Shown here piece after piece: positions 1 to 64,000 of a DNA stretch of 64,000 nucleotides. Source of the DNA: Acidobacteriota bacterium (GTDB lineage Bacteria; Acidobacteriota; Terriglobia; Bryobacterales; Bryobacteraceae); NCBI GenBank assembly GCA_025353165.1, contig JANXRE010000106.1:1-64000 (forward strand). The letters are read 5' to 3'. A model generated the notes under the pieces. It did not search any database. It was not told where the DNA came from and saw nothing but the letters and a program-made list of their open reading frames with translations. Within the stretch, counting starts at the first letter, position 1, and every line of letters starts with the position of its first letter. The position numbers and the translations under genes were made by a program.

Positions 1-141
1 CGAATGTTGGAGACAGCCATGCTCGACTATTTGGACCAGCGGAATCAGAATCCCCAGCCCTTCGTATGGACCGCCGATGCCGATTTGATTCTCGGCAAGG
101 TTGAGCGACCTTGCAAACGTATTTCCCGCTCAGGACACTAG
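1..141 (+). pseudogene. IS630-family transposase, C-terminal remnant
   Basis: An open frame enters from the left edge and ends at the TAG at 139-141 (46 codons visible). It reads ..LDYLDQRNQNPQPFVWTAD.., followed by a short basic tail. The N-Q-N-P-x-P-F-V-W-T-A block near the C-terminus is characteristic of IS630-type DDE transposases. Only the tail is in the window, so I cannot tell whether the element is intact to the left. No terminal inverted repeat is evident in the following 150 bp. The identification rests on motif recognition alone. Confidence 0.6.
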
Positions 142-290
142 AGACCCATCTTGAAGCCGTCCCTGTGCGCGAGATTCGGGGGACATTCCACGTGAACGTG
201 AAGTCGCCATGCCATTGAACTGCCACGCTGCGCACCCCGCGAATCGCGTTCTCTGACAGTCGGCAGCCGCCTGAAACTACAGAGTGTGCG

Positions 291-2369
291 CTACTGCCAA
301 ATGGCTACGCCGCCTGGCGGTATCGTCCGCGCGCCAACCAGAACCTTCGCGCCCGCCGCTGCCGGAATCTTCTGGTGCGTGTCGGTGAAGTTGGTCGCGA
401 CCCAGAAGCCATCGCGCCAGTCCACCATGAAGTTCAACGGCAGGCGCGCGGCCGTCTTATAGACATCTGCCAACAGGTCCGCCTCGAGCTCGCCGGTAAT
501 CGAATCCACGCCGATATAAACCACCTGCCCCTTGCCGAGCTTGTGCCGCGTCGCCGCCGCGCTGCCCTTGTAGAACTGGTCGGCGTACGTGGCCAGAACC
601 TCGGTGCCCTCGCGCGGTTCGAGAATGTCTCCCCAGGATCCCCATGCGTAGGATTTGCCCATGGCGGAAACCTTACCGTCGCGGCCCTCGGGAAGAACGT
701 CATACTTCGGAATCGCCGCTCCAACCAGATCGTAAATCGGCTCCGCCCACAGCGATTCCCAAATGTGCCCGCGGCGGTCTTTCTGACCGCTGCGGCAGGT
801 GAGGATCAACGTCCCGCCGCTCTCCGCGTACTTCGTGAAGCGCGCAATCAATTCCTTATCGATGAGCTGATAGGACGGCGCGACCACGAACGGGTATTTC
901 GAAAAGTCCTTCTCTTCGGAGATGACATCCACCGGCGCCATCACCGACTTCAGCGCGCGATAGTACTTCAGCCAGTGATCCATCGTGTCCCAACGGATGG
1001 TCTGCTTGTGATTCTCCATGTCCCAGCGGTTGTCCCAGTTGTACAGGAAAGCGGTGCGCCGCGCGGCGTAGTCTTTCGGCTGCGGCGCATTCGGCCGGTA
1101 CAGCTTCCGCAGCGCCTGCACCTCCTGAATGGACTGCACGAATTCCTTGCCGCCCGGCGCCAGCGTGACGCCGTCGGGCTCCACCATCGTCTTGTGATAC
1201 AACTCGTCGCCGAATAGCGGCTGCCGGTAGCGGTACACGCAAACGAAGCGCGCGCCCAAACCGAAAGCCCGCATGATCCAGGCGTGAACGACGCCCGGCT
1301 GTGGCCACGGATTTACCGGCGCCCAGTTCACCTGACCGGGCTGCAGCTCCATCGGACCCTCGATGCCGCTTCCGAGGTTGCGCAGCAAGTCGTGCGTGAA
1401 GGACACCTGCGCGGGATCGCCCATGCGGAATCCCAGATCGCCGCGGAACAGCCCGCCGCTCACCGGGTACATGGTGAAGCTCATGATGTCGAAATCCTTC
1501 TCCGACAACGCCGGATTGGTCAGGTAGTAATTCATCATAAAGTTCGACGTGATCCACTGATTCTTCACGTAGCGCCGCAGGACCGACGTTTGCAAGCGGA
1601 AGTAATCGGCGGCTTCGGCCGCGAACCAGCGGTGCAGGTCGAGCATGGCGTGCGGATTTGGGTTGGCCACCAGCTCCCGCGCATTCGGCATCTGCACGTC
1701 GTCGAAATGGTTATACATCTGGGACCAGAACGCGTTGCCCCAATCGGTGTTGAGGCGCGCGACGGTTCCGTACTTCTCGCGCAGCCATGCGCGGAACTTG
1801 TCCTGGGCCGCCGGCGCATACGACATGCCTTGCCCGTAGTGCGACATCTCGTTGTCGAGCTGCCATCCCCACACCGTGGGATTGGTTCCGTAGCGTTCCG
1901 CCATCTTCGCCACGATCTTCTCGACGTAGGCGCGATAAACCGGCGAGCTCCAGTCGGCCTGCTCGCGCGAGCCGTGGTTCATGCGCGTGCCGTCGTCGCG
2001 GATCATGAGGATCTCGGGATGCTTGCGCGCCAGCCACGCGGGCGGCGTCGCGCTCGGCGTGCAGAGAATCACTTTCAGTCCGTACTTATGCGCCAGCGCG
2101 ACGTTCTTATCCAGCCACCCGAATTCGAACCGGCCCTCCTCGGGCTCCATGAACGCCCACGCAAACTCGGCGAGATGGATGTATTCGAAACCGAACTTCT
2201 TGATATTCGAGATGTCCCGCTCCCACTGCGATTCGGGCCACGCCTCGGGGTAGTAATAGACCCCGATGGTCATCATCTGCTCGGGCGGAAACCAGGTTGC
2301 GGGCTGCGCGGCGCAGAGGGCGGCCAAGGCCAATAGAGAGATTGCAATCTTGTTCATAGAAACCTTCAT
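291..2369 (-). CDS. Secreted beta-galactosidase, glycoside hydrolase family 42
   Basis: 692 aa. A signal peptide (about residues 1-21, hydrophobic core ISLLALAALCA) precedes a GH42 catalytic barrel starting at MTIGVYYYPEAWPESQW. GH42 enzymes hydrolyse terminal beta-D-galactosides with retention. The expected acid/base lies in WQLDNEM (E174) and the nucleophile in GPMELQPG (E341). The trimerisation-type and C-terminal beta domains follow, and the length is normal for the family. Translation could start at either Met1 or Met5. It is divergent from the small secreted gene at 2396. A galactose uptake and kinase cassette at 13.9-20.5 kb fits a galactoside-degrading role, but the two are not physically linked. 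Substrate inferred from family; beta-galactosidase is the commonest GH42 activity. Confidence 0.92.
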   Translation of the reverse strand: MKVSMNKIAISLLALAALCAAQPATWFPPEQMMTIGVYYYPEAWPESQWERDISNIKKFGFEYIHLAEFAWAFMEPEEGRFEFGWLDKNVALAHKYGLKVILCTPSATPPAWLARKHPEILMIRDDGTRMNHGSREQADWSSPVYRAYVEKIVAKMAERYGTNPTVWGWQLDNEMSHYGQGMSYAPAAQDKFRAWLREKYGTVARLNTDWGNAFWSQMYNHFDDVQMPNARELVANPNPHAMLDLHRWFAAEAADYFRLQTSVLRRYVKNQWITSNFMMNYYLTNPALSEKDFDIMSFTMYPVSGGLFRGDLGFRMGDPAQVSFTHDLLRNLGSGIEGPMELQPGQVNWAPVNPWPQPGVVHAWIMRAFGLGARFVCVYRYRQPLFGDELYHKTMVEPDGVTLAPGGKEFVQSIQEVQALRKLYRPNAPQPKDYAARRTAFLYNWDNRWDMENHKQTIRWDTMDHWLKYYRALKSVMAPVDVISEEKDFSKYPFVVAPSYQLIDKELIARFTKYAESGGTLILTCRSGQKDRRGHIWESLWAEPIYDLVGAAIPKYDVLPEGRDGKVSAMGKSYAWGSWGDILEPREGTEVLATYADQFYKGSAAATRHKLGKGQVVYIGVDSITGELEADLLADVYKTAARLPLNFMVDWRDGFWVATNFTDTHQKIPAAAGAKVLVGARTIPPGGVAIWQ

Positions 2370-2395
2370 TCTACGTGGTGCGGCATAATCGAAGC

Positions 2396-2824
2396 ATGCG
2401 AGTTTTTCCGATAGCCGCCGCTCTTGTGGCCGCGTCGTGTTGGGCTGAAACGCCGAAGCCGCGGGACGAAACGCGGCGGTTCCCGCTGGCGAACCAGGTG
2501 GGCACGAAGGTGGTCTTCGCCAAACTCATGGGCAAGGACTTCATGCCCGGCGGCACGATCGCGCACTACAAGAAGGGAAAGCTCGAATACGATATGTTCG
2601 TCGCCAAACTCGCTTCTCCGATGGACGCGGCCATCACGCTGCCGGATTGGCGGAAGGCGCTGGCCGGAGTAAAGCCGGTTCCGTCGTTCGGCGGATTGTT
2701 CGGGCAGGATGGCGGGCGGCCTATCTTCGTGTTCACGAAAGGCGCGTGGGTCGCGGGGATCGCGGGACTGCCCGAGAAGCAGGCCGACACCGAGGCGCGG
2801 ACGCTCGCCGGCCGCTTGAACTGA
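2396..2824 (+). CDS. Small secreted protein of unknown function
   Basis: 142 aa from the ATG at 2396. A GTG at 2375 in the same frame would only add residues before a good signal peptide (MRVFPIAAALVAASCWA). The mature part is about 125 residues with no cysteines, a mix of charged and aromatic residues, and no motif I recognise. It begins 26 bp from the divergent beta-galactosidase and ends 23 bp before the aminotransferase start, so it may be the first gene of that plus-strand run. It is probably periplasmic or extracytoplasmic; no function is proposed. Confidence 0.7.
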   Translation: MRVFPIAAALVAASCWAETPKPRDETRRFPLANQVGTKVVFAKLMGKDFMPGGTIAHYKKGKLEYDMFVAKLASPMDAAITLPDWRKALAGVKPVPSFGGLFGQDGGRPIFVFTKGAWVAGIAGLPEKQADTEARTLAGRLN

Positions 2825-2847
2825 TCACTACAGGTAGGATTGATTAT

Positions 2848-3969
2848 ATGAATGTTTCTTTCTACGGCCACGTACGGCAGTATCACAATATGAAGGCCGA
2901 AATCGACGCCAACATCGCGGAAGTCCTCGAGAGCGGCAACTACGTGATGGGGCCGGTGCTGAAGCGCTTCGAAAAAGAGCTGGCCGCCTATCACGGGATG
3001 AAGCACGCCATCGGAGTCGGCAACGGAACCGATGCGTTGTGGCTCACGTTTATGGCGCTGGGCATCGGACCGGGCGACGAGTGCATCACCACGCCGAATA
3101 CTTTTTTCGCGACCGCCGAGGCGATCTGGGTTGCGAACGCCACCGCCGTGTTCGTCGATTCCGATCCGAAGACCGCGTGCATCGATCCGGCATGCATCGA
3201 AGCGGCGATCACGCCCAGGACAAAAGCGATCGTGCCGGTGCACCTGTATGGGCAGTGCGCGGACATGAAAGCGATCCGCAAGATTGCGGACAAGCACGGA
3301 CTATTTGTGATCGAGGACAACGCGCAAGGAATCGCGGCGAGCGGCGACGGATTCAAGATCGGTGAACTTAGCGACGCCGTCTGCACCAGCTTCATCATCC
3401 AGAAAAACCTCGGCACCTTCGGCGACGGCGGCGCCGTCGTCACCAACAACGACCAGATCGACAAGGAAGTTCGGAGACTGCGCAATCACGGGTCGGAGAA
3501 ACGATCCTGCCACAGCATGGGATTCAACAGCCGCCTGGACGATCTCCACGCCGGCGTGCTGAGCGCCAAGCTGAAGCACATTGACGAATGGAGCGACCTC
3601 CGGCGCAAGTGGGCCGCGCGCTACTCCGCTGGATTGAAAGACGCCCGCAGCTTCACGCTGCCTCACGAAGCAGCCGGATACCGGCACGTGTACCACCTGT
3701 ACGTGATCGACATGAAGAAGCCCGAGCATCGCGACGAACTGCTCGGGTTCCTCAACGGATGCGGCATCGACGCCAAGTGCCACTACCCGATTGCGATTCA
3801 CCAGCAGGAGGGATACCCGTGGGGCAAGCAGGCGAGGATCGCCGGGCCGATTCCGAACTCGGAACGGAATGCCGCCACGTGCGTCTCGCTGCCGATGTTC
3901 CCGGAACTCACCGCCGAAGAAGTAGATCACGTAATCGCGAAGGTTGTCGAATGGGATCGTACAAAGTAG
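2848..3969 (+). CDS. DegT/DnrJ/EryC1/StrS-family PLP-dependent sugar aminotransferase
   Basis: 373 aa. The start at the ATG 2848 is chosen because the protein then begins at the usual family N-terminus; the frame is open further upstream but overlaps the preceding gene. Family features: GNGTDAL near residues 59-64 (cofactor phosphate), the EDNAQ segment with D157 for the pyridine nitrogen, and SFIIQKNLG, where K186 is the expected Schiff-base lysine, followed by FGDGG. Members transaminate keto-sugars or cyclitols, usually nucleotide-linked. It overlaps the next gene (Gfo/Idh/MocA oxidoreductase) by 19 bp, so the two are very likely translated together. An oxidoreductase-aminotransferase pair is the standard way to replace a hydroxyl by an amine on a sugar, as in kanosamine-type pathways. 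The actual substrate is unknown. Confidence 0.88.
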   Translation: MNVSFYGHVRQYHNMKAEIDANIAEVLESGNYVMGPVLKRFEKELAAYHGMKHAIGVGNGTDALWLTFMALGIGPGDECITTPNTFFATAEAIWVANATAVFVDSDPKTACIDPACIEAAITPRTKAIVPVHLYGQCADMKAIRKIADKHGLFVIEDNAQGIAASGDGFKIGELSDAVCTSFIIQKNLGTFGDGGAVVTNNDQIDKEVRRLRNHGSEKRSCHSMGFNSRLDDLHAGVLSAKLKHIDEWSDLRRKWAARYSAGLKDARSFTLPHEAAGYRHVYHLYVIDMKKPEHRDELLGFLNGCGIDAKCHYPIAIHQQEGYPWGKQARIAGPIPNSERNAATCVSLPMFPELTAEEVDHVIAKVVEWDRTK

Positions 3970-5030
3970 TCGTGGTGGGCATGGGCAAGCGCGGGATGCA
4001 CCATGCCTCCGCGTTTCAAGCGAATCCCCGTTTTGAAGTCGTGGGCATTTGCGACAGAGACGAGAGCCGTCTCGAAGCGGCGGCCGCAAAACTCGGCGCT
4101 GTCGCGAAAAGCGCCGATGCGCGCGAGCTCGCCGGGTCGCTGCGGCCCGACGTGTTTTGTTTCTGCACGCTGCCGAACCTGCGCCTTCCGATGATCCGCA
4201 TCGGGGTGGAGTGCGGCGCGCGGCTGATCGCGATGGAGAAGCCCGTCGCGCTTACCAGTGCGGAGGGCATGGAGATACGCAGTCTGTTGCGGACGAGCGG
4301 AGTGAAAGCTGTCGTCAGTCACCAGCATCGCTACGGAGTGCATTACCGCAAGGTGAAAGAGATCGTGGCGAGCGGCGCGCTGGGCCGCATCCACACCGTG
4401 TACGGGACCGCCACCGGATGGATGATGCACATGTTGTCGCATCTGATCGACTACACGCGCTGGTTCAACGGCGAAGCCGAAGCCGAATGGGTGATGGCCC
4501 AGGCGGCCGGCCGCGGCAAGCTGTCCGATGCGCATCCGTCTCCCGATACCATCGGTGGATTCGTTCACTTTGCGAACGGCGTCCGCGGCGTCCTGGAATG
4601 CGGAGCCGGCGCGCCGGATGTGACGGAGGTCGACTACTGGTGGCGGAAGTGCCGGTTGGGCGCGCAAGGACCGGACGGTTTTGCCGAGGTGTTGACCGGC
4701 GGCGGGTGGCGCGCCGTGACGAAGTCGGGATCGTGGTCGGGCGAAGGCTGCATGAATTACGATCTCGACATGCCTCCGTACATTCAGCAGATGGCGGAGT
4801 GGCTGGACGACAACGCGAAAGTCCACGAGTGCAATTTCGAAAGTGCGTACAAAGGTTTCGAAATCATGATGGGCTTTTGCCGTTCGGTAGCGAACCGCGG
4901 ACAGGTGGCCTTGCCGCTTACAACAGGAGCCGATGAGATCGAGATGCTAAGGCGGTCGGTTCCGGATGGGAAGGTGCTGTTGTCGATGGCCGCGAATGCT
5001 AAGGAATATGTCTCCTCGACACCTGCGTGA
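3951..5030 (+). CDS. Gfo/Idh/MocA-family NAD(P)-dependent oxidoreductase
   Basis: 359 aa from the ATG at 3951, inside the end of the aminotransferase gene. The N-terminal Rossmann fold shows VVVGMGKRG, the EKPVAL block carrying the conserved lysine follows, and HLIDYTRW matches the family's catalytic HxxD region. These enzymes oxidise or reduce sugars, inositols and related polyols. The 19 bp overlap with the aminotransferase argues for joint action: oxidation to a keto-sugar followed by transamination. It is followed by the ROK-like gene, whose 5' end contains a dispersed repeat. Family assignment is firm; the substrate is not. Confidence 0.88.
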   Translation: MGSYKVVVVGMGKRGMHHASAFQANPRFEVVGICDRDESRLEAAAAKLGAVAKSADARELAGSLRPDVFCFCTLPNLRLPMIRIGVECGARLIAMEKPVALTSAEGMEIRSLLRTSGVKAVVSHQHRYGVHYRKVKEIVASGALGRIHTVYGTATGWMMHMLSHLIDYTRWFNGEAEAEWVMAQAAGRGKLSDAHPSPDTIGGFVHFANGVRGVLECGAGAPDVTEVDYWWRKCRLGAQGPDGFAEVLTGGGWRAVTKSGSWSGEGCMNYDLDMPPYIQQMAEWLDDNAKVHECNFESAYKGFEIMMGFCRSVANRGQVALPLTTGADEIEMLRRSVPDGKVLLSMAANAKEYVSSTPA

Positions 5031-6429
5031 CGGAAGAGAACAGGCGCCGGCAGGAGTGCCGACGCGGCACGCACGAGTGCGTGGGCCACGATTCCGGCCG
5101 GTTCTCGATCCGGCCTTCGTGCCCGCCGTGCTCTGGAACCGGTCGTTCCGCGCAACTGCAAAGGATCCGCTGGCCATCGCCCTCCAGCGCGCGGATGGTT
5201 CGGTATCGGTGTTTCGTACCGCGGTGTTGCCGTACGCCGGCGCGGACAATGAACGGTATATCGAACGCCTGCTGAAGTTTCTGCTGTGGCAGAAAGGTGG
5301 CTACAAGATATCGATCGCCGGCGACCCTCAGCTTGGCGCGTTTCTCCAGAAGGTGTACTCGCCCGCGGGCGAGCGCGCTTTCGATTTCGATTTCATGGGC
5401 GATCGGGTGTACGGCCATCCGATGGTCATCGAAAGCATCGAGTATGATCGCGCGCCCGAGGAGCGCGAAGCGGTGGCTCCGCTCGGACGGCACCTGGAAG
5501 GCTGCCGAATCGGTTTCGATCTGGGCGCCAGCGATCGAAAATGCGCGGCGGTGTTGAACGGCGAGGTGGTGTTCAGCGATGAAGTGCCGTGGGACCCGAG
5601 CCGGCAGGCCGATCCGCAGTACCACTTCGATGGCATAAACGATTCGCTCAAACGCGCGGCCGCGAAGCTGCCCCGCGTCGATGCCATCGGGGGCAGCGCG
5701 GCCGGTGTTTATGTGAACAACGAGGTCCGCGTCGGCTCGCTGTATCGCGCCGTTCCGCCGGACCAATTCGACAAACGAATTCGCCGGATCTTTTTCGACC
5801 TTCAGGACGCGTGGGGCGGGATTCCGTTTGAAGTGGTGAACGACGGCGAGGTCACCGCGCTCGCGGGCTCGATGGCGCTCAACGACAACGCGGTGTTGGG
5901 TGTGGCGTTCGGCAGCAGTCTCGCCGCGGGATACGTGACGCCGCAGGGCAACATCACCGGATGGCTGAACGAGCTGGCGTTTGTTCCCGTCGACTATCGC
6001 GAGAATGCTCCCGTGGACGAGTGGTCGGGCGACGCGGGAGTGGGCGCGCAGTACTTCTCGCAGCAGGCGGTGGCGCGGCTGCTTCCAGCCGCGGGCATCG
6101 ATCTGCCCGGTGACATGCCGGCGCCGGTGAAGCTGGCCGAAGTACAAAAGCTGATGGCGTCGGGCGACGGGCGCGCGCGCAAAATCTACGAGACGATCGG
6201 GACGTACCTCGGCTACACGATGGCCCACTTCGCCGACTTCTACGAGATCCGCAATCTGCTGGTGCTGGGGCGCGTGATGACCGGCGAAGGCGGAGACCTC
6301 ATCCTGGCGGTGGCCGACGAAGTGTTGAAAGCGGAGTTCCCCGATCTGCGCGAGTCGATCCGGGTGCATGTGCCGGGCGAAACCGAGAAGCGGCACGGGC
6401 AAGCCGTGGCAGCCGCAAGTCTACCCTAA
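5008..6429 (+). CDS. ROK/ASKHA-like sugar kinase, N-terminus altered by a dispersed repeat
   Basis: 473 aa if translation starts at the ATG at 5008, which overlaps the end of the oxidoreductase gene. The ATPase phosphate-1 motif FDLGASDRK lies near residues 170-178, followed by GGSAAG and a Gly-rich region with VAFGSSLAAGY, as expected for ROK/hexokinase-like folds. About 160 residues precede the ATPase core, more than in ordinary ROK kinases. Codons 12-27 are made entirely of a 48 bp double-hairpin repeat (5043-5090), so the native N-terminus may have been lost or may begin near DPAFVPAVLWNR through an in-frame GTG (V). Context suggests phosphorylation of a sugar handled by the two preceding genes. 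Possible alternative: a non-kinase ROK-like protein. Confidence 0.7.
   Translation: MSPRHLRDGREQAPAGVPTRHARVRGPRFRPVLDPAFVPAVLWNRSFRATAKDPLAIALQRADGSVSVFRTAVLPYAGADNERYIERLLKFLLWQKGGYKISIAGDPQLGAFLQKVYSPAGERAFDFDFMGDRVYGHPMVIESIEYDRAPEEREAVAPLGRHLEGCRIGFDLGASDRKCAAVLNGEVVFSDEVPWDPSRQADPQYHFDGINDSLKRAAAKLPRVDAIGGSAAGVYVNNEVRVGSLYRAVPPDQFDKRIRRIFFDLQDAWGGIPFEVVNDGEVTALAGSMALNDNAVLGVAFGSSLAAGYVTPQGNITGWLNELAFVPVDYRENAPVDEWSGDAGVGAQYFSQQAVARLLPAAGIDLPGDMPAPVKLAEVQKLMASGDGRARKIYETIGTYLGYTMAHFADFYEIRNLLVLGRVMTGEGGDLILAVADEVLKAEFPDLRESIRVHVPGETEKRHGQAVAAASLP
5043..5090 (+). repeat. 48 bp double-hairpin dispersed repeat, copy 1
   Basis: Two adjacent imperfect palindromes. The first has arms GCGCCGGCA and TGCCGACGC around ggag; the second has arms built on GCACGCAC and its complement around an AGT loop. 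Against the consensus of the other four copies, the first stem carries a C-to-G change on one arm and a G-to-C change opposite, so pairing is kept. It lies inside the 5' coding end of the ROK-like gene. Same orientation as copies 2-4. Confidence 0.85.
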
Positions 6430-6433
6430 ACAT

Positions 6434-7537
6434 ATGGACCGACGATCCTTTTTCTATTTGCCGCTGGCCGCGACGGTGCGCGCGCAGCCGGAATATCGCG
6501 TGGTGACGAAGCACTCCGCTCAAGGGAAGTTCGGCATGCCCGGACCGTATCCCGGCCAAGCTGTTTCGGTTCACGCGGAACGGAGCGTCGATGCGGCGAC
6601 GGGGCGCGTCGATGCGGCGGTGGTCCGCGAGATGCTGTCGCGGGCCATGTGCGCGCTGACCGGCGACGCGCGCAGCGAGGATGCGTGGAAGCGTTTCTTT
6701 ACGCCAGACGATGTGGTCGGCATCAAGCTGAACTGCTCGGGTGCGCCGGACGTGTGCTCGAAGCCCGAAGTCGTCGGCGAGATCGCGCGCAACCTGATTG
6801 GGACCGGCGTTCGCCCTAAGAACATTTATTTGTACGAGCGTTTTGAGAATCAGATCGCCACGGTACCCTACGCGCGCTTCGTTCCGGCGGGGGTGCAGAT
6901 TCACGCGGTCGAGCGCGAGCGGGGATCGAGCGCGGGCTACGATCCGGGCACGTATGTCGAAGTAAACTTTTTCGGCGAGGACGACACGCGATCGAATCTC
7001 GTCCGCCTGGTTTCGGAGCGGCTGACGAAAATTATCAACGTTCCGAACATGAAGGACCACGCGGCCGCCGGCGTGACTGGCTGCCTGAAGAACATCGCGT
7101 ACGGAAACTTCTCGAACGTCGCGCGATCGCACCAATCGGAGAAGACCAACACGCTGAGTTTCATTGGGACTCTGGCGGCGGTGGAGCCGCTCCGCTCCAA
7201 GACGGTGCTGCATATCATGGACGGACTGAAGGGCGTGTGGCACGGCGGCCCCTTCGTAACGAACAAGCGCTACGTGTTTTACCCCAAGCAAATCCTGGTG
7301 GGGACGGACCCGGTGGCGATCGACCGGCAGTTGCTGGATGCGATCGAGGCCAAACGCAAGGCCGAGCACGCGGTGTCGGTGTGGGACCGCTCCACGGAGC
7401 ACGTCGGCGACACTCCGCTCAATCCGAATTTTAACCACTTCATCCGCGAGCCGGGCCACATTGAGTTTGCGTCGCATCTGGGTCTGGGCGTTTATGACCA
7501 GAAGGCGATTCGCTGCGCGCGCATCGAGGTCGCATGA
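6434..7537 (+). CDS. DUF362 domain protein with export signal
   Basis: 367 aa from the ATG at 6434, 4 bp after the ROK-like gene. It opens MDRRSFFYLPLAATVRAQ, a short Arg-Arg export signal resembling a Tat leader though without the full consensus. The body matches DUF362: VGIKLNC near residue 97, INVPNMKDH, and GCLKNIAYGNFSN. DUF362 proteins are often fused to ferredoxin domains, but I see no CxxCxxC cluster, so this is the iron-sulfur-free form. Biochemical role unknown. It ends in an ATGA overlap with the next gene, so the two are probably translationally coupled. Confidence 0.75.
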   Translation: MDRRSFFYLPLAATVRAQPEYRVVTKHSAQGKFGMPGPYPGQAVSVHAERSVDAATGRVDAAVVREMLSRAMCALTGDARSEDAWKRFFTPDDVVGIKLNCSGAPDVCSKPEVVGEIARNLIGTGVRPKNIYLYERFENQIATVPYARFVPAGVQIHAVERERGSSAGYDPGTYVEVNFFGEDDTRSNLVRLVSERLTKIINVPNMKDHAAAGVTGCLKNIAYGNFSNVARSHQSEKTNTLSFIGTLAAVEPLRSKTVLHIMDGLKGVWHGGPFVTNKRYVFYPKQILVGTDPVAIDRQLLDAIEAKRKAEHAVSVWDRSTEHVGDTPLNPNFNHFIREPGHIEFASHLGLGVYDQKAIRCARIEVA

Positions 7538-9054
7538 TTCTGCTGCTGCTCAGCGTTTTGCCATCGCTGGTGTGGGACGAGAGCCCGGCGACCGCGCCGG
7601 AATTGAAGAAGGCCGGAATTGAGCGGATCGCAGTGACGGGCGATGCGGGCCGCTGGTCGGGCAGCGGGATTGAGGCGGTGCGGGTGGACGCTTCGAAGAT
7701 GATCCGGCTGGACGCGCCCAGCGTCGATTATCAGGCCGGGGTGGCGGGCGCGACGGCCGCGCCGTGGATTAATTCTAATCTCTGGCGCATGATTCGCGAT
7801 CGCGACCGGACCTTTCTCTACGAGGCTGCCGGGCCGCTGGCGGTGGCGGAGGCGTATGCCGGGGGAGCGCGGACCTACTTTCGCGTCAAGCGGGAGAAGC
7901 TGGAAGATTTCGCCGCGCCGTATCGGATGCTGGAGGAGTTGGACGGGCCGGCGCTGGGCGACCGGACGAATTTCGAACTGGTGGACGACCGATCGCCGGA
8001 GATCGACGAGATCATGAATCTGCTGGTGCGGCGCAACCTGCTTTTCGAAAAGGCGAACGGGGCCAGCGGTCGAATGCAGGTGCGGGCTTCCGACGAGGAC
8101 CCCTATGTATTCGCGGCGAAGGTGCGCAGCCGGATCGGTGACGCGAACCGGCTGGTTCGTTTGTACGGGAGTGAGACCACGCTGGTGCGATTGTTCGGGG
8201 ACGAGCGGCACGCGCGGCTGCACCTGCTGCAATACGGGCGAAATCCCGCGCAGGGATTGCGGGTGCGGGTGCTCGGGCGGTATCCGCGGGTATATTTGAG
8301 CGAGTTCGGCAGGAAGTTCGTGCCGGCGCAGGATGTGGTGGTGGATGAATCGTCCACGGAGTTCTCGATTGCGGAGTTGAAGAGCTTCGCCATCGCCGAT
8401 CTGGAGGCTAGCGAGGCGGGCGTTCTGCACAGCTCGCGATCCGAAACAGAGGCGGCGCTCACGGCGGATCCCGAATCTTCTTTCTGGCGAGCAGCGCCGC
8501 GAGTGCTGGCTCCGCTGGATTTGTTCGCACAGCCTACCGGTATTGGCGCGGCGGAGATCCGCTCCCGGTGGACGCGGGACTCTCTTTATCTGCTCTATAT
8601 TTGCCCGTTCGAGCGGCTCCATCTTAAGCCGGATCCGGTGACGGATCGCGATACTCCATTGCTGTGGGATTGGGATGTGGCCGAGGCGTTCATCGGGATC
8701 CAGGGATCGGCGATGGACCGGTACCGTGAGTTTGAGATGTCGCCGCAGGGGGAATGGGTGGACCTGGACATCGATCTCGAGCATCCCAAGGCGGATTACG
8801 GGATGAGCTGGAATTCCGGGTTTACGGTGAAGGCCCGGCTGGACCGCGAACACAAGGTCTGGTACGGCGAGATGCGCATCCCGATGGCGTCGCTGCCCGC
8901 CGCCGCGCCGAAAGCCGGGGATGTTTTCCGGCTCGGGTTGTACCGGATCGCGGGGCCTCCGCCGGAGCGGAAGTTCGGGTCGTGGCAGCCGACGCATCGA
9001 CGCAATTATCACACTCCTGAATCGTTTGGCACGCTTCTGCTCGAGGGTGAGTGA
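7534..9054 (+). CDS. Secreted protein with C-terminal CBM9-like domain
   Basis: 506 aa; its ATG overlaps the TGA of the DUF362 gene. A signal peptide (MILLLLSVLPSLVW) is followed by about 270 residues I cannot assign to a catalytic family. The last ~170 residues look like a carbohydrate-binding CBM9-type sandwich: alternation such as WTRDSLYLLYIC, the DVAEAFIG block, EFEMSPQGEWVDL, and WYGEMRIPMASL. Such domains are common in secreted acidobacterial proteins acting on carbohydrates. The N-terminal half has ordered charged/aromatic alternation and may be a divergent glycosidase-like barrel. It closes the plus-strand operon; the next gene is convergent, 14 bp away. Confidence 0.65.
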   Translation: MILLLLSVLPSLVWDESPATAPELKKAGIERIAVTGDAGRWSGSGIEAVRVDASKMIRLDAPSVDYQAGVAGATAAPWINSNLWRMIRDRDRTFLYEAAGPLAVAEAYAGGARTYFRVKREKLEDFAAPYRMLEELDGPALGDRTNFELVDDRSPEIDEIMNLLVRRNLLFEKANGASGRMQVRASDEDPYVFAAKVRSRIGDANRLVRLYGSETTLVRLFGDERHARLHLLQYGRNPAQGLRVRVLGRYPRVYLSEFGRKFVPAQDVVVDESSTEFSIAELKSFAIADLEASEAGVLHSSRSETEAALTADPESSFWRAAPRVLAPLDLFAQPTGIGAAEIRSRWTRDSLYLLYICPFERLHLKPDPVTDRDTPLLWDWDVAEAFIGIQGSAMDRYREFEMSPQGEWVDLDIDLEHPKADYGMSWNSGFTVKARLDREHKVWYGEMRIPMASLPAAAPKAGDVFRLGLYRIAGPPPERKFGSWQPTHRRNYHTPESFGTLLLEGE

Positions 9055-9068
9055 TGCCAGGTCCATGT

Positions 9069-9671
9069 TCACGCCGCTCGCGAGGTGGGGATCACGGGCG
9101 GGGAGATAGCCCGGCCGCGATCGGAAGGCTGGTCCGGGGGGACCGGCGCGGGCAAAGGGGCCTGCTCCACGGGGTTTTGCGAAACGAAGCCATTTGCCAG
9201 GAAGGCCTTTGGTTTCAATGATTTTTCGCGCTTGAGCTGGTTTACGGCGGCCAGGGCGCGGTAGTAGGACTTCTCGATCTGGCCGTAGTAGCGGAAGAAA
9301 TGGCGCATTTGGTGTTCGGGGGTCTGGATAAGGGCTTCAGCGACTCCTTCGTCGCCTCGGTTGTAGCTGCCTCCCAGGTGCTCCCAGTACTTGGTCTCGA
9401 CGCGGTGCAGGCGGAGGAGACGCCAGTAGGCGTTGGCGAGTTCTTCGACCAGGGCTTGCTCGGCGGTGTTTTCGGGGGCGTGGGATTGGATCAGGCCGGC
9501 CCGGAGTTGGTCGTAGTTTTTGGGGTCTTCGTGGGGGAGGACGGTTTGTTCGGCGGTCAGGCCGTGGCGGATGGCGTTCCTACGGGTGCGCGTTTTGCCT
9601 TCCTCGGATTTAGGGCCTGTGGATTTCTTGGCGTTGTGGCGGTTGGCCTCGATTTGCTTTTCGGTTGACAT
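9069..9671 (-). CDS. Hypothetical protein of the ANR..STGPK..GK family
   Basis: 200 aa. The N-terminus contains the block EANRHNAKKSTGPKSEEGK followed by RRNAIRHGL. I recognise this as a lineage-expanded family, often present in many copies in Acidobacteria and Planctomycetes; its function is unknown to me. The middle is helical with many aromatic and charged residues (LANAYWRLLRLHRVETKYW); the C-terminus is Pro-rich and probably disordered. The start at 9671 is supported by a GAGG Shine-Dalgarno a few bases upstream. It is convergent with the CBM9-like gene and faces a gene-poor region. Confidence 0.7.
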   Translation of the reverse strand: MSTEKQIEANRHNAKKSTGPKSEEGKTRTRRNAIRHGLTAEQTVLPHEDPKNYDQLRAGLIQSHAPENTAEQALVEELANAYWRLLRLHRVETKYWEHLGGSYNRGDEGVAEALIQTPEHQMRHFFRYYGQIEKSYYRALAAVNQLKREKSLKPKAFLANGFVSQNPVEQAPLPAPVPPDQPSDRGRAISPPVIPTSRAA

Positions 9672-10097
9672 AAATACCTCGCGAAGTATCTACTACTCCC
9701 ACTCATATCACATGCTCCGAAAATTTCAGGGGGGTGATTTTTGGAAGTTGTTGATTATACAGGGTGATTTTTGGAAAAGTATATGTGTGAACGCCCCATT
9801 GGCGGAGGGTGGAAACTGCGGGAAATGGGCTTGGCTTTCGCTGATTGGCGCGGCCCCAATCTCGGCCGTCCTCTGAATCACACCGGCCCGCTTCTCGCGC
9901 AAGCCCGCCATATAAGAGCGCAAGAATACGATCCGCACACTGTCCCAACCATCCCAGCGGAGATTGGTAGCTGAAGGCGTCCCGCATCAGCGTCGCACCC
10001 GATTCAACGCTGAAGAAGTGGTCGTGATCGAAGTGGTGGGTAGCGCGCTAAATCCTGGTTGACACCGCGTTCCGAGAAACGCAGTCAAGACAAGGAT
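9672..10097. other. Gene-poor stretch of about 425 bp
   Basis: Open frames here are short and without family resemblance. The left part is AT-rich relative to the surroundings and holds a 15 bp direct repeat (see separate entry). The rest has ordinary composition and looks like decayed sequence. I see no RNA gene, transposase remnant or clear terminator. Confidence 0.5.
9732..9776 (+). repeat. Two 15 bp direct repeats with 30 bp period
   Basis: GGGTGATTTTTGGAA occurs at 9732-9746 and again, identical, at 9762-9776. The 30 bp period is close to three helical turns, so both copies face the same side of the DNA. The copies lie about 60-105 bp upstream of the minus-strand hypothetical gene starting at 9671. 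They could be a binding site for a dimer or tandem regulator, or a relic of a duplicated mobile element. Confidence 0.55.
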
Positions 10098-10373
10098 TCA
10101 GGCTTTCTTTGGGGGTTCTCCGCCCAGTGCTTGCTTAGCTAAGTCTAGATAGCCTCGCAGGAGTTCAAGATGGGCAACCGTAATTTCCGTTCCCAACAAC
10201 TTGACTTCTGCCGCCCACTGCCATTTCATTGGACCCTCAGTCGATTTGATGTGTAGGTCAATATCGCGGGCAAGGTCAAAGCACAGGTCTATCGGCGCCG
10301 TGATCAGCGTGGCAATCTCAATGATGGGCGTCGCCAGGAGTGGCGACGCGGCACGCATGAGTGCGTGCGCCAC
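10098..10373 (-). pseudogene. Chimeric fragment: repeat-derived start, SRPBCC N-terminus, unrelated tail
   Basis: 91 codons. The first ~16 residues (MAHALMRAASPLLATP) are just translation of a 48 bp dispersed repeat. The next ~30 (IEIATLITAPIDLCFDLARDI) closely resemble the first strand and helix of SRPBCC polyketide-cyclase/dehydrase-like proteins. The frame then switches to an unrelated tail (GTEITVAHLELLRGYLDLAKQAL) with no SRPBCC features; a complete SRPBCC domain would need about 140 residues. It therefore looks like a truncated gene joined to other sequence, with the repeat replacing its start region. Expression cannot be judged. Confidence 0.5.
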
Positions 10374-10374
10374 G
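10327..10374 (+). repeat. 48 bp double-hairpin dispersed repeat, copy 2
   Basis: Stem 1 is a perfect 9 bp palindrome (arms GCGTCGCCA and TGGCGACGC, 4-base ggag loop). Stem 2 is based on GGCACGCA and its complement. It overlaps the 5' end of the SRPBCC fragment on the minus strand and supplies its only ATG/GTG starts. Confidence 0.9.
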
Positions 10375-10403
10375 ACGGAGTGCAGTATACGGAGTGCGGT
10401 ATT

Positions 10404-11252
10404 TTATATGCCGGGCGGTTTCGTTCCACTCACGATGAGAACCTCGGCCGGGAAGCTCATCCCGTGGTCCGTGGAGTACTCACGAAGAGCTTCCAGCGAC
10501 TGACGCTTCACTTCAGGCAGTTGCTCGGATGACAGGGACGCGATCTTTTCACGCAGCTTCTCCGACATCTCGCATCGCAGCGTCCAGAAGTCTTCCACCG
10601 GGACCTGCACTTGTATTGTGAATTGCAGCAGGCGCCCGGAGGGAGCCATCGCGCCGGCCTCGGCAAGAACGTTCCGTAACTTGCCGGGGGTGCAAAAGCG
10701 GAATGCGTCCGGAGCGTCCGGCTCGGGAGGCGGCGAATCGATATACCGTCCGACGATTTGGGACAGCGTGTGGAAGTAGGGATTGTTCCCGGCGAGATGC
10801 CAAACCGCCAGGGCCAGTTTCCGGCCTGGCTTGAGCACTCTCAACATCTCGCGAACCGAGTCGGCGGGAGATGGAAAGAACATCACTCCGAATCGGCTGA
10901 CCACGGCGTCGAAGGTATCGGCTGGGAAGGGCAGGCAGTCCGCGGAGGCGACTTCAAATTGTGTATTCCTGAACGCGCTGTCGTCTGCCGCCCGGCGCGC
11001 GGCTACCACCATCTCCAGAGCAGGATCGATCCCCACGACTTTGCCTTCGGGTCCGACCAGAGCAGCGATGCTCAAGGCCGGCTCTCCGGGACCCGTAGCA
11101 ACGTCCAGAACCGCGTGTCCGCTGCGAATCCCGGCATCCTCGGCGAGAGCTTGCGTGACTGGCGCGAACATTTGCCGAATCAGTTCGCGATGCTTCGCCC
11201 AGAAGGGGGCGGCGTTCCTCCAATGGTCAATAACGGCCTGGCCGGGTTGCAT
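10404..11252 (-). CDS. SAM-dependent methyltransferase, UbiE/class I type
   Basis: 282 aa from the ATG at 11252; the frame stays open upstream but that segment lacks family character. Motif I is VLDVATGPGEPA, with the acidic loop VGIDPALEM and then ASADCLPFPADTFDAVVSRFGVMFF, all typical of UbiE/Methyltransf_11 enzymes. The C-terminal ~90 residues form the variable substrate lid. The methyl acceptor cannot be deduced. It is divergent from pncB (about 105 bp apart) and followed by a repeat-associated fragment, so it is probably monocistronic. Confidence 0.85.
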   Translation of the reverse strand: MQPGQAVIDHWRNAAPFWAKHRELIRQMFAPVTQALAEDAGIRSGHAVLDVATGPGEPALSIAALVGPEGKVVGIDPALEMVVAARRAADDSAFRNTQFEVASADCLPFPADTFDAVVSRFGVMFFPSPADSVREMLRVLKPGRKLALAVWHLAGNNPYFHTLSQIVGRYIDSPPPEPDAPDAFRFCTPGKLRNVLAEAGAMAPSGRLLQFTIQVQVPVEDFWTLRCEMSEKLREKIASLSSEQLPEVKRQSLEALREYSTDHGMSFPAEVLIVSGTKPPGI

Positions 11253-11358
11253 CAACGCAACTATAGCACTGGTCTGAAAAATGGGGACAGACAGCCTCTT
11301 CCGCCAGGGCGTGAATACAGAACCGGCAGGATGACCGCCAGGCGCATACAATCGGAAT

Positions 11359-12675
11359 GTGATCGGGCTTCAGACGGATCTGTATCAGCTTACGATGGCC
11401 GCCGGGTATTTCCAGGCGGGGAAAACGCGCGATACCGCCACGTTTGAGCTGTTCTTCCGGCGGTTTCCGCTGAACCGGAATTTTGTCATTGCCGCGGGCC
11501 TTCAGCAGGCCGTCGATTACCTGCTGAATTTGAAGTTCACCGGCGAGGAGATCGATTACTTGCGCTCGCTGCCTCAGTTGGCGCGGGTGTCGGGCGAGTT
11601 TTTCGAGCAGCTTGCCGCGCTGCGTTTCACCGGGGATGTGTTCGCCGTTCCGGAGGGAACGCCGCTGTTTCCCGGAGAGCCGTTTCTGACGCTTCGCGCG
11701 CCGATTATGGAGGCGCAGATTCCGGAGACGTACCTGCTGTCTACCATCGGATTCCAGTCGACGATCGCTACCAAGGCGGCGCGCGTGGTGGAGGCGGCGG
11801 GCGGGCGGGGCGTGGTGGAGTTCGGCACGCGCCGGGCGCATTCGCCGGAAGCGGGGGTACTGGCGGGCCGGGCGGCGTACATCGGCGGCTGCACGGGAAC
11901 CAGCAACACGGAAACGGGTTTTCGCTACGGCATCCCCGTATTCGGCACCAACGCGCACTCCTGGGTGATGTCTTTTGCGGCGGAGATCGATTCCTTTCGC
12001 GCGCTGCAGCGGTTGCTGGGGGACGCGACGGCGTACCTCATCGACAGCTACGACACGCTGGAAGGAGCGCGGCGGGCTGCGTCGCTGGGACGGCCGCTGT
12101 GGGGCGTGCGGCTGGACAGCGGCAATCTGCTGGAACTGGCTCCGGCGGTGCGGAGGATTCTGGACGACGCCGGCCTGCCGGATGCCAGGATCATGGCCAC
12201 GGGCGACTTGAACGAGTACAAGATCCTGGAGTTGGTGGCAGCTCGCGCGCCCATTGACGTTTTCGGCGTGGGCACGGAACTGGCGACTTCCTCCGACGCT
12301 CCGGCGCTGGGCGTGGTCTACAAGATGGTGGAGATCGAAAGCGGCGGCGAGCGGCGATATACCGCGAAGTACAGCGAAGAGAAGCACACGATGCCGGGAG
12401 TGAAACAGGTGATCCGCTACCCGGATCGCGACCGGATCGTTCGTTCCCACGATTGTCCGGCGGAAGCCCACAACGCGGAGGCGCTGCTCCGCCCCGTGAT
12501 CCTCGGCGGGCGGCTGGTGGAGGCGCTGCCGCCGGTTGGCGAATCGCGCGAACGGCGGGCGCGCGCGCTGGCGCGATTGCCGCCGAAGGTGCGCAGCCTG
12601 TTTACGCAGGAGGATGCGTGGCGGGTGGAGTACAGCAGGGAATTGATTGCGCTGAGCGCGGAGGTGGCGCGGTGA
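11359..12675 (+). CDS. pncB: Nicotinate phosphoribosyltransferase
   Basis: 438 aa with a GTG start at 11359 (the overlapping ATG at 11357 is out of frame). It converts nicotinate and PRPP, with ATP, to nicotinate mononucleotide in the Preiss-Handler NAD salvage route. Family signs: N-terminal TDLYQLTMAAGYF, VEFGTRRAHSPEAG (residues 153-166), GCTGTSNTE, and FGTNAHSWVMSF with the histidine (H200) expected to be phosphorylated. SYDTLEGARRA and GVGTELATS complete the barrel. Its TGA overlaps the GTG of a nicotinamidase-like gene, so both salvage steps form a two-gene operon. Confidence 0.93.
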   Translation: MIGLQTDLYQLTMAAGYFQAGKTRDTATFELFFRRFPLNRNFVIAAGLQQAVDYLLNLKFTGEEIDYLRSLPQLARVSGEFFEQLAALRFTGDVFAVPEGTPLFPGEPFLTLRAPIMEAQIPETYLLSTIGFQSTIATKAARVVEAAGGRGVVEFGTRRAHSPEAGVLAGRAAYIGGCTGTSNTETGFRYGIPVFGTNAHSWVMSFAAEIDSFRALQRLLGDATAYLIDSYDTLEGARRAASLGRPLWGVRLDSGNLLELAPAVRRILDDAGLPDARIMATGDLNEYKILELVAARAPIDVFGVGTELATSSDAPALGVVYKMVEIESGGERRYTAKYSEEKHTMPGVKQVIRYPDRDRIVRSHDCPAEAHNAEALLRPVILGGRLVEALPPVGESRERRARALARLPPKVRSLFTQEDAWRVEYSRELIALSAEVAR

Positions 12676-13262
12676 AGACGGTCTTTTTCGATATCGATAC
12701 GCAGATCGACTTTGTGTTTCCGGCAGGGGCGCTGTATGCGCGAGATGCCGCTTCGGTTGTCGATACGGTGGCCAGGCTGAACCGGTACGCGGCGGCAAAT
12801 TCGATTCCGGTGGTCTCGACGATGGACGCGCACTCGGAGGACGATGCGGAGTTTGGGGAGTGGCCGGCGCATTGCGTGGTGGGTACGGTCGGGCAGTTGA
12901 AACCCGCCGGCACGCTGCTGGAGCGGCGGGTGGTCGTGCCGAATTTCGATGCGGCCGTGCGGCTCGACGGCTTTCAGCAGATCCTGGTGGAGAAGGTGCG
13001 TCTGGATTGCTTCTCGAATCCTAATCTGGAATGGATTCTCGCGGCCCTGAACGCAGACCGGTATGTCGTGTATGGCGTTGTCACCGAACTTTGCGTGGCG
13101 TTCGCGGCGTTCGGATTGCTGCCGACCGGGAAGCGAGTGGAGATTGTCGCGGACGGCGTGCGCAGTCTCGCCGAAGAGGCGGGGCGAGAGACGCTGGAGC
13201 AGTTCGAGAAATCCGGGGGAGTGCTGACGACGGCCGGCTTACTTAGCTGCGACCGGTACTGA
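12672..13262 (+). CDS. pncA: Nicotinamidase / isochorismatase-like hydrolase
   Basis: 196 aa, GTG start overlapping the pncB stop (GTGA). The cysteine-hydrolase triad is visible: D9 in DIDTQIDF, K108 in VEKVRLDCF, and C141 in VTELCVAF. D52/H54 in MDAHSEDD are likely metal ligands. Nicotinamidase hydrolyses nicotinamide to nicotinate, the substrate of the preceding enzyme, so genomic context supports that activity over other isochorismatase-like reactions. The last 24 bp overlap the convergent DUF2911 gene. Confidence 0.85.
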   Translation: MKTVFFDIDTQIDFVFPAGALYARDAASVVDTVARLNRYAAANSIPVVSTMDAHSEDDAEFGEWPAHCVVGTVGQLKPAGTLLERRVVVPNFDAAVRLDGFQQILVEKVRLDCFSNPNLEWILAALNADRYVVYGVVTELCVAFAAFGLLPTGKRVEIVADGVRSLAEEAGRETLEQFEKSGGVLTTAGLLSCDRY

Positions 13263-13763
13263 AACTCCGGTTTCTTCCCACGACATTTTCAACATTGCTT
13301 TATTCGCCGCGGCCGAATCGAACTCGATGGTGAACTGCTCCACCGGACTCGACAGCTTCCGCGCGGTCATGTCGACACGTCCCAGGTCGTCGCTCTCCTT
13401 ATAGCTGAACGCACCCCACTGCTTGGCCTTCTTGCTGACGATCAGCTTCCAGCCGTTCTCGGATGGGAGCGTGAAGAGGGCATAGGTTCCGGCGGGCACG
13501 GCGAGACCGCCGATGGTCAGGTCAACCGAGGTAGTGAGCGTGGTCGCTTCGTCGGCGCCGGTCCGCCACACCTTTCCGTAGGGAACGAGCGCTCCGCCCA
13601 CCGCCTTGCGGCCTTTCAGGTACGGGCGGCCGTACTCGATGGTGATGGTTTTGCCGTTCAGGTCGATGGTTGCCTTCTCATGCGGGCTGACCCGTTTTCG
13701 CTCCTGGGCCAGGCCGGACCCGGCGAGGAAAGATGCGGCGGTAAGAATTGCGATGGTTCTCAT
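13239..13763 (-). CDS. Secreted DUF2911 protein
   Basis: 174 aa from the ATG at 13763; an upstream start would read through the dispersed repeat. A signal peptide (MRTIAILTAASFLAGSGLA) is followed by a DUF2911 domain: ITIEYGRPYLKGRK, the GKVWRTGADEATTL block, and VPAGTYALFTLPSENGW. This domain is common in Bacteroidetes and Acidobacteria; no reaction is established to my knowledge. Its 5' region abuts repeat copy 3 (13781-13828), leaving only 17 bp between the repeat and the start codon. Confidence 0.85.
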   Translation of the reverse strand: MRTIAILTAASFLAGSGLAQERKRVSPHEKATIDLNGKTITIEYGRPYLKGRKAVGGALVPYGKVWRTGADEATTLTTSVDLTIGGLAVPAGTYALFTLPSENGWKLIVSKKAKQWGAFSYKESDDLGRVDMTARKLSSPVEQFTIEFDSAAANKAMLKMSWEETGVSVPVAAK

Positions 13764-13780
13764 TGCCCCATCATAGTGCA

Positions 13781-13828
13781 GGCGTCGCCAGGAGTGGCGA
13801 CGCGGCACGCAGGAGTGCGTGCGCGACG
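13781..13828 (+). repeat. 48 bp double-hairpin dispersed repeat, copy 3
   Basis: The first stem is perfect, as in copies 2, 4 and 5. The second stem differs by single bases (gcacgcAGG, gcgcGacg). It fills most of the gap between two divergent genes, the DUF2911 gene and the TonB receptor. A TATACT hexamer directly after it (13830-13835) could act as a -10 element for the receptor, but I see no good -35. Confidence 0.9.
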
Positions 13829-13868
13829 ATATACTATGTGCAAGTTCGTAACAAATGAGGAGCGTTCC

Positions 13869-16800
13869 ATGCTGAAAGCCGCTCTATTATTGACGACATT
13901 TGCCGCCGCGTTGTTTGCGCAGTCGGAGCGCGGTACGATTTCCGGGTCCGTCAAGGATCCCTCCGGCGCCGTGGTCGCGGGGGCGAAAGTGACGGTGACC
14001 AATACGGCCACCAACGTAACCGTGGTTGCGGCGAGCAGCGACTCCGGGGACTTTACCGTGCCCAGTTTGACGGCGGGCGAATATACGGTTCGCGTGGAGA
14101 AGTCCGGCTTCCGCGTGGCCATGATCACCGGGGTTACGGTAAACGCCGCTACGAGCGTCAGGACGGATGCGACGCTGGAGATCGGCACCACTACCACGGC
14201 CGTCGAAGTGCAGGCCACGGCGCTGCAGCTTGCGACGGAGAACGCGAAGATGAGCGTCGCGGTGACGAACAAAATGGTGGACGAGTTGCCGCTGGTGGTA
14301 TCGGGCACACTGCGCAGCCCGTTCGATCTTGCGGCGCTGACGCCGGAAGCCAAGCAACTGGGCGGCGACAACGGGTTCATGCTGGGGGGCGGACAGGCGG
14401 CAAGTTACGGAACGAACCTGGACGGGGTCTCGGCCAACACGACCCGCGCGCTGAGCCAGAGCTGGGTGGCGACCAATGCGCCTTCGCTCGAAGCGGTCAC
14501 CGAGTTCACCGTGGACACGAACGGATTCAAGGCCGAATTCGGGCACGCGGGCGGCGGCGTGATGAACTTCGTTTCGAAGTCCGGCACGAACGGTTTCCAC
14601 GGTACGGCGTACGAGTTTCTGCGGAACAACGACTTTGACGCGAACAATTTCTTCAATAATCGCAAGGGAATCTCCATTCCTATTTACAAGCAAAACGATT
14701 TCGGCGGCAGCTTCGGCGGGCCGGTCTGGATTCCGAAGTTGTATCACGGCAAGGACAAGACATTCTTCTTCGTTTCGTACGAAGCCTTTCGGAACCGTGC
14801 GGGCGCCACGGGGTTTTCGCAGTCCGTGCCGGCGCCCGAGATGCTGACGGGGGACTTCCGCAACTGGGTGAACAAGGGCGGCGCGACGATCCCCATCTTC
14901 GACCCGACGTCGCAGGTGAAGAACGCCGACGGGTCCTATACGCGCACGCCGTTTGCCGGCAACCAAATCCCGACGAGCATGTTCGATCCGATTTCGGCCA
15001 AGGCGCTGGCGACCTACACCGCCAACGGCGTCCTCAAGCCCAACAACGGAGCGGCGCCAGGGACCACCGGCTATGTGCAGAACAATTACCTGGTGGAGAG
15101 CGGCACCAACGTCAGCCCCAACACGAAGATCAGCGTGAAGGGGGATCACGTGTTCAACGACAAACACAGGATCTCCGGGTACTACGGCTACAACCGCCAA
15201 TCGATCGAGCCGGGGCCGAACGGGCCGCCGACTCTGCCCGGCCTGTTCTCCACCTATAACGACCTGACGCAGGCGAGCGACGTGGTGCGGTTCAGTTGGG
15301 ATTGGACCTTCAGCCCCACCAAGTTGAATCATTTCTATGCCGGCGGAAACAACTGGCGTCAGGGGCACGACCCGTTGCAGGCCACCGTGAAAAGCGGAAT
15401 CAACTGGAAGGACAAAGTCTGCCTGGCGGGGGTTCCAGACTGCGGCCAGAATCTACTCAACCTGGATTTCAGCGATCTTTCGAGCTGGGGCGGCCGCGCG
15501 AACAACGGGAGCGAGAACACCATCTACAGCTACAACGACGACTTCACGTGGGTGCACAACTCGCATTCCATCAAGTTCGGGGGAGGGTTGCAGGTCAGCC
15601 ACTATAACGGCTTCGGCCGGCAGTGCATTTCGGGTTGCGCCAGTTTCAGCTACATCAATACCGGAGTGGCGGGGGGCAACAATCCACTCGCCGGGGGATC
15701 CGCGTTCGCCAGCTTTCTGCTGGGATATGCGAACGGTGGCTCGATCGACACCATCCGTTTTATCGGCCAGCAGTGGCCCGCGTATGCCGGCTATATCCAG
15801 GACGACTGGAGAGTGAATTCCAAGCTCACGGTGAATTACGGGCTGCGGTGGGAAACGCAGCTACCGCCGAGCGGGCTGGACGACAAGTGGAGCGATTTCT
15901 CGCCGACTACAGCGAACCCGAGCGCGGGCGGCATTGCGGGGGCGCTGATCTATGCGGGCAGCGGCGCGGGGCGGCAAGGGACGCGCACGCTGGCCGATTC
16001 CTGGTTCGCCGGCTACGGTCCCCGGATCGGGTTGGCCTATCAATGGAACGATAAGACCGTGATCCGCTCGTCGTACGGCAGGTCGTTCGGGGCGGTGACC
16101 ACCGTCACCGGATCCACGCATCAGCGCGGTTTCACGCAGACGTACGGTATCCCCGACAATGGCAGTAACGGCGTCCTGCCGAATATGGTTTTGAACAACG
16201 GGTTCCCGAGCTATCCGATCCCGCCGTTCATCGATCCTTCGTTTGCCAACAAGGACAACATTCCGTGGTGGCAAGGCAAGGAAGCGACGCGGCTGCCGGT
16301 GCAGAACTTCTGGAACCTTTCGATTCAGCGGCAGCTTTCGTCCAATATGATTCTGGAGGCGTCGTATAACGCGGTCATCGGATCGCATCTGCAATCGCAG
16401 CTGCTGAACATCGATCAGGTGAACCCGAGCTACCTGACGCAGTACGGGAACAATCTGATGAAGAGCCTGATTACTTCGCCCGCGTCGGTGGCGGCCGGCT
16501 TCAACTCCCCCTATCCCACGTTCCCCGACAAATCGTGCAAGGCGCAGAGCGCATGCTGGGGCAGCGGCGCGACGGTGGCGCGATCCCTGCGGCCTTTCCC
16601 GCAATACGCGGGGGTCGACACGTTCGGAGGCGGAGGGGATCACAGCGGCCATTCGAGTTACCACGCCGGCATCCTCCGGCTGGAGCGGCGGTACGCGAGC
16701 GGCATGACGGTGCAGACCTCCTATGTCTTCTCCAAGATCCTGACCGATTCGGACACGTACTGGGGAAGCGGGCAGGCGATGAATCAGTTCAACCGCCGCC

Positions 16801-17423
16801 TGGAAAAATCCATCGGCCAGTTCGACGTCACGCACAACTTCAAGTTCTCGGGGATTTACGAGCTGCCGGTGGGCAAGGGGAAGCGGTGGCTGGACAACGG
16901 GCTGGTCTCCAATCTGTTTGGCCACTGGCGGGTCAGCGGGGTAACGTTTTACGCGAGCGGGCAGCCGCTTTCGCTGGGCACGACGGTGGGGACTCCGTCC
17001 GTGCTGTTCGCCGGTCCGAACCGCCCGCTCATTGCGGGCTACGACAACTGGAGGGCGCAGACGAAGGGCGGCAGCTTCGATCCGTCGGTGGACACGTTCG
17101 TTCAGCCGGCATCCTTCTTCCCCGCTCAGACGGGCGCTCAGTTTACGGGAACGACGCAGTATTTCGGGAACGCCACCCGCTACAATCCGAAGTTCCGCCA
17201 GTTCGCCAACCTCAATGAAAACGTTTCGTTGACGAAGGGGTTTAACATCGGCGAACGCGTGCGGGCGGACTTCCGGGCGGAAGCCTTTAACGTGTTCAAC
17301 CGGGTTCGCTTCGGCACGGGATCGCTGACGATTCAGAGTCCTCAATTCGGGGTGCTGACGTCCAGCGGCGATCTTCTGAACACGCCGCGGCAGTTGCAAC
17401 TAGCACTGAAGCTGTACTTCTGA
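13869..17423 (+). CDS. Oar-like TonB-dependent outer-membrane receptor with carboxypeptidase-regulatory N-domain
   Basis: 1184 aa from the ATG at 13869, preceded by an AGGAG Shine-Dalgarno. A signal peptide (MLKAALLLTTFAAALFA) leads to a carboxypeptidase-regulatory-like domain (GTISGSVKDPSGAVVAGAKVTV; about residues 22-105). Next come a plug-like segment with repeated Gly/Asn-rich turns (GTNGFHGTAYEFLRNN) and a long beta-barrel ending in aromatic LYF, the usual OM-assembly signal. Such proteins are greatly expanded in Solibacter-type bacteria and are thought to import oligosaccharides. The next three genes (SSS symporter, small membrane protein, galactokinase) follow at close spacing, pointing to galactose-containing ligands. 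The ligand is inference. Confidence 0.88.
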   Translation: MLKAALLLTTFAAALFAQSERGTISGSVKDPSGAVVAGAKVTVTNTATNVTVVAASSDSGDFTVPSLTAGEYTVRVEKSGFRVAMITGVTVNAATSVRTDATLEIGTTTTAVEVQATALQLATENAKMSVAVTNKMVDELPLVVSGTLRSPFDLAALTPEAKQLGGDNGFMLGGGQAASYGTNLDGVSANTTRALSQSWVATNAPSLEAVTEFTVDTNGFKAEFGHAGGGVMNFVSKSGTNGFHGTAYEFLRNNDFDANNFFNNRKGISIPIYKQNDFGGSFGGPVWIPKLYHGKDKTFFFVSYEAFRNRAGATGFSQSVPAPEMLTGDFRNWVNKGGATIPIFDPTSQVKNADGSYTRTPFAGNQIPTSMFDPISAKALATYTANGVLKPNNGAAPGTTGYVQNNYLVESGTNVSPNTKISVKGDHVFNDKHRISGYYGYNRQSIEPGPNGPPTLPGLFSTYNDLTQASDVVRFSWDWTFSPTKLNHFYAGGNNWRQGHDPLQATVKSGINWKDKVCLAGVPDCGQNLLNLDFSDLSSWGGRANNGSENTIYSYNDDFTWVHNSHSIKFGGGLQVSHYNGFGRQCISGCASFSYINTGVAGGNNPLAGGSAFASFLLGYANGGSIDTIRFIGQQWPAYAGYIQDDWRVNSKLTVNYGLRWETQLPPSGLDDKWSDFSPTTANPSAGGIAGALIYAGSGAGRQGTRTLADSWFAGYGPRIGLAYQWNDKTVIRSSYGRSFGAVTTVTGSTHQRGFTQTYGIPDNGSNGVLPNMVLNNGFPSYPIPPFIDPSFANKDNIPWWQGKEATRLPVQNFWNLSIQRQLSSNMILEASYNAVIGSHLQSQLLNIDQVNPSYLTQYGNNLMKSLITSPASVAAGFNSPYPTFPDKSCKAQSACWGSGATVARSLRPFPQYAGVDTFGGGGDHSGHSSYHAGILRLERRYASGMTVQTSYVFSKILTDSDTYWGSGQAMNQFNRRLEKSIGQFDVTHNFKFSGIYELPVGKGKRWLDNGLVSNLFGHWRVSGVTFYASGQPLSLGTTVGTPSVLFAGPNRPLIAGYDNWRAQTKGGSFDPSVDTFVQPASFFPAQTGAQFTGTTQYFGNATRYNPKFRQFANLNENVSLTKGFNIGERVRADFRAEAFNVFNRVRFGTGSLTIQSPQFGVLTSSGDLLNTPRQLQLALKLYF

Positions 17424-17458
17424 TTTGAGCGGGGCGACGGTGATAGACTTACAATCGC

Positions 17459-19105
17459 TTGACACTCACACTGGTTGACTACCTAATCCTGGCAGTTTAT
17501 TTCGGATTCGTTGTGGGCATCGGGTGGTTCCTGCGGAAGAACGTAAGCTCGAGTTCGGACTTCCTCACCAGCGGCCGCTCGCTTCCCTTGTGGATCACGT
17601 CGCTGGCCTTCCTGGCCGCCAATATGGGCGCGCTGGAAATGATCGGGATGTGCGGCTCCGGCGCGAAGTACGGGATGATGACGTCCCACTTCTACTGGAT
17701 CGGCGCGATTCCGGCGATGCTGTTCGTCGGCGTCTTTATGATGCCGTTCTACTACGGCAGCAAGGCGCGGTCCGTCCCGGAATATCTGAAGCTGCGCTTT
17801 GACGAAAAGACGCGCGGGTTTAACGCGATTACGTTCGCGGTGATGACGATCTTCTCCTCGGGCATCTCGATGTACGCCCTGGGCATTCTGCTGCAGGAAA
17901 TCTTCGGCTGGAGCTTCACGTTTTCGGTGCTGGCGTCGGCGGGCATTGTCCTGATGTACACCTACCTGGGTGGCCTATCGAGCGCCATTTATAACGAGGT
18001 CCTGCAATTCTTCCTGATCGTGGCGGGCTTCTCCCCGCTGGCCATTCTCGCGGTTCAGAAGGCGGGAGGCTGGCATGGCGTGACCGCGAAACTGGCGCCG
18101 GTGATGACGTCCTCGTGGAGATTCGTGGGGAATTCAAAAGATAACCCGATGGGCGTTGAGGCGTTCGGGCTGTTCATGGGTCTCGGTTTCGTCCTGAGCT
18201 TCGGTTACTGGTGCACGAACTACCTGGTGATTCAGCGCGCGATGGCCGCGAAATCGATGACCGACGCGCGGAACACCCCGGTAGTCGGCGCATTCCCGAA
18301 GATGTTGATCCCGTTCGTGGTGATTGTGCCCGGCGTCGTTGCGGTCGCCCTCGCACAGATGGGCGTGGGATACGCGCTGCCGACCAAGAACGGCGGCCCG
18401 GATTACGACAAAGTTCTGTTCAGCCTGATGGCGCAGTTCTATCCTTCCGGAATGCTAGGGGTCGGCCTGACGGCGCTGGTGGCATCGTTCATGTCCGGCA
18501 TGGCCGGCAACGTCACGGCGTTCAACACGGTCTGGACGTACGACATTTACCAGGGATACATCCGCAAGAACGCTCCCGACGCGCACTATCTCTGGATGGG
18601 GCGCATGGCCACCATCTTCGGGACCGTCATGTCGATCGGCGCGGCTTACCTGGCCCGGTCGTTCAATAACATGATGGACCTGCTGCAACTGGTGTTCGGT
18701 TTTGTGAACGCTCCCCTGTTCGCGACGTTCCTGTTGGGGATGTTCTGGAAGCGGACGACCGGACACGGGGCATTCACCGGGCTGGTGTCGGGCACCACGG
18801 CCGCCGGGCTTACTTACGGGCTAACCAGCGCCGAGGGCAAGGGCGGTTTCTTCGGGGTGCTGCACACGTTCCCGTCTTCCATGGCGCAGAACTTTTGGGT
18901 GGCCATCAACGCTTTCGTGGTCTGCATGGTGGTGACGGTGGCCGTCAGCATGCTGTCGCAACCGAAGCCGGAGTCCGAGCTGGTGGGCCTGGTCTACAGC
19001 GTCACGCCGCGACAGGTCGAGAACGCGATCTGGTACAAGCGTCCGGCCATGCTGGCCCTGGCCGCGGTGGCGGTTTGCGTCGCGTTGAATTTCGTATTTT
19101 TTTAG
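17459..19105 (+). CDS. Sodium:solute symporter (SSS family), probably for a sugar
   Basis: 548 aa with a TTG start giving MTLTLVDYLILAVYF, the usual N-terminus of this group. About 13-14 hydrophobic segments span the protein. Typical SSS features include YFGFVVGIGWFLRKN, FLTSGRSLPLWITSLAFLAANMG with the helix-1 break, and the GGLSSAIYNEVLQFF segment. It moves a solute into the cytoplasm with sodium. It starts 35 bp after the TonB receptor and is followed within 9 bp by a 60-aa membrane protein and then galactokinase, so galactose is the best guess for the substrate. Confidence 0.9.
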   Translation: MTLTLVDYLILAVYFGFVVGIGWFLRKNVSSSSDFLTSGRSLPLWITSLAFLAANMGALEMIGMCGSGAKYGMMTSHFYWIGAIPAMLFVGVFMMPFYYGSKARSVPEYLKLRFDEKTRGFNAITFAVMTIFSSGISMYALGILLQEIFGWSFTFSVLASAGIVLMYTYLGGLSSAIYNEVLQFFLIVAGFSPLAILAVQKAGGWHGVTAKLAPVMTSSWRFVGNSKDNPMGVEAFGLFMGLGFVLSFGYWCTNYLVIQRAMAAKSMTDARNTPVVGAFPKMLIPFVVIVPGVVAVALAQMGVGYALPTKNGGPDYDKVLFSLMAQFYPSGMLGVGLTALVASFMSGMAGNVTAFNTVWTYDIYQGYIRKNAPDAHYLWMGRMATIFGTVMSIGAAYLARSFNNMMDLLQLVFGFVNAPLFATFLLGMFWKRTTGHGAFTGLVSGTTAAGLTYGLTSAEGKGGFFGVLHTFPSSMAQNFWVAINAFVVCMVVTVAVSMLSQPKPESELVGLVYSVTPRQVENAIWYKRPAMLALAAVAVCVALNFVFF

Positions 19106-19114
19106 AGGATATCC

Positions 19115-19297
19115 ATGCTCGATTTGCGAAAACCAGCCGGCTTTTTCTTTGCCGCGTTGGGGCTCATTCTGATCGCGACCGCGCTGACTGCGCCGCAATT
19201 CACGGCACCGCTGCTGGACGTCAATCTCAACCTGTATTTCGGCATCTTTTCGTTGCTGTTCGGGGGAGTATTTCTCCTGCTCGCCCGCCGGGCGTGA
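19115..19297 (+). CDS. Small two-helix membrane protein
   Basis: 60 aa. An AGAGGA ribosome-binding site lies 6 bp before the ATG. Two hydrophobic stretches (GFFFAALGLILIATAL and YFGIFSLLFGGVFLLLA) flank a short polar loop with a proline, giving a hairpin in the membrane, and the ends are basic. It sits between the symporter (9 bp) and galactokinase. It may be an accessory or stabilising subunit of the symporter, or simply a small membrane protein; no family is recognised. Confidence 0.7.
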   Translation: MLDLRKPAGFFFAALGLILIATALTAPQFTAPLLDVNLNLYFGIFSLLFGGVFLLLARRA

Positions 19298-19330
19298 TCG
19301 CGCCGCTATGCTGGTAGGTTGGAGATTTCC

Positions 19331-20479
19331 TTGTCCACCCCCACAGATCGACTGAGAGAAGTGTTTCCGGAGCGATTTCCAGGCAGTTCCGCGCCAGCGC
19401 TGTTCCGGGCGCCTGGACGCGTGAACCTGATCGGCGAGCACACCGATTACAGCGAGGGCTTTGTGCTGCCGATCGCCATCGACCTAGCGTGCTTCGTAGC
19501 GGCTGCCTCGCCGGGCGCCGCGCCGGGACAGGTTCGCTTGTATTCGGAGGAGTTGCAGCGGGGCAGCGAGATGGCGGCGAGCGGGATTCCGAACGCCCGG
19601 CCCGCTGGGGCTTGGACGGATTACGTGGTTGGCGTGGCCCAGCAGCTGGCACGGTCCGGCCGCGAAGTGAAATCCTGCGACCTGCTGATCCACTCCACGG
19701 TGCCGGTGGGAGCGGGGCTGAGTTCGTCGGCTGCGCTGGAGGTTTCGGCGGCGCTGGCGCTGGGCGCGGGCTCGATGGACAAGATGGAACTGGCGCGGCT
19801 TTGCCAGCGGGCGGAGAACGAGTTCGTCGGCCTGCCTTGCGGCATCATGGACCAGTTCGTGTCGATCTTCGGGCGGGAGAACGCCGCCATTTTGATCGAT
19901 TGCCGCACGTTGGAGCATCGCGCGGTGCCGCTGCCGGAGAACGTGGCGATCATCGCGGTGAACTCCATGGTGAAGCATGAGCTGGGATCGTCGGCCTATC
20001 GCGAGCGGGTGGCCGAATGCGCCCAAGCGGTCCGGTTCATCCAAGGCTCGCACGCCGGCGTGAAGACGCTTCGCGACGCGACGCTCGGAATGCTGGACGC
20101 GGCGATGGGCGAGGTGGCGATGCGGCGGGCGCGGCACGTGATCTCAGAGGACAACCGGGTTCTTGCATTCGCGGATGCGGCGGGCGATCTGAAGCGTATG
20201 GGCGAATTGTTCGTCGCTTCGCACCGGAGTTTGCAGCACGATTACGAGGTCAGTTGCGTGGAGCTGGATTTCCTGGTGGATACCGCGCTGGGGATTCCAG
20301 GTGTTTACGGCGCGCGGATGACGGGCGGGGGGTTCGGCGGATGTACGGTGAACCTGGTGGATCCGGCGGCGGTGGGCGCGTTCGAGCGGGAGATTGCGGT
20401 GCGGTACAAAGCGGAATACGGGATCGATCCGAAGGTCTTCGAATGCCGGCCGTCGGCGGGGGCGGGACCGGTGTCATGA
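19331..20479 (+). CDS. galK: Galactokinase
   Basis: About 382 aa. I prefer the TTG at 19331, which has GGAG at 19321-19324 at good spacing; a TTG at 19319 in frame is the alternative. It phosphorylates galactose to galactose-1-phosphate (Leloir pathway). The galactokinase signature is present (GRVNLIGEHTDYSEGFVLP), followed by the GHMP ATP-binding loop PVGAGLSSSAALEVS. CGIMDQFVSIFG carries the catalytic aspartate, and MTGGGFGGCTVNLV is the third GHMP motif. It is the last gene of the receptor-symporter cassette. No galT or galE is visible in the window. Confidence 0.94.
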   Translation: MSTPTDRLREVFPERFPGSSAPALFRAPGRVNLIGEHTDYSEGFVLPIAIDLACFVAAASPGAAPGQVRLYSEELQRGSEMAASGIPNARPAGAWTDYVVGVAQQLARSGREVKSCDLLIHSTVPVGAGLSSSAALEVSAALALGAGSMDKMELARLCQRAENEFVGLPCGIMDQFVSIFGRENAAILIDCRTLEHRAVPLPENVAIIAVNSMVKHELGSSAYRERVAECAQAVRFIQGSHAGVKTLRDATLGMLDAAMGEVAMRRARHVISEDNRVLAFADAAGDLKRMGELFVASHRSLQHDYEVSCVELDFLVDTALGIPGVYGARMTGGGFGGCTVNLVDPAAVGAFEREIAVRYKAEYGIDPKVFECRPSAGAGPVS

Positions 20480-20592
20480 GATCGGCTTCGATCCGCGATC
20501 TTCACCCTGATGCTCAATCGGCACGGGATGCGCGAGTGTCCCAGGTAACGTTCCGTGAAGCCATGAGAACCCCGCTGATCTAAAATGAAGCC

Positions 20593-20787
20593 GTGAAGGT
20601 CCGGGACTTGGTGCGGCTCGTCGAGGCGGACGGTTGGAAGCACGTTCGAACAACCGGAAGCCATCGACACTACAAGCATTCCTTGAAACCGAATGTCGTA
20701 ACCGTTCCGGGACATCCTGGCGATGACGTGCCGACAGGCACGCTAAGATCGATTCTCAAAGCAGCGGGATTGGAGAATAGGAAATGA
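20593..20787 (+). CDS. hicA: HicA-type mRNA interferase toxin
   Basis: 64 aa, GTG start. The dsRBD-like HicA fold is evident from KVRDLVRLVEADGWKHVR, the GSHRHYKH segment with the catalytic histidine (H24), and VTVPGHPGDDVPTGTLRSIL. HicA toxins cleave mRNA and are neutralised by HicB. Its stop codon overlaps the start of the HicB gene (ATGA), the standard hicAB arrangement. There are 113 bp between galK and this gene with nothing else recognisable. Confidence 0.92.
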   Translation: MKVRDLVRLVEADGWKHVRTTGSHRHYKHSLKPNVVTVPGHPGDDVPTGTLRSILKAAGLENRK

Positions 20788-21008
20788 GCCTCAAATACGC
20801 GGTCGTTTTCGAGCAGGCGGAGAGCAACTGGGCGGCCTACGTCCCCGATCTACCCGGTTGCATGACCACCGGCAAAACGCTTGAAGAGACCGAGAACAAC
20901 ATACGGGAAGCTATGGAAGGGCATCTGCGGACCTTGCGGGAGTTCGGCGACGCCGTGCCTCGTCCGGCCAGCGTGGCTAAGGAGATCGAAGTCTCTCCAG
21001 CGGTTTAA
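20784..21008 (+). CDS. hicB: HicB-type antitoxin
   Basis: 74 aa. It has the HicB partial RNase-H-like fold: YAVVFEQAESNWAAYVPDLPGCMTTGKTLEETENNIREAMEGHL. The C-terminus is short (PRPASVAKEIEV) with no added HTH or RHH DNA-binding domain, so autoregulation by direct operator binding is doubtful in this minimal form. It is translationally coupled to hicA. The ~170 bp that follow, up to the adaptor gene, hold no supported feature. Confidence 0.92.
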   Translation: MSLKYAVVFEQAESNWAAYVPDLPGCMTTGKTLEETENNIREAMEGHLRTLREFGDAVPRPASVAKEIEVSPAV

Positions 21009-21179
21009 AAAAATGTTGAGATGCGCGGGAACGCCGGCGCACTATCAGGTCAATTGAAGAGAATTGTCCTCCGAACGGTGATCCGACAAGAGTCAGGTTG
21101 CCGAATTCTCTAAAGCACGTCGACCGGCGCTCGTTGCGGAATTGGAATGCGCACTCCGATTTCCTGATGGGCGCCGATC

Positions 21180-22253
21180 TTATTTTTTGGCGGTGAGGCG
21201 ACTGCCTTCCCGAATCTCGTCCGACGCGCGCTTTACCACTTCATCGCCTTCCTTCAGGGGCCCGTAGACCTCTACCTGATCTCCCTGCGCCGCGCCTTTT
21301 CGGATATTCACCCATTCCGCGATTCCTTCCCGTAGCCTGATCACGAAGGTTCGTTCGGTAGTTGTAGCGACCGAAGATGCGGGCACCATCAGGGCAGCCT
21401 TGCGCCGCACTGGCCAACTGACCTCGGGGAACATGCCGGGCGAGAGCGTGCCCCCGGGATTCGGCACGTCCAGTTCGACGGCCAGCGTGCGTGTTTTCGG
21501 GTCCATGGAGTGTCCATTCCGGGCGACCGTGCCTTGGAACGAACGGCCTGGGAAAGCCGGCACCGTGAAGGTCACGCGAGCGCGCGGGACAATGCCCCCG
21601 GCGTCCGTTTCGGGAACGGGGACCACCAACCGCAGCCGGGCGGTGCCGTCGAGTTTTAGCAGCGGGCCGGCGTTGGGCCCGGCCAGCGCGCCGGGATGAA
21701 CGTAGCGGTCCGTAATCACTCCGGCAAAGGGCGCGGTGACGTTCAGATACGCTTGCAGATCGAGGAGGGCCTGGACCGCGGCGTGCGCCGCTTGGATCGC
21801 ACCCTGTGCAGACTGCACGGCGGCACGGGCGGCATCCGCCGACTTCGATGCCTGGTCGAGTTCGTTGCCCGAAATGGCGCCGGCCGTTTTGGCGGCTTCC
21901 TGCAATCGCTGGTAGATGGCTTGGGCCGCCGCCAGCTTGGCTTCGGCTTCGGCGCGCTGGGAAATCGCCGACTGCTCGCGCGACTGGACCTCGGCTATCT
22001 GCGCCTTCATCTCGGGCGCGGTCAGCACGATCAGCAGATCGCCTTTGCGAACCATGCTTCCGCGATCGACCAGGACGCGCTCGACGTACCCCGACACCCG
22101 CGCTCGGATGTCGACCGACTCGTAGGGGAGGAACTCGCCCGGCAGCCGGACGGTCCTTTCGAGGGGGCGGGAGACCACGCGCGCGACTTCCACCGGTGTC
22201 TGGGCGAAAGCCATCGCGGCGGCGAACAGGAAAGCGAAGCGGTTAGAGATCAT
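21180..22253 (-). CDS. RND efflux periplasmic adaptor (HlyD/AcrA family)
   Basis: 357 aa from the ATG at 22253, which overlaps the TGA of the MFS gene. A short N-terminal hydrophobic signal (FAFLFAAAMAFA) precedes the adaptor: LPYESVDIRARVSGYVERVLVDRGSMVRKGDLL (lipoyl half), an Ala/Gln-rich coiled-coil hairpin (about residues 75-135), and the returning half LNVTAPFAGVITDRYVHPG. Beta-barrel and membrane-proximal domains follow. The adaptor links the inner-membrane pump to the TolC-like channel. It is the last gene of the four-gene operon, unusual since adaptors normally come first. Confidence 0.9.
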   Translation of the reverse strand: MISNRFAFLFAAAMAFAQTPVEVARVVSRPLERTVRLPGEFLPYESVDIRARVSGYVERVLVDRGSMVRKGDLLIVLTAPEMKAQIAEVQSREQSAISQRAEAEAKLAAAQAIYQRLQEAAKTAGAISGNELDQASKSADAARAAVQSAQGAIQAAHAAVQALLDLQAYLNVTAPFAGVITDRYVHPGALAGPNAGPLLKLDGTARLRLVVPVPETDAGGIVPRARVTFTVPAFPGRSFQGTVARNGHSMDPKTRTLAVELDVPNPGGTLSPGMFPEVSWPVRRKAALMVPASSVATTTERTFVIRLREGIAEWVNIRKGAAQGDQVEVYGPLKEGDEVVKRASDEIREGSRLTAKK

Positions 22254-23461
22254 GTCAATTTCCGGAGCCGGAGCCAGCCCGCCGCGGCGAATACGATCAT
22301 CAAGGCAGCGCAGCCGTAATAGACGAGAACGATGCCGATCCGCGCGGCGAAGTCGCCGGCGAAAAAGATGGCCACCGATTGGGAGGCGGCGAACAGGGCC
22401 CACGAGATGCTGGTCACGCGGCCGCGCATCTCGGGCTCGGCTTCGGATTGCATTAATGAGAAGGCCGGCACAACGATGAGAGACGCGCCGAGCCCGACGA
22501 AGAAGCAGGCCGCCAGCGCGACGGGGGTGAAGCTTGTCCCGGCCAGCATCACAACCGACGCGGCGATTCCGATCAGGCCAATCAGAATCAACCAGGAAGA
22601 ATGCTTCATGCGGCGGACAACTGCCGAGACCGCGAAACTTCCCGCGAGACTGCCGGCGCCCACCATGGCGCCGGTCGCGCCGTAGATTGTCGGTCCGGCA
22701 TGGAGGATGTCGCGGACGTAGATCGCCAGGAGCGATGCGAACGCGCTGATGGCGAATGTGGCCGCAGCAATGGCGACCACCACGAACCCGATGACCGGAT
22801 GAAGCAGCACGTACTTCAGTCCCGAGTTCATGTCCACCACCACCGACTTGACGTTCTTGTTCTGATGGGGCCGCTCCGCCGGAAGAACGATGCCGGCGAT
22901 CAGCGCCGCCGAACCGGCGAAGCTCGCGCTGTCCAGGTAGTAACAGGACCGCTCGCCGAGAAATCCGACTAGGGCGCCGGCTAGAGCCGGGCTGAGCATG
23001 CGCACCACTTGGAGCGTCTGCTGCATGGCCGCGCTGGCGCTAATCAATGCTTCGCGAGGGACGATGAGGGGCGTCACGATGGATTGCGCCGGGACGAAGA
23101 AAGTTGAGATGGAGCTCAACACGGCGAACACCGCGTAGAACTGCCAGGGCGCGCGGGCGAAAACCATTGCGAGGACTAGCGTGGCGCGAATGAGATCGCT
23201 CGCGATCATGGTGCGGCGCGGGTCCCACCGGTCGACGAATACTCCGGCGATCGGCCCGAAAAGGGCGAAGGGTAGCAGGAACGCGACCATCACCATGGTG
23301 ACCTGCCGGGGCGAGCCGTGCAGCCGGAACGAGATGTAGCTGGATACGGCGTAGAACGCGAGGAAGTCGCCGAAGACGCTGACGAACTGGGCGGTCCACA
23401 AGCGGCGGAATGCCGGGATGGCCAGCACGGATCGGATGCCGGGGGCAGTTGCCGCGCTCAT
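22250..23461 (-). CDS. MFS transporter, EntS/MFS_3-like
   Basis: 403 aa with about 12 membrane segments. The conserved A-motif region between helices 2-3 is modified ([25 protein letters not shown]), typical of the EntS/macrolide-type MFS_3 group that exports siderophores or drugs. It overlaps both neighbours by 4 bp (ATGA junctions), so it is made together with the RND permease and the adaptor. Its place between them is unusual: it could load substrate into the periplasm for capture by the tripartite pump. Confidence 0.88.
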
Positions 23462-26400
23462 TCGACCTCACTTGGAAGGAGGGAGCCGGACGTGACCTTC
23501 GCCCGACGCTGCAGCAGGGCGTAAATAGCCGGGAGCACCGTGAGCGTGGCGATGGTGGCGAACACGAGCCCTCCGATCACCGCCCGCCCGAGCGGCGCTG
23601 TCTGCTCGCCGCCCTCGCCAAACCCAAACGCCATGGGGATCATGCCCGCCGTCATTGCGGTTGCCGTCATCAGGATCGCGCGCAGCCGCCCGGCCGAGCC
23701 TTCGACGGCGGCCAAGTGCGCATCGCCGGATTCACGGCGGGTCATCTCCGCGAAGGTGACCAGCAGGATCGCATTGGCGACGCCGATCCCGACGGCCATG
23801 ATCGCGCCAGTGAACGACTGTATGTTCAGGGTGGTCCCGGTCAGCAGAAGAACCAGCGCCACGCCGCAGAGCGTGGCCGGCACGGTGGACACCACGGCCA
23901 GCGCGAGCCGCAGCGACTGGAAATTGGCGATGAGGAGCAGCAGGATGACTCCGATGGAGAGCAGCAATCCGGTCCGCAGGCCGGAGACGGTTTCTTCCAA
24001 CGGCGGAATCTGCCCGCGGACGTTGACCGTGGTTCCGCGCGGCGGATCGCCGACATCGCGGAGCGCGGCGCGGATCTCTCGGGCCACCACGCCGAGGGGT
24101 TTGTCGTGGATGTTCGCCGTCAGGCTGACGACGCGCTGCATGTTGTAGCGCTCCACTTCGCCGGGCGCCGTCCCCAGTTTGATCGACGCCACGTCCGACA
24201 ACAGCGGGCGCGGTTCGCCGTTTTGCATCACGGGTATATCGGCGACGTCGCTCACCGACGCCATTCGGCTCTGGGGGATTTCGACCTGAATCTGAAAGCC
24301 ATTGCCGCTGGCCGGGTCGCGCCAGTAGTTCGGCTCGATGAACCGCGACGAGGAGGTCGCCGCCACTAGAGAGCGCGCAACGCCGGCCGCGGTCAACCCG
24401 AACTGACCCGCGCGTTCCCGGTCGATGTTCACATCCACGGTCGGGTAATCGAGCGGCTGCGCGTATTCGAGATCGCGAATTTCCGTGATCTTCGCAAGCC
24501 GCGCCTTCACCTTTTCGGCATAGGCGCGGTTTGCCGCGAGGCTGGCGCCTTGCACGGCAACTTCGATGGGCGTCGCCGAGCCGAACGACATCACCTGGCT
24601 GACGATGTCTCCGGCTTCGAACGAGATCTCCACCGCCGGCAGCTCGCGCCGGAAGCGTGCCCGCAGACGCTCGCGCAGATCCTCGCGCCCTAATCGCGCG
24701 GCGGGGTTCAGCGCGACGAGCATTACCGCCTCCTGCGGTCCGCTGGTCCACAGGTAGATCGTGTTGATCGGATAACTCGCAGGCTGAACGCCGATGAACG
24801 CGGTGCTGATGAGGACGTTGTTCGGCCCGACCTCCTGCTTTATCAGGTCGAGCGCCTTCAGTTCGATCATCTCCGTACGTTCGATTCGCGTGCCTGTCGG
24901 AGCGCGCAGGCGCAGTTGAAATTGATTCGCGCTGGACGGCGGAAAGATCTCGGTGCCAAGGCGCGGCGCGAGCAGCAGCAGGATCGCGGCCGCGCCTGCT
25001 GCGTAGGCGGCCACAACGACCCACCGAAAACGGACGACGCGCTGGACATACCAGCGGTAAGCCCGGCCGCGAGATTTCGCCTCGTGGCCTTCGCGCATCC
25101 ACCAGGTGGAAAGCACCGGCACCAGCGTGCTCGACAACACGTACGACGAGATCATGGCGAGACCCACCGCCATCGACAGCGGCACGAACAACTGCCTCCC
25201 CACGCCGACCATGAAAAACGACGGCACGAAGACGCTGAGAATGCACAGCATGGAGAGCAGCCGCGCCGTGGCCGTTTTTCGCGTGGCGCTGAGAACCGAC
25301 CCGGCTCGGGAAACGCCGCCCGCCAGATGCGAATGGATGTTTTCGATTTCGACGGTGGCTTCGTCAACCAGCACTCCGACAGCCAGCGCGAGTCCGGCCA
25401 GCGTCATGATGTTGATGGTTTGTCCGGCCGCCCAGAGCCACACGACAGAGGACAGAAGCGCGAACGGAATGGTCAGAATCACGATCGCCGCGCTTCGCCA
25501 ATCCCGCAGAAAGAGGAGCACCATCAGGCCGGTTAGGAGCGCCCCGAGCAGACCCTCGATCTTGAGGTTGCGGATCGCGCCCGTCACGTACTTCGATTGA
25601 TCGAAGACCAGATCGATCTTCACGTCGGGCGGGCAGACGGCCTGCATGCGCGGGATGGCGTCCTTGATCCGCTCGAGGACGGCGAGCGTGGACGCGTCCG
25701 CGCGCTTGGTCACCTGAATATAGACCGTACGCCTGCCGTTCACATGCGCGTAGCCGGTGATGATGTCGGTCCCGACCTCCGCCGAAGCGATGTCGCGCAG
25801 GTAGACCGCCGCGCCCGGCCCGGTCACCCGCACGGGGGCGTCGAGCAGTTCGGCGACGTTCGCTCCGACCGTGGCGTTGGTGGATGCGATGCGCGTGAGA
25901 TCGCCGATCCGCACGTTGCCGGAGGGCATTACCGTGGTCGATTTGCTGACTGCGGCGACGGCATCTTCGGGCGAGATCCGGTAGGACCGCAGCCGGTCGG
26001 GGTCCAGCCGGACGACGACAGTTCGCTGGTTTCCGCCGAAGGGCGGCGGCGCCGAAACTCCGGGCAGCGTCGCGAACAACGGCCGGACCTGGTTCAGGGC
26101 GATGTTCTGCATCTCGGCGGGACTGCGCGTAGGGCTCGAAAACACGAGCTGGCCGACCGGAACGCTACCCGCGTCGTACCGGACGATAAACGGCTGGACC
26201 GCTCCGGCGGGCATGAACGATCGCGCGCGGTTCACGTAGCCGACCACCTGCGCCATGGCCTGGCTCATGTCCGTTCCGGGGTGGAACGCGATCTTCATCA
26301 GCGCCGCGCCCTGGATGCTCTTGGACTCGACGTGCTCGATTCCCGTGATGTAGAGGAAGTGATACTCGTAGTAATACGTTACGAACCCCTCCATCTGGGA

Positions 26401-26568
26401 AGGATCCATGCCGCCGTAAGGCTGCGCCACGTAGATCGTCGGCTGGCCGATGTCCGGGAAGATATCCACCGGCATGCGGCGCAACGCGAGTCCCGCGGCG
26501 AGGGCTACCGCGATGACCGCGACGATGATCGTGATGGGCCGCCGCATGGCGGCCAGCACAAGCCACAT
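23458..26568 (-). CDS. RND-family efflux permease (AcrB/CusA-like)
   Basis: 1036 aa. Standard layout: TM1 near residues 10-30 followed by [11 protein letters not shown], a first periplasmic loop, TM2-6 (about 335-480), a second loop and TM7-12. In TM4 the usual Asp-Asp proton relay reads [14 protein letters not shown], i.e. D402-E403, so the second acid is Glu. The 40-residue start [26 protein letters not shown] is closer to the CusA/heavy-metal-and-cation and related branches than to AcrB. I see no methionine cluster that would prove metal transport. It is preceded by the TolC-like gene (6 bp) and overlaps the MFS gene. Confidence 0.92.
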
Positions 26569-26574
26569 GTAACG

Positions 26575-27936
26575 CTACCTTTCGCTCATGGTCAGCAACG
26601 GCTCGAGATCGCCGCTCGCCGCGCCGGCTGCGAGCAAGGCACGCCAGACGTTCAGGCGCGCCAGCGCGTCGTCGATCTCCGTTTGCGTCAGCAGCCGTTC
26701 CGCTTCGGCTACTTCGATCGCGGTACACAGGCCCGCTTTGTATCGCGCGACGGCCTGCCGCTCAGTCTCTTGAGCCGCCTGGAGCTGAACCGGCATATTC
26801 CGCGCGATCTCCCGCGCGCCTTCCACCATCGCTTTCGCGCGATCAAGCTGCCCGCGCAATTCGACGTTCATCTGCTGGAGCCTTGCCGCCTCCACGCGTT
26901 CGTTCCCGGCCTCGATCTGTTTGCGCGCGCGGATCGCGGCGTAATCCATGATCGGAAACGCGAGTGAGAATCCGATGGCCCAGTTTCCGGTGTCCGGATA
27001 GAGTCCGCTCGCCGGACCTCCGGAGGTATTATCCAGCCGCGCTCCGCTGCCCCGGCCGTATCCCGCGCCCTGCAGGTTGAACTTGGGGCGCCACGCGGTA
27101 TCGAGCGCCGTTTCGCGCGCCTTCACTTCCTCGATGGCGGCAGCCTGTTCGAGCAACAGCGGGTGCGTTCCCGGAACCTCCGGCGCGGCTGTGCCATCCG
27201 GCATCGAGGTCATTCGTCCGGGCGCGATCTGCACGATAGCCGGTCCCTGGGCGCCGACCATTTGCGCCAGGGTTGCCCTTGCCACCGCTTCGGCTTGCCG
27301 CGCCTGCGCGAGTTGGGTTCGCGCCAGCGCGGTCTCCGCTTGCGTGCGCGACAGGTCCGCGCCGGGACGCAACTCCGCCTTCACCACCGCGCCGACGATC
27401 TTCTCAACGGTCTCGGCGCGTTCGACGGCGGCGTGCGCGGCGCGCACCGTTTCTTCCGCGGCGAGCGTCGTCAGCCACGCATCCCCGGCCAGCGAGGCCA
27501 CTTCGAATTGGGTCCGCGCCACCGCCGCTTCGGCGCGCTTGCGTCCCGCTTCACTGGCTTCGACGTTTGCTTTTCGGAGCCCGAAATCGAACGGCTCCCA
27601 GGCGACCAGTACGCCCGTAGCCGAGCCCCAGACATTGGCCGCGACCGAAGGCAGCACCGGCCCGGAGATCGACGGGATCGCGGATTGGGGGAGCAGCAGT
27701 CCGTAAATGTTGTTGTGCGTCGCGCGATTCGCCTGCGCGAGGAAATCTATGTGCGGGAGGTAAGCTGTCCGGGCGAGATTGACGCCCGCCCGCGCCGCCG
27801 TCAACTGCTCCTGCGAGACACGCACCGAAGCGTAGTTCGCCGAGGCTTGGCGAACAGTCATTGCAAACGTAAGCGGTTGGGGCGCCGTTTGAGCCCCCAC
27901 CACGGAAGCGGCCGCGATCAGTAGAAGAGACTTCAT
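26575..27936 (-). CDS. TolC-like outer-membrane efflux protein
   Basis: 453 aa. A signal peptide (MKSLLLIAAASVVGA) leads to a two-fold repeated, Ala/Glu/Arg-rich helical protein with OEP-family blocks (SANYASVRVSQEQLTAARAGV and the equivalent second repeat near KQIEAGNERVEAARLQQMN). YLPHIDFLAQANR is the usual strand after the first helix. It forms the outer-membrane channel for the adjacent RND pump and is the first gene of the operon. Confidence 0.9.
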   Translation of the reverse strand: MKSLLLIAAASVVGAQTAPQPLTFAMTVRQASANYASVRVSQEQLTAARAGVNLARTAYLPHIDFLAQANRATHNNIYGLLLPQSAIPSISGPVLPSVAANVWGSATGVLVAWEPFDFGLRKANVEASEAGRKRAEAAVARTQFEVASLAGDAWLTTLAAEETVRAAHAAVERAETVEKIVGAVVKAELRPGADLSRTQAETALARTQLAQARQAEAVARATLAQMVGAQGPAIVQIAPGRMTSMPDGTAAPEVPGTHPLLLEQAAAIEEVKARETALDTAWRPKFNLQGAGYGRGSGARLDNTSGGPASGLYPDTGNWAIGFSLAFPIMDYAAIRARKQIEAGNERVEAARLQQMNVELRGQLDRAKAMVEGAREIARNMPVQLQAAQETERQAVARYKAGLCTAIEVAEAERLLTQTEIDDALARLNVWRALLAAGAASGDLEPLLTMSER

Positions 27937-27966
27937 CGAACCGGGGGATTCCCTCTGTAGCTTACG

Positions 27967-28389
27967 CTACCGCCGCCGTCCCACGTACATGTAGGTGACC
28001 AACGCTGTCGCGATGAGATTATCGTTATCGTCCTTGACGTCGGCCCGGGCGACGGCCAGCGTCAACCCGGTTTTCAACAGGTGCGCTCGCGCGAACAGCG
28101 AACCTTTTCCAGCAGGCCGGAGGTAGTTCAGCTTCAGCTCGACGGTCGTGGCCGGTTGCTCGGCTCCGTGTTTCTGCATCAACGAGATTCCGACCGCGAC
28201 GTCGGCGAGCGTGGCAATTACGCCGCCGTGCACGACGCCCGTGGCGTTCCACAGGTCGGGGCGGATGGGGCATTCGATAGTAACGCCGTCGTCGTGCACT
28301 TCTTTCACGTCGATGCCCAGCAGGGCATTGAACGGCATGTGCGGCAGCATCTGCCGCAGTTGGGCAAGCGTCATCGGTTCATCGGGCAC
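27967..28389 (-). CDS. PaaI-family hotdog thioesterase
   Basis: 140 aa, GTG start (an ATG five codons in is possible). Hotdog-fold features: NATGVVHGGVIATLADVAVG with the conserved HGG, and TVELKLNYLRPA. The aspartate in ADVA is the likely catalytic acid. These enzymes hydrolyse acyl- or aryl-CoA thioesters; the substrate is unknown. It is 30 bp upstream of the efflux operon on the same strand, but separately started. Confidence 0.85.
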   Translation of the reverse strand: MPDEPMTLAQLRQMLPHMPFNALLGIDVKEVHDDGVTIECPIRPDLWNATGVVHGGVIATLADVAVGISLMQKHGAEQPATTVELKLNYLRPAGKGSLFARAHLLKTGLTLAVARADVKDDNDNLIATALVTYMYVGRRR

Positions 28390-28493
28390 GGGACGATTGT
28401 AGCAACGCCGGGGACCTATTTAGCGATCTTGGCGAGAGCGGCAGCGGATTTGCGGCCAGAATCGGAGCTAGGGCCGGTGGCAACGGCCTGGTT

Positions 28494-29290
28494 CTAATAT
28501 TGGCGCGCCAGATCGATCTTTCCCAGGTTCGCGTGAATGGCCCTTATGTTGTACAGCGCATCGATTTGGTTGGGGTGGTCAGCGAGGGCGCCTTCGACGT
28601 CGGTTCCGGTAACTGGAGTCGAGAAGATCGGCGTCGCCAGGAGTGGCGACGCGGCACGCACGAGTGCGTGCGCCACGTTGAAACGGCTGAACTCGAGCCG
28701 GGCGTCCCGGTTTGTGGAATCGGCGGCCTGTTCACGCTGTTTGGCATCGCGGGCCAGTTCGGCGAGGCGCAGCAGAATGGGGGGGTGATCGGGCTTCTTC
28801 TTCAGGCCTTCGTCCAGCGCGGCCTCGTTTGTGCTGAGGATCGTTGCGGGCGGTTTGGAGCGGACCGGGTTGGGGGGAATCCCGCCGGCGAAAATCCAGA
28901 CAAAATCGTTCGGGATTTCCAGGGGCGAACCGCCCGTGTCCAACACCACGGAATCCTTCCGGAAGTCGACCGGATTGGAATTGAAGATCACGTTTACTTT
29001 TCCAGCGCGCTGTTGCCTCCGCCGACGATTAGGATCTTTTTGCCGATGTAGTGGTCGGCCTCGATCAAACGGTACATCACGTTGGGCAGATCCTCGCCCT
29101 GGACGCCGAGCTTGCCGGCGCGCTGCAGAATCGTTCTCCGTGCATCGGAAACTCCACCGGGCTGGTCCTCACCAGTTTCTGCCGCGGATACCTGGCGACG
29201 GTGCCGCCCACCTCCCCGCGCTCGATAATCGATCGGAGTTTGTTCTCGGTGGCATCCTGAGGAAGCAGATCGGGAGCAAGCGAAGGACCA
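28494..29290 (-). pseudogene. Decayed FAD/NAD(P) disulfide-reductase-like gene with TPR tail
   Basis: Pieces of one coding region lie in different frames. From high to low coordinates: LAPDLLPQDATENKLRSIIERGEVGG; then, after a frameshift, LGVQGEDLPNVMYRLIEADHYIGKKILIVGGGNSALEK (thioredoxin-reductase-type second GGGNSA nucleotide site) ending in a stop; then, after a deletion, FRKDSVVLDTGGSPLEIPNDFVWIFAGGIPPN (the reductase C-terminus), a TPR-like part, and a final TPR helix pair. A 48 bp dispersed repeat (28630-28677) interrupts the TPR part. Such genes normally couple a Trx-reductase-like module to other domains. No intact copy of it remains here. Confidence 0.6.
28630..28677 (+). repeat. 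48 bp double-hairpin dispersed repeat, copy 4
   Basis: Both stems match the consensus. It lies inside the decayed reductase/TPR gene and reads through in the host frame (minus-strand AHALVRAASPLLATP), so its presence does not by itself break the frame. Confidence 0.9.
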
Positions 29291-29345
29291 TCGGCGATAG
29301 CCCGAGTTTGAACACAGCGCCGAAACGGAGTATCCTTCTTTCACC

Positions 29346-30464
29346 ATGTATATCGACGGCAAAGTCGTCGTAGTGACGGGTGGAGGCCACGGCATCGGAC
29401 GCGCACTGTGCCGCCGCTTTGCGGTGGAAGGCGCTCACGGCGTGGTAGTCGCCGATATCGACGCCGATGCGGCCCGTAGGGTAGCATCCGAAACCGGAGG
29501 ACTGGCGGTGGCGGCGGATGTCGCAAACGAAGCGGACATGCACCGGCTGGTGGGGCTGGCGAACAACGCGTTCGGCCAGATCGATCTCTTCTGCTCCAAC
29601 GCCGGCATCGCCGTGGACGGCGGGCCGGAGGTTCCCGATTTCGATTGGGACCGCATCTGGCACGTGAACGTGATGGGCCACGTGTATGCCACCCGGGCGG
29701 TGCTGCCGCAGATGCTGGCCCGCGGAGAGGGCTATCTGCTGCAAACCGTCTCGGCCGCCGGACTCCTTTCGCAGATCGGGTCGGCACCCTATTCCGTGAC
29801 AAAACACGCGGCGCTTGGTTTCGCCGAATGGCTGTCCATCACGTACTATGACGCGGGCATCCGCGTCTCGGCGCTCTGCCCTCAGGGGGTGAAGACCGAT
29901 ATGCTACTCGATTCGGGCGCCGGCGCGGGCCACTTCCTCACGGAAGGCGCGCTCGAACCGGAACAGGTCGCGGATTCCGTCTTGCAAGGACTGGCCCAAG
30001 AGCGGTTCCTCATCCTTCCGCATCCCGAAGTCGCCACCTACTTCCAGCGCAAGGCGTCCGACTACGACCGGTGGCTGCGCGGCATGCGCCGCTTGCAGCA
30101 GCGCCTGATGGAGTCGAATATGCTACCTTCGCTGAAGGCGAAAGTCGTGAGCACCACAATGCAGCAACCCGTTTGGAATTTTGAACAGGAGCCCTGGGAC
30201 AGGCCGCACGACGAGACCGACGTCAACCTGCGCGCTTACTTCGACCGGATGCGGGACGAGAAGATGCTGCAGTATCGCCCCGAGTGGACGGACGAACAAG
30301 TCGTCGAGTGGGACGGGAATTTCAAGCTTGACGACGAAGCCGCTCCGGCGGAGTTGATGCTCGGCTGTTCCGAGCGCGAAGTGTTCCTGGAAGAGTATCG
30401 TCAAGTGCTCGATCAGGCCATCGCTTACCGGTCCCGCGTTAGAACTGATACTCAACCGGCGTGA
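29346..30464 (+). CDS. Short-chain dehydrogenase/reductase with C-terminal extension
   Basis: 372 aa. The SDR part (about residues 1-260) has the cofactor site TGGGHGIG (11-18), the NAG motif CSNAGIA, and the S136/Y149/K153 triad ([12 protein letters not shown]). The 100-110 residues after it are not part of the usual fold: acidic and aromatic-rich with [18 protein letters not shown] and [19 protein letters not shown] do not recognise that extension. The family reduces or oxidises alcohols; the substrate is unknown. The final 26 bp overlap the convergent DinB gene. Confidence 0.8.
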
Positions 30465-30945
30465 TGCCCTTGGCCCGCAGATACATCTCGGCTGCCGCCC
30501 GATGATGTGTCGCGTGATTGAGGAGACCCACGAGCAGTTCCAGACCGGTCATGGCGCCTTCGGAGCTGCTGTACGACTTTGCCAGTTGCGCGGCCGTCAT
30601 TCTCGCAACCTTTTCGATCGAGGCGTCAAACGACTTCTTCACAAAGGCCATGACATCCGCTTTTTTCAGCGAGGCCGGTTCTCCGGGATTCGGCTTCTGT
30701 CCCAGGATTGGCGAGATAAAGTACTCCGACCCCTGAGCCAGGTGCACCATCTGCTGGGCAAAGCTCATCTGGGGCGGGGTGAGCTTGAAATCGTAGCTCG
30801 ACTCCGGCATCTGGTCCGCTACTTTCAGAGTGAAGTCGCGCGACGTTTGCATGTGTTTTACGAATGCGGCTGCGACATCGGTTTGCCCGAATAGGGGCGC
30901 GCCAAGCGCCGCAATGAGGAGCACCAGACAAGAAGATCTCAGCAC
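30439..30945 (-). CDS. Secreted DinB-family protein
   Basis: 168 aa from a GTG at 30945, chosen because a GGGAGG ribosome-binding site precedes it and the signal peptide ([19 protein letters not shown]) then begins at once. The DinB four-helix fold shows the metal histidines in [11 protein letters not shown] and [17 protein letters not shown]. Bacterial DinB proteins are putative metal-dependent thiol-transferases. Exported forms are common in Acidobacteria. It is convergent with the SDR, and its start lies 23 bp from the stop of the hexahaem cytochrome c on the same strand. Confidence 0.85.
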
Positions 30946-30968
30946 ACCAACCTCCCTTTCCCAGTCAG

Positions 30969-31856
30969 TCAATACTCGCACAACTCGCTGTGGACCGAGT
31001 ACGCCTTTACGGCTTTCTTCGGTCCTTGCGCGTTGTGACACTCCAGGCAAATCGGTCCCGTGAGCACGCGGCGGTGCTTGTCGGTTGAGTTGGCGTGTAA
31101 TCGGTGACAGCTCAGACAGGTCGTATCACCGCCGTTCACGGCCACGTCGCGGACGTTGATCCAGATGTGGCGATCGCCCGGGTTCGTATTCGCATCGCCG
31201 GCCATCGCCCAGTTCACTTCGTAGTCCTTGAACAGGTTGTCGCCGGGAACGAAGTTGTTCGGATAAGGCAGGCCGGTGGACCGCGACCGCCCGCCCCGCA
31301 AGTGGCACTGGGCGCAGGTGGACGTAATCGCCAGCACGTCCGATCGCCGCTTCTTCGAAAGGAAGATCAGCGAGACATCGCCCGAGTGATCCAGGTCAAC
31401 GACGCCGTGGCAGGTGTAGCAGTCCAGGCCGACCTCCCGGAAGGTCTTGGACTCGGCGTCGATGCCAGTGGTGTGGCATCCGGCGCAACGGTTTTCGAAC
31501 TTGCCCTTCTGCCAGTCCGGCTTGGCCACGTCTTTGAGGTCGAACTTGCCGTAGCCGTCCTTGCGGAGGAAACGGATATGATTCCGGCTGCCCATGGTGT
31601 GGGTTGTGCCGTCGCCGTTTTTCAGAAGCGCGATCAGTTCCGGAGCGTCCTCGCGCTGGCGCACCGTCAGGCCGTGCGAGTTCTTCTGCCAGCCCGGACC
31701 GATGTTATTCCGGTGGCAAAACAGGCACTCGTCGCCCTGGACGAAATCGGGCACCGGCTGTCCGGCGTGCGTGGATCCCCAGGCGGCGGGATCGCGCGTT
31801 TCCTGGGCCGAAGCGATCAGGGCAAGACTACTTAGGAGCCATGCGAATCGCGCCAT
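30969..31856 (-). CDS. Secreted hexahaem cytochrome c
   Basis: 295 aa. A signal peptide ([17 protein letters not shown]) is followed by six CxxCH sites: CLFCH (44), CAGCH (124), CYTCH (146), CAQCH (181), CLSCH (247) and CLECH (270). Extra histidines between them are likely distal ligands. It belongs to the cytochrome c554/NrfA-like multihaem family in architecture, but has no CxxCK site, so it is an electron carrier rather than an obvious ammonia-forming nitrite reductase. Its start lies 29 bp inside the upstream SDR gene, so the two are co-transcribed. Confidence 0.85.
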
Positions 31857-32580
31857 CGAGACGAATCACCTCGCCGTTCAGCATCGGGTTCTCGACGATG
31901 TGCCGCGCCAGCGCCGCGTATTCCTCGGGGCGTCCCAGCCGCGACGGGAACGGCACCTGCGCGCCCAGCGACGCCTTCAGTTCCTCGGGCATCCCGGCCA
32001 TCATCGGCGTTTCAAAGATTCCCGGCGCGATCGTCATCACGCGAATTCCGAGCTTCGCAAGATCGCGGGCCATGGGCAGGGTCATCCCGGCCACGCCGGC
32101 CTTGGAAGACGCGTATGCCGTTTGTCCGATCTGGCCGTCGAACGCCGCCACCGAGGCTGTGTTGACGATCACGCCGCGCTCGCCGTTCTCGTCGGGCTGA
32201 TTCCGCGACATCGCGTGGGCGGCCAGCCTCGCCACGTTAAACGTGCCGATCAGGTTCACCCGGATGACTCGCTCAAACCAATCGAGCGGCGCCGGACCTT
32301 CCTTGCTGATCGTCCTATGCGCGGGCGCGATGCCGGCGCAGTTGATCGCGACGTGTAGAGCCGGGACGTCCTTTAGCGCGCGCTCGACCGACGGGCCGTC
32401 GCTCACATCGGCGCGGTAGAATTCGGCGTGTCCCACTTCCTCGCAGATCGCCATCGCGGCAGACTCGTTGAGATCGAGAATCACCGCGCGCGCGCCCGCC
32501 GATACCGCCATGCGCACGCAGGCCGCTCCCAGACCCGAAGCGCCTCCCGTAACCAGCACCGTCTTGCCGTGAAGATTCAT
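31828..32580 (-). CDS. SDR-family oxidoreductase, 3-hydroxyacyl-CoA dehydrogenase type II-like
   Basis: 250 aa. Cofactor loop [10 protein letters not shown] (11-20), acidic D37 in ILDLNES (NAD-preferring), NCAG motif, triad S143/Y156/K160 (AYASSKAG), and [11 protein letters not shown] after the substrate loop. This last block, together with the AINCAG and [15 protein letters not shown] segments, resembles the HSD17B10/FadB2-like 3-hydroxyacyl-CoA dehydrogenases, which act in beta-oxidation-type steps. It overlaps the VOC gene upstream (4 bp) and the cytochrome c gene downstream. Confidence 0.85.
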
Positions 32581-33473
32581 GGTTTCTTTGCGTGGCCTTC
32601 CACTAATTCGATCCAGATCCGGTCGGGGCCTTCGATGAAGGCGATCTTCGTTCCCCCCGTGATGGTCCGGACCCCTTCGAGCACGTTCACCCCTTCGCTC
32701 CGCACGCGGTCGAGAGTGGCGGGCAGATCATCGACGCTGAATCCGATGTGATCGATCACGCGGCCGCGGGTGGCGTCGAAGGATTTCCGATTCTTCCACA
32801 GATCGGGCCACTGCGCTCGCGCGTACTCCACCGGGTAAATGATCATGCTCACGTGGTCCGCCTGCAGGAAGGACGCCGGCCCGACCGGAAAATCGCGGTC
32901 CATCGTGTGATAGATCTGCGGCTTGGTCTGCTTGCCGCGGACCTGGATTCCCAGGTGCTTCTGGTACCACTCGCCCGCCGCAATCGGATCCTCGCTGAGC
33001 ATGTGCACGTGTCCGAAATGGTGGTGGCTGGCCGTGTTCAGCTCGATGAGTTCATGGCTGGGACCCTCCACGTAAGCGAAGAAGAACTGCCCCGGTTGGC
33101 GCCCGGCGAGATCGCTGATATCCGTGATCGGAGTTTCAAACTTCGTTCCCGACGCGACCTGCTTCTCGCACTCCGCCTGCATGTCCTCCGCGCCCCAGCC
33201 CATGTGCCAGATGGCCGACGTGATCTCGTTTGGCGGCGGAGCGCTCGCCTTTTTGAACAGCACCCAACTCTTGTATGCCCACACGCCGTCCACGCCCGCA
33301 AACTCGCCCTTCTCCGCTTCGAATTTGCCGGTGTAGAACTTGACGGAGGCCTTGGGGTCCGTCGAGTTTACGTGCACATGATGAAAATGGGCAACGGGCG
33401 GCGGCGCGGCGGGTTTGTCCTGACCGAGCCCCAGCAGCCCCAGTATCGCGAGCCAGTAAATCCCCCAGCTCAT
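32577..33473 (-). CDS. Exported VOC (glyoxalase-like) protein with two VOC domains
   Basis: 298 aa from the ATG at 33473, which overlaps the KDPG aldolase stop (ATGA). A hydrophobic N-terminus ([15 protein letters not shown]) is a likely signal or anchor. Two VOC modules follow, starting [12 protein letters not shown] and [12 protein letters not shown], with His/Glu metal candidates ([16 protein letters not shown] and [16 protein letters not shown]). VOC proteins are metal-dependent lyases, isomerases or dioxygenases, or metal-binding resistance proteins. Reaction unknown. Confidence 0.8.
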
Positions 33474-34126
33474 TTCATCTCGCTCCGTACGGTTCTCACG
33501 ATCTCCAAGTACTGCTTTGCGCGCTGTTCGAAGACGTCGTAGCGGCCTTCCCGGATCGACTTCGCATCCACCAGTTCGCCTCCGACCGCGACGGCGCAAG
33601 CGCCAGCCCGCAGAAAATCAGCCGCGGTGTCGAGGTTCACGCCGCCGGTCGGGATCATCTCAATTTGCGGGAACGGGGCTTTGAGCGCCTGGATGTACTT
33701 CGCGCCCCCGACCGCGCTGCACGGGAAAATCTTCACGGCGTCGGCGCCCGCTTCCCACGCGGTCAGAACTTCGGTGGGCGTGAGCGCTCCGGGGAAAATC
33801 GGTTTCGAATACCGCCTCGCCATCTCAATGGTGGCGGTGTTCAGCGCGGGAGTGACGAAGAATTGCGCCCCGGCGAGCATGCAGGAGCGCGCCGTGGCCG
33901 GATCCAGAACGGTTCCCGCGCCGAGTACGATGGAATCGCCGAACTGGTCCGCGACCTTCTCCAGGGCGTGAATGGCTCCGGGGACGGTCATGGTGATCTC
34001 GGCGGCGCGAATACCGCCGCGATGAATGGCCTCTATGGACCGGATCGCCGACTCCGCGCTGGAGGTCCGGATGACGGGAACGACACCGATGTCGAAGATC
34101 AGGGACAGGATTGCCTGTTTATCCAT
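33470..34126 (-). CDS. eda: KDPG/KHG aldolase (2-dehydro-3-deoxyphosphogluconate aldolase)
   Basis: 218 aa class I aldolase of Entner-Doudoroff and uronate degradation, splitting KDPG to pyruvate and glyceraldehyde-3-phosphate. E43 in RAAEITMTVP and the Schiff-base K132 in GADAVKIFPCSAVGG match the family, as do VLGAGTVLDPATA and IPTGGVN. A paralogous role (2-keto-4-hydroxyglutarate or KDPGal) cannot be excluded. The VOC gene overlaps its stop by 4 bp and the DUF5666-like gene lies 18 bp upstream. Confidence 0.88.
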   Translation of the reverse strand: MDKQAILSLIFDIGVVPVIRTSSAESAIRSIEAIHRGGIRAAEITMTVPGAIHALEKVADQFGDSIVLGAGTVLDPATARSCMLAGAQFFVTPALNTATIEMARRYSKPIFPGALTPTEVLTAWEAGADAVKIFPCSAVGGAKYIQALKAPFPQIEMIPTGGVNLDTAADFLRAGACAVAVGGELVDAKSIREGRYDVFEQRAKQYLEIVRTVRSEMK

Positions 34127-34144
34127 CCCTTCGATAGTATCGCG

Positions 34145-34459
34145 CTACCGGGTGAAGAGATCGATCTGCGTAGCCTTCAGGTTGGCCCCTTCGTTTTTCC
34201 CTTGCGCGACGATTCGGAAGTTGGCCTTCACGTCATCGGCCTTGCTTTCCTTGCCGTCGAGCGTCAACTTGGTGCTGGCATCGTAAATAACGTTATGCGA
34301 CACCATGCGGTTCAGCTTGGTGTGCATCGTGATGGTCATCGTGCTCTTATTGATATCGATGACGCGGCCGGAAAGCTTGGCCAGCTTCTCCTGGGCGACG
34401 GCCACTCCGGCGGCAACGCCGAGCGAAAGCGCAAACGTAAGAAACGTCCTTCTTTGCAT
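34145..34459 (-). CDS. Small exported protein, possible DUF5666-like beta-barrel
   Basis: 104 aa. MQRRTFLTFALSLGVAAGVAVA is a signal peptide with a twin-arginine flavour. The mature part has OB-like repeats (KLSGRVIDINKSTMTITMHT, THDVIYDASTKLTLDGKES-type segments), as in DUF5666 proteins, but it is too short for certainty. It lies between the PQQ dehydrogenase (75 bp) and KDPG aldolase (18 bp), all on the minus strand. Confidence 0.6.
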   Translation of the reverse strand: MQRRTFLTFALSLGVAAGVAVAQEKLAKLSGRVIDINKSTMTITMHTKLNRMVSHNVIYDASTKLTLDGKESKADDVKANFRIVAQGKNEGANLKATQIDLFTR

Positions 34460-34534
34460 GTAAGCGTTCTCCTGTCTAAGTAGTTACGGCTGCAAAAGAC
34501 TTCATCACATTTGCAGCGTGAAGTCCAGAGGATC

Positions 34535-36523
34535 TCACTTCCCGGCCGCCGCCTTGTTTCTCTGCGTGACTACGAACGCAAGAATCGCATCCACCTCTTC
34601 GGGGCCGATCCATTCCTTTAAGGCCGGCATTCCCGCGCTGGCGTAGGAGCCTTCCAGAACGATCTTTGGGTACGAGCGCAAGACAGCCTCGCTCGAATAG
34701 CGCAGATCCCGAATCGCACCGCCGGAGTAGGCGCCGAATCCGTGACAGACGGAGCACCAGCGCGCATACAGCACCGCGCCCTTGGGCACGATCTTCGGAT
34801 CGGCATCCGACGCGAAGAGTGCGGGCGGAGGAGGAGGCGGAGGAGGCGCGGGAAGCGTCGTTTTGCCATCCAGCGCGAAGGTCAGCAACCGCCCTGGAAC
34901 TCCGCCGTCCTTCGTCGCTCGACCGCCGATCAGCGCAAACGAGCCACCCCACCCCGCGAGCACCGACACGTACTGCTTGCCTTTCACCGTGAAGGTGGCA
35001 GGCGCCGCCATCACGCCCGTGCCGACCGGCATCTCCCATTTTTTCTCGCCGGTTTCGGCGTCGTAGGCGACGAAGCGGCCATCAGCGGTTCCCTCGAACA
35101 CGAGATTGCCGGCGGTGGCCAGCGTGCCTCCGTTCCAGTAGCTCGGGTAAGGAACGCTCCAGCGCGCGCTCTGCCGGACGGGATCCCAGGCCAGCAGCAT
35201 GCCGGGAGTGATGGGCAGCGGATCGGCCGTCGGAAGAGCCATGGTGGCGAGATTCCACGTGCCCGGCAGGAATTTGAACCGCGTGTCGCGGATGTACGGG
35301 AATCCGGTCTCCTGCGCGGGGATGTAGACGAGACCGGTGCCCGGATGGAAGCTCATCGCCTGCCAGTTATGGCCGCCCAGCGGGCCGGGCTGCTGGATGA
35401 AGCCCATGGCCGGCTGCCGGGCCGACGGGTTCTCCACCGGCCTTCCGGTTTTGAGATCGACTTCCTTGGCCCAGTTGACGGTGACGAACGGCTTGGCCGA
35501 AAGCAGCTCGCCGGTGGCCCGGTCGAGCACGTAAAAGAAGCCGTTTTTCGGCGCTTGCATCAAGACTTTGCGCGGCTTGCCGCCGATTTCCAGCGTCGCC
35601 AGGATCATCTGCTGCGCGGCGGTGTAATCCCAACTGTCGCCGGGGGTGGTCTGGTAATGCCAGACGAGCTCGCCGGTATCCGGCCGCAAAGCCAGAATCG
35701 AAGACAAGTACAGGTTGTCGCCGCCGCCCGGGCTTCGCGTCTTCCAGTCCCAGGGCGAGCCGTTGCCCGCGCCGACGTACAGGAGGTCGAGCTCGGGATC
35801 GTAGGACAGCGAGTCCCAGACGGTGCCGCCTCCGCCGTGTTTCCACCATTCGCCCGTCCATGTTTTCGCCGCCTTCTCGAGCGCGGGGGATTCGAATGGT
35901 TGGGAGGGATCGCCGGGGACGGTGTAGAATCTCCAGGCCAGCTTGCCGGTTTCGGCGTCGTAGGCGGAGACGTATCCGCGGACTCCGTATTCCGCGCCGC
36001 CGTTGCCGATGATGACCTTGCCCTTGACGATCCGCGGCGCGCCGGTGATGGTGTACGGCTGGTTCTTGTCGGTGGTCTGCACCTGCCAGAGCGGAATCCC
36101 GTTCGCGGCGTTCAGCGCGGCCAGCCGGCCGTCGAGCGTTCCGACGTACACGCGGTTTCGGTAGAACGCCACTCCGCGGTTTACTACGTCGCAGCACGCC
36201 TTTTGGCCCCAGGCGTGGGAGACCTCGGGATCCCAACGCCAGAGGCGCTTACCCGTGACTGCGTTCACGGCGTAAACGACGCTCCAACTCCCGGTGACGT
36301 ACATCACTCCGTCGATGACGATGGGGGTGGCCTCGAGACCGCGGCGCGTCTCCATGTCGAGATACCAGGCGAGCCCGAGGCGGGAAACGTTCCCGGCGTG
36401 GATTTCCTTCAGCGGACTGTACCGGGTCTCGGCGTAATCCAGGCCGTGCAAGGGCCAATCCCCGACGCCCTGCGCGAAGGTTAGGGAGGAAAGCAGTGTG
36501 AGCGATATCGTGAGGCGGTACAC
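34535..36523 (-). CDS. PQQ-dependent alcohol dehydrogenase with C-terminal cytochrome c domain
   Basis: 662 aa from a GTG at 36523, where the signal peptide ([16 protein letters not shown]) begins. Eight-bladed quinoprotein propeller: tryptophan-docking repeats such as [12 protein letters not shown] and [14 protein letters not shown]. The vicinal C110-C111 pair of quinoprotein alcohol dehydrogenases is present, as are E178 and N254 as likely calcium ligands and PGDSWDYT (294-301) with the catalytic aspartate region. A Pro run (near 570) links to a haem domain with CSVCH (590-594) and a methionine ligand in SAGMPAL. This quinohaemoprotein layout oxidises alcohols in the periplasm and passes electrons to a cytochrome. 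Substrate unknown; no PQQ biosynthesis genes are seen. Confidence 0.88.
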
Positions 36524-36562
36524 TTGACCGCCTATTATACGCGCGGCTGATAATCTTGTAAC
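36524..36562. promoter_or_regulatory. Candidate divergent promoter between PQQ dehydrogenase and GT4 genes
   Basis: The gap is only 39 bp. For the minus strand, TATAAT occurs at 36539-36534 with TTACAA at 36561-36556 (16 bp spacer), a good sigma-70 match that would give an almost leaderless transcript for the GTG at 36523. For the plus strand, TTGACC at 36524-36529 and GATAAT at 36549-36554 are 19 bp apart. Both are sequence matches only. Confidence 0.35.
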
Positions 36563-37684
36563 TTGAGACCCGTTCCCGTGCTGTTCACCGTTCGCGAGCT
36601 GCACCATGGCGGCATCGAGCGGGATGTCGCGAAGATTGCGATGCACCTCGACCGGACGCGCTGGGAGCCGCATGTCGCATCGTTCCACGCGACCGGAATG
36701 CGGTACGACGAGCTGCGCGCCGCGGGCGTTCCCTACCTGCATATTCCCCTGACGTCGATCGCGTCGAAGATGGCTCTGTCGTCAGCGTTGAGGATGCGGC
36801 GATACATCCGCGAGCACGGCATTGTGCTGATGCACGCCTGGGACAACAGCGCGACATTCTCGGTTCCAGTCGCGCGGGCCGCCGGCGTACGTGTCGCGCT
36901 GAAGAGCCAGTTGAGCTATCGCAGCCTGACCGATCCCCACAGCCGCCGGATGGTCCGCCTAACGGACCGGCTGGTGCATGGCATCGTGGTGAATTGCGAG
37001 GCCATGCGCCGCCACCTGGTAGACGATGAAAGATATCCGGCGGATCGGATTGCGCTGTGCTACAACGGCGTCGATACCGTGCAGTTCTTTCCTCGCGCGG
37101 AACCGCGGATGGAAGCGCTTGCGGACGCTTCCCTGGTGATCGGCACTCTTTGCGTGCTGCGTCCGGAGAAGGCGCTCGATCTGGTGCAGGAAGCGTTTGC
37201 GCGGGTGCGGCGCTTGAAGCCGGGGATGAAACTCATGATGGTTGGCAGCGGGCCGGAACTGCCGCGGCTGAAGGCGAACGCGAAACGGTTGGGGATTGAG
37301 GATTCGAATCTGTTCTTCCCGACCACGCCGGAAGTTCCGCGTTTTCTGCGCTCGATGGACATCTTCGTGCTCTCGTCGAAATCGGAAGCTTTCTCGAACT
37401 CCCTGTTGGAAGCCATCGCCTGCGGCTGCTGCGGCGTCGGGTCGCGGGTCGGCGGCACGCCCGAGATGCTGGGCGAGAACGAGCGGGGCCTGTTATTCCG
37501 GTCGGGCGACGCGGGCGATCTGGAGGCGTGCCTCGAGCGTCTGATCCGCAACGACGAACTGCGGCGCGAATTGGCATCGAGGGGCGCCGAGTTCGCGCGG
37601 ACCCAGCTCAGCATTGAGCGCGCCTGCGAGAGCATCGGCGCAATTTACGAACAATGGCTGGGGCTACGAGGCGGGAGCGGGTAG
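36563..37684 (+). CDS. GT4-family glycosyltransferase
   Basis: 373 aa with a TTG start. GT-B fold: N-terminal acceptor half beginning [21 protein letters not shown], donor half with [29 protein letters not shown], and the EX7E pair E275/E283 in [19 protein letters not shown]4 enzymes retain configuration and use nucleotide sugars to extend lipopolysaccharide, exopolysaccharide or glycolipids. Acceptor and donor cannot be read. It is not in an obvious glycan cluster; it is divergent from the PQQ gene and convergent with the cytochrome b gene (21 bp overlap). Confidence 0.88.
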
Positions 37685-39289
37685 ATTTAGAAGATAGGTG
37701 GTGATGGCCTCGAGATCCGTCGCGCTGAAATTGTAGGGGGGCATGATGGAGCTCGGTGAAGTTTTTTGCGGATTCGCGAAGTTCTCGACGACCCACGCCC
37801 GATCGCGGCGGGAAACGAGGCCGTTGAGAACCGGCCCGACCCGCATACCAACCCCGTTCACCTGGTGGCAGGCGGAGCACCGGAAACGCTGATAAACCAT
37901 CGCGCCGTCCACGGCAAATCGTGGGGCCGATTGCAGGGCCTCGCTGTTCTTCGGATTGAGCTTCAACAGGAACGCCGCCAGCGAATTCAACTGCGAGTTA
38001 CTCAACTGGATGGATGGCATGGAACTGCCGGGCACAAGTTGTTGAGGCCGCTTGAAGTGTTCGATCATCCAGGCGGCGTTGTGCCGGATCGCGGCTTTCG
38101 TGAGGTCGGGGCCCACGCCGGCCTTTCCCGGCGGATGGCAGCTTGCGCAGTTTTCAGCGCGGAAATAGCCGATGCCCGCCAGTTCTTCCGGCGACAGTTC
38201 CTGCCACGTTTCCGGGCCGGTGGTATCGACGGCGATCTCCGTGCTTTTCGGCGTAGTCAACGCGGCGGTAACTGTCAACGCGCCCCAACCCGCGAACGCC
38301 AGCAACACCACACCCATTGCAGCGAAACGCCGCGACACTCGAACCGCCTTGCTGCGATCGAGGAAAGGCACCAGGAACAGCAGCACAATGGCAAGGTTCG
38401 GCAGGACTAAGCTGCCGAGTAGTTCAAGAGGCCCCTCGAACAACTTCAAAGCCTGAAACAGAAACAGAAAATACCATTCCGGGCGGGGAATATACGCAGT
38501 GTCGGTCGGGTCGGCGAGGCGTTCGAGCGGCACGCGCACAGCGACGGCGGCCACGAACAAGATGATAAAAGCAATGAAGATCGCGACGGTATCGCGATAA
38601 GCTTGCTCGGGGAAGAATTTCTTGCGCTCGACCTCGCCCGGTTCCGGCATGACGCCGTGCTTTCGCACGAGGTAAACGTGCAGCCCGATGACCGCCGTCA
38701 TCAGCGGTGGCAAGATCAGCACGTGAAGCCCGAAAAACCGCGCGAAGGTGACGACTCCGATTTCGCCGTCGCTACCGAGCAGGCGCGAAAAGTAAGGACC
38801 GAGGAACGGAACCGAGCCGGCGATCTGCGTGACAACAACGGTTCCCCAGTACGCACGTTGATCCCACGGGAGCAAATACCCCGTCAGGCCGAATCCCAGG
38901 GTGATGACGAGCAGAACGCAACCGGCCATCCAGGTGGCTTCGCGTGGCTTTTTGTAGGTCCCCCAGACAAACACTTGCACCATATGAAGCACCACAACCA
39001 CCACCATCATGCTGGCGCCCCAGTAGTGCAGGCCGCGCATGAGCTTGCCGGCGGTCAGTTCGGTCATGATGTAGCGGACGCTGTTGTAGGCATCGCCCGG
39101 AGTCGGGGCGTAGTTGAACGCGAGCAAAATTCCGGTGAACGCCTGCACAAGAAAGGAAAACAACGCGACGCTTCCGAGCACGTGACGCCAGCCCGACGAC
39201 GCGGGAATCTCCTCGTACAGGAAACTGCGAAGGGCGGACTCGAGCCCGGTACGGTGCTCAATCCAGTCGACAATCCGCTGGACGGTCAT
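37664..39289 (-). CDS. Cytochrome b/b6 fused to two c-type haem domains
   Basis: 541 aa. The N-terminal part (1-225) is cytochrome b6-like with haem ligands H88, H102, H189 and H204. The 14-residue gap between H189 and H204 is the b6 pattern. The next part (about 230-345) is the subunit-IV-like segment carrying PEWY at 270-273 of the quinol site. After a short linker two monohaem domains follow, CASCH (381-385) and CSACH (471-475), which replace a separate cytochrome c1. Quinol is oxidised at the b/Rieske site and electrons leave through the fused haems. It overlaps the Rieske gene by 4 bp. Confidence 0.92.
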   Translation of the reverse strand: MTVQRIVDWIEHRTGLESALRSFLYEEIPASSGWRHVLGSVALFSFLVQAFTGILLAFNYAPTPGDAYNSVRYIMTELTAGKLMRGLHYWGASMMVVVVVLHMVQVFVWGTYKKPREATWMAGCVLLVITLGFGLTGYLLPWDQRAYWGTVVVTQIAGSVPFLGPYFSRLLGSDGEIGVVTFARFFGLHVLILPPLMTAVIGLHVYLVRKHGVMPEPGEVERKKFFPEQAYRDTVAIFIAFIILFVAAVAVRVPLERLADPTDTAYIPRPEWYFLFLFQALKLFEGPLELLGSLVLPNLAIVLLFLVPFLDRSKAVRVSRRFAAMGVVLLAFAGWGALTVTAALTTPKSTEIAVDTTGPETWQELSPEELAGIGYFRAENCASCHPPGKAGVGPDLTKAAIRHNAAWMIEHFKRPQQLVPGSSMPSIQLSNSQLNSLAAFLLKLNPKNSEALQSAPRFAVDGAMVYQRFRCSACHQVNGVGMRVGPVLNGLVSRRDRAWVVENFANPQKTSPSSIMPPYNFSATDLEAITTYLLNLPAPAS

Positions 39290-39777
39290 ACCCGTCCCCG
39301 CAGCGGGCCGATTATGACTTTCTTCCCGTCCAGCTTGACCTCATAGCGGTCCAGGGGGCGCGGCGCCGGGCCGGAGAGAACGGCTCCATCCAGGGAAAAG
39401 GCGGAGTTGTGGCAGGGACAGATGAAGTTGTGGCGGTCCTCGTCCCAGTGGTAGGCGCAGCCCAAGTGCGTGCATTGCGGGGCGAAGGCGACCACCTGGC
39501 CGCCGGACGTCTTCACGACCCAGGCGTTCGCTTTTTCGCTGGTGACCTTCCAGCCATCGACGCGATTGCGGCGGAAGACTATTTCGGCGGGAGCGCGGGT
39601 GTGCAACTCGCCGACGTCAGCGGCCTCTACCCACTCATTCTTGCGCTTGGCGCGCGGAGGCCATAACAGGTAGATCGCCGAAGGAATCGCCAATGCAGCC
39701 CCGATGGCGCTCCATAGGCCATAAATGGCAGTCAGAAAAAATCCGCGCCGGTCGGTCTTTACCGTGGGTGTGGACAC
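39286..39777 (-). CDS. Rieske iron-sulfur protein of a bc-type complex
   Basis: 163 aa. A basic N-terminus (TDRRGFF) and one membrane anchor (about 15-38) precede the Rieske domain: CTHLGC (C102, H104, C107) and CPCHNSAF (C120, C122, H123). C102/H104/C120/H123 bind the [2Fe-2S] cluster and C107-C122 form the disulfide. It transfers electrons from quinol at the cytochrome b site to the fused c haems. It is the first of two genes in this operon; the next upstream gene, the sigma54 activator, is on the same strand but 44 bp away. Confidence 0.95.
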   Translation of the reverse strand: MSTPTVKTDRRGFFLTAIYGLWSAIGAALAIPSAIYLLWPPRAKRKNEWVEAADVGELHTRAPAEIVFRRNRVDGWKVTSEKANAWVVKTSGGQVVAFAPQCTHLGCAYHWDEDRHNFICPCHNSAFSLDGAVLSGPAPRPLDRYEVKLDGKKVIIGPLRGRV

Positions 39778-39821
39778 GTGATTAGATTAGAACACTTGCC
39801 GGAAAGCCGGCGGAACGCTTA

Positions 39822-41501
39822 CTATCTGCCAGCGCCGCCGGCCAGCATGTCCCTGAGATTCAGGTTGCGAATGAGGCGCAGCAGCGAATTGGGGTGCAGG
39901 CCAAGAATCGCCGCCGCCGCTTTGTAATCGCCCTTTGAGTCCTGCCAGGCTCGCACAATCGAGTCCCGCTTTGCGCCGGCGACGTTGACGTGAAAGGCCG
40001 CGGCCGTATCGGGCGCGGATCCGGTTTCGAGAATCGTTTCCGGCAGGTCTTCCGGGCGAATCCAGCCGGAATCGGCTCCGAGGACCACCGCGCGTTCCAT
40101 GGCGTTCTCGATTTCCCGCACGTTCCCGGGCCAGGCGTATTGGACCAGATACCGTTCCGCTTCGGGCGAGACCCCTTCGATCCGTCGCGCGCAGCGCGCA
40201 GCGGCGGTGGCGGCAAAGTGGCGCGCGAGTTGCGGGATATCTTCCCGGTGCTCGCGCACGGGAGGCGTTCGTAGGGTAACGACGTTTAGGCGATGATAGA
40301 GATCTTCGCGAAAAGCGCCGCGCTTCACTTCCTGCGTGAGATCCCGGTTGGTGGCGGCGATCAGCCGGACATCCAGCGGGATGGTGCGCGTCCCGCCCAC
40401 GCGCTCGAACTCGCGCTGCTGCAAGACCCGTAGCAGTTTCGCCTGGAGACCCGGGGCGAGTTCGCCGATCTCGTCCAAAAAAACCGTTCCGCCCTCGGCC
40501 ATCTCCAATTTGCCCTTCTTCTGTGCGACGGCCCCGGTGAAAGCGCCTTTCTCGTGCCCGAACAACTCGCTTTCGAGCAAGGTATCGGTGACGGCGGCGC
40601 AGTTGATGGCGACAAACGGCCGTTCCGCGCGCGGGCTCCGGTCGTGAAGCGTTCGCGCGACGAGCTCCTTGCCGGTGCCGCTCTCGCCGAGGATGAGCAC
40701 GGTGGTCGCTTGCGGCGCAAGGCGTTCAATCATCTGCAGGAGCTTGCGAATGGCGGGGCTGTCCCCCAGCAGGCGGGTATCGCGCCCGCGAAGTTCCTCC
40801 AGCAGCAGCTCCCTTTCGGTCCGCAGCGCCTGGACGTCGCGGGCGCTTTCCAGCGCGGCGCTGGCCAAAGTTGCGACCGCGCTGAGAGTCTCGCGAAGCC
40901 GCGCCGATCCGGTTTCATCGGGGTGGATGCCGCGCGCCACAATGGCACCGGCGGGTTTCTCCCGAACGAATAGCGGCGAGGCGACGCAGGAGGTTCCATC
41001 CTCGATTAACGTTAAGTCGTCGGTCGTGGACCCAAGCAGCACCAGGATTTCATCGCACGGCATCAGGTCGCGAATCAGGTCGGCCGCGCGCGCCTCCAGG
41101 GCTCGATACAGTGTCGGATCGTCGGCCACCGCAAGCGCACGAAACAGCGCCACGACAGCGCAGGCGCGCATGAGAGTGGCATGCGTCTCCGCGGGTGGGG
41201 ATGCCCCCGCCTCCCGCGCGCGAAAGACGAGCATCGTGTCTCCGGCGCCGATCTGATCCCCGTCGTGAAGCAAATGACGCCCTATCGGGCTCCCGTTGAC
41301 CAGCGTGGGTTGGCCGGACCGCAGATCCGATATCACAAACCCCTCCGGCGTATTCTCGATCGCGCAATAACGCCAGGGAGCGGCGGGTTCGGGCAGCCGC
41401 ACTTCGGAAGACGGCGCGCGCCCGATCTGGATTGCACCGGAACACAGCTTGAATCGTGCGCCTAACAGCGGTCCGCGAATTGCAATCAGCTCGGCGGTCA
41501 T
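39822..41501 (-). CDS. Sigma54-dependent transcription activator with FHA and GAF domains
   Basis: 559 aa. An FHA domain (about 22-95: [27 protein letters not shown]) is followed by a GAF-like sensor (about 115-225). The AAA+ sigma54-interaction domain begins near 245: Walker A GESGTGKE (272-279), sigma54-contact GAFTGA (319-324), and Walker [13 protein letters not shown]. The C-terminal Fis-type HTH reads [24 protein letters not shown]. It lacks a response-regulator receiver, so FHA phosphothreonine recognition probably controls it. It is divergent from the STAS gene and precedes the Rieske operon; targets are unknown. Confidence 0.92.
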
Positions 41502-41590
41502 ACGCGCTTGGCAGTCAGTTTATCAGGCATCTTGACTGCACAGGCGGGCGTATGAAAGAGTAGGCCGAGATACGATAGGGAAAGGCAATC

Positions 41591-41947
41591 ATGACCCTGA
41601 GTGCTTCCACCCGCAGTTCGCGAGGCGTCACCATCATAGATCTCGCCGGGCGAATCACGCTCGGTGAATCGGCGATCGTGTTGCGGGATACCGTCCGGCG
41701 GGAAGCAGACAAAAACACCCGCATCCTCTTGAACCTGGCTGAGGTGAATTTCGTAGACAGCGCCGGGCTCGGCGAATTGGTGGGCTGCTACACCACCATG
41801 CTCAACCGGCGTGGGTTTGTCCGCTTGCTGAACGTACAGCCGCGGCTGAAGGAACTTCTGAAGATGACCCGGCTTTACACTTTGTTCGAGGTCTACGATA
41901 ACGAACAGGCTGCCCTGGACAGTTTTGCTGTTTCGTCCGGCGGGTAG
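41591..41947 (+). CDS. STAS-domain anti-anti-sigma factor
   Basis: 118 aa. A single STAS domain with VTIIDLAGRITLGES and NFVDSAGLGELVG. S57 in VDSAGL is the expected phosphorylation site of SpoIIAA/RsbV-type antagonists. Such proteins bind a cognate anti-sigma kinase in a partner-switch. No kinase or sigma factor is adjacent. Sitting next to the FHA activator, it may share a serine/threonine phosphorylation pathway, but that is inference. Confidence 0.9.
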   Translation: MTLSASTRSSRGVTIIDLAGRITLGESAIVLRDTVRREADKNTRILLNLAEVNFVDSAGLGELVGCYTTMLNRRGFVRLLNVQPRLKELLKMTRLYTLFEVYDNEQAALDSFAVSSGG

Positions 41948-42010
41948 ACCGTTAGTACCAGTCCCGCGGGTGTTGTATCGCTCGGTCTACTCCCTCATAA
42001 TGGTGACGTC

Positions 42011-45000
42011 ATGCCGTTGCGTGCGTGCGTCCTCACTTTTCTGTCGGGTTTCGCGCTGTCAGGGCAGGTCTTCACTGGAACGGTAACGGGATACGTCCTG
42101 GATCCCTCGCGGGGTTCGATTTCGAAAGCTACGGTGCAGGCCACCGACGTTCAGCAAGGCCGTTCCTGGACGGCGCTCACCGACGATCTCGGCTACTATC
42201 GCATCAGCGAACTGCCGCCGTCGGTCTATGAAATCACCGCGACGGCTTCCAGCTTCGCGGTAGCCAAGGCCCAAGATGTTGTTCTGAGCGTCAATGGCTC
42301 CGCGCGAGTGGACTTCCACCTGACCCTCGCAAGCCGCGGAGAATCGATTCAGGTCGAGGCGACGGTCCACCATATCCAGACGGAGTCGTCGGATCTCGGC
42401 GCCACCATCGACCAGGCGCGGATGGACATGCTTCCACTGAACCGGCGGGACTTCCTGCAACTCTCGATGCTGACCCCCGGCGTGCTTCCGCCCGTCCAGG
42501 GTTCCGAGCTGTCCACGCGCGGATCTTTCGCGATGCACGCCAACGGCGCGCGCGAGGAGTTCAACAACTTCCTGCTGGACGGGGTGGACAACAACGACCA
42601 GGACGTGAACCGGTATGTGCTCCAGCCTCCCGTCGACGCGGTGCAGGAGTTCAAAATCGAGACCGGCAACTACAGCGCGGTTTACGGACGGAACGCCGGC
42701 GGCCAAGTGAACGTGATCACTCGCAGCGGCGGGAATGCGGTGCACGCATTCGGGTACGACTACCTGCGGAACAGAGTCCTCGACGCGCGCAATTTCTTCG
42801 ACGGACCGGACAAACCGAAATACATCCGGAACCAGTTCGGCGGAGGAGTCGGCGGGCCGGTGGTTAAGGACCGGACGTTCTTTTTCTTCAACGCAGACTC
42901 GTTGCAGGAGCGGCAAGGGCCGAGCCGGCTGGCGACGGTGCCCACGGCCGCGGAGCGCAGCGGCGATATGTCCGCGCTGGGGACGGCAATCGACCCGTTC
43001 ACGCAGGCGCCGTTTCCGGACAATCGCATTCCCGACAGCCGGATGTCCCCAGTAGCCCTTCAGATCCTGAAGCTCTTCCCGCTACCGGATCGTCCCGGCG
43101 CCGCGGGCAATTACCTCGCGCAGCCGGTGGGCACGGATTCGGTAACGCAGTTCAACGGGAAACTGGATCATAAGCTGACGGAGATCGATCAGCTCAGTTT
43201 GCGCTATAGCTGGGGCCGGAGCGAATTGTTTGAGCCGTACGCCGAAAACACGACGAATCTCCCCGGATTCGGCGATTTTGTCAGCGATCGCGGGCACAAC
43301 GCGATGATTCATTACGTGCGGACGATCAGTCCCAGCATCGTCAATTCGCTGCTGCTGGGATTCAATCGAGCCGAGCGGGGGATTCTGGTTCAGAACCACG
43401 CGACGAATGTGAACCAGGCATGGGGCGTGCAATGGCTGCCCACGAAGGCCATCGATTTCGGCTATCCGGCGGTGTCGGTGGCCGGCTTCGATCAGGTTGG
43501 CGATCAGACCCAACTCCCTATCATCCGCACGGCGACCACGTACCAAGTGACCGAGACGCTCTCCGTGAACCGCAGACAGCACGGGCTCACCGCGGGCGTT
43601 GAGTTGAGGCAGTTCCGGCACAACGGCATCGTCGATCTCCTATCTCGGGGACTCCTGTCGTTCCCTGGGGCCATAACCGGGGTGGGAATGGCGGACCTGC
43701 TTTTGGGATTTCCTACGTTTGGATTACAGGCGCAGGACGACAACACGCAGACTCTGCGGACGACAGCCACAAACGCTTTTTTCCAGGATGATTGGAAGGT
43801 TCGCCGGAATCTGACCCTGAATCTCGGGTTGAGATATGAATACAACAGTCCCGCGACGGACCCGACGAACCGGATGACGGTATTCAACCTGGCGACTCGG
43901 CGAGTTTCGCAAGTGGGATCGAATGGCGTATCGCGCTCCGGCTTCCATCCCGATACCACGAATTTCGCTCCCCGCGCCGGGTTCGCGTGGTCCCCGACGG
44001 AGCTCACGGTGATTCGCGGCGCGTACGGGATCTTCTACGACGCAGGAATGGCGGTGGTAAACACGTCCCTGTACTTCAATCCGCCGTACTTCAATATCCG
44101 GGTATTTTTCCCGAGCCAGACTTCGCTGCTGACGTTGGACAACCCGTTTCCACTCACCTCCGGATTTGTGCCGCCGGCAGCGCTGAGCACGCTCAGCCCC
44201 GATCTGGCCTCGGCGTATCTCCAGCACTGGAATCTCAACGTACAGCATGAATTCACGCGCGCCGGCACGATGAGCGTTGCATACTCGGGCAGCAAGGGAA
44301 CGCATCTGATCCGGTCGCGCGATCTGAACCAGCCGCCACCCGGTCCGGGGGACGTGGATTCCAGGAGACCGTACCAGGGTTTCAGCCACATCTTCTTTAT
44401 CGAGAGCGGAGCAAACTCGAGCTATCATTCCTTGCAGCTCTCGTTCAACAGGCCCTTCCGGAATGGGCTGGCGTTGCTGGCCGGCTACACGTTCTCGAAA
44501 TCGATTGACAACACGACCGCATTTTTGGGGACCGTCTCGGACAAGAATTTTCCGCAGGACAGCAGTAATTACGGCGCGGAGAGGGCGCTGTCCAGTTTCG
44601 ACACGCCGCACCGCGCCACCATCGCCGCCGTTTACCGCGTTCCCGGCAGGAACCTCCTCCTGCGGAACTTTGAGAGCAGCGCGATCTTCACGGCGCAATC
44701 GGGCCAGCCGTTCACTCCGCTACTGCGCTTTGACAACAGCAACACCGGCAACGACGGGCAGTTCGGCAACGACCGCCCGAACGTCGTGCATCCGCTCCAG
44801 GACATCGCCCGCGGACCGAACGCTTGGTTTGACACGTCGGCTTTTGCCGTGCCGGCTCAGTACACCTTCGGCAGCGCGGGCCGCAACATCGTGCGCGGGC
44901 CGGCGTTCGTCAGCATGGACCTGTCGGTCCAGCGCGTGTTCAAAACCAACGAGCGGTTCTCGATCGTCACCGGAGCGCAGGCATTCAATGTACAGAACCG

Positions 45001-45112
45001 GGTGAACTTCGACCTGCCGCAGATGTACGCGGACGAACCGGCCGCGTTTGGGAAGATTTTCTCGGCCAAGTCTCCGCGTCAGATTCAGTTGTTCCTGCGC
45101 CTGGCATTTTAG
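42011..45112 (+). CDS. Oar-like TonB-dependent outer-membrane receptor, second copy
   Basis: 1033 aa. Signal peptide (LRACVLTFLSGFALSG), carboxypeptidase-regulatory-like domain (GTVTGYVLDPSRGSISKATVQA), plug-like segment (residues ~115-250: LPLNRRDFLQLSMLTPGV, LDGVDNNDQDVN, GGQVNVITRSGG), then a barrel ending in LRLAF. Arrangement matches the receptor at 13.9 kb, but sequences differ throughout, so the two are old paralogues. The nearest downstream gene is a broken glycosidase, which may once have been its partner. Confidence 0.88.
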   Translation: MPLRACVLTFLSGFALSGQVFTGTVTGYVLDPSRGSISKATVQATDVQQGRSWTALTDDLGYYRISELPPSVYEITATASSFAVAKAQDVVLSVNGSARVDFHLTLASRGESIQVEATVHHIQTESSDLGATIDQARMDMLPLNRRDFLQLSMLTPGVLPPVQGSELSTRGSFAMHANGAREEFNNFLLDGVDNNDQDVNRYVLQPPVDAVQEFKIETGNYSAVYGRNAGGQVNVITRSGGNAVHAFGYDYLRNRVLDARNFFDGPDKPKYIRNQFGGGVGGPVVKDRTFFFFNADSLQERQGPSRLATVPTAAERSGDMSALGTAIDPFTQAPFPDNRIPDSRMSPVALQILKLFPLPDRPGAAGNYLAQPVGTDSVTQFNGKLDHKLTEIDQLSLRYSWGRSELFEPYAENTTNLPGFGDFVSDRGHNAMIHYVRTISPSIVNSLLLGFNRAERGILVQNHATNVNQAWGVQWLPTKAIDFGYPAVSVAGFDQVGDQTQLPIIRTATTYQVTETLSVNRRQHGLTAGVELRQFRHNGIVDLLSRGLLSFPGAITGVGMADLLLGFPTFGLQAQDDNTQTLRTTATNAFFQDDWKVRRNLTLNLGLRYEYNSPATDPTNRMTVFNLATRRVSQVGSNGVSRSGFHPDTTNFAPRAGFAWSPTELTVIRGAYGIFYDAGMAVVNTSLYFNPPYFNIRVFFPSQTSLLTLDNPFPLTSGFVPPAALSTLSPDLASAYLQHWNLNVQHEFTRAGTMSVAYSGSKGTHLIRSRDLNQPPPGPGDVDSRRPYQGFSHIFFIESGANSSYHSLQLSFNRPFRNGLALLAGYTFSKSIDNTTAFLGTVSDKNFPQDSSNYGAERALSSFDTPHRATIAAVYRVPGRNLLLRNFESSAIFTAQSGQPFTPLLRFDNSNTGNDGQFGNDRPNVVHPLQDIARGPNAWFDTSAFAVPAQYTFGSAGRNIVRGPAFVSMDLSVQRVFKTNERFSIVTGAQAFNVQNRVNFDLPQMYADEPAAFGKIFSAKSPRQIQLFLRLAF

Positions 45113-45141
45113 ACGGCGGCTCCATAGACTCTTACGCAGCT

Positions 45142-46172
45142 ATGAGTGTTCTTGCCGCTGTTGCAGCGCTTGCGTCCGTCGCATTCGCTTAGGATTGGGC
45201 CAACCCGGTCATTCCAGGCGATCATCCCGACCCTTCCGTCGTGCGCGTGGACGAGGATCATTACGCGACCGCGACGAGCGGCGAGTGGGCTTCGGTCTTC
45301 CCAATCTTTCATTCTCCCGATCTGAAGAAGTGGGAGCAGATCGGATCCGTCTTCTAGCGTTGTCCCGAGTGGTCGATGTCGAATTACCGGGCTCCCGAGA
45401 CCGGGCCGCTGGTGTGCAACGGCTCAAGCGATCCCTGGTAGTGGCCCGGATTTCCGGTCCACGCATCCGCTCGGTTTCCTGCACCGGGTTTCTGAAGGCG
45501 TGGATTACTACTTCGTGGCGAACGGCTCGGACCATCCGGTGACGGCTCAACTGTGGTTCCGGCCGGCGGTGCATGCGGTGCAGCAGTGGAATCCGATGGA
45601 CGGCAGCATTGGACCCGCGCACAATCCGGTCAATCTTGGGCCCTGGGAGTCGACCGTGTTCGTCTTCCCGCGCGAACCGGTACCAATATATACGCCATAC
45701 GAAGCGCCCGCCGAATTCGCAGACACTCGATTTGAAGTGGACCGTCTCGTTTCCGGATCGGACTTTCGAGTGGGCGCGGCTGCAGGACTGGATCAACGTG
45801 CCGGAGCTGCGGTCGTTCTCCGGCATCGCGACATACAAGTCGGAGTTCGAAGTGCCACCCGACACCCGCGAGGCCGCCGTCCAGATCGGCGATGTTCGAT
45901 CCTCGGCGGAAGTGATCGTCAACGGGCAATCCGCCGGCATAGCGTTTCTTCCGCCTTATCGCGTCGATCTGAAAGACCTGTGGCATCCGGGCCGAAATCA
46001 GATTGAGGTGCGCGTCGCGAATCTCTGGAGCAACTACATCCGCGCGCTCCCAAAAACGCCTTCGATGCTGCCGGGACCTGGATACAGCCTGACCGACATC
46101 CTGTACGGGCCCAGCGATCGCCCGCTGCTTTCGTCCGGTTTGCTCGGGCCGATGCGCCTGTTGTGGCGCTAG
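45142..46172 (+). pseudogene. Composite pseudogene: GH43 start plus GH106-like end
   Basis: Three frames are needed. Frame A starts at ATG 45142 with a signal peptide (MSVLAAVAALASVAFA), stop TAG 45190, then DWANPVIPGDHPDPSVVRVDEDHYA, a textbook GH43 start with the HPDPS aspartate, stop TAG 45355, and RCPEWSMSNYRAPE.., stop TAG 45439. The next frame reads FLHRVSEGVDYYFVANGSDHPVTAQLWFRP.. from about 45470, and a third reads WTVSFPDRTFEWARLQDW.. to the TAG at 46172. These last two resemble the C-terminal sugar-binding part of GH106/GH2-type alpha-L-rhamnosidases. A deletion has therefore joined two glycosidase genes and several stops and a frameshift followed. Confidence 0.7.
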
Positions 46173-46195
46173 CATGAGTCATCATAGTCGCAGAG

Positions 46196-48634
46196 ATGCG
46201 ACGCGACACGCTGCTGGATTTCTTTGAAGACTTCGCGTCGTATCCAAACGAATTCCTCGTCCACGACGACGGATTCCGCGTGCGGCGATTCACGTATAAC
46301 GATGTCGCGCGCGCGGCCCGGGCGTTCGCCGCGCGTTTGCAGCGGGCCGGCATCGCCAAAGGCGATAAGGTTCTTATCTGGTCCGAGAACCGGCCCGAAT
46401 GGATCGCTTGCCTGTGGGGTTGTCTGCTGAACGGCACGGTTGCCGTTCCCATCGACTATCGCACCTCCTTCGATTTTCTCGAGCGCGTCCAGAGTCAGGT
46501 GCAGGCCCGCGCGGCGGTGATCGGCGACGAGGTGCTCTGGTCCGGCGGCGCGCCGGGTATCACTCCGTGGAAGTTTTCACAATTCGACTGGACGGATGCG
46601 ACCGAGCCGGCGCACGTCACAGTCTCGCGGGACGACCTGGCGGAGATTATCTTCACTTCGGGAGCGACCGCCGAACCGAAAGGCGTCCTCATCCAGCACC
46701 TGAACATTTTGGCCAACATTGTTCCAGTGGAGAACGAGGTACGGAAGTACCGCCGCTGGGGAAAGCCGTTTTTCCCCATCCGATTTCTGAACTTGCTGCC
46801 GCTTAGTCATATGTTCGGACAGGCGATGGGTACGTTCATCCCTCCGATGCTGCCGGGTATCGCTGTCTTCCTGCGCGGGTACAACCCCGATGAGATCGTG
46901 CGGCAGATCCACTCGCGGCGGATCTCGGTGCTGGTCTCGGTGCCGAAGATCCTGGAGATTCTCCGCGATCACGTGCTGCTGCGGTTTCCCGAGCTCGCAC
47001 AGACCCAGCCCGTTGGCGAGCACTGGGTGCGGCGCTGGTGGCGTTATCGCCGCGTGCACAGCCTCTTTGGTTGGAAGTTCTGGGCGCTGATCACGGGCGC
47101 AGCGCCGTTGCCGCCGGATCTCGAGGAATTCTGGTCGCGCCTGGGCTTTGTCGTCATTCAAGGCTACGGCCTTACGGAAACAGCGCCCATCGTCACCCTG
47201 AATCATCCGTTCCACACGAGCAAGGGATCGGTAGGAAAGCCGATCGGCGGCGTGGAGGTGAAGATTGCCGCGGACGGCGAGGTACTGGTCCGCGGCGAGA
47301 ACGTGACGCCCGGCTATTACGGCGGCAGCGCGACGGCGTTCGACAGCGAGGGATGGTTTCACACGGGCGATGCCGGGGCCCTCGCGCCGGATGGCAGCCT
47401 GATGATTCGCGGGCGCAAAACGGAAATGATCGTCACTCCCGAGGGGCTGAATGTTTTCCCCGAGGACGTCGAGCGGGTGCTCGATCAAATCCCCGGCGTG
47501 CGGGAATCGGCGGTGATCGGCCAGGATCGCGTTCACGCGGTTCTGGTTCTCGCGCCCGGAGCAAACGACCGCGAAATCGTTCGCCAGGCCAACGCTCAAT
47601 TGCAGGATCAGCAGAAGATTCGCAGCGTCACGGTCTGGCCCGGTTCCGATCTGCCTCGCACCGAAGGCACTGGAAAGCTGAAGAGAGGCGAGATCGCCCG
47701 CCAGGTGGAATCGGAAGCCGTTGCCGCGCCGGACCATCGCGTCATGGCATTGCCACCCGCGCTGGCGAGGCTCGCCGGGGGCCGTGAATTGAGGCCGGAC
47801 ACGACGCTCGAAGAGCTCGGCCTCAGCTCCCTGGAGCGGGTCGAATTGATGATGGAGCTCGGCGTACACGAGGGCGAGTTAACGCCGGCGCGCACGGTCT
47901 CCGACCTGATTGAGCACCGGCCGTCGACACCACCGCATACGGAAGACACGTTCGAATTCCCGCGCTGGAATCGCTCCCGGCTGGCGCGCTGGATCCGCAA
48001 TCTCAGCCTGGAATTGTGGATTCTGCCGATTGGCCGGCTGTTCGCCTGGGTACGGGCGGAAGGCCTCGAGAACCTCAAGGATTTGACCGGCCCAGTAATC
48101 TTCGCGCCGAATCATCAGAGCCACTTCGACGTGCCGGCGGTGATGATGGCGCTGCCGTGGCGATGGCGTTTCCGTGTTGCGCCCGCCATGTCGAAGGAGT
48201 TTTTCGACGCCCACTTTCATCCTGAGCGGCACTCGTTTCGCGACCGCATCGCGAACAGCCTGAATTACTACTTGTCCGCGATGTTTTTCAACGCATTCCC
48301 GCTGCCGCAGCGCGAGCGGAGCGCGATCGATGCCTTGCGATACGCAGGCGATCTGGTGAGCGAGGGATGGGCCATCCTAATCTTCCCGGAAGGCGTTCGA
48401 ACCGAACGCGGCGAGATTCATCCGTTCCGGCCGGGTGTTGGGATGATGGCCTCCCGCCTTGGAGTGCCGGTGGTTCCGGTTCGTCTCGAGGGCCTCGACC
48501 GCATTCTGCACCAAAGCTGGCGCATGGCCCGGCCGGGACGCGCGCGTGTGGTGTTCGGGAAACCGCTGCGGTTCACCGGAGACAACTACGCGGGGATCGC
48601 CCGGAGAATCCAAGACGCGGTGAAGTCTCTGTAA
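46196..48634 (+). CDS. Fusion of AMP-forming acyl ligase, acyl-carrier domain and PlsC acyltransferase
   Basis: 812 aa. Residues 1-505: ANL ligase, with FTSGATAEPKGV (153-164), YGLTET (324-329), the GD391 ribose contact and the TGKLKR lysine (K494). Residues 515-580: acyl-carrier-like domain with LEELGLSSLERVELMMEL, where S545 is placed for a phosphopantetheine arm. Residues 595-812: PlsC-like acyltransferase with NHQSHFD (H640, D645) and FPEGVRTE (730-737). It would activate a fatty acid, hold it, and transfer it to a (lyso)phospholipid or glycerol phosphate. The order is opposite to E. coli Aas (PlsC first, no carrier domain). No overlap with neighbours. Confidence 0.88.
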   Translation: MRRDTLLDFFEDFASYPNEFLVHDDGFRVRRFTYNDVARAARAFAARLQRAGIAKGDKVLIWSENRPEWIACLWGCLLNGTVAVPIDYRTSFDFLERVQSQVQARAAVIGDEVLWSGGAPGITPWKFSQFDWTDATEPAHVTVSRDDLAEIIFTSGATAEPKGVLIQHLNILANIVPVENEVRKYRRWGKPFFPIRFLNLLPLSHMFGQAMGTFIPPMLPGIAVFLRGYNPDEIVRQIHSRRISVLVSVPKILEILRDHVLLRFPELAQTQPVGEHWVRRWWRYRRVHSLFGWKFWALITGAAPLPPDLEEFWSRLGFVVIQGYGLTETAPIVTLNHPFHTSKGSVGKPIGGVEVKIAADGEVLVRGENVTPGYYGGSATAFDSEGWFHTGDAGALAPDGSLMIRGRKTEMIVTPEGLNVFPEDVERVLDQIPGVRESAVIGQDRVHAVLVLAPGANDREIVRQANAQLQDQQKIRSVTVWPGSDLPRTEGTGKLKRGEIARQVESEAVAAPDHRVMALPPALARLAGGRELRPDTTLEELGLSSLERVELMMELGVHEGELTPARTVSDLIEHRPSTPPHTEDTFEFPRWNRSRLARWIRNLSLELWILPIGRLFAWVRAEGLENLKDLTGPVIFAPNHQSHFDVPAVMMALPWRWRFRVAPAMSKEFFDAHFHPERHSFRDRIANSLNYYLSAMFFNAFPLPQRERSAIDALRYAGDLVSEGWAILIFPEGVRTERGEIHPFRPGVGMMASRLGVPVVPVRLEGLDRILHQSWRMARPGRARVVFGKPLRFTGDNYAGIARRIQDAVKSL

Positions 48635-48642
48635 GAGCGCGG

Positions 48643-50265
48643 CTATCGCTTCATGCGCCGCATCACCGGACGGGCGACGGCATTGATCGCGGCGTCCAGG
48701 TCCGGAACTTTCATAATCCGGCAAGCGCCATAGAAAATCGCCAATCCGATGGGAAGCGAAACGCTGAGATCCGCCAGCCGTCCCAATTGAGACACGCCGA
48801 AGCGGCCCTCCATAAAGTGGCTCGAAACCCAGATGGCCGCGCCCATCGCCAGCGACGCAACCAGAACCCGCCCAACGCTCGCGACCAACTGGCGGCCGTA
48901 GATGCCGCCGATCCGCCCGCGGATGATCCAGAACTGCACGATAAAACCGAAGGTAGCGACAGCCGACGTCGACAGCGCGAGGCCCGCATGGCCGAGCGAG
49001 GTATATCGGGTGAGCGCGAACGCGGCTCCGAAGTTGACCAGGATGGAAACCAGGCTGACGTACATCGGCGTACGCGCGTCGCCCAGCGCGTAAAACGACG
49101 GGCTGACCACTTTCAGCGCGGCGTAACCGGCCAGCCCGACGGCATAACAGGACAGCGCGGTCGCCGTCTGATAAGTGTCGGAAACGTGGAACCGCCCGCC
49201 CTGGTACACTGCGCCGATAATCGACGGCCCGAGCACGTACAGACCGACGGAAGAAGGGATGGTCAGAAGAAACACCATGGCGAGGGATCGCGACAGGGTC
49301 CGCCGGAACTCGTCGTAGTTGCGCGCCGCTGCGCTGCGCGATACGGCGGGCAGAGTGGCCGAAGCGATGGCAACGCCAAACAGGCCGATCGGCAGTTGCA
49401 TGAACCGGAAGGCGTAGCTCAACCAGCTCACCGGGCCGTTGCCCAGTTGAGACGCGAAGTTGGTGTTCACCATCACGTTGATCTGAGTCGCGGCGTTGCC
49501 GAGAATCGCCGGTCCCATCAACTGGAAAATGTGAATCAGGCCAGGATGCCGCCACTTGAAATCCGGGTGGAACAGAAACCCTGACCTTCGCAGGCTGGGA
49601 ACCTGCCATAACAGTTGCAGCGCTCCGCCGAGCACGACTCCGATCGCCATGCCTTCGATGTGTGTGATGCCGATATGCGGCCCGAGCAGGTAACCGGCGA
49701 TCAGTCCAAATCCCACGCTTCCGATGTTGAAGAACGTGGATGCCATCGCCGGCACGAAGAACTGATTGCACGCGTTCAGCACTCCCATGGCCTGCGCCGC
49801 CAGGGCGACCAGCAGCAGAAACGGGAACATGATGCGCGTCATCACGACGGCCAATGCGAACTTAGCCGGGTCGGCCCGAAACCCACTGGCGAGAATGCCG
49901 ACCAGTGCCGGCGCGAAGATCACGCCGATCACGCAGAGCGCTCCGACCACCACGGTCAGCGCGGTGGCCACCAGGTTGGCCAGTTCGGCGGCTTCCTTCT
50001 TCGAGCGCGTGGCCAGGTACTCGGTGAAGGTCGGGACAAAGGCCGACGAGAGCGCGCCTTCCGCGAACAGGTCTCGGGTCAGGTTGGGAATACGGAATCC
50101 CAGGTTGAAGGCGTCCATCACGACGCCCGCGCCGAACAGGCGGCTCATGACGCTTTCACGAACCAGCCCCGTGATGCGGCTCATAAATACCGCGACCGAG
50201 ACGACGCCCGCGGAGCGGACTACGCTGTCGGACGGCTGGACGATCTCACCTTCCGTGTTGTTCAA
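48643..50265 (-). CDS. murJ: Lipid II flippase
   Basis: 540 aa, TTG start. Integral membrane protein with about 14 helices and MurJ/MviN hallmarks: FMSRITGLVRESVMSRLFGAG and FNLGFRIPNLTRDLFAEGALSSAFVPTFTEY near the N-terminus, and SYAFRFMQLPIGLFGVAIASATLP in the middle. It flips lipid-linked peptidoglycan precursor across the inner membrane. It is the last gene of a tight run starting with the GH30 gene; only 9 bp separate it from the DoxX gene. Confidence 0.95.
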   Translation of the reverse strand: MNNTEGEIVQPSDSVVRSAGVVSVAVFMSRITGLVRESVMSRLFGAGVVMDAFNLGFRIPNLTRDLFAEGALSSAFVPTFTEYLATRSKKEAAELANLVATALTVVVGALCVIGVIFAPALVGILASGFRADPAKFALAVVMTRIMFPFLLLVALAAQAMGVLNACNQFFVPAMASTFFNIGSVGFGLIAGYLLGPHIGITHIEGMAIGVVLGGALQLLWQVPSLRRSGFLFHPDFKWRHPGLIHIFQLMGPAILGNAATQINVMVNTNFASQLGNGPVSWLSYAFRFMQLPIGLFGVAIASATLPAVSRSAAARNYDEFRRTLSRSLAMVFLLTIPSSVGLYVLGPSIIGAVYQGGRFHVSDTYQTATALSCYAVGLAGYAALKVVSPSFYALGDARTPMYVSLVSILVNFGAAFALTRYTSLGHAGLALSTSAVATFGFIVQFWIIRGRIGGIYGRQLVASVGRVLVASLAMGAAIWVSSHFMEGRFGVSQLGRLADLSVSLPIGLAIFYGACRIMKVPDLDAAINAVARPVMRRMKR

Positions 50266-50274
50266 AATCGATTG

Positions 50275-50658
50275 TTACCGCCGATCCACAGACCATATTC
50301 CCGCTCCATGGGATGCAATGAAAAGGAAGATGAAACAGTAGAGCGCTGCCAACTCGCCCTGGTTGAGGGCGGGGAGGAGCATCCGGCCCAGTTGAAACTT
50401 CCAGTGAAATTGGAGGTATGCCACCGCCATGGTGCCCGAGCAGAGGAATGCCGCGCAGCGGGTCTGCCATCCGATCAGAACCAGGAGACCGCCAATCAAC
50501 TCGATCATGCCGCCGAACCACAGTTGTGAACCGGCGTGGGGCGGCGGGAAGCCTTCGGCGAACAAACCAAAGACGATCTGCGCCCCATGGAACGCGAACA
50601 GGAATCCCGCGACGATGCGCAATAATGCGAATGCCCGCTCCTGGTGCTCAGTCGGCAT
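50275..50658 (-). CDS. DoxX-family membrane protein
   Basis: 127 aa from the ATG at 50658, which overlaps the peptidase stop by 11 bp. Four hydrophobic helices and the DoxX pattern: LLRIVAGFLFAFHGAQIVFG, GGMIELIGGLLVLIG, and a glycine-rich mid-section. Members are linked to quinone or thiosulfate oxidation or are of unknown role; nothing in the sequence fixes it here. Sequence between the M20 gene and murJ is fully occupied. Confidence 0.85.
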   Translation of the reverse strand: MPTEHQERAFALLRIVAGFLFAFHGAQIVFGLFAEGFPPPHAGSQLWFGGMIELIGGLLVLIGWQTRCAAFLCSGTMAVAYLQFHWKFQLGRMLLPALNQGELAALYCFIFLFIASHGAGIWSVDRR

Positions 50659-52024
50659 GCCCGTATTGTTCGAAGAAGCGCGCAACCGTCATGATCCCGT
50701 TGTAGAAATTCGAGATCTTGTATTTTTCGTTGGGCGAGTGGAGACCGTCATCGGGGAGCCCCCAACCCATCATCACCGTCGGAATTCCTAGGTGGTTCGC
50801 GAAGTCACCGACGATCGGCACCGAGCCGCCGCTGCGGATGAACACCGTAGGGCGCCCGAGGATGTCGGCGAACACCTTTGACGCGGTCGCGATCGCGGGA
50901 TGGTCCGGATTCACAACCACCGCGGGTCCGGCGCTCAGCATTCGGACCTCGGTAGTAATCCCCGCCGGGGTGTTGTCCTTCACAAACTTTTTGTACGCGG
51001 CGATGATTTTATCGGGATCCTGGTTCGGGACCAGCCGTATGCTGACCTTCGCGGTCGCCTTGGCCGGGATGACGGTCTTTGCTCCCGCCGCCGTGAATCC
51101 GCCCGCGATTCCGTGCACCTCCAGGGTCGGCCGCGACCAGACGCGTTCGAGAACCGTGCGGTCCGCTTCGCCCGTAAGTTGTGTCGAGCCCACTTCCTTC
51201 GCCAGGAATTCCTTCTCGTCGAACGGCAGGCTCGCCCAGCTTTGCTTTTCCGCCGGCGCAGGTTCGGCAACGTCGTCGTACATCCCGGGGATTTGGATTT
51301 TTCCGGCGGCGTCCTTCATCTTCGAAATCAACTCGATCAGCGCGAAGATCGGGTTCGGCGCCGCGCCGCCGTACAGCCCCGAGTGCAGGTCACGCTTCGG
51401 TCCGTTGGCCTCGATCTCGGTGTAGACCAGCCCGCGCAGACCGGTGCACAGGGTCGGAATGCCATCGGCGTACAGCGCCGTGTCGGATACGAGAGCGACA
51501 TCCGCCTTCAGCTTCGCTTTGTTCCCCGCGACATACTTGGCCACCGACTCGCCGCCGACTTCCTCCTCGCCTTCCACCAGGAACTTCACGTTAATAGGCA
51601 GCTTTCCATGGACCGCGAAGAGCGCTTCGACGGCCTTGATGTGCATGTACATCTGCCCTTTGTCGTCGGCCGAGCCGCGCGCGTACAGATTGCCGTCGCG
51701 CTCGGTGGGCTCAAACGGCGGCGTGTGCCACAGCTCGATCGGATCGGGAGGCTGGACGTCGTAGTGCCCGTAACACAGCACCGTCGGCTTGCCCGGCGCA
51801 TGCAGCCAATCGGCATAGACCAGAGGATGTTTCGGCGTGGGGATGATCTCGACGTTCTCGAGGCCCGCCTTCTTCAGCGAATCCGCGACAAACGCCGCCG
51901 CGCGATCCACATCCGGCTTGTTCTCCGGGAGAGTGCTGATGCTGGGGATGCGAATGAAATCTTTCAACTCGTCCAGGAACCGTTGCCGGTTCTGCTGAAT
52001 GTATTGGTCTGTGGTTTGCGCCAT
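50648..52024 (-). CDS. M20-family metallopeptidase (dipeptidase/carboxypeptidase)
   Basis: 458 aa. Binuclear zinc site: CYGHYDVQPPD (first His/Asp), GSADDKGQ (bridging Asp), and VEGEEEVGGES with the catalytic glutamate pair. The lid or dimerisation domain lies at about 195-315. Members cleave dipeptides or deacylate N-acyl amino acids. No signal peptide, so cytoplasmic. It starts 9 bp after the secreted GH30 enzyme's gene on the same strand; co-transcription with DoxX and murJ is likely but no shared function is evident. Confidence 0.88.
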   Translation of the reverse strand: MAQTTDQYIQQNRQRFLDELKDFIRIPSISTLPENKPDVDRAAAFVADSLKKAGLENVEIIPTPKHPLVYADWLHAPGKPTVLCYGHYDVQPPDPIELWHTPPFEPTERDGNLYARGSADDKGQMYMHIKAVEALFAVHGKLPINVKFLVEGEEEVGGESVAKYVAGNKAKLKADVALVSDTALYADGIPTLCTGLRGLVYTEIEANGPKRDLHSGLYGGAAPNPIFALIELISKMKDAAGKIQIPGMYDDVAEPAPAEKQSWASLPFDEKEFLAKEVGSTQLTGEADRTVLERVWSRPTLEVHGIAGGFTAAGAKTVIPAKATAKVSIRLVPNQDPDKIIAAYKKFVKDNTPAGITTEVRMLSAGPAVVVNPDHPAIATASKVFADILGRPTVFIRSGGSVPIVGDFANHLGIPTVMMGWGLPDDGLHSPNEKYKISNFYNGIMTVARFFEQYGHAD

Positions 52025-52033
52025 CGGATAGTC

Positions 52034-53431
52034 CTAGTTTAGCCGTACTGTGACCATGCTCCTCGCCGGGAGTGTTACGTGCGCGTAAGAACCTGCGATA
52101 CGGACGGCGATCCGGCGCGCCTGGCCCGAATTGACGATTTCGAGGACAGTGGATCCGCCGGGAGCGGAGAACGCCACGTGCGACACTCCCGGCAACTCGC
52201 CGGAACTGGCGATTCGAACCGCCCCCGGGCGCACGAATTTGCTGAAGTGCGCGAGATACCAGAACGCGCCGGTATACTCGACCTCACCCTTTGCGCCGTC
52301 GACGATGACCAGCGGGTGCTGCGGGTTGTCCTTGGGGTCGCCATGCTCTTCGGATATGAGCCACGGGCCGCCCTTCTCGTCGAGGATCAGGTTCCAGTAG
52401 ATCCAGCCGGACGCGCCGGCGGCCAGATCGGAGACGATCATGCGCCCCCACCGGTCGCCATCGCCGAAGCCGCGCACCGGCATCGGACGGTTGTCGATCA
52501 CCTTCGCGTAACAGACCTCTGACTGCCAGATCGGGAGGTCGGGGTAGCGTTCGTGCAAGCGTTTCAACGGCTGGCTCGTCTGGTGTTCCCAATCGTAACC
52601 GTGGACCGTGATGGTCCCGATGTACTGCCGCGCCCCCGGGTCATCGAGAATCTTCGTCAGATTCTCCAGGCCCACTCTCCGGTTGTGCGACTCGCAAACC
52701 TGCAGCTTCGTCGTCACGCCCGCGCGGCGCATCTCCGGACCGAGATGGTGCTTGATCAGGTCGGCGATGTCCGCGTACTTGATCTTGCAGTATATGAACT
52801 CCGGCTCGTTGAACGGGGCCAGGTAGTCGATGTTGACGCCCTGTTTCTCGTACTCCTGAAGATAGCGAACCAGGTAGCGGGCGAAGCGCTCGTAGTGCTC
52901 CGGCTTGAGGCTCATGTTCGCATCGAGCATCCAATCGGGCGGGTAATCCGTCGTGGAGTGAATACGGAAGTCGCCGTGCCGGCGTGCCCGTTTAATATAC
53001 GTGATCAGGCCGTTCGGCTTGAGATCGCGGGCGATGCTGAAATGCTTCAGATTCAGGTCGCCGGGAGCGTCGTCGTAGGTGTACCAGCCGCCGTCTGCCG
53101 CGAAGTCGAATGCGGCCGCGGGCGATTTCATCAGGGTGAACCCGGCGCCACCGCCTTGGTTAAATATCCGGCGGAGCGTCTCTTCCTGCTTGTCCTTCGG
53201 TAGGCGGTTGAGCACCATGAGTCCAGCCTCGGTGAAGGTTGCGCCGAAGCCGTCGATGGTTTGGAAGCGTTGGGCCGGGTCGATCCGGATTACGTCGCCG
53301 CTGGGCGCGCCCGTCTGCATCGGAACCGGCGGCAACGCCCTCATCCGGTCGCCCGCCTGGCTGCTTACGATGACCGTGGCCTGCGCCCATGCAAGCGCTG
53401 GAAGGATTACGATAGCGAAGGATCTCCACAT
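52034..53431 (-). CDS. Secreted glycoside hydrolase family 30-like glycosidase
   Basis: 465 aa from ATG 53431 (an ATG at 53446 is also in frame). Signal peptide FAIVILPALAWA. GH30 layout: QTIDGFGATFTEAG at the barrel start, acid/base E209 in LAPFNEPEF, nucleophile E305 in LPIWQSEVCYA, and a C-terminal beta-sandwich ending in LPARSMVTVRLN. Family members are glucosylceramidases, beta-1,6-glucanases or xylanases; the subgroup cannot be told here. Exported. It opens the run GH30-M20-DoxX-MurJ and is divergent from recX (50 bp). Confidence 0.88.
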   Translation of the reverse strand: MWRSFAIVILPALAWAQATVIVSSQAGDRMRALPPVPMQTGAPSGDVIRIDPAQRFQTIDGFGATFTEAGLMVLNRLPKDKQEETLRRIFNQGGGAGFTLMKSPAAAFDFAADGGWYTYDDAPGDLNLKHFSIARDLKPNGLITYIKRARRHGDFRIHSTTDYPPDWMLDANMSLKPEHYERFARYLVRYLQEYEKQGVNIDYLAPFNEPEFIYCKIKYADIADLIKHHLGPEMRRAGVTTKLQVCESHNRRVGLENLTKILDDPGARQYIGTITVHGYDWEHQTSQPLKRLHERYPDLPIWQSEVCYAKVIDNRPMPVRGFGDGDRWGRMIVSDLAAGASGWIYWNLILDEKGGPWLISEEHGDPKDNPQHPLVIVDGAKGEVEYTGAFWYLAHFSKFVRPGAVRIASSGELPGVSHVAFSAPGGSTVLEIVNSGQARRIAVRIAGSYAHVTLPARSMVTVRLN

Positions 53432-53481
53432 GACGGCGACGAGCATATCAAAGCGGAGCGCGTGATAACATCGAACCGCCG

Positions 53482-54000
53482 ATGATACGCAAGCCCGCGC
53501 CGTTGGAGTACTCCGCGCTGATGCAATACGCCGTGCGAACGGTTGCCGGCCGCGGCTTGTCTGCTTCGGAGATGCGGCGGAAACTCGCGCTCCGGGCGGC
53601 GCAACGGGAGGACGTCGATCGCGTCGTTGCCGCCCTGCAGGACGCCGGGGCCTTGAACGATGAGCGATTCGCCGAATCGTTTGCGGCATCGCGCCTAGAG
53701 AACCGGGGTTTCGGGCGCATGCGGGTCCTCCGCGATTTACGCGCCCGGCAAGTGTCTCCAAGAACCGCCGAAGAAGCCGTCACGTCGGCCTACGGCGAAA
53801 CCGACGAGACCGCCCTCATCGAGCACTATATCGCCAAGAAGTTTCGCGGTAAGGACATGCCCGTTTACCTGGCCGAAGAGAAGAACCTTGCGTCGGCATT
53901 CCGCAAGCTCCGTACAGCCGGCTTCAGTCCGGGCAACTCGATTCGGGTGTTGAAGAAGTATTCGCAGCGCGCGGAGGAATTGGAAGACACCGATTCTTAG
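53482..54000 (+). CDS. recX: Recombination regulator RecX
   Basis: 172 aa. Helical repeats of the RecX family: AVRTVAGRGLSASEMRRKLALRA, VDRVVAALQDAGALNDERFAESFAASRLENRGFGRMRVLRDLRARQVS. RecX inhibits or tunes RecA filaments. recA itself is not in the window. It is convergent with the topoisomerase-RecQ fusion (4 bp overlap), so two DNA-repair genes lie end to end; whether this reflects shared function is unknown. Confidence 0.9.
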   Translation: MIRKPAPLEYSALMQYAVRTVAGRGLSASEMRRKLALRAAQREDVDRVVAALQDAGALNDERFAESFAASRLENRGFGRMRVLRDLRARQVSPRTAEEAVTSAYGETDETALIEHYIAKKFRGKDMPVYLAEEKNLASAFRKLRTAGFSPGNSIRVLKKYSQRAEELEDTDS

Positions 54001-57000
54001 CCCCCCGCGGCGCCGAGCACCCGAAAGATCTGATTCCCGTACTTCTCGACAATCTTTAACCCGACGCCGGAGATCTCCAACAGCTCCGCGTCCGAGTGAG
54101 GCTGCATTTCCGCGATCGCCCGCAGAGCCTTGTCGGTGAGAATTCGGAACGCCGGCACGCCTTGTTTCTTGGCCTCCGCCAAGCGCCAGGACTTCAACGC
54201 GGCTTCGGCGAGTGCGGGGTTGGACGCTGCTCGTTTCACCGGCTCGGGCGCCGCGGCGATCCTGGGCGCGCGCGCCTTCTTCTTGCGCTTGCGCGGCTTT
54301 TCTTCGGCAATGACGTCGGCGGGGATGGCGACCGCCTCCACCGCTCCGTCTTCCCGTCCAAACCGCGTCAGATATGCTTTGCGGAACTCGATCGTTTTTC
54401 CATCCTTCTCAAAAGATGTATCCATCACTTCGATCAATCCGCCGCGGGCCATAGCGATGAGGAGATCCTCAAAGCCGCGCCGGTCCAGCGGCGAATTTTC
54501 GAACAGTTGCGTGTGCAGGCGGCCCGTCGCCACGCCGTCGCCACGCTTCAACCCATCGAGGATCTTTTGGATGTTTTCGCGGTCCACCGGATCGGGCGGG
54601 CGAAACGCCTGGCCCACCGCCGCTCCGGAATTGCAGAAATCGCAAACGCCGCAGCGGCGCCGCGAATCGGCGGTGTCGCCAAAGTATCTCACCAGCGCCA
54701 CCATCCGGCAGGTAGCGCCTTCGCAATACGAGAGCATCTTCTCAAACTGCGCCATCTTGTGCTCGCGCTGCGCTTCATAAGAGGGAAGCCAGTTCCCCGC
54801 GCCCCGGCTCAGGTTCTCGGCGTAATCCACCACGGCGCCGCCGTGGATCCAGAGCTTCTCCATCGCGGCGCCGAACGCCTCTTCGGGAAGACGGGTGCGG
54901 TTCTGCACCGCCTCCTTCGGCTGCGGCTCGGCCGTCAGGCAATCGAAGATGCGCGTCAGAACGGAGGGATCGGGATAATCGCGCTCGAAGAAATAGTCGT
55001 GGGTGAAGCGGTCCGAATAGGAATGCATCAGGACCGCGCGCGACGGCAGTCCATCGCGTCCGGCGCGGCCGATCTCCTGGTAGTAACCCTCGATGCTGCC
55101 CGGCAGCGCCGTGTGGATCACCGTGCGGATGTCGGGCTTGTCCACGCCCATGCCGAAGGCGATGGTTGCGACGATCACGTCCAGGCGGCCTTCGAGGAAG
55201 TCTTTTTGCACTTGCTCGCGGCGCTTTCCATCGAGTCCCGCGTGATATGCGTCCGCCGCGAAATCGCGCTGCAGTTCGAGCGCCAGCGCGTTCGAATCCT
55301 TGCGCCGGGGAACGTAGACGATCGCGGGCCTACGGCCATCGTCCTGGAGGATCTCCTGAGTCAGCGCGAAGCGCGCATCCTGCGAGGTCTTCACGATCTC
55401 GATGGCGATGTTGTCGCGTCGGAATCCGTGAATGAAATGTCTCGGCGCGAGAAGGCCGAGCTGTTTCGAGATATCGCTCTGCACCAGCGGCGTTGCGGTC
55501 GCCGTCAACGCGATGACGGGCGCGGGACGCAGAGCCGGAAGGTGTGCGCCGATGGTCCGGTAGTCCGGGCGGAAATCGTGCCCCCACTGCGAAATGCAAT
55601 GGGCCTCGTCAATCGCGATCAGGTGCGGCTTCCTTTTGGCGAGCATCTCCGGAAAGCCGCGCACGCGAAGGCGCTCGGGCGCGACGAAAAGAAAATCGAG
55701 CTTGCCCGCGAGGTATTGAATGCAGACTTCGCGCGAATCGGCCCGATCGCGGTTGGAATGGATTCGCTCGGTCGCGAACCCGAGCGCTTGCATTTTTGCG
55801 ACCTGGTCTTCCATCAACGCGATCAAAGGGCTGATCACCAGCGTCGTGCCGCCCAGCATGATACCGGGCAACTGGTAGCAGAGCGATTTGCCCGATCCCG
55901 TCGGCATCACGAGCAGCGCGTCCTGGCCGGAGGTCAGGACGCGGCAAACCTCTTCCTGGTTGGGCCGGAAGGACTCGAAGCGAAAGGACTTTTGCAAAAC
56001 CTCCAGCAGCGAACTACCGTCCGGAACAGTGCTCCTGGCGGGCGCGACAGACGCCGCCGGCGCCGGAGAAATTCCCGCCTTCCCGACCACCTCCGTCACG
56101 TACTCCTCGATCCCCTTGATGAACGGCCCAAGCTGCGCCTGCCCGCGCTCGATGCGCTTCAGGTAAGCTTCCCATTGCCCGGTCATCGCCGGACTCTTGA
56201 CCTCGGGATGCACGATTCCGATCAGGCGAATACCCTTCTCGGTCGCTTCGATACTCTTGCCGCGACGCTCGATGAACCCGCGTTTCAGCAGTACCTCGAT
56301 AATCTGAGCTCTCGTCGCGGGCGTTCCGAGACCGCTGTCCTTCATCGCGTCCGAGAGTTCTTTGTCGTCCAGTGTCTTGCCCGCCGTCTCCATCGCGGTC
56401 AGGAGCGTGGCGTCGTTGAGCCGTTTGGGCGGGCGCGTCTTCTTCGCCAGAGCCTCAACTTCGACGATCGTTTGCCGCTGGCCTTCCGCCAGGTTCGGAG
56501 GCAGCGCCTGCCCTTCGTCGACGGGCGTTTCATCGCTCTCCCCGCCGCGTTTCGGCTTCTTGCGCTCCTTTTTCACGCCGCCGATGTCGAGCGCTTTCCA
56601 GCCGGTTTGCTGGATGGCCGTGCCGGTCGTGTGGAACCGGTCATCCGAGCCACTCCTTACGAGGGTGATAACGGTGGTGACGGACCAGATGTAGTCGTCG
56701 TGCCACGCAGACAGCAGGCGGCGGCACACGAGATCGAAGATTCTTTGTTCGTCCTGGTCGAGCGAGGCTCTAGCGGGATCGACGCCGGTCGGAATGATCG
56801 CGTGGTGATCCGATACTTTCGTGTCGTCGATGTAACGGCGGCCCAGCGGGCGTTCGCCTGTTCCCGGCGCGAGCAGGCTTTCGTATTCGCCCCGGATGGA
56901 ATCCACGATGCGGGGCAACGTGCCCGCGACATCCTGCGATAGATGACGGCTGTCCGTGCGCGGGTAGCTGATCAGCTTGTGCCGCTCGTATAAGGACTGC

Positions 57001-57932
57001 GCAAGTTCGAGCGTCCGCAGCGCGCTGAATCCGTACAAGCGGTTCCCGTGCCGCTGTAGTTCGGTGAGATCGTACAGCAAAGGCGGAGCCATCCGCTTAG
57101 TTTGAGCTTCAATCTTCTCGATCCCGGCGTCGCCGCCGCGGACGCGCTCGACCACGGCGCGCGCTTCTTCGCCAGAAGCGGGAAGCTTCATCGCGGCGTC
57201 CAGCGGCTCCACTCCCGCCTGGAACCATATCCCGTCGTAGCTCTGCCCCTCGCGCGGCGAGAACGTGGCCGCCACGTTGAAATAGTCTTCGGGAACAAAA
57301 CTCTGAATTGCGAGTTCCCGTTCGACGATCATCGCGAGCGTCGGCGTCTGCACCCGCCCCACCGACAGGTCCTCGCGGCACGCCAGCGTATAAGCGCGCG
57401 AGAGGTTCATCCCGACCAGCCAGTCGGCCCGGCTGCGTCCGCGCGCGGCGTCTGCGAGAGCGTCGTAATCGGTTCCGTCGCGCAGTTTGGCGAAGCCGTT
57501 GCGAATGGCCTCGGGAGTCAGCGAGGAGATCCACAGCCGTTGGACGGGCTTGTCGGCCCCGGCCGCTTCGTAGATGTACCGGAAGATGAGCTCCCCCTCG
57601 CGCCCCGCGTCCGTCGCGCAGATCACCGCCGAAATCTTCGGCGACGTGAGGATCCTCCGGACGACCTCGAATTGATCCTTGGTCTGCTCGCCGATCACCA
57701 GCGGCCACGACTCCGGCAGCATCGGCAACTGCTCCGGTCGCCAGGCACGCCACTCCGGCCGGATCTCGCCCGGCTGCGCGAGCGCCACCAGGTGACCGAT
57801 GGCCCACGTCACGACGTACCCGTCGCCGTGCAGGAAGCCTTCGCCCCGTTTGGTGGCGTTAAGAACTCGAGCGATGTCACGGGCCACCGACGGTTTTTCG
57901 GCGACGACCGCGACACTGGTCTGCGTCGCCAT
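53997..57932 (-). CDS. Topoisomerase III fused to RecQ helicase with HRDC domain
   Basis: 1311 aa, no frameshift. Residues 1-615 are a type IA topoisomerase III: E12 in AEKPS, CATDAGREGE (105-114) of the Toprim site, and active-site Y323 in ISYPRTDS. No C-terminal zinc ribbons. A ~25-residue Ala/Pro linker leads to a RecQ helicase (640-1105): Walker A MPTGSGKS (676-683), DEAH (775-778) within the RecQ aromatic-rich loop, QEIGRAGRDG motif VI (952-961), and zinc cysteines C1075, C1094, C1097, C1100. A winged-helix-like part follows, then a KPRKRKKK linker (1212-1219) and HRDC domain (1240-1308). RecQ unwinds and Top3 passes strands; together they dissolve double Holliday junctions. Here both are one chain. 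Confidence 0.92.
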   Translation of the reverse strand: MATQTSVAVVAEKPSVARDIARVLNATKRGEGFLHGDGYVVTWAIGHLVALAQPGEIRPEWRAWRPEQLPMLPESWPLVIGEQTKDQFEVVRRILTSPKISAVICATDAGREGELIFRYIYEAAGADKPVQRLWISSLTPEAIRNGFAKLRDGTDYDALADAARGRSRADWLVGMNLSRAYTLACREDLSVGRVQTPTLAMIVERELAIQSFVPEDYFNVAATFSPREGQSYDGIWFQAGVEPLDAAMKLPASGEEARAVVERVRGGDAGIEKIEAQTKRMAPPLLYDLTELQRHGNRLYGFSALRTLELAQSLYERHKLISYPRTDSRHLSQDVAGTLPRIVDSIRGEYESLLAPGTGERPLGRRYIDDTKVSDHHAIIPTGVDPARASLDQDEQRIFDLVCRRLLSAWHDDYIWSVTTVITLVRSGSDDRFHTTGTAIQQTGWKALDIGGVKKERKKPKRGGESDETPVDEGQALPPNLAEGQRQTIVEVEALAKKTRPPKRLNDATLLTAMETAGKTLDDKELSDAMKDSGLGTPATRAQIIEVLLKRGFIERRGKSIEATEKGIRLIGIVHPEVKSPAMTGQWEAYLKRIERGQAQLGPFIKGIEEYVTEVVGKAGISPAPAASVAPARSTVPDGSSLLEVLQKSFRFESFRPNQEEVCRVLTSGQDALLVMPTGSGKSLCYQLPGIMLGGTTLVISPLIALMEDQVAKMQALGFATERIHSNRDRADSREVCIQYLAGKLDFLFVAPERLRVRGFPEMLAKRKPHLIAIDEAHCISQWGHDFRPDYRTIGAHLPALRPAPVIALTATATPLVQSDISKQLGLLAPRHFIHGFRRDNIAIEIVKTSQDARFALTQEILQDDGRRPAIVYVPRRKDSNALALELQRDFAADAYHAGLDGKRREQVQKDFLEGRLDVIVATIAFGMGVDKPDIRTVIHTALPGSIEGYYQEIGRAGRDGLPSRAVLMHSYSDRFTHDYFFERDYPDPSVLTRIFDCLTAEPQPKEAVQNRTRLPEEAFGAAMEKLWIHGGAVVDYAENLSRGAGNWLPSYEAQREHKMAQFEKMLSYCEGATCRMVALVRYFGDTADSRRRCGVCDFCNSGAAVGQAFRPPDPVDRENIQKILDGLKRGDGVATGRLHTQLFENSPLDRRGFEDLLIAMARGGLIEVMDTSFEKDGKTIEFRKAYLTRFGREDGAVEAVAIPADVIAEEKPRKRKKKARAPRIAAAPEPVKRAASNPALAEAALKSWRLAEAKKQGVPAFRILTDKALRAIAEMQPHSDAELLEISGVGLKIVEKYGNQIFRVLGAAGG

Positions 57933-57969
57933 CTACGATACGAGGATATCAGGGATACTCAAATCAGCC

Positions 57970-58350
57970 GTGTTATTTAGTGCCGATCCGACACAGAGGT
58001 TCTCTTTCAGAGCCGGGGATTACATACGCTACCGGCCGTCGTATCCCCGCGGCGTGATGGACGTCCTCGCGAGCGAATGCGGGCTATCGGCGGCATCCAG
58101 CGTTGCCGGCATCGGGTCCGGGACCGGCCTGCTTGCTAGACTATTTCTGAAACTCGGATGCCCGGTTCCTGGCGTCGAACCGAACGTGGAAATGCGGCTT
58201 GCCGGCGAGCGGATGCTGCGCTCGTTCGATCGTTTTCACAGCGTGAATGGGCGCGCCGAGCATACGACGCTGCCGCCGGCAAACATGGACTTCGTCGCGG
58301 CGGGGCAGGCTTTCCATTTCCGCGCCGGAGTGCTTCACGTATCGCAATGA
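57970..58350 (+). pseudogene. N-terminal half of a SAM-dependent methyltransferase
   Basis: About 126 residues from a likely GTG at 57970: SADPTQRFSFRAGDYIRYRPSYP.., GIGSGTGLLARLFLKLGC (motif I, first Asp replaced by Gly), GVEPNVEMRLAGERML, and NMDFVAAGQAFHF. Homologues continue after AGQAFHW for another ~120 residues with the substrate lid; here the frame ends nine residues later at 58350. The last codons (RAGVLHVSQ) are unrelated. It looks like a truncated gene that now ends in an ATGA overlap with the next gene and may survive only as a leader for its translation. Confidence 0.65.
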
Positions 58351-59330
58351 AATCCAAATACACCCGCTTCGACCGTCGCCGCCTGCGTTTGGCCCCGCTG
58401 GCGTCCAGAACACACGACCTTTCGATCGAGCATTGGCTTGGGCTCGAAGATCCCGCGCCGCCCTTCGAACACGCTGATCTTTCGATCCTGGCGGAACGCA
58501 TCGAGCAGGCCCGGGAACGAGGCGCGGCTCGCATCCTTATGTTTGGCGCTCACCTGCTGCGGGCCGGAGTGAGCCGCCACATCGTCGATCTCATGAAGCG
58601 CGGCGCATTCACCCACATCGCCATGAACGGCGCGGGCATCATTCACGACTTCGAACTGGCGATGATCGGCGCGACCACGGAGAGCGTGGCGCGCTACATC
58701 CGCACCGGCGAGTTCGGACTCTGGCGCGAGACGGGCATCCTCAACGACTGGATTCGTGAGGCCGGCGGTCTTGGCCTGGGCGAAGCAGTCGGCCGCAAAA
58801 TCCTCGAGAGCGATTTCCCGCATCGGAAGTTGAGCGTCCTCGCCGCTGCTTACGAGTTTTCCGTTCCGGCGACAGTCCACGTTGGCATCGGTTACGACAT
58901 CATCCACGAGCATCCGAACTGCGATGGCGCGGCGATCGGCGCGGCCAGTTACGAAGATTTCCTGATGTTTACGAACAGCGTCGAGAATCTGGAGGGCGGG
59001 GTCATGGTGAGTTTCGGCTCGGCGGTCATGGCGCCGGAGATCTATCTTAAGGCGCTTTCCATGGCGCGCAACGTCGCGCGCCAGGCGAGAAAGGAAATTC
59101 GTAACTTCACCACCGCCGTGTTCGACTTAATGCCAATCCCGGGAGACTTCCGCCGCGAACTTCCGAAGACAGAGCCGGCTTACTATTTCCGGCCAATTAA
59201 GACTATATTAATTCGCACCGTCGCCGATGGAGGCGAGAGTTACTATTTCAGCGGCGACCATCGCGCCACGTTCCCGGCTTTGTGGCGGGCAGTTACCCGA
59301 TCGGGCCTTCCCCCTGCGACAGGGCAGTGA
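58347..59330 (+). CDS. Deoxyhypusine-synthase-like protein
   Basis: 327 aa from the ATG at 58347, inside the stop of the preceding fragment. The Rossmann-like body includes ILMFGAHLLRAGVSRHIVDLMKRG, HIAMNGAGIIHDFELAMIGATTESVARYI, and AATVHVGIGYDIIHEHP (reads SVPATVHVGIG..). The AMNGAGxxHDFE segment resembles the NAD-binding TAGGIEEDF block of deoxyhypusine synthases. I cannot find an obvious active-site lysine equivalent, so modification of a translation factor is not implied. Bacterial members may use other amine donors. Overlaps the convergent ABC permease by 38 bp. Confidence 0.6.
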   Translation: MKSKYTRFDRRRLRLAPLASRTHDLSIEHWLGLEDPAPPFEHADLSILAERIEQARERGAARILMFGAHLLRAGVSRHIVDLMKRGAFTHIAMNGAGIIHDFELAMIGATTESVARYIRTGEFGLWRETGILNDWIREAGGLGLGEAVGRKILESDFPHRKLSVLAAAYEFSVPATVHVGIGYDIIHEHPNCDGAAIGAASYEDFLMFTNSVENLEGGVMVSFGSAVMAPEIYLKALSMARNVARQARKEIRNFTTAVFDLMPIPGDFRRELPKTEPAYYFRPIKTILIRTVADGGESYYFSGDHRATFPALWRAVTRSGLPPATGQ

Positions 59331-60888
59331 CAAACTGCTCGCGCCGCTGACGAACGGTCGAGACCGCGGATTCCAACGCGATCCGATAGAAGCAGGCCCC
59401 GACGACTCCGGTGACCAGCAGGGCCAGAAAGAAAGCCGGCTCGGATCGAAAAGCCCATCGCGCCGCGTATGCCAGCGCGACCGGAACGGCAGCCACGGGA
59501 AACAGGAACGCCAGCAGGAACTGGCTTTTCGCGGCAGCGCCCGATCGCGTCGTTTTCTGCGGGTTCGATGCGCGGGGCGCGTTCGTCGAAGTGAGATTGC
59601 CGATGCTCATCAGGTATAAGCTGAGCACGGACGTCACCGAAACAGCCTCCAGAATTCGAACGAGGTTGAGCGGCAGCCGGATTACCGCGCAGGCCAGCGC
59701 GATGGCGGTCACTTCCAGCAGGATAAAGAAAAATGCCGCGATATTCTTCGCCACCAATACGGCCTGGAATCGGACTGGCGCCGTAAGATACACCTGGACG
59801 GCATTCCGGTCGAAGCCGAACGTGTTCCAGAAACACACGTCGCCAAGCATCAGCAAGGCGTAAGCGCTCACCACTACCAGAAAGTTCCGCGCCACGAAAC
59901 CGCCTCTGCTGTTCATCACCGCCGGGATCCAAATCAACAAGCCGAACGAGAAGCCCATTACGAACACCAGCCGGAATCGAGGCGCGCGCGACAGGAACCG
60001 CAGTTCCTTTTCGACCAGCGCGGCGAGCGGATCGCGAAACAATGCCGACGGCCAGCGCAAGAGCCGTTCAATCGCGCCCGTGCCGCGCGACCGCGTTACT
60101 GTCGGCGACGAACGGGCGGCGTCCGCATCAAACCTCAGCGTCCGCTCAAATTGAGACCGCCCGAACAGGTACGCGAGCGCGACCCAACCGGTAAGCGCCG
60201 CAAGGGAGATCATCGCCTGGCGGCCTTGAACCAAAGCCGCCGTGGCCGACCAGGGCAGCACGGGAACAGTGATGAATCCGAACCATCGCGTCACCCGTTC
60301 CTGGCTATTTGTCACGATCACGAATTGCGGAAGCGCGCAAACCAGCACGAACAGGAACGTGAAGAGTTCCCGGAAGCGCCGCCGCGCGAGCGCCCGCGCC
60401 AGCAATTCCTTGATGCCCGATGCGACGAACAGATTGAAAGCGGCGAACGCGGCAAACCCGGGCGATCCCCATTTGGGGTAGCCGGGATTCATCGCCGCGC
60501 CGATCGCCCCGCCAGTCAGCAGGATGAACATTTCCAGGGAAGTGAGGGCGCGCAACAGCAGATCGATCCCGAACAGCCGCCGGTGCGGGATGGGGTAGAC
60601 CAGCAGCTTCCGCATTTCCAGCGCGTACCCGGTGGAGGCCATCAGCACCGGCACAACCTGCCAGTAAAGGAGAAGCCCGAACAGAACTCCCGGCAGACGC
60701 CGCGCAATGGTCGGGCCAAGGCCGGGCTCCGACATGACCTTCCCGGCCAGAACGGCCAGCGCCGTAAACAGGCCATACCACAACACGAAGAGGACGGCCG
60801 TAAATGCGAAGCCGAGCCCGGAGCGCCGGCCAGTATTGACCAGCGATCGGACTTGCGCCAATAGGATCGCGCGAACCTGCCCGCTCAT
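59293..60888 (-). CDS. ABC-type exporter permease
   Basis: 531 aa with about 11-12 hydrophobic helices: two groups of six around a central hydrophilic stretch (residues ~255-290, FDADAARSSPTVTRSRG). It lacks the EAA loop of importers and fits ABC-2-type export permeases. It overlaps the upstream ATP-binding gene by 4 bp, forming an ATPase-permease pair. Cargo unknown. Its stop lies inside the convergent deoxyhypusine-synthase-like gene. Confidence 0.85.
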   Translation of the reverse strand: MSGQVRAILLAQVRSLVNTGRRSGLGFAFTAVLFVLWYGLFTALAVLAGKVMSEPGLGPTIARRLPGVLFGLLLYWQVVPVLMASTGYALEMRKLLVYPIPHRRLFGIDLLLRALTSLEMFILLTGGAIGAAMNPGYPKWGSPGFAAFAAFNLFVASGIKELLARALARRRFRELFTFLFVLVCALPQFVIVTNSQERVTRWFGFITVPVLPWSATAALVQGRQAMISLAALTGWVALAYLFGRSQFERTLRFDADAARSSPTVTRSRGTGAIERLLRWPSALFRDPLAALVEKELRFLSRAPRFRLVFVMGFSFGLLIWIPAVMNSRGGFVARNFLVVVSAYALLMLGDVCFWNTFGFDRNAVQVYLTAPVRFQAVLVAKNIAAFFFILLEVTAIALACAVIRLPLNLVRILEAVSVTSVLSLYLMSIGNLTSTNAPRASNPQKTTRSGAAAKSQFLLAFLFPVAAVPVALAYAARWAFRSEPAFFLALLVTGVVGACFYRIALESAVSTVRQRREQFVTALSQGEGPIG

Positions 60889-61640
60889 AACCAGTCGAGG
60901 GATTCCGTTGTCCGCTCGCCGCCGACCATCCGTACGAAGATGTCCTCGAGCGTCTCAGAACCGCTCCGAAGATTGGCCATCGTGTCGCTTGCCAGCAGCT
61001 TTCCTTCGTTGAGAATGGCGACGCGATCGCAGAGGCGCTCGACAACCTCCAGCACGTGCGACGTGAGGAAGATCGTCGCCCCGCGCCGGACCTGTTCGAG
61101 CAGAATGTCTTTCATGAGCCGCGCGCCGACGGCGTCGACGCCTTCGAATGGCTCGTCCATGAGAAACAGTTCCGGGCGGTGGATCAGCGCCGCCGCCATC
61201 GCGACGCGCTTCCGCATGCCCTTGGAGTATTCCCCGATCAGTTTCCGGCCGGTGTCGCCCAATTCGAAAAGCTCGAGCAGTTCTTTCGCGCGTTCTCGCG
61301 CGACCGGACGCTCCAGGCCGTACATCCGCCCGACGAATTCGATGAACTCGGAACCCGTGAGCTGATCGAACAGCAGCGACTCGTCGGGCACCAGCCCGAT
61401 GCGCTTCTTAATCTCCAGTTCCCCATCCGGCACTCGGAAGCCGAGGATCTCGATCTCGCCCGACGTAGGCGGAGCGAGGCCCATCAGCATTCGGATGGTC
61501 GTCGTTTTGCCCGCGCCATTCGGCCCAAGGAATCCGAAGAAGCAACCGCGCGGAACGGTTAGAGTAAGGCCGTCGACGGCCGCGTGAGAGCCGTACACCT
61601 TGCGGAGTTCGCGAACTGCGATGGCCGGGCTTGCTTCCAT
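60885..61640 (-). CDS. ABC transporter ATP-binding protein
   Basis: 251 aa. Walker A GPNGAGKTTTIRMLMG, Q-loop, signature LIGEYSKGMRKRVAMAAAL (YSKGM in place of the usual LSGGQ), Walker B ELFLMDEPFEGVDAVG, and H-loop LTSHVLEVVERL. It powers the permease encoded just after it. The start codon lies 8 bp from repeat copy 5 and no Shine-Dalgarno is visible in that gap, so the ribosome-binding region may have been displaced by the repeat. Confidence 0.93.
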   Translation of the reverse strand: MEASPAIAVRELRKVYGSHAAVDGLTLTVPRGCFFGFLGPNGAGKTTTIRMLMGLAPPTSGEIEILGFRVPDGELEIKKRIGLVPDESLLFDQLTGSEFIEFVGRMYGLERPVARERAKELLELFELGDTGRKLIGEYSKGMRKRVAMAAALIHRPELFLMDEPFEGVDAVGARLMKDILLEQVRRGATIFLTSHVLEVVERLCDRVAILNEGKLLASDTMANLRSGSETLEDIFVRMVGGERTTESLDWL

Positions 61641-61648
61641 CTATTCTG

Positions 61649-61696
61649 CGTGGCGCACGCACTCGTGCGTGCCGCGTCGCCACTCCTGGCGACGCC
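61649..61696 (-). repeat. 48 bp double-hairpin dispersed repeat, copy 5 (inverted orientation)
   Basis: It is the reverse complement of the other copies, with both stems intact. It lies between the start of the ABC ATPase gene (8 bp away, minus strand) and the end of the MFS gene (32 bp away). In this orientation it could work as a transcription barrier for readthrough from the MFS gene into the ABC operon. Confidence 0.9.
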
Positions 61697-61728
61697 TGTT
61701 CCGACTGGCGTGTTGTTTCATCACGGGC

Positions 61729-62853
61729 TTAAAGCGCGAGAGCCACCACCGCCATCAGCACCGAAAACACAGGCAGGATCAGCAGCGCCTTCTTCAGCCG
61801 GCGCGGATCGTCGCCCGCGATGCCTCCGATGATCGGCGAGCTCACCACCAGCCCCAGCCACCCGGCAGTCGTCGCGATGCCCACGGCTGTTGCAGCCGTC
61901 GCCGGGAACCGCGTATTCACGACGGCCAGCGTGGTCGGAAACACGGGAGCCATCGCGATGCCCGCCAGCAGTACCGTCACCCACGCGACCGAATCGCTCT
62001 TGGACTGCAGCATGATAAACGTCGTCGCCGCCATGAGGACACCCGCGCCCACCAGCACCTGCTCCGGCGAAATGCCTTTCAGCACCTGCGAGACGACGAC
62101 GCGGCCGAGCAGCAATCCGAGCGCGAAACCAAGCGACAGGATCGTCAACGCCTTGCCTTCGGAAACACCCTGCGCGATGAGGTGCCGCACCAGCCAGTTC
62201 CACACGCCCACTTCGCAGGCTACATAGAGGAACAGCATCAGCCCGAGTGCGAGCAGCGACGGTTTCGCAAGCAGGTCCGTCACCATCGACACCTGGAACG
62301 CGACTTGGCCGGTTGCAACCGGCATCGGCGCGATGGCGCTCGCAACGAACGCGATTGCGCCCAGCACGCCGGCAAAAACCAGCAGCCGGCCCGTCTGGTT
62401 GCGGAACAACCGGGCCGCGATCAGCGGTGTCACCAGCCCACCGAGCCCGAAGAACAGGTTCAGCAGATTGAACACTCCGCCGGTAGTCAAATCCCCCAAC
62501 TTGATAAACGGCGGTAACGTGTTCGCGCCGGTGACGATGGCTCCGCCGCCAATCCCGAGCACGAACATGAACGCCGCGACCACCGTGTAGCCCGTCGCCG
62601 CCCGCAGCCCCAACAGCGCCACGACGATCAGCCCGAGGCCCAGCAGCAGCCCGACCTTCTTTCCCTCGGTGTCCATCAGCGGACCGACGAACAATCCGCC
62701 GGCCATCAGCCCGACGGCCTGCAGCATGGCGATGTTGCCGTTCTGTTTCGGGGTCAGGCCGAAGCGCTTGGAGAGATCGGGAAGAATCGTCCCCAGCATG
62801 GCGGCAATGATGCCGTACACGAAAATCGCAAGAACCGCGGCAAGGATAAGCAT
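61729..62853 (-). CDS. MFS transporter, sugar/nucleoside-type
   Basis: 374 aa, 11-12 membrane helices. Starts MLILAAVLAIFVYGIIAAMLGTILPDLSKRFGLTPKQNG, with a conserved inter-repeat VGPLMDTEGKKVGLLLGLGL loop (A-motif variant with Asp and Gly). The pattern fits the glucose/galactose and fucose:H+ (FHS-like) group more than drug exporters, as do FWGLGGLVTPLIAA-type segments. Substrate is a guess. Followed by repeat copy 5 then the ABC ATPase gene. Confidence 0.8.
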   Translation of the reverse strand: MLILAAVLAIFVYGIIAAMLGTILPDLSKRFGLTPKQNGNIAMLQAVGLMAGGLFVGPLMDTEGKKVGLLLGLGLIVVALLGLRAATGYTVVAAFMFVLGIGGGAIVTGANTLPPFIKLGDLTTGGVFNLLNLFFGLGGLVTPLIAARLFRNQTGRLLVFAGVLGAIAFVASAIAPMPVATGQVAFQVSMVTDLLAKPSLLALGLMLFLYVACEVGVWNWLVRHLIAQGVSEGKALTILSLGFALGLLLGRVVVSQVLKGISPEQVLVGAGVLMAATTFIMLQSKSDSVAWVTVLLAGIAMAPVFPTTLAVVNTRFPATAATAVGIATTAGWLGLVVSSPIIGGIAGDDPRRLKKALLILPVFSVLMAVVALAL

Positions 62854-63034
62854 GGAGCAAGCATCATATCAAACCTGCGCGATGCGAAATCAAGCTTGTA
62901 GCGCGGCAGCCTGTGGCGTCATCGGTAGACGCTACCGGCCTATATCGAACCGGCTCCGGTGCGTCGGGTCTCATCTACCAGGCTGCTGAAAAATGGCCCC
63001 GTGTTTTCACGCCAAGACACAGCTCTTCTGAGAC
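62854..63034. other. Intergenic sequence and left end of IS5 remnant
   Basis: Nothing is recognised up to ~62978. At 62981 a sequence begins GGCTGCTGAAAAATGG, the typical terminal-inverted-repeat start of IS5-type elements, so the element's left end is probably here. The matching right end is not found in the window. Confidence 0.45.
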
Positions 63035-63849
63035 TTATACAGATTGAACTGCCGGGTATAGCAGATTGCGCATCCGCAAGAGGTTGTAAGCGGCGGCCGT
63101 GAAGGTAAAGATCCACCCGACTGTTTCCAGGCCGCATGCCGAGTTTTACGTAACATCCCAACCGTCTTGATCCAGCCAAAGACTTCTTCGATTCGCTTCC
63201 GCTTCCGCTGGCTCACCTGGTCACCTGCATGCCGCGTCGTGCGACCGTCTATCGAGCTGCCGCCGGGACGCTTAACGTTCTGCGAAACATGCGGCGTCAC
63301 CTTCATACCCCGCATCTCCATCACGAAGTCCTTGGTGTCGTATGGCTTTATCGGCAGCCAACTTAACGCGCTCCACCCCATATACGCGCTCCGCCATGAT
63401 CATTGCCGCATCTCGCTCCGCGGTGGTTGCATTGCAGTAAGTCCGTGTCCACCACCAGCCCGTTCCGATTTCCATCGTCACATTCCCGCAAATACGCCAG
63501 CTTCGCCTGATGGCCACCACTTTTGCGTGCCAGTCGCGCGTCAGGGTCGGTTGTGGACTTGTGGGTGTCGTTGCCCCGCTTCTCGCCGTGGAAATTCACC
63601 GTCGGATTGCCGGGATCGTCTGGGGGCAGTGTCGACTGATCCTTCCGCTGAAAACTCTGGTGGCTCGCCCAAGCTTCGAGGAGTGTCCCGTCTACGCTGA
63701 AGTGTTCGTCAAAAAAAAGTCGGATCACCCTCCCAAAGCCGGTCTCGATTCTTGGTGAACACCGTCGGAACCCACACGGCCTCGTCCATGTTCAGGCCAA
63801 CAAACCAACGAAACGCTGAGTCCTGGCTCGCGACTCTCTCATCCAACTC
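63035..63849 (-). pseudogene. IS5-family transposase, several frameshifts and a deletion
   Basis: Reading from high to low coordinates, four frame segments are needed: LDERVASQDSAFRWFVGLNMDEAVWVPTVFTKNRDRLWEGD (63846 down); after a T-run, FDEHFSVDGTLLEAWASHQSFQRKD..NPTVNFHGEKRGNDTHKSTTDPDARLARKSGG; then RVKLAADKAIRHQGLRDG-type and YDTKDFVMEMRGMKVTPHVSQN..SSIDGRTTRH..VSQRKRKRIEEVFGWIKTVG; and finally FTFTAAAYNLLRMRNLL before the TAA at 63035. These match the order of an IS5/DDE transposase, with a missing stretch after EGDP. It cannot be active. Confidence 0.8.
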
Positions 63850-63858
63850 TTGACGCGT

Positions 63859-64000
63859 TCACTGGCATTTGGGACAATCATCTGACCCGCCTGGACCATT
63901 GGGTCTGCAGTAACCAGTGTTACTGGTGCTACCGTCCCTCGCACCGTTGCAACCCCCGCAGCATGTTTGGCCTTCTTGGTAGTCGGCGCTTGCAGTGCAG
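63859..64000 (-). CDS. Partial ORF: Cys-rich C-terminus, unknown
   Basis: A frame entering from the right edge reads about 46 residues to the TGA at 63859-63861, including GQTCCGGCNGARDG, TGYCRPNGPGG and DDCPKCQ at the end. Eight cysteines and many Gly/Asn/Ser suggest a small metal-binding or disulfide-rich tail. It abuts the IS5 remnant with no gap. Too short and partial to be sure it is coding. Confidence 0.3.
   Translation of the reverse strand, partial: CTASADYQEGQTCCGGCNGARDGSTSNTGYCRPNGPGGSDDCPKCQ

Follow-up and report, generated by a model that had tools for sequence, protein, structure and literature searches.

Do the topoisomerase III (Top3) and RecQ domains found in this acidobacterial genome form one protein, and if so, do they act together? 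In the window, by which we mean the whole 64-kb stretch of DNA that was analysed, the gene lies at 53997..57932 on the (-) strand. It has an ATG start, 1311 codons plus the stop codon and zero internal stops. The initial annotation had read Top3 and RecQ in one frame, which is borne out by the 1311-aa ORF, Pfam and NCBIfam. Topoisomerase III occupies approximately residues 1-620, followed by a linker of 22 aa, RecQ from residue 643 to approximately 1190 and an HRDC domain.

All features named here are on the (-) strand and all Pfam matches are above their curated cut-offs. The Toprim domain (residues 8-137, 57522..57911) with E12, D108 and E112 was assigned by Pfam and conservation. Topoisom_bac marks the type IA topoisomerase core (residues 156-605, 56118..57467), in which the active-site tyrosine Y323 of the SYPRTDS motif was located by alignment at 56964..56966. 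After the probably disordered linker (residues 621-642, 56007..56072) comes the RecQ two-lobe helicase core (residues 643-985, 54978..56006) with K682, D775, R956 and R959, assigned by Pfam (DEAD 656-814, Helicase_C 857-961), alignment and structure match. An extra module in the interval between helicase and zinc site (residues 987-1046, 54795..54974) is winged-helix-like, judged from secondary structure only. It is followed by the RecQ zinc-binding module (RecQ_Zn_bind, residues 1052-1101, 54630..54779) with C1075, C1094, C1097 and C1100, and past the zinc site by a winged-helix region at the RQC position (residues 1114-1189, 54366..54593), which was recognised by structure match and is not listed as Pfam RQC. 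The HRDC domain (residues 1245-1305, 54018..54200) is present as the initial annotation had it, but it is not a defining feature of the fusion, as Pfam did not find it in one Nannocystis and one Competibacteraceae member that were scanned. Pfam found no C-terminal zinc ribbons on the Top3 half, in agreement with the earlier description.

The Top3 half passes the curated NCBIfam cut-offs of two topoisomerase III models, the DNA topoisomerase 3 subfamily NF005829 (674.8 bits, cut-off 597) and TIGR01056 (586.4, cut-off 515.75). The RecQ half passes recQ_fam TIGR00614 (391.6 bits, cut-off 219.8) and does not reach the canonical RecQ equivalog TIGR01389 (486.1 versus 640.2). Judged by these profiles, the second half is assigned to the RecQ family, but not to the canonical RecQ equivalog.

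Reverse gyrase likewise carries helicase-like and type IA topoisomerase domains on one chain, and the fusion could be its analogue, with the same two enzyme classes joined to set supercoiling. The reverse gyrase model rgy (TIGR01054) does match weakly, but its 88 bits are far under the cut-off of 471.7. Furthermore, the domain order of reverse gyrase is opposite to that of the fusion, where the helicase is C-terminal, its helicase is not of the RecQ type, and the linker of the fusion varies 17-fold in length. We regard such an analogue as very improbable.

Aligned with E. coli TopB, the Top3 half has the residues E12, K13, D108, E112, Y323 and R325, and aligned with E. coli RecQ, the second half has Q659, K682, D775, E776, H778, R956 and R959, all of which we take to have their usual catalytic roles. 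The RecQ half also has the aromatic-rich loop and the zinc cysteines 1075, 1094, 1097 and 1100. Conservation was counted over 53 fused-type alignment rows, made up of 51 one-frame proteins that contain both halves, the contig-split fusion of genome G016 and the frame-split one of G038. D108, E112, Y323 and R325 are kept in 53 of 53 Top3 rows, E12 and K13 in 52 with a gap in the remaining row, and all ATPase residues checked in 53 of 53 RecQ rows. The four zinc cysteines are found in 50, 47, 47 and 47 of the 53 rows; the rest are gaps, with some loci ending there. The catalytic motifs listed in the initial annotation are therefore present for Y323, Walker, the zinc cysteines and E12, D108 and E112, but not for the third Toprim acid of E. 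coli, in whose place there is a glycine (G110), as in all 53 fused-type and 20 of 21 standalone Top3 rows. The segment which presumably corresponds to the decatenation loop of E. coli topoisomerase III, whose position there we assume, has 22 aa compared to 23 in E. coli (medians: 23 in fused, 17 in standalone proteins) and is unlike it in sequence.

In the predicted model of residues 1-1200 (mean pLDDT 89, pTM 0.56), each half is well modelled, but no confident fixed orientation or contact between the halves is predicted, and linker residues 622-634 have a pLDDT <50. The best match of the modelled Top3 half is E. coli topoisomerase III (Foldseek E 1.6e-47). RecQ catalytic cores head the structure matches of the second half with Z of about 27-31, including D. 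radiodurans 4q48 (Z 30.7, rmsd 6.6 Å over 468 residues) and E. coli 1oyy (Z 27.9). Ahead of the zinc site the RecQ half has approximately 60 additional residues (113 versus about 50), which contain the winged-helix-like module. This segment has 97-117 residues in 52 of the 53 fused-type rows and 105-122 residues in five of 18 standalone ones.

Among the 51 fused proteins, the linker between the halves ranges from 22 to 375 aa, contains at most one cysteine and is rich in Pro, Ala, Ser, Thr, Lys, Arg, Glu and Gln. A dN/dS could be computed for it in seven of eight fused pairs and exceeds the values of both halves in each of these, in one of them by a narrow margin. Since it is variable in length, of low confidence in the model and fast-evolving, we see it as a tether and not as a joint. 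From their length we had guessed that the long myxobacterial linkers hold zinc ribbons, which was rejected given the cysteine count and the lack of a Pfam match in the locus L094.

A long, variable and fast-evolving linker and a model without confident contact between the halves are also what one would expect if the two enzymes carried out separate reactions and the fusion, without coupling them mechanically, only ensured that they are made in equal dose and inherited jointly. If co-expression were all, RecQ might also be translated separately; an internal start codon with a Shine-Dalgarno-like site was found in the linker of just 12 of the 51 fused proteins, so separate translation of RecQ is not conserved and was rejected.

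The initial annotation left open whether the fusion is general or rare, and named its absence from relatives as the result that would count against it. Same-genus genome G001 has the fusion in one 1353-aa frame with 73% identity. Our sample of near relatives comprised 61 genomes, 37 from the window's own family (f1) and 18 from another family of the same order (f3). In f1 the fusion is present in one long frame in 14 of 37 genomes, and in four more (G016, G019, G020 and G024) it is interrupted, either by contig ends or by a linker frame break; in G016 the contig break falls within the linker. One further f1 genome, G018, has a fusion-type Top3 without RecQ after it, on a 9.2-kb contig. In f3, 11 of 18 genomes have the fusion in one frame. 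Of the others, it is split in G038, fragmentary in G055, and in G053 the RecQ half lies in a 757-aa frame; no fusion was found in G054, which is 74% complete.

Frame breaks in the linker or Top3 half were observed at L196 (G038), L197 (G020), L077 and L082 and may be errors, true splits or pseudogenes. Two loci have especially long fusion frames, L192 (G245) with 1734 aa and L193 (G008) with 1450 aa. The match of L192 to the window protein is interrupted between residues 427 and 430, with approximately 500 nt extra in-frame within the Top3 half.

As the window's genome (G000) is in 200 contigs, one could suspect an assembly or frame artefact. The same junction occurs, however, in the same genus and family and in four strain or isolate genomes, one of them a complete chromosome; with these independent assemblies an artefact is ruled out and its probability is next to nil. 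The four, which are the members listed that are strains or isolates rather than metagenome-assembled genomes (MAGs), are Nannocystis poenicansa FL3, whose complete chromosome has a 1628-aa fusion frame, Nannocystis sp. RBIL2, Corallococcus sicarius and Corallococcus sp. AS-1-6.

In the wider samples, counts refer to a match to the Top3 half in a long frame, and the RecQ half was confirmed only where loci were fetched. In the class sample of 299 genomes (frames of at least 1284 aa), the fusion is present in 29 of 67 f1 genomes, with six shorter incomplete frames in addition, in seven of eight f3 genomes and in one of 224 others (G158); in G058 it is present as well, but interrupted by contig ends. 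In the phylum sample of 347 genomes there were eight long frames and another interrupted by a contig end (G1091); the RecQ half was read in G000 and G1009 only. Outside Acidobacteriota, long frames were found in 29 of 235 genomes of Myxococcota (52-66% identity, frames of at least 1167 aa; RecQ half read in 11 of them), in one of 246 Planctomycetota, where G779 also holds fragments of a similar Top3, and in 26 of 40 genomes of the order of Competibacteraceae, plus four with shorter frames (RecQ half read in six of the 26). Where a fetched long frame of the class, Myxococcota and Competibacteraceae-order samples has a fusion-type Top3 match, RecQ sequence always comes after it. No RecQ-core match was found in long myxococcal frames with a less similar Top3 (G389, G588, G409, G484 and G564), of which G588 has C-terminal topoisomerase repeats, or in the frames of about 1065 aa in G914 and G1071.

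A scan of the genomes of 84,980 species, which is not a census, gave at least 80 loci, some from genomes of the samples above. The 80 matches listed divide into 49 fusion-type loci and 31 standalone Top3s from Clostridia and related bacteria. In 42 of the 49, one frame runs through both halves, or through their beginnings as far as the contig end; three have frame breaks (L077, L081, L082), one is truncated (L084), and in L089, L092 and L102 the contig ends inside or just past Top3. One fusion-bearing MAG carries a Geobacter label. MAG labels of L068 (JAGRHI010000071.1), L074 and L096 may not match the place of the gene in the tree; the Competibacteraceae label of L068 is backed by the 26 of 40 genomes of that order. 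Carriage by phages or plasmids was not detected, with no record holding 80% of the query in one place among all 90 phage matches and the best 5000 plasmid records. The window's family and order thus often have the fusion, which is rare across Acidobacteriota and present in several phyla; this settles the question of its generality.

For the origin of the fusion, trees were built separately for the RecQ core (74 rows) and Top3 (77 rows); both are quick, unrooted trees without bootstraps, with long branches among the standalone proteins and L080. In each, a long branch with an SH-aLRT of 100 separates the fused-type rows from every standalone row sampled. RecQ-only genes of genus g42 and truncated genes of Acidobacteriaceae, both described below, fall inside the fused side. 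With one fully supported fused group in the tree of each half, the simplest reading is that the two were joined once, long ago. Distances in the two halves are correlated (r 0.76, 51 proteins), and none of 2000 permutations gave as high a value. In both trees the proteins of the Competibacteraceae order cluster with a single protein from Acidobacteriota (L090), and that of Planctomicrobium clusters with a Deltaproteobacteria-labelled MAG (L074); the repetition of these cross-phylum groupings suggests transfer of the whole gene between phyla. In eight of eight fused orthologue pairs, dN/dS is 0.075-0.27 for both halves, which are rough values as dS exceeds 1 in four pairs; by this measure both halves are under purifying selection. 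That one fused group persists as one frame over several phyla speaks against co-expression as the sole benefit.

Split and degenerate derivatives exist as well. In the f3 genomes G048, G049 and G050 (genus g42) the RecQ half stands alone behind a frame without Top3 match (L204:2046-4172, L205:3080-5218, L206:1799-3937). In G184, G203 and L084, whose assignment to Acidobacteriaceae rests on the label of L084, the gene stops after the first RecA lobe, at window residue ~827 (L190:2428-5052, L191:2528-5221, L084:2-2626). In this stub the Walker A motif is PDGKGKT, PDGAGKT or ADGAGKT, DEAH is changed to EEAE and the aromatic-rich loop is lost. Its dN/dS is 0.14-0.17, with 0.075-0.093 for Top3 (three pairs). 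As the stub is under purifying selection, it is a helicase lobe retained despite the loss of its motor, perhaps as an arm that binds DNA or protein. The persistence of the derivatives in g42, G018 and Acidobacteriaceae indicates that the pairing of RecQ and Top3 is not indispensable, and their survival counts in favour of mere co-expression.

The retained stub would also fit a targeting role, in which RecQ mainly parks Top3 on the single strands of forks for precatenane removal or rescue of converging forks and not for recombination, with unwinding secondary. A review reports work in favour of a role of E. coli topoisomerase III in replication and not in recombination (PMC7140829), in line with such targeting. 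The sampled full-length fusions nevertheless keep every ATPase residue checked, and we consider a primarily targeting role improbable.

Apart from the fusion, no Top3 was found in the window's genome, and no RecQ above the family cut-off. The other type IA topoisomerase match there is one 820-aa frame, which is taken to be TopA. In f1, with G018 set apart, four of the 18 fusion-bearing genomes have a standalone RecQ, compared to 14 of the 18 that lack the fusion (Fisher p 0.002, uncorrected for kinship); the other four of the latter, one of them 62% complete, have none. Fusion and standalone RecQ thus tend to exclude each other in f1, and such replacement is again less expected from co-expression, which we consider unlikely overall. 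The separate copies suggested earlier as a check were looked for in the window's genome, with no further topB found and no further recQ above cut-off, but 18 of 24 named fused genomes have an additional RecQ match above cut-off, the Corallococcus and Nannocystis members examined among them, and the fusion is the sole RecQ above it in six.

A RecX-like gene (53482-54000, (+) strand) is convergent with the fusion and overlaps its 3' end by 4 bases, and upstream of the fusion is a 390-aa frame (58158-59330, (+) strand) with no Pfam match at 0.001. We searched for six neighbours of the window gene in 72 fusion loci, many with flanks of ~1.5 kb. The ABC-transporter ATPase was the one neighbour with matches, in L069 and L085; the RecX-like gene was not found in the 72 loci. 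The flanks in same-genus G001 were compared over 18 kb. Gene neighbours are not shared among the fusion loci.

The closest parallels are Sgs1-Top3-Rmi1 and BLM-TOP3A-RMI1/2, in which a RecQ helicase is physically joined to topoisomerase III. The first 158 residues of Sgs1 are enough for Top3 binding and about 650 N-terminal residues are predicted to be disordered, according to PMC3905885. The parallel drawn in the initial annotation is upheld, as in both cases Top3 is at the N-terminal side of the helicase beside a stretch that is, in the fusion, probably disordered. The fusion differs in being covalent, in its bacterial-type Top3 and in having a linker in place of a docking peptide.

In E. 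coli the same two families form a proposed toposome, but recQ and topB are separate genes about 2.2 Mb apart. RecQ stimulates E. coli topoisomerase III in vitro, as cited in PMC7140829, a 2020 review that has a section on the lacking evidence for this toposome. PMC7140829 and PMC13244152 report no physical interaction and no joint action in vivo, and the latter, a 2026 paper, concludes that the partner of topoisomerase III is RecG and not RecQ. Such genetics without a RecQ-Top3 partnership would suit co-expression. PMC8191776 uses the term dissolvasome and counts E. coli topoisomerase III among the complex-formers. The partnership in E. coli is therefore disputed.

In Listeria, recQ and topB are adjacent on one strand, 23 bp apart, but they are unfused, in reversed order, and both are outside the fused group in the trees. 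One Listeria monocytogenes record, the 594-kb "plasmid 3" (L137, NZ_LR134400.1 440243-447757), carries guaB, recQ and topB and looks like a piece of chromosome. We did not find the fusion described in the open-access literature searched, which does not prove that no description exists.

From homology, co-inheritance and the eukaryotic parallel, we propose with a probability of about 0.62, in line with the function suggested in the initial annotation, that the fusion is a single-chain RecQ-topoisomerase III decatenase or dissolvase, its coupling of activities and its substrates being inferred. This reading is favoured by the intact active sites, the one fused group, the co-inheritance and purifying selection of both halves, the variable linker, the sole-copy status in the window's genome, the tendency to exclude standalone RecQ in f1 and the adjacent recQ-topB genes of Listeria. 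It is weakened by the split derivatives, the E. coli reports, the further RecQ in 18 of 24 genomes, the low confidence with which a decatenation loop can be assigned and the unshared neighbours.

RecQ-family helicases unwind in the 3'-5' direction. The RecQ motor would open the duplex at late replication or recombination intermediates and thereby expose the single-stranded DNA on which cleavage by a type IA topoisomerase depends. Flexibly tethered to the N-terminus of the motor, the Top3 half would then pass a strand through the gap and unlink the duplexes; candidate substrates are hemicatenanes, converging forks and double Holliday junctions. The tether may stand in for the contact between the disordered N-terminus of Sgs1/BLM and Top3, and RecQ for the usual C-terminal DNA-binding tail of Top3.

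More tentatively, and with somewhat less than even odds, several phyla may possess a one-polypeptide dissolvase, perhaps without Rmi1, which, in hosts with no other RecQ or Top3, would serve as the chief unlinking pathway for intermediates of recombination and late replication, and Acidobacteriaceae a Top3 armed with a pseudo-helicase. If true, one gene would make what eukaryotes assemble from three or four proteins. With a single chain and fixed stoichiometry, the coupling of helicase and topoisomerase would be directly testable, and nature itself offers the split and pseudo-helicase forms for comparison. For E. coli the fusion decides nothing, but an old covalent RecQ-Top3 in several phyla speaks independently for a benefit of the pairing in some bacteria, where evolution has tied the two enzymes together.
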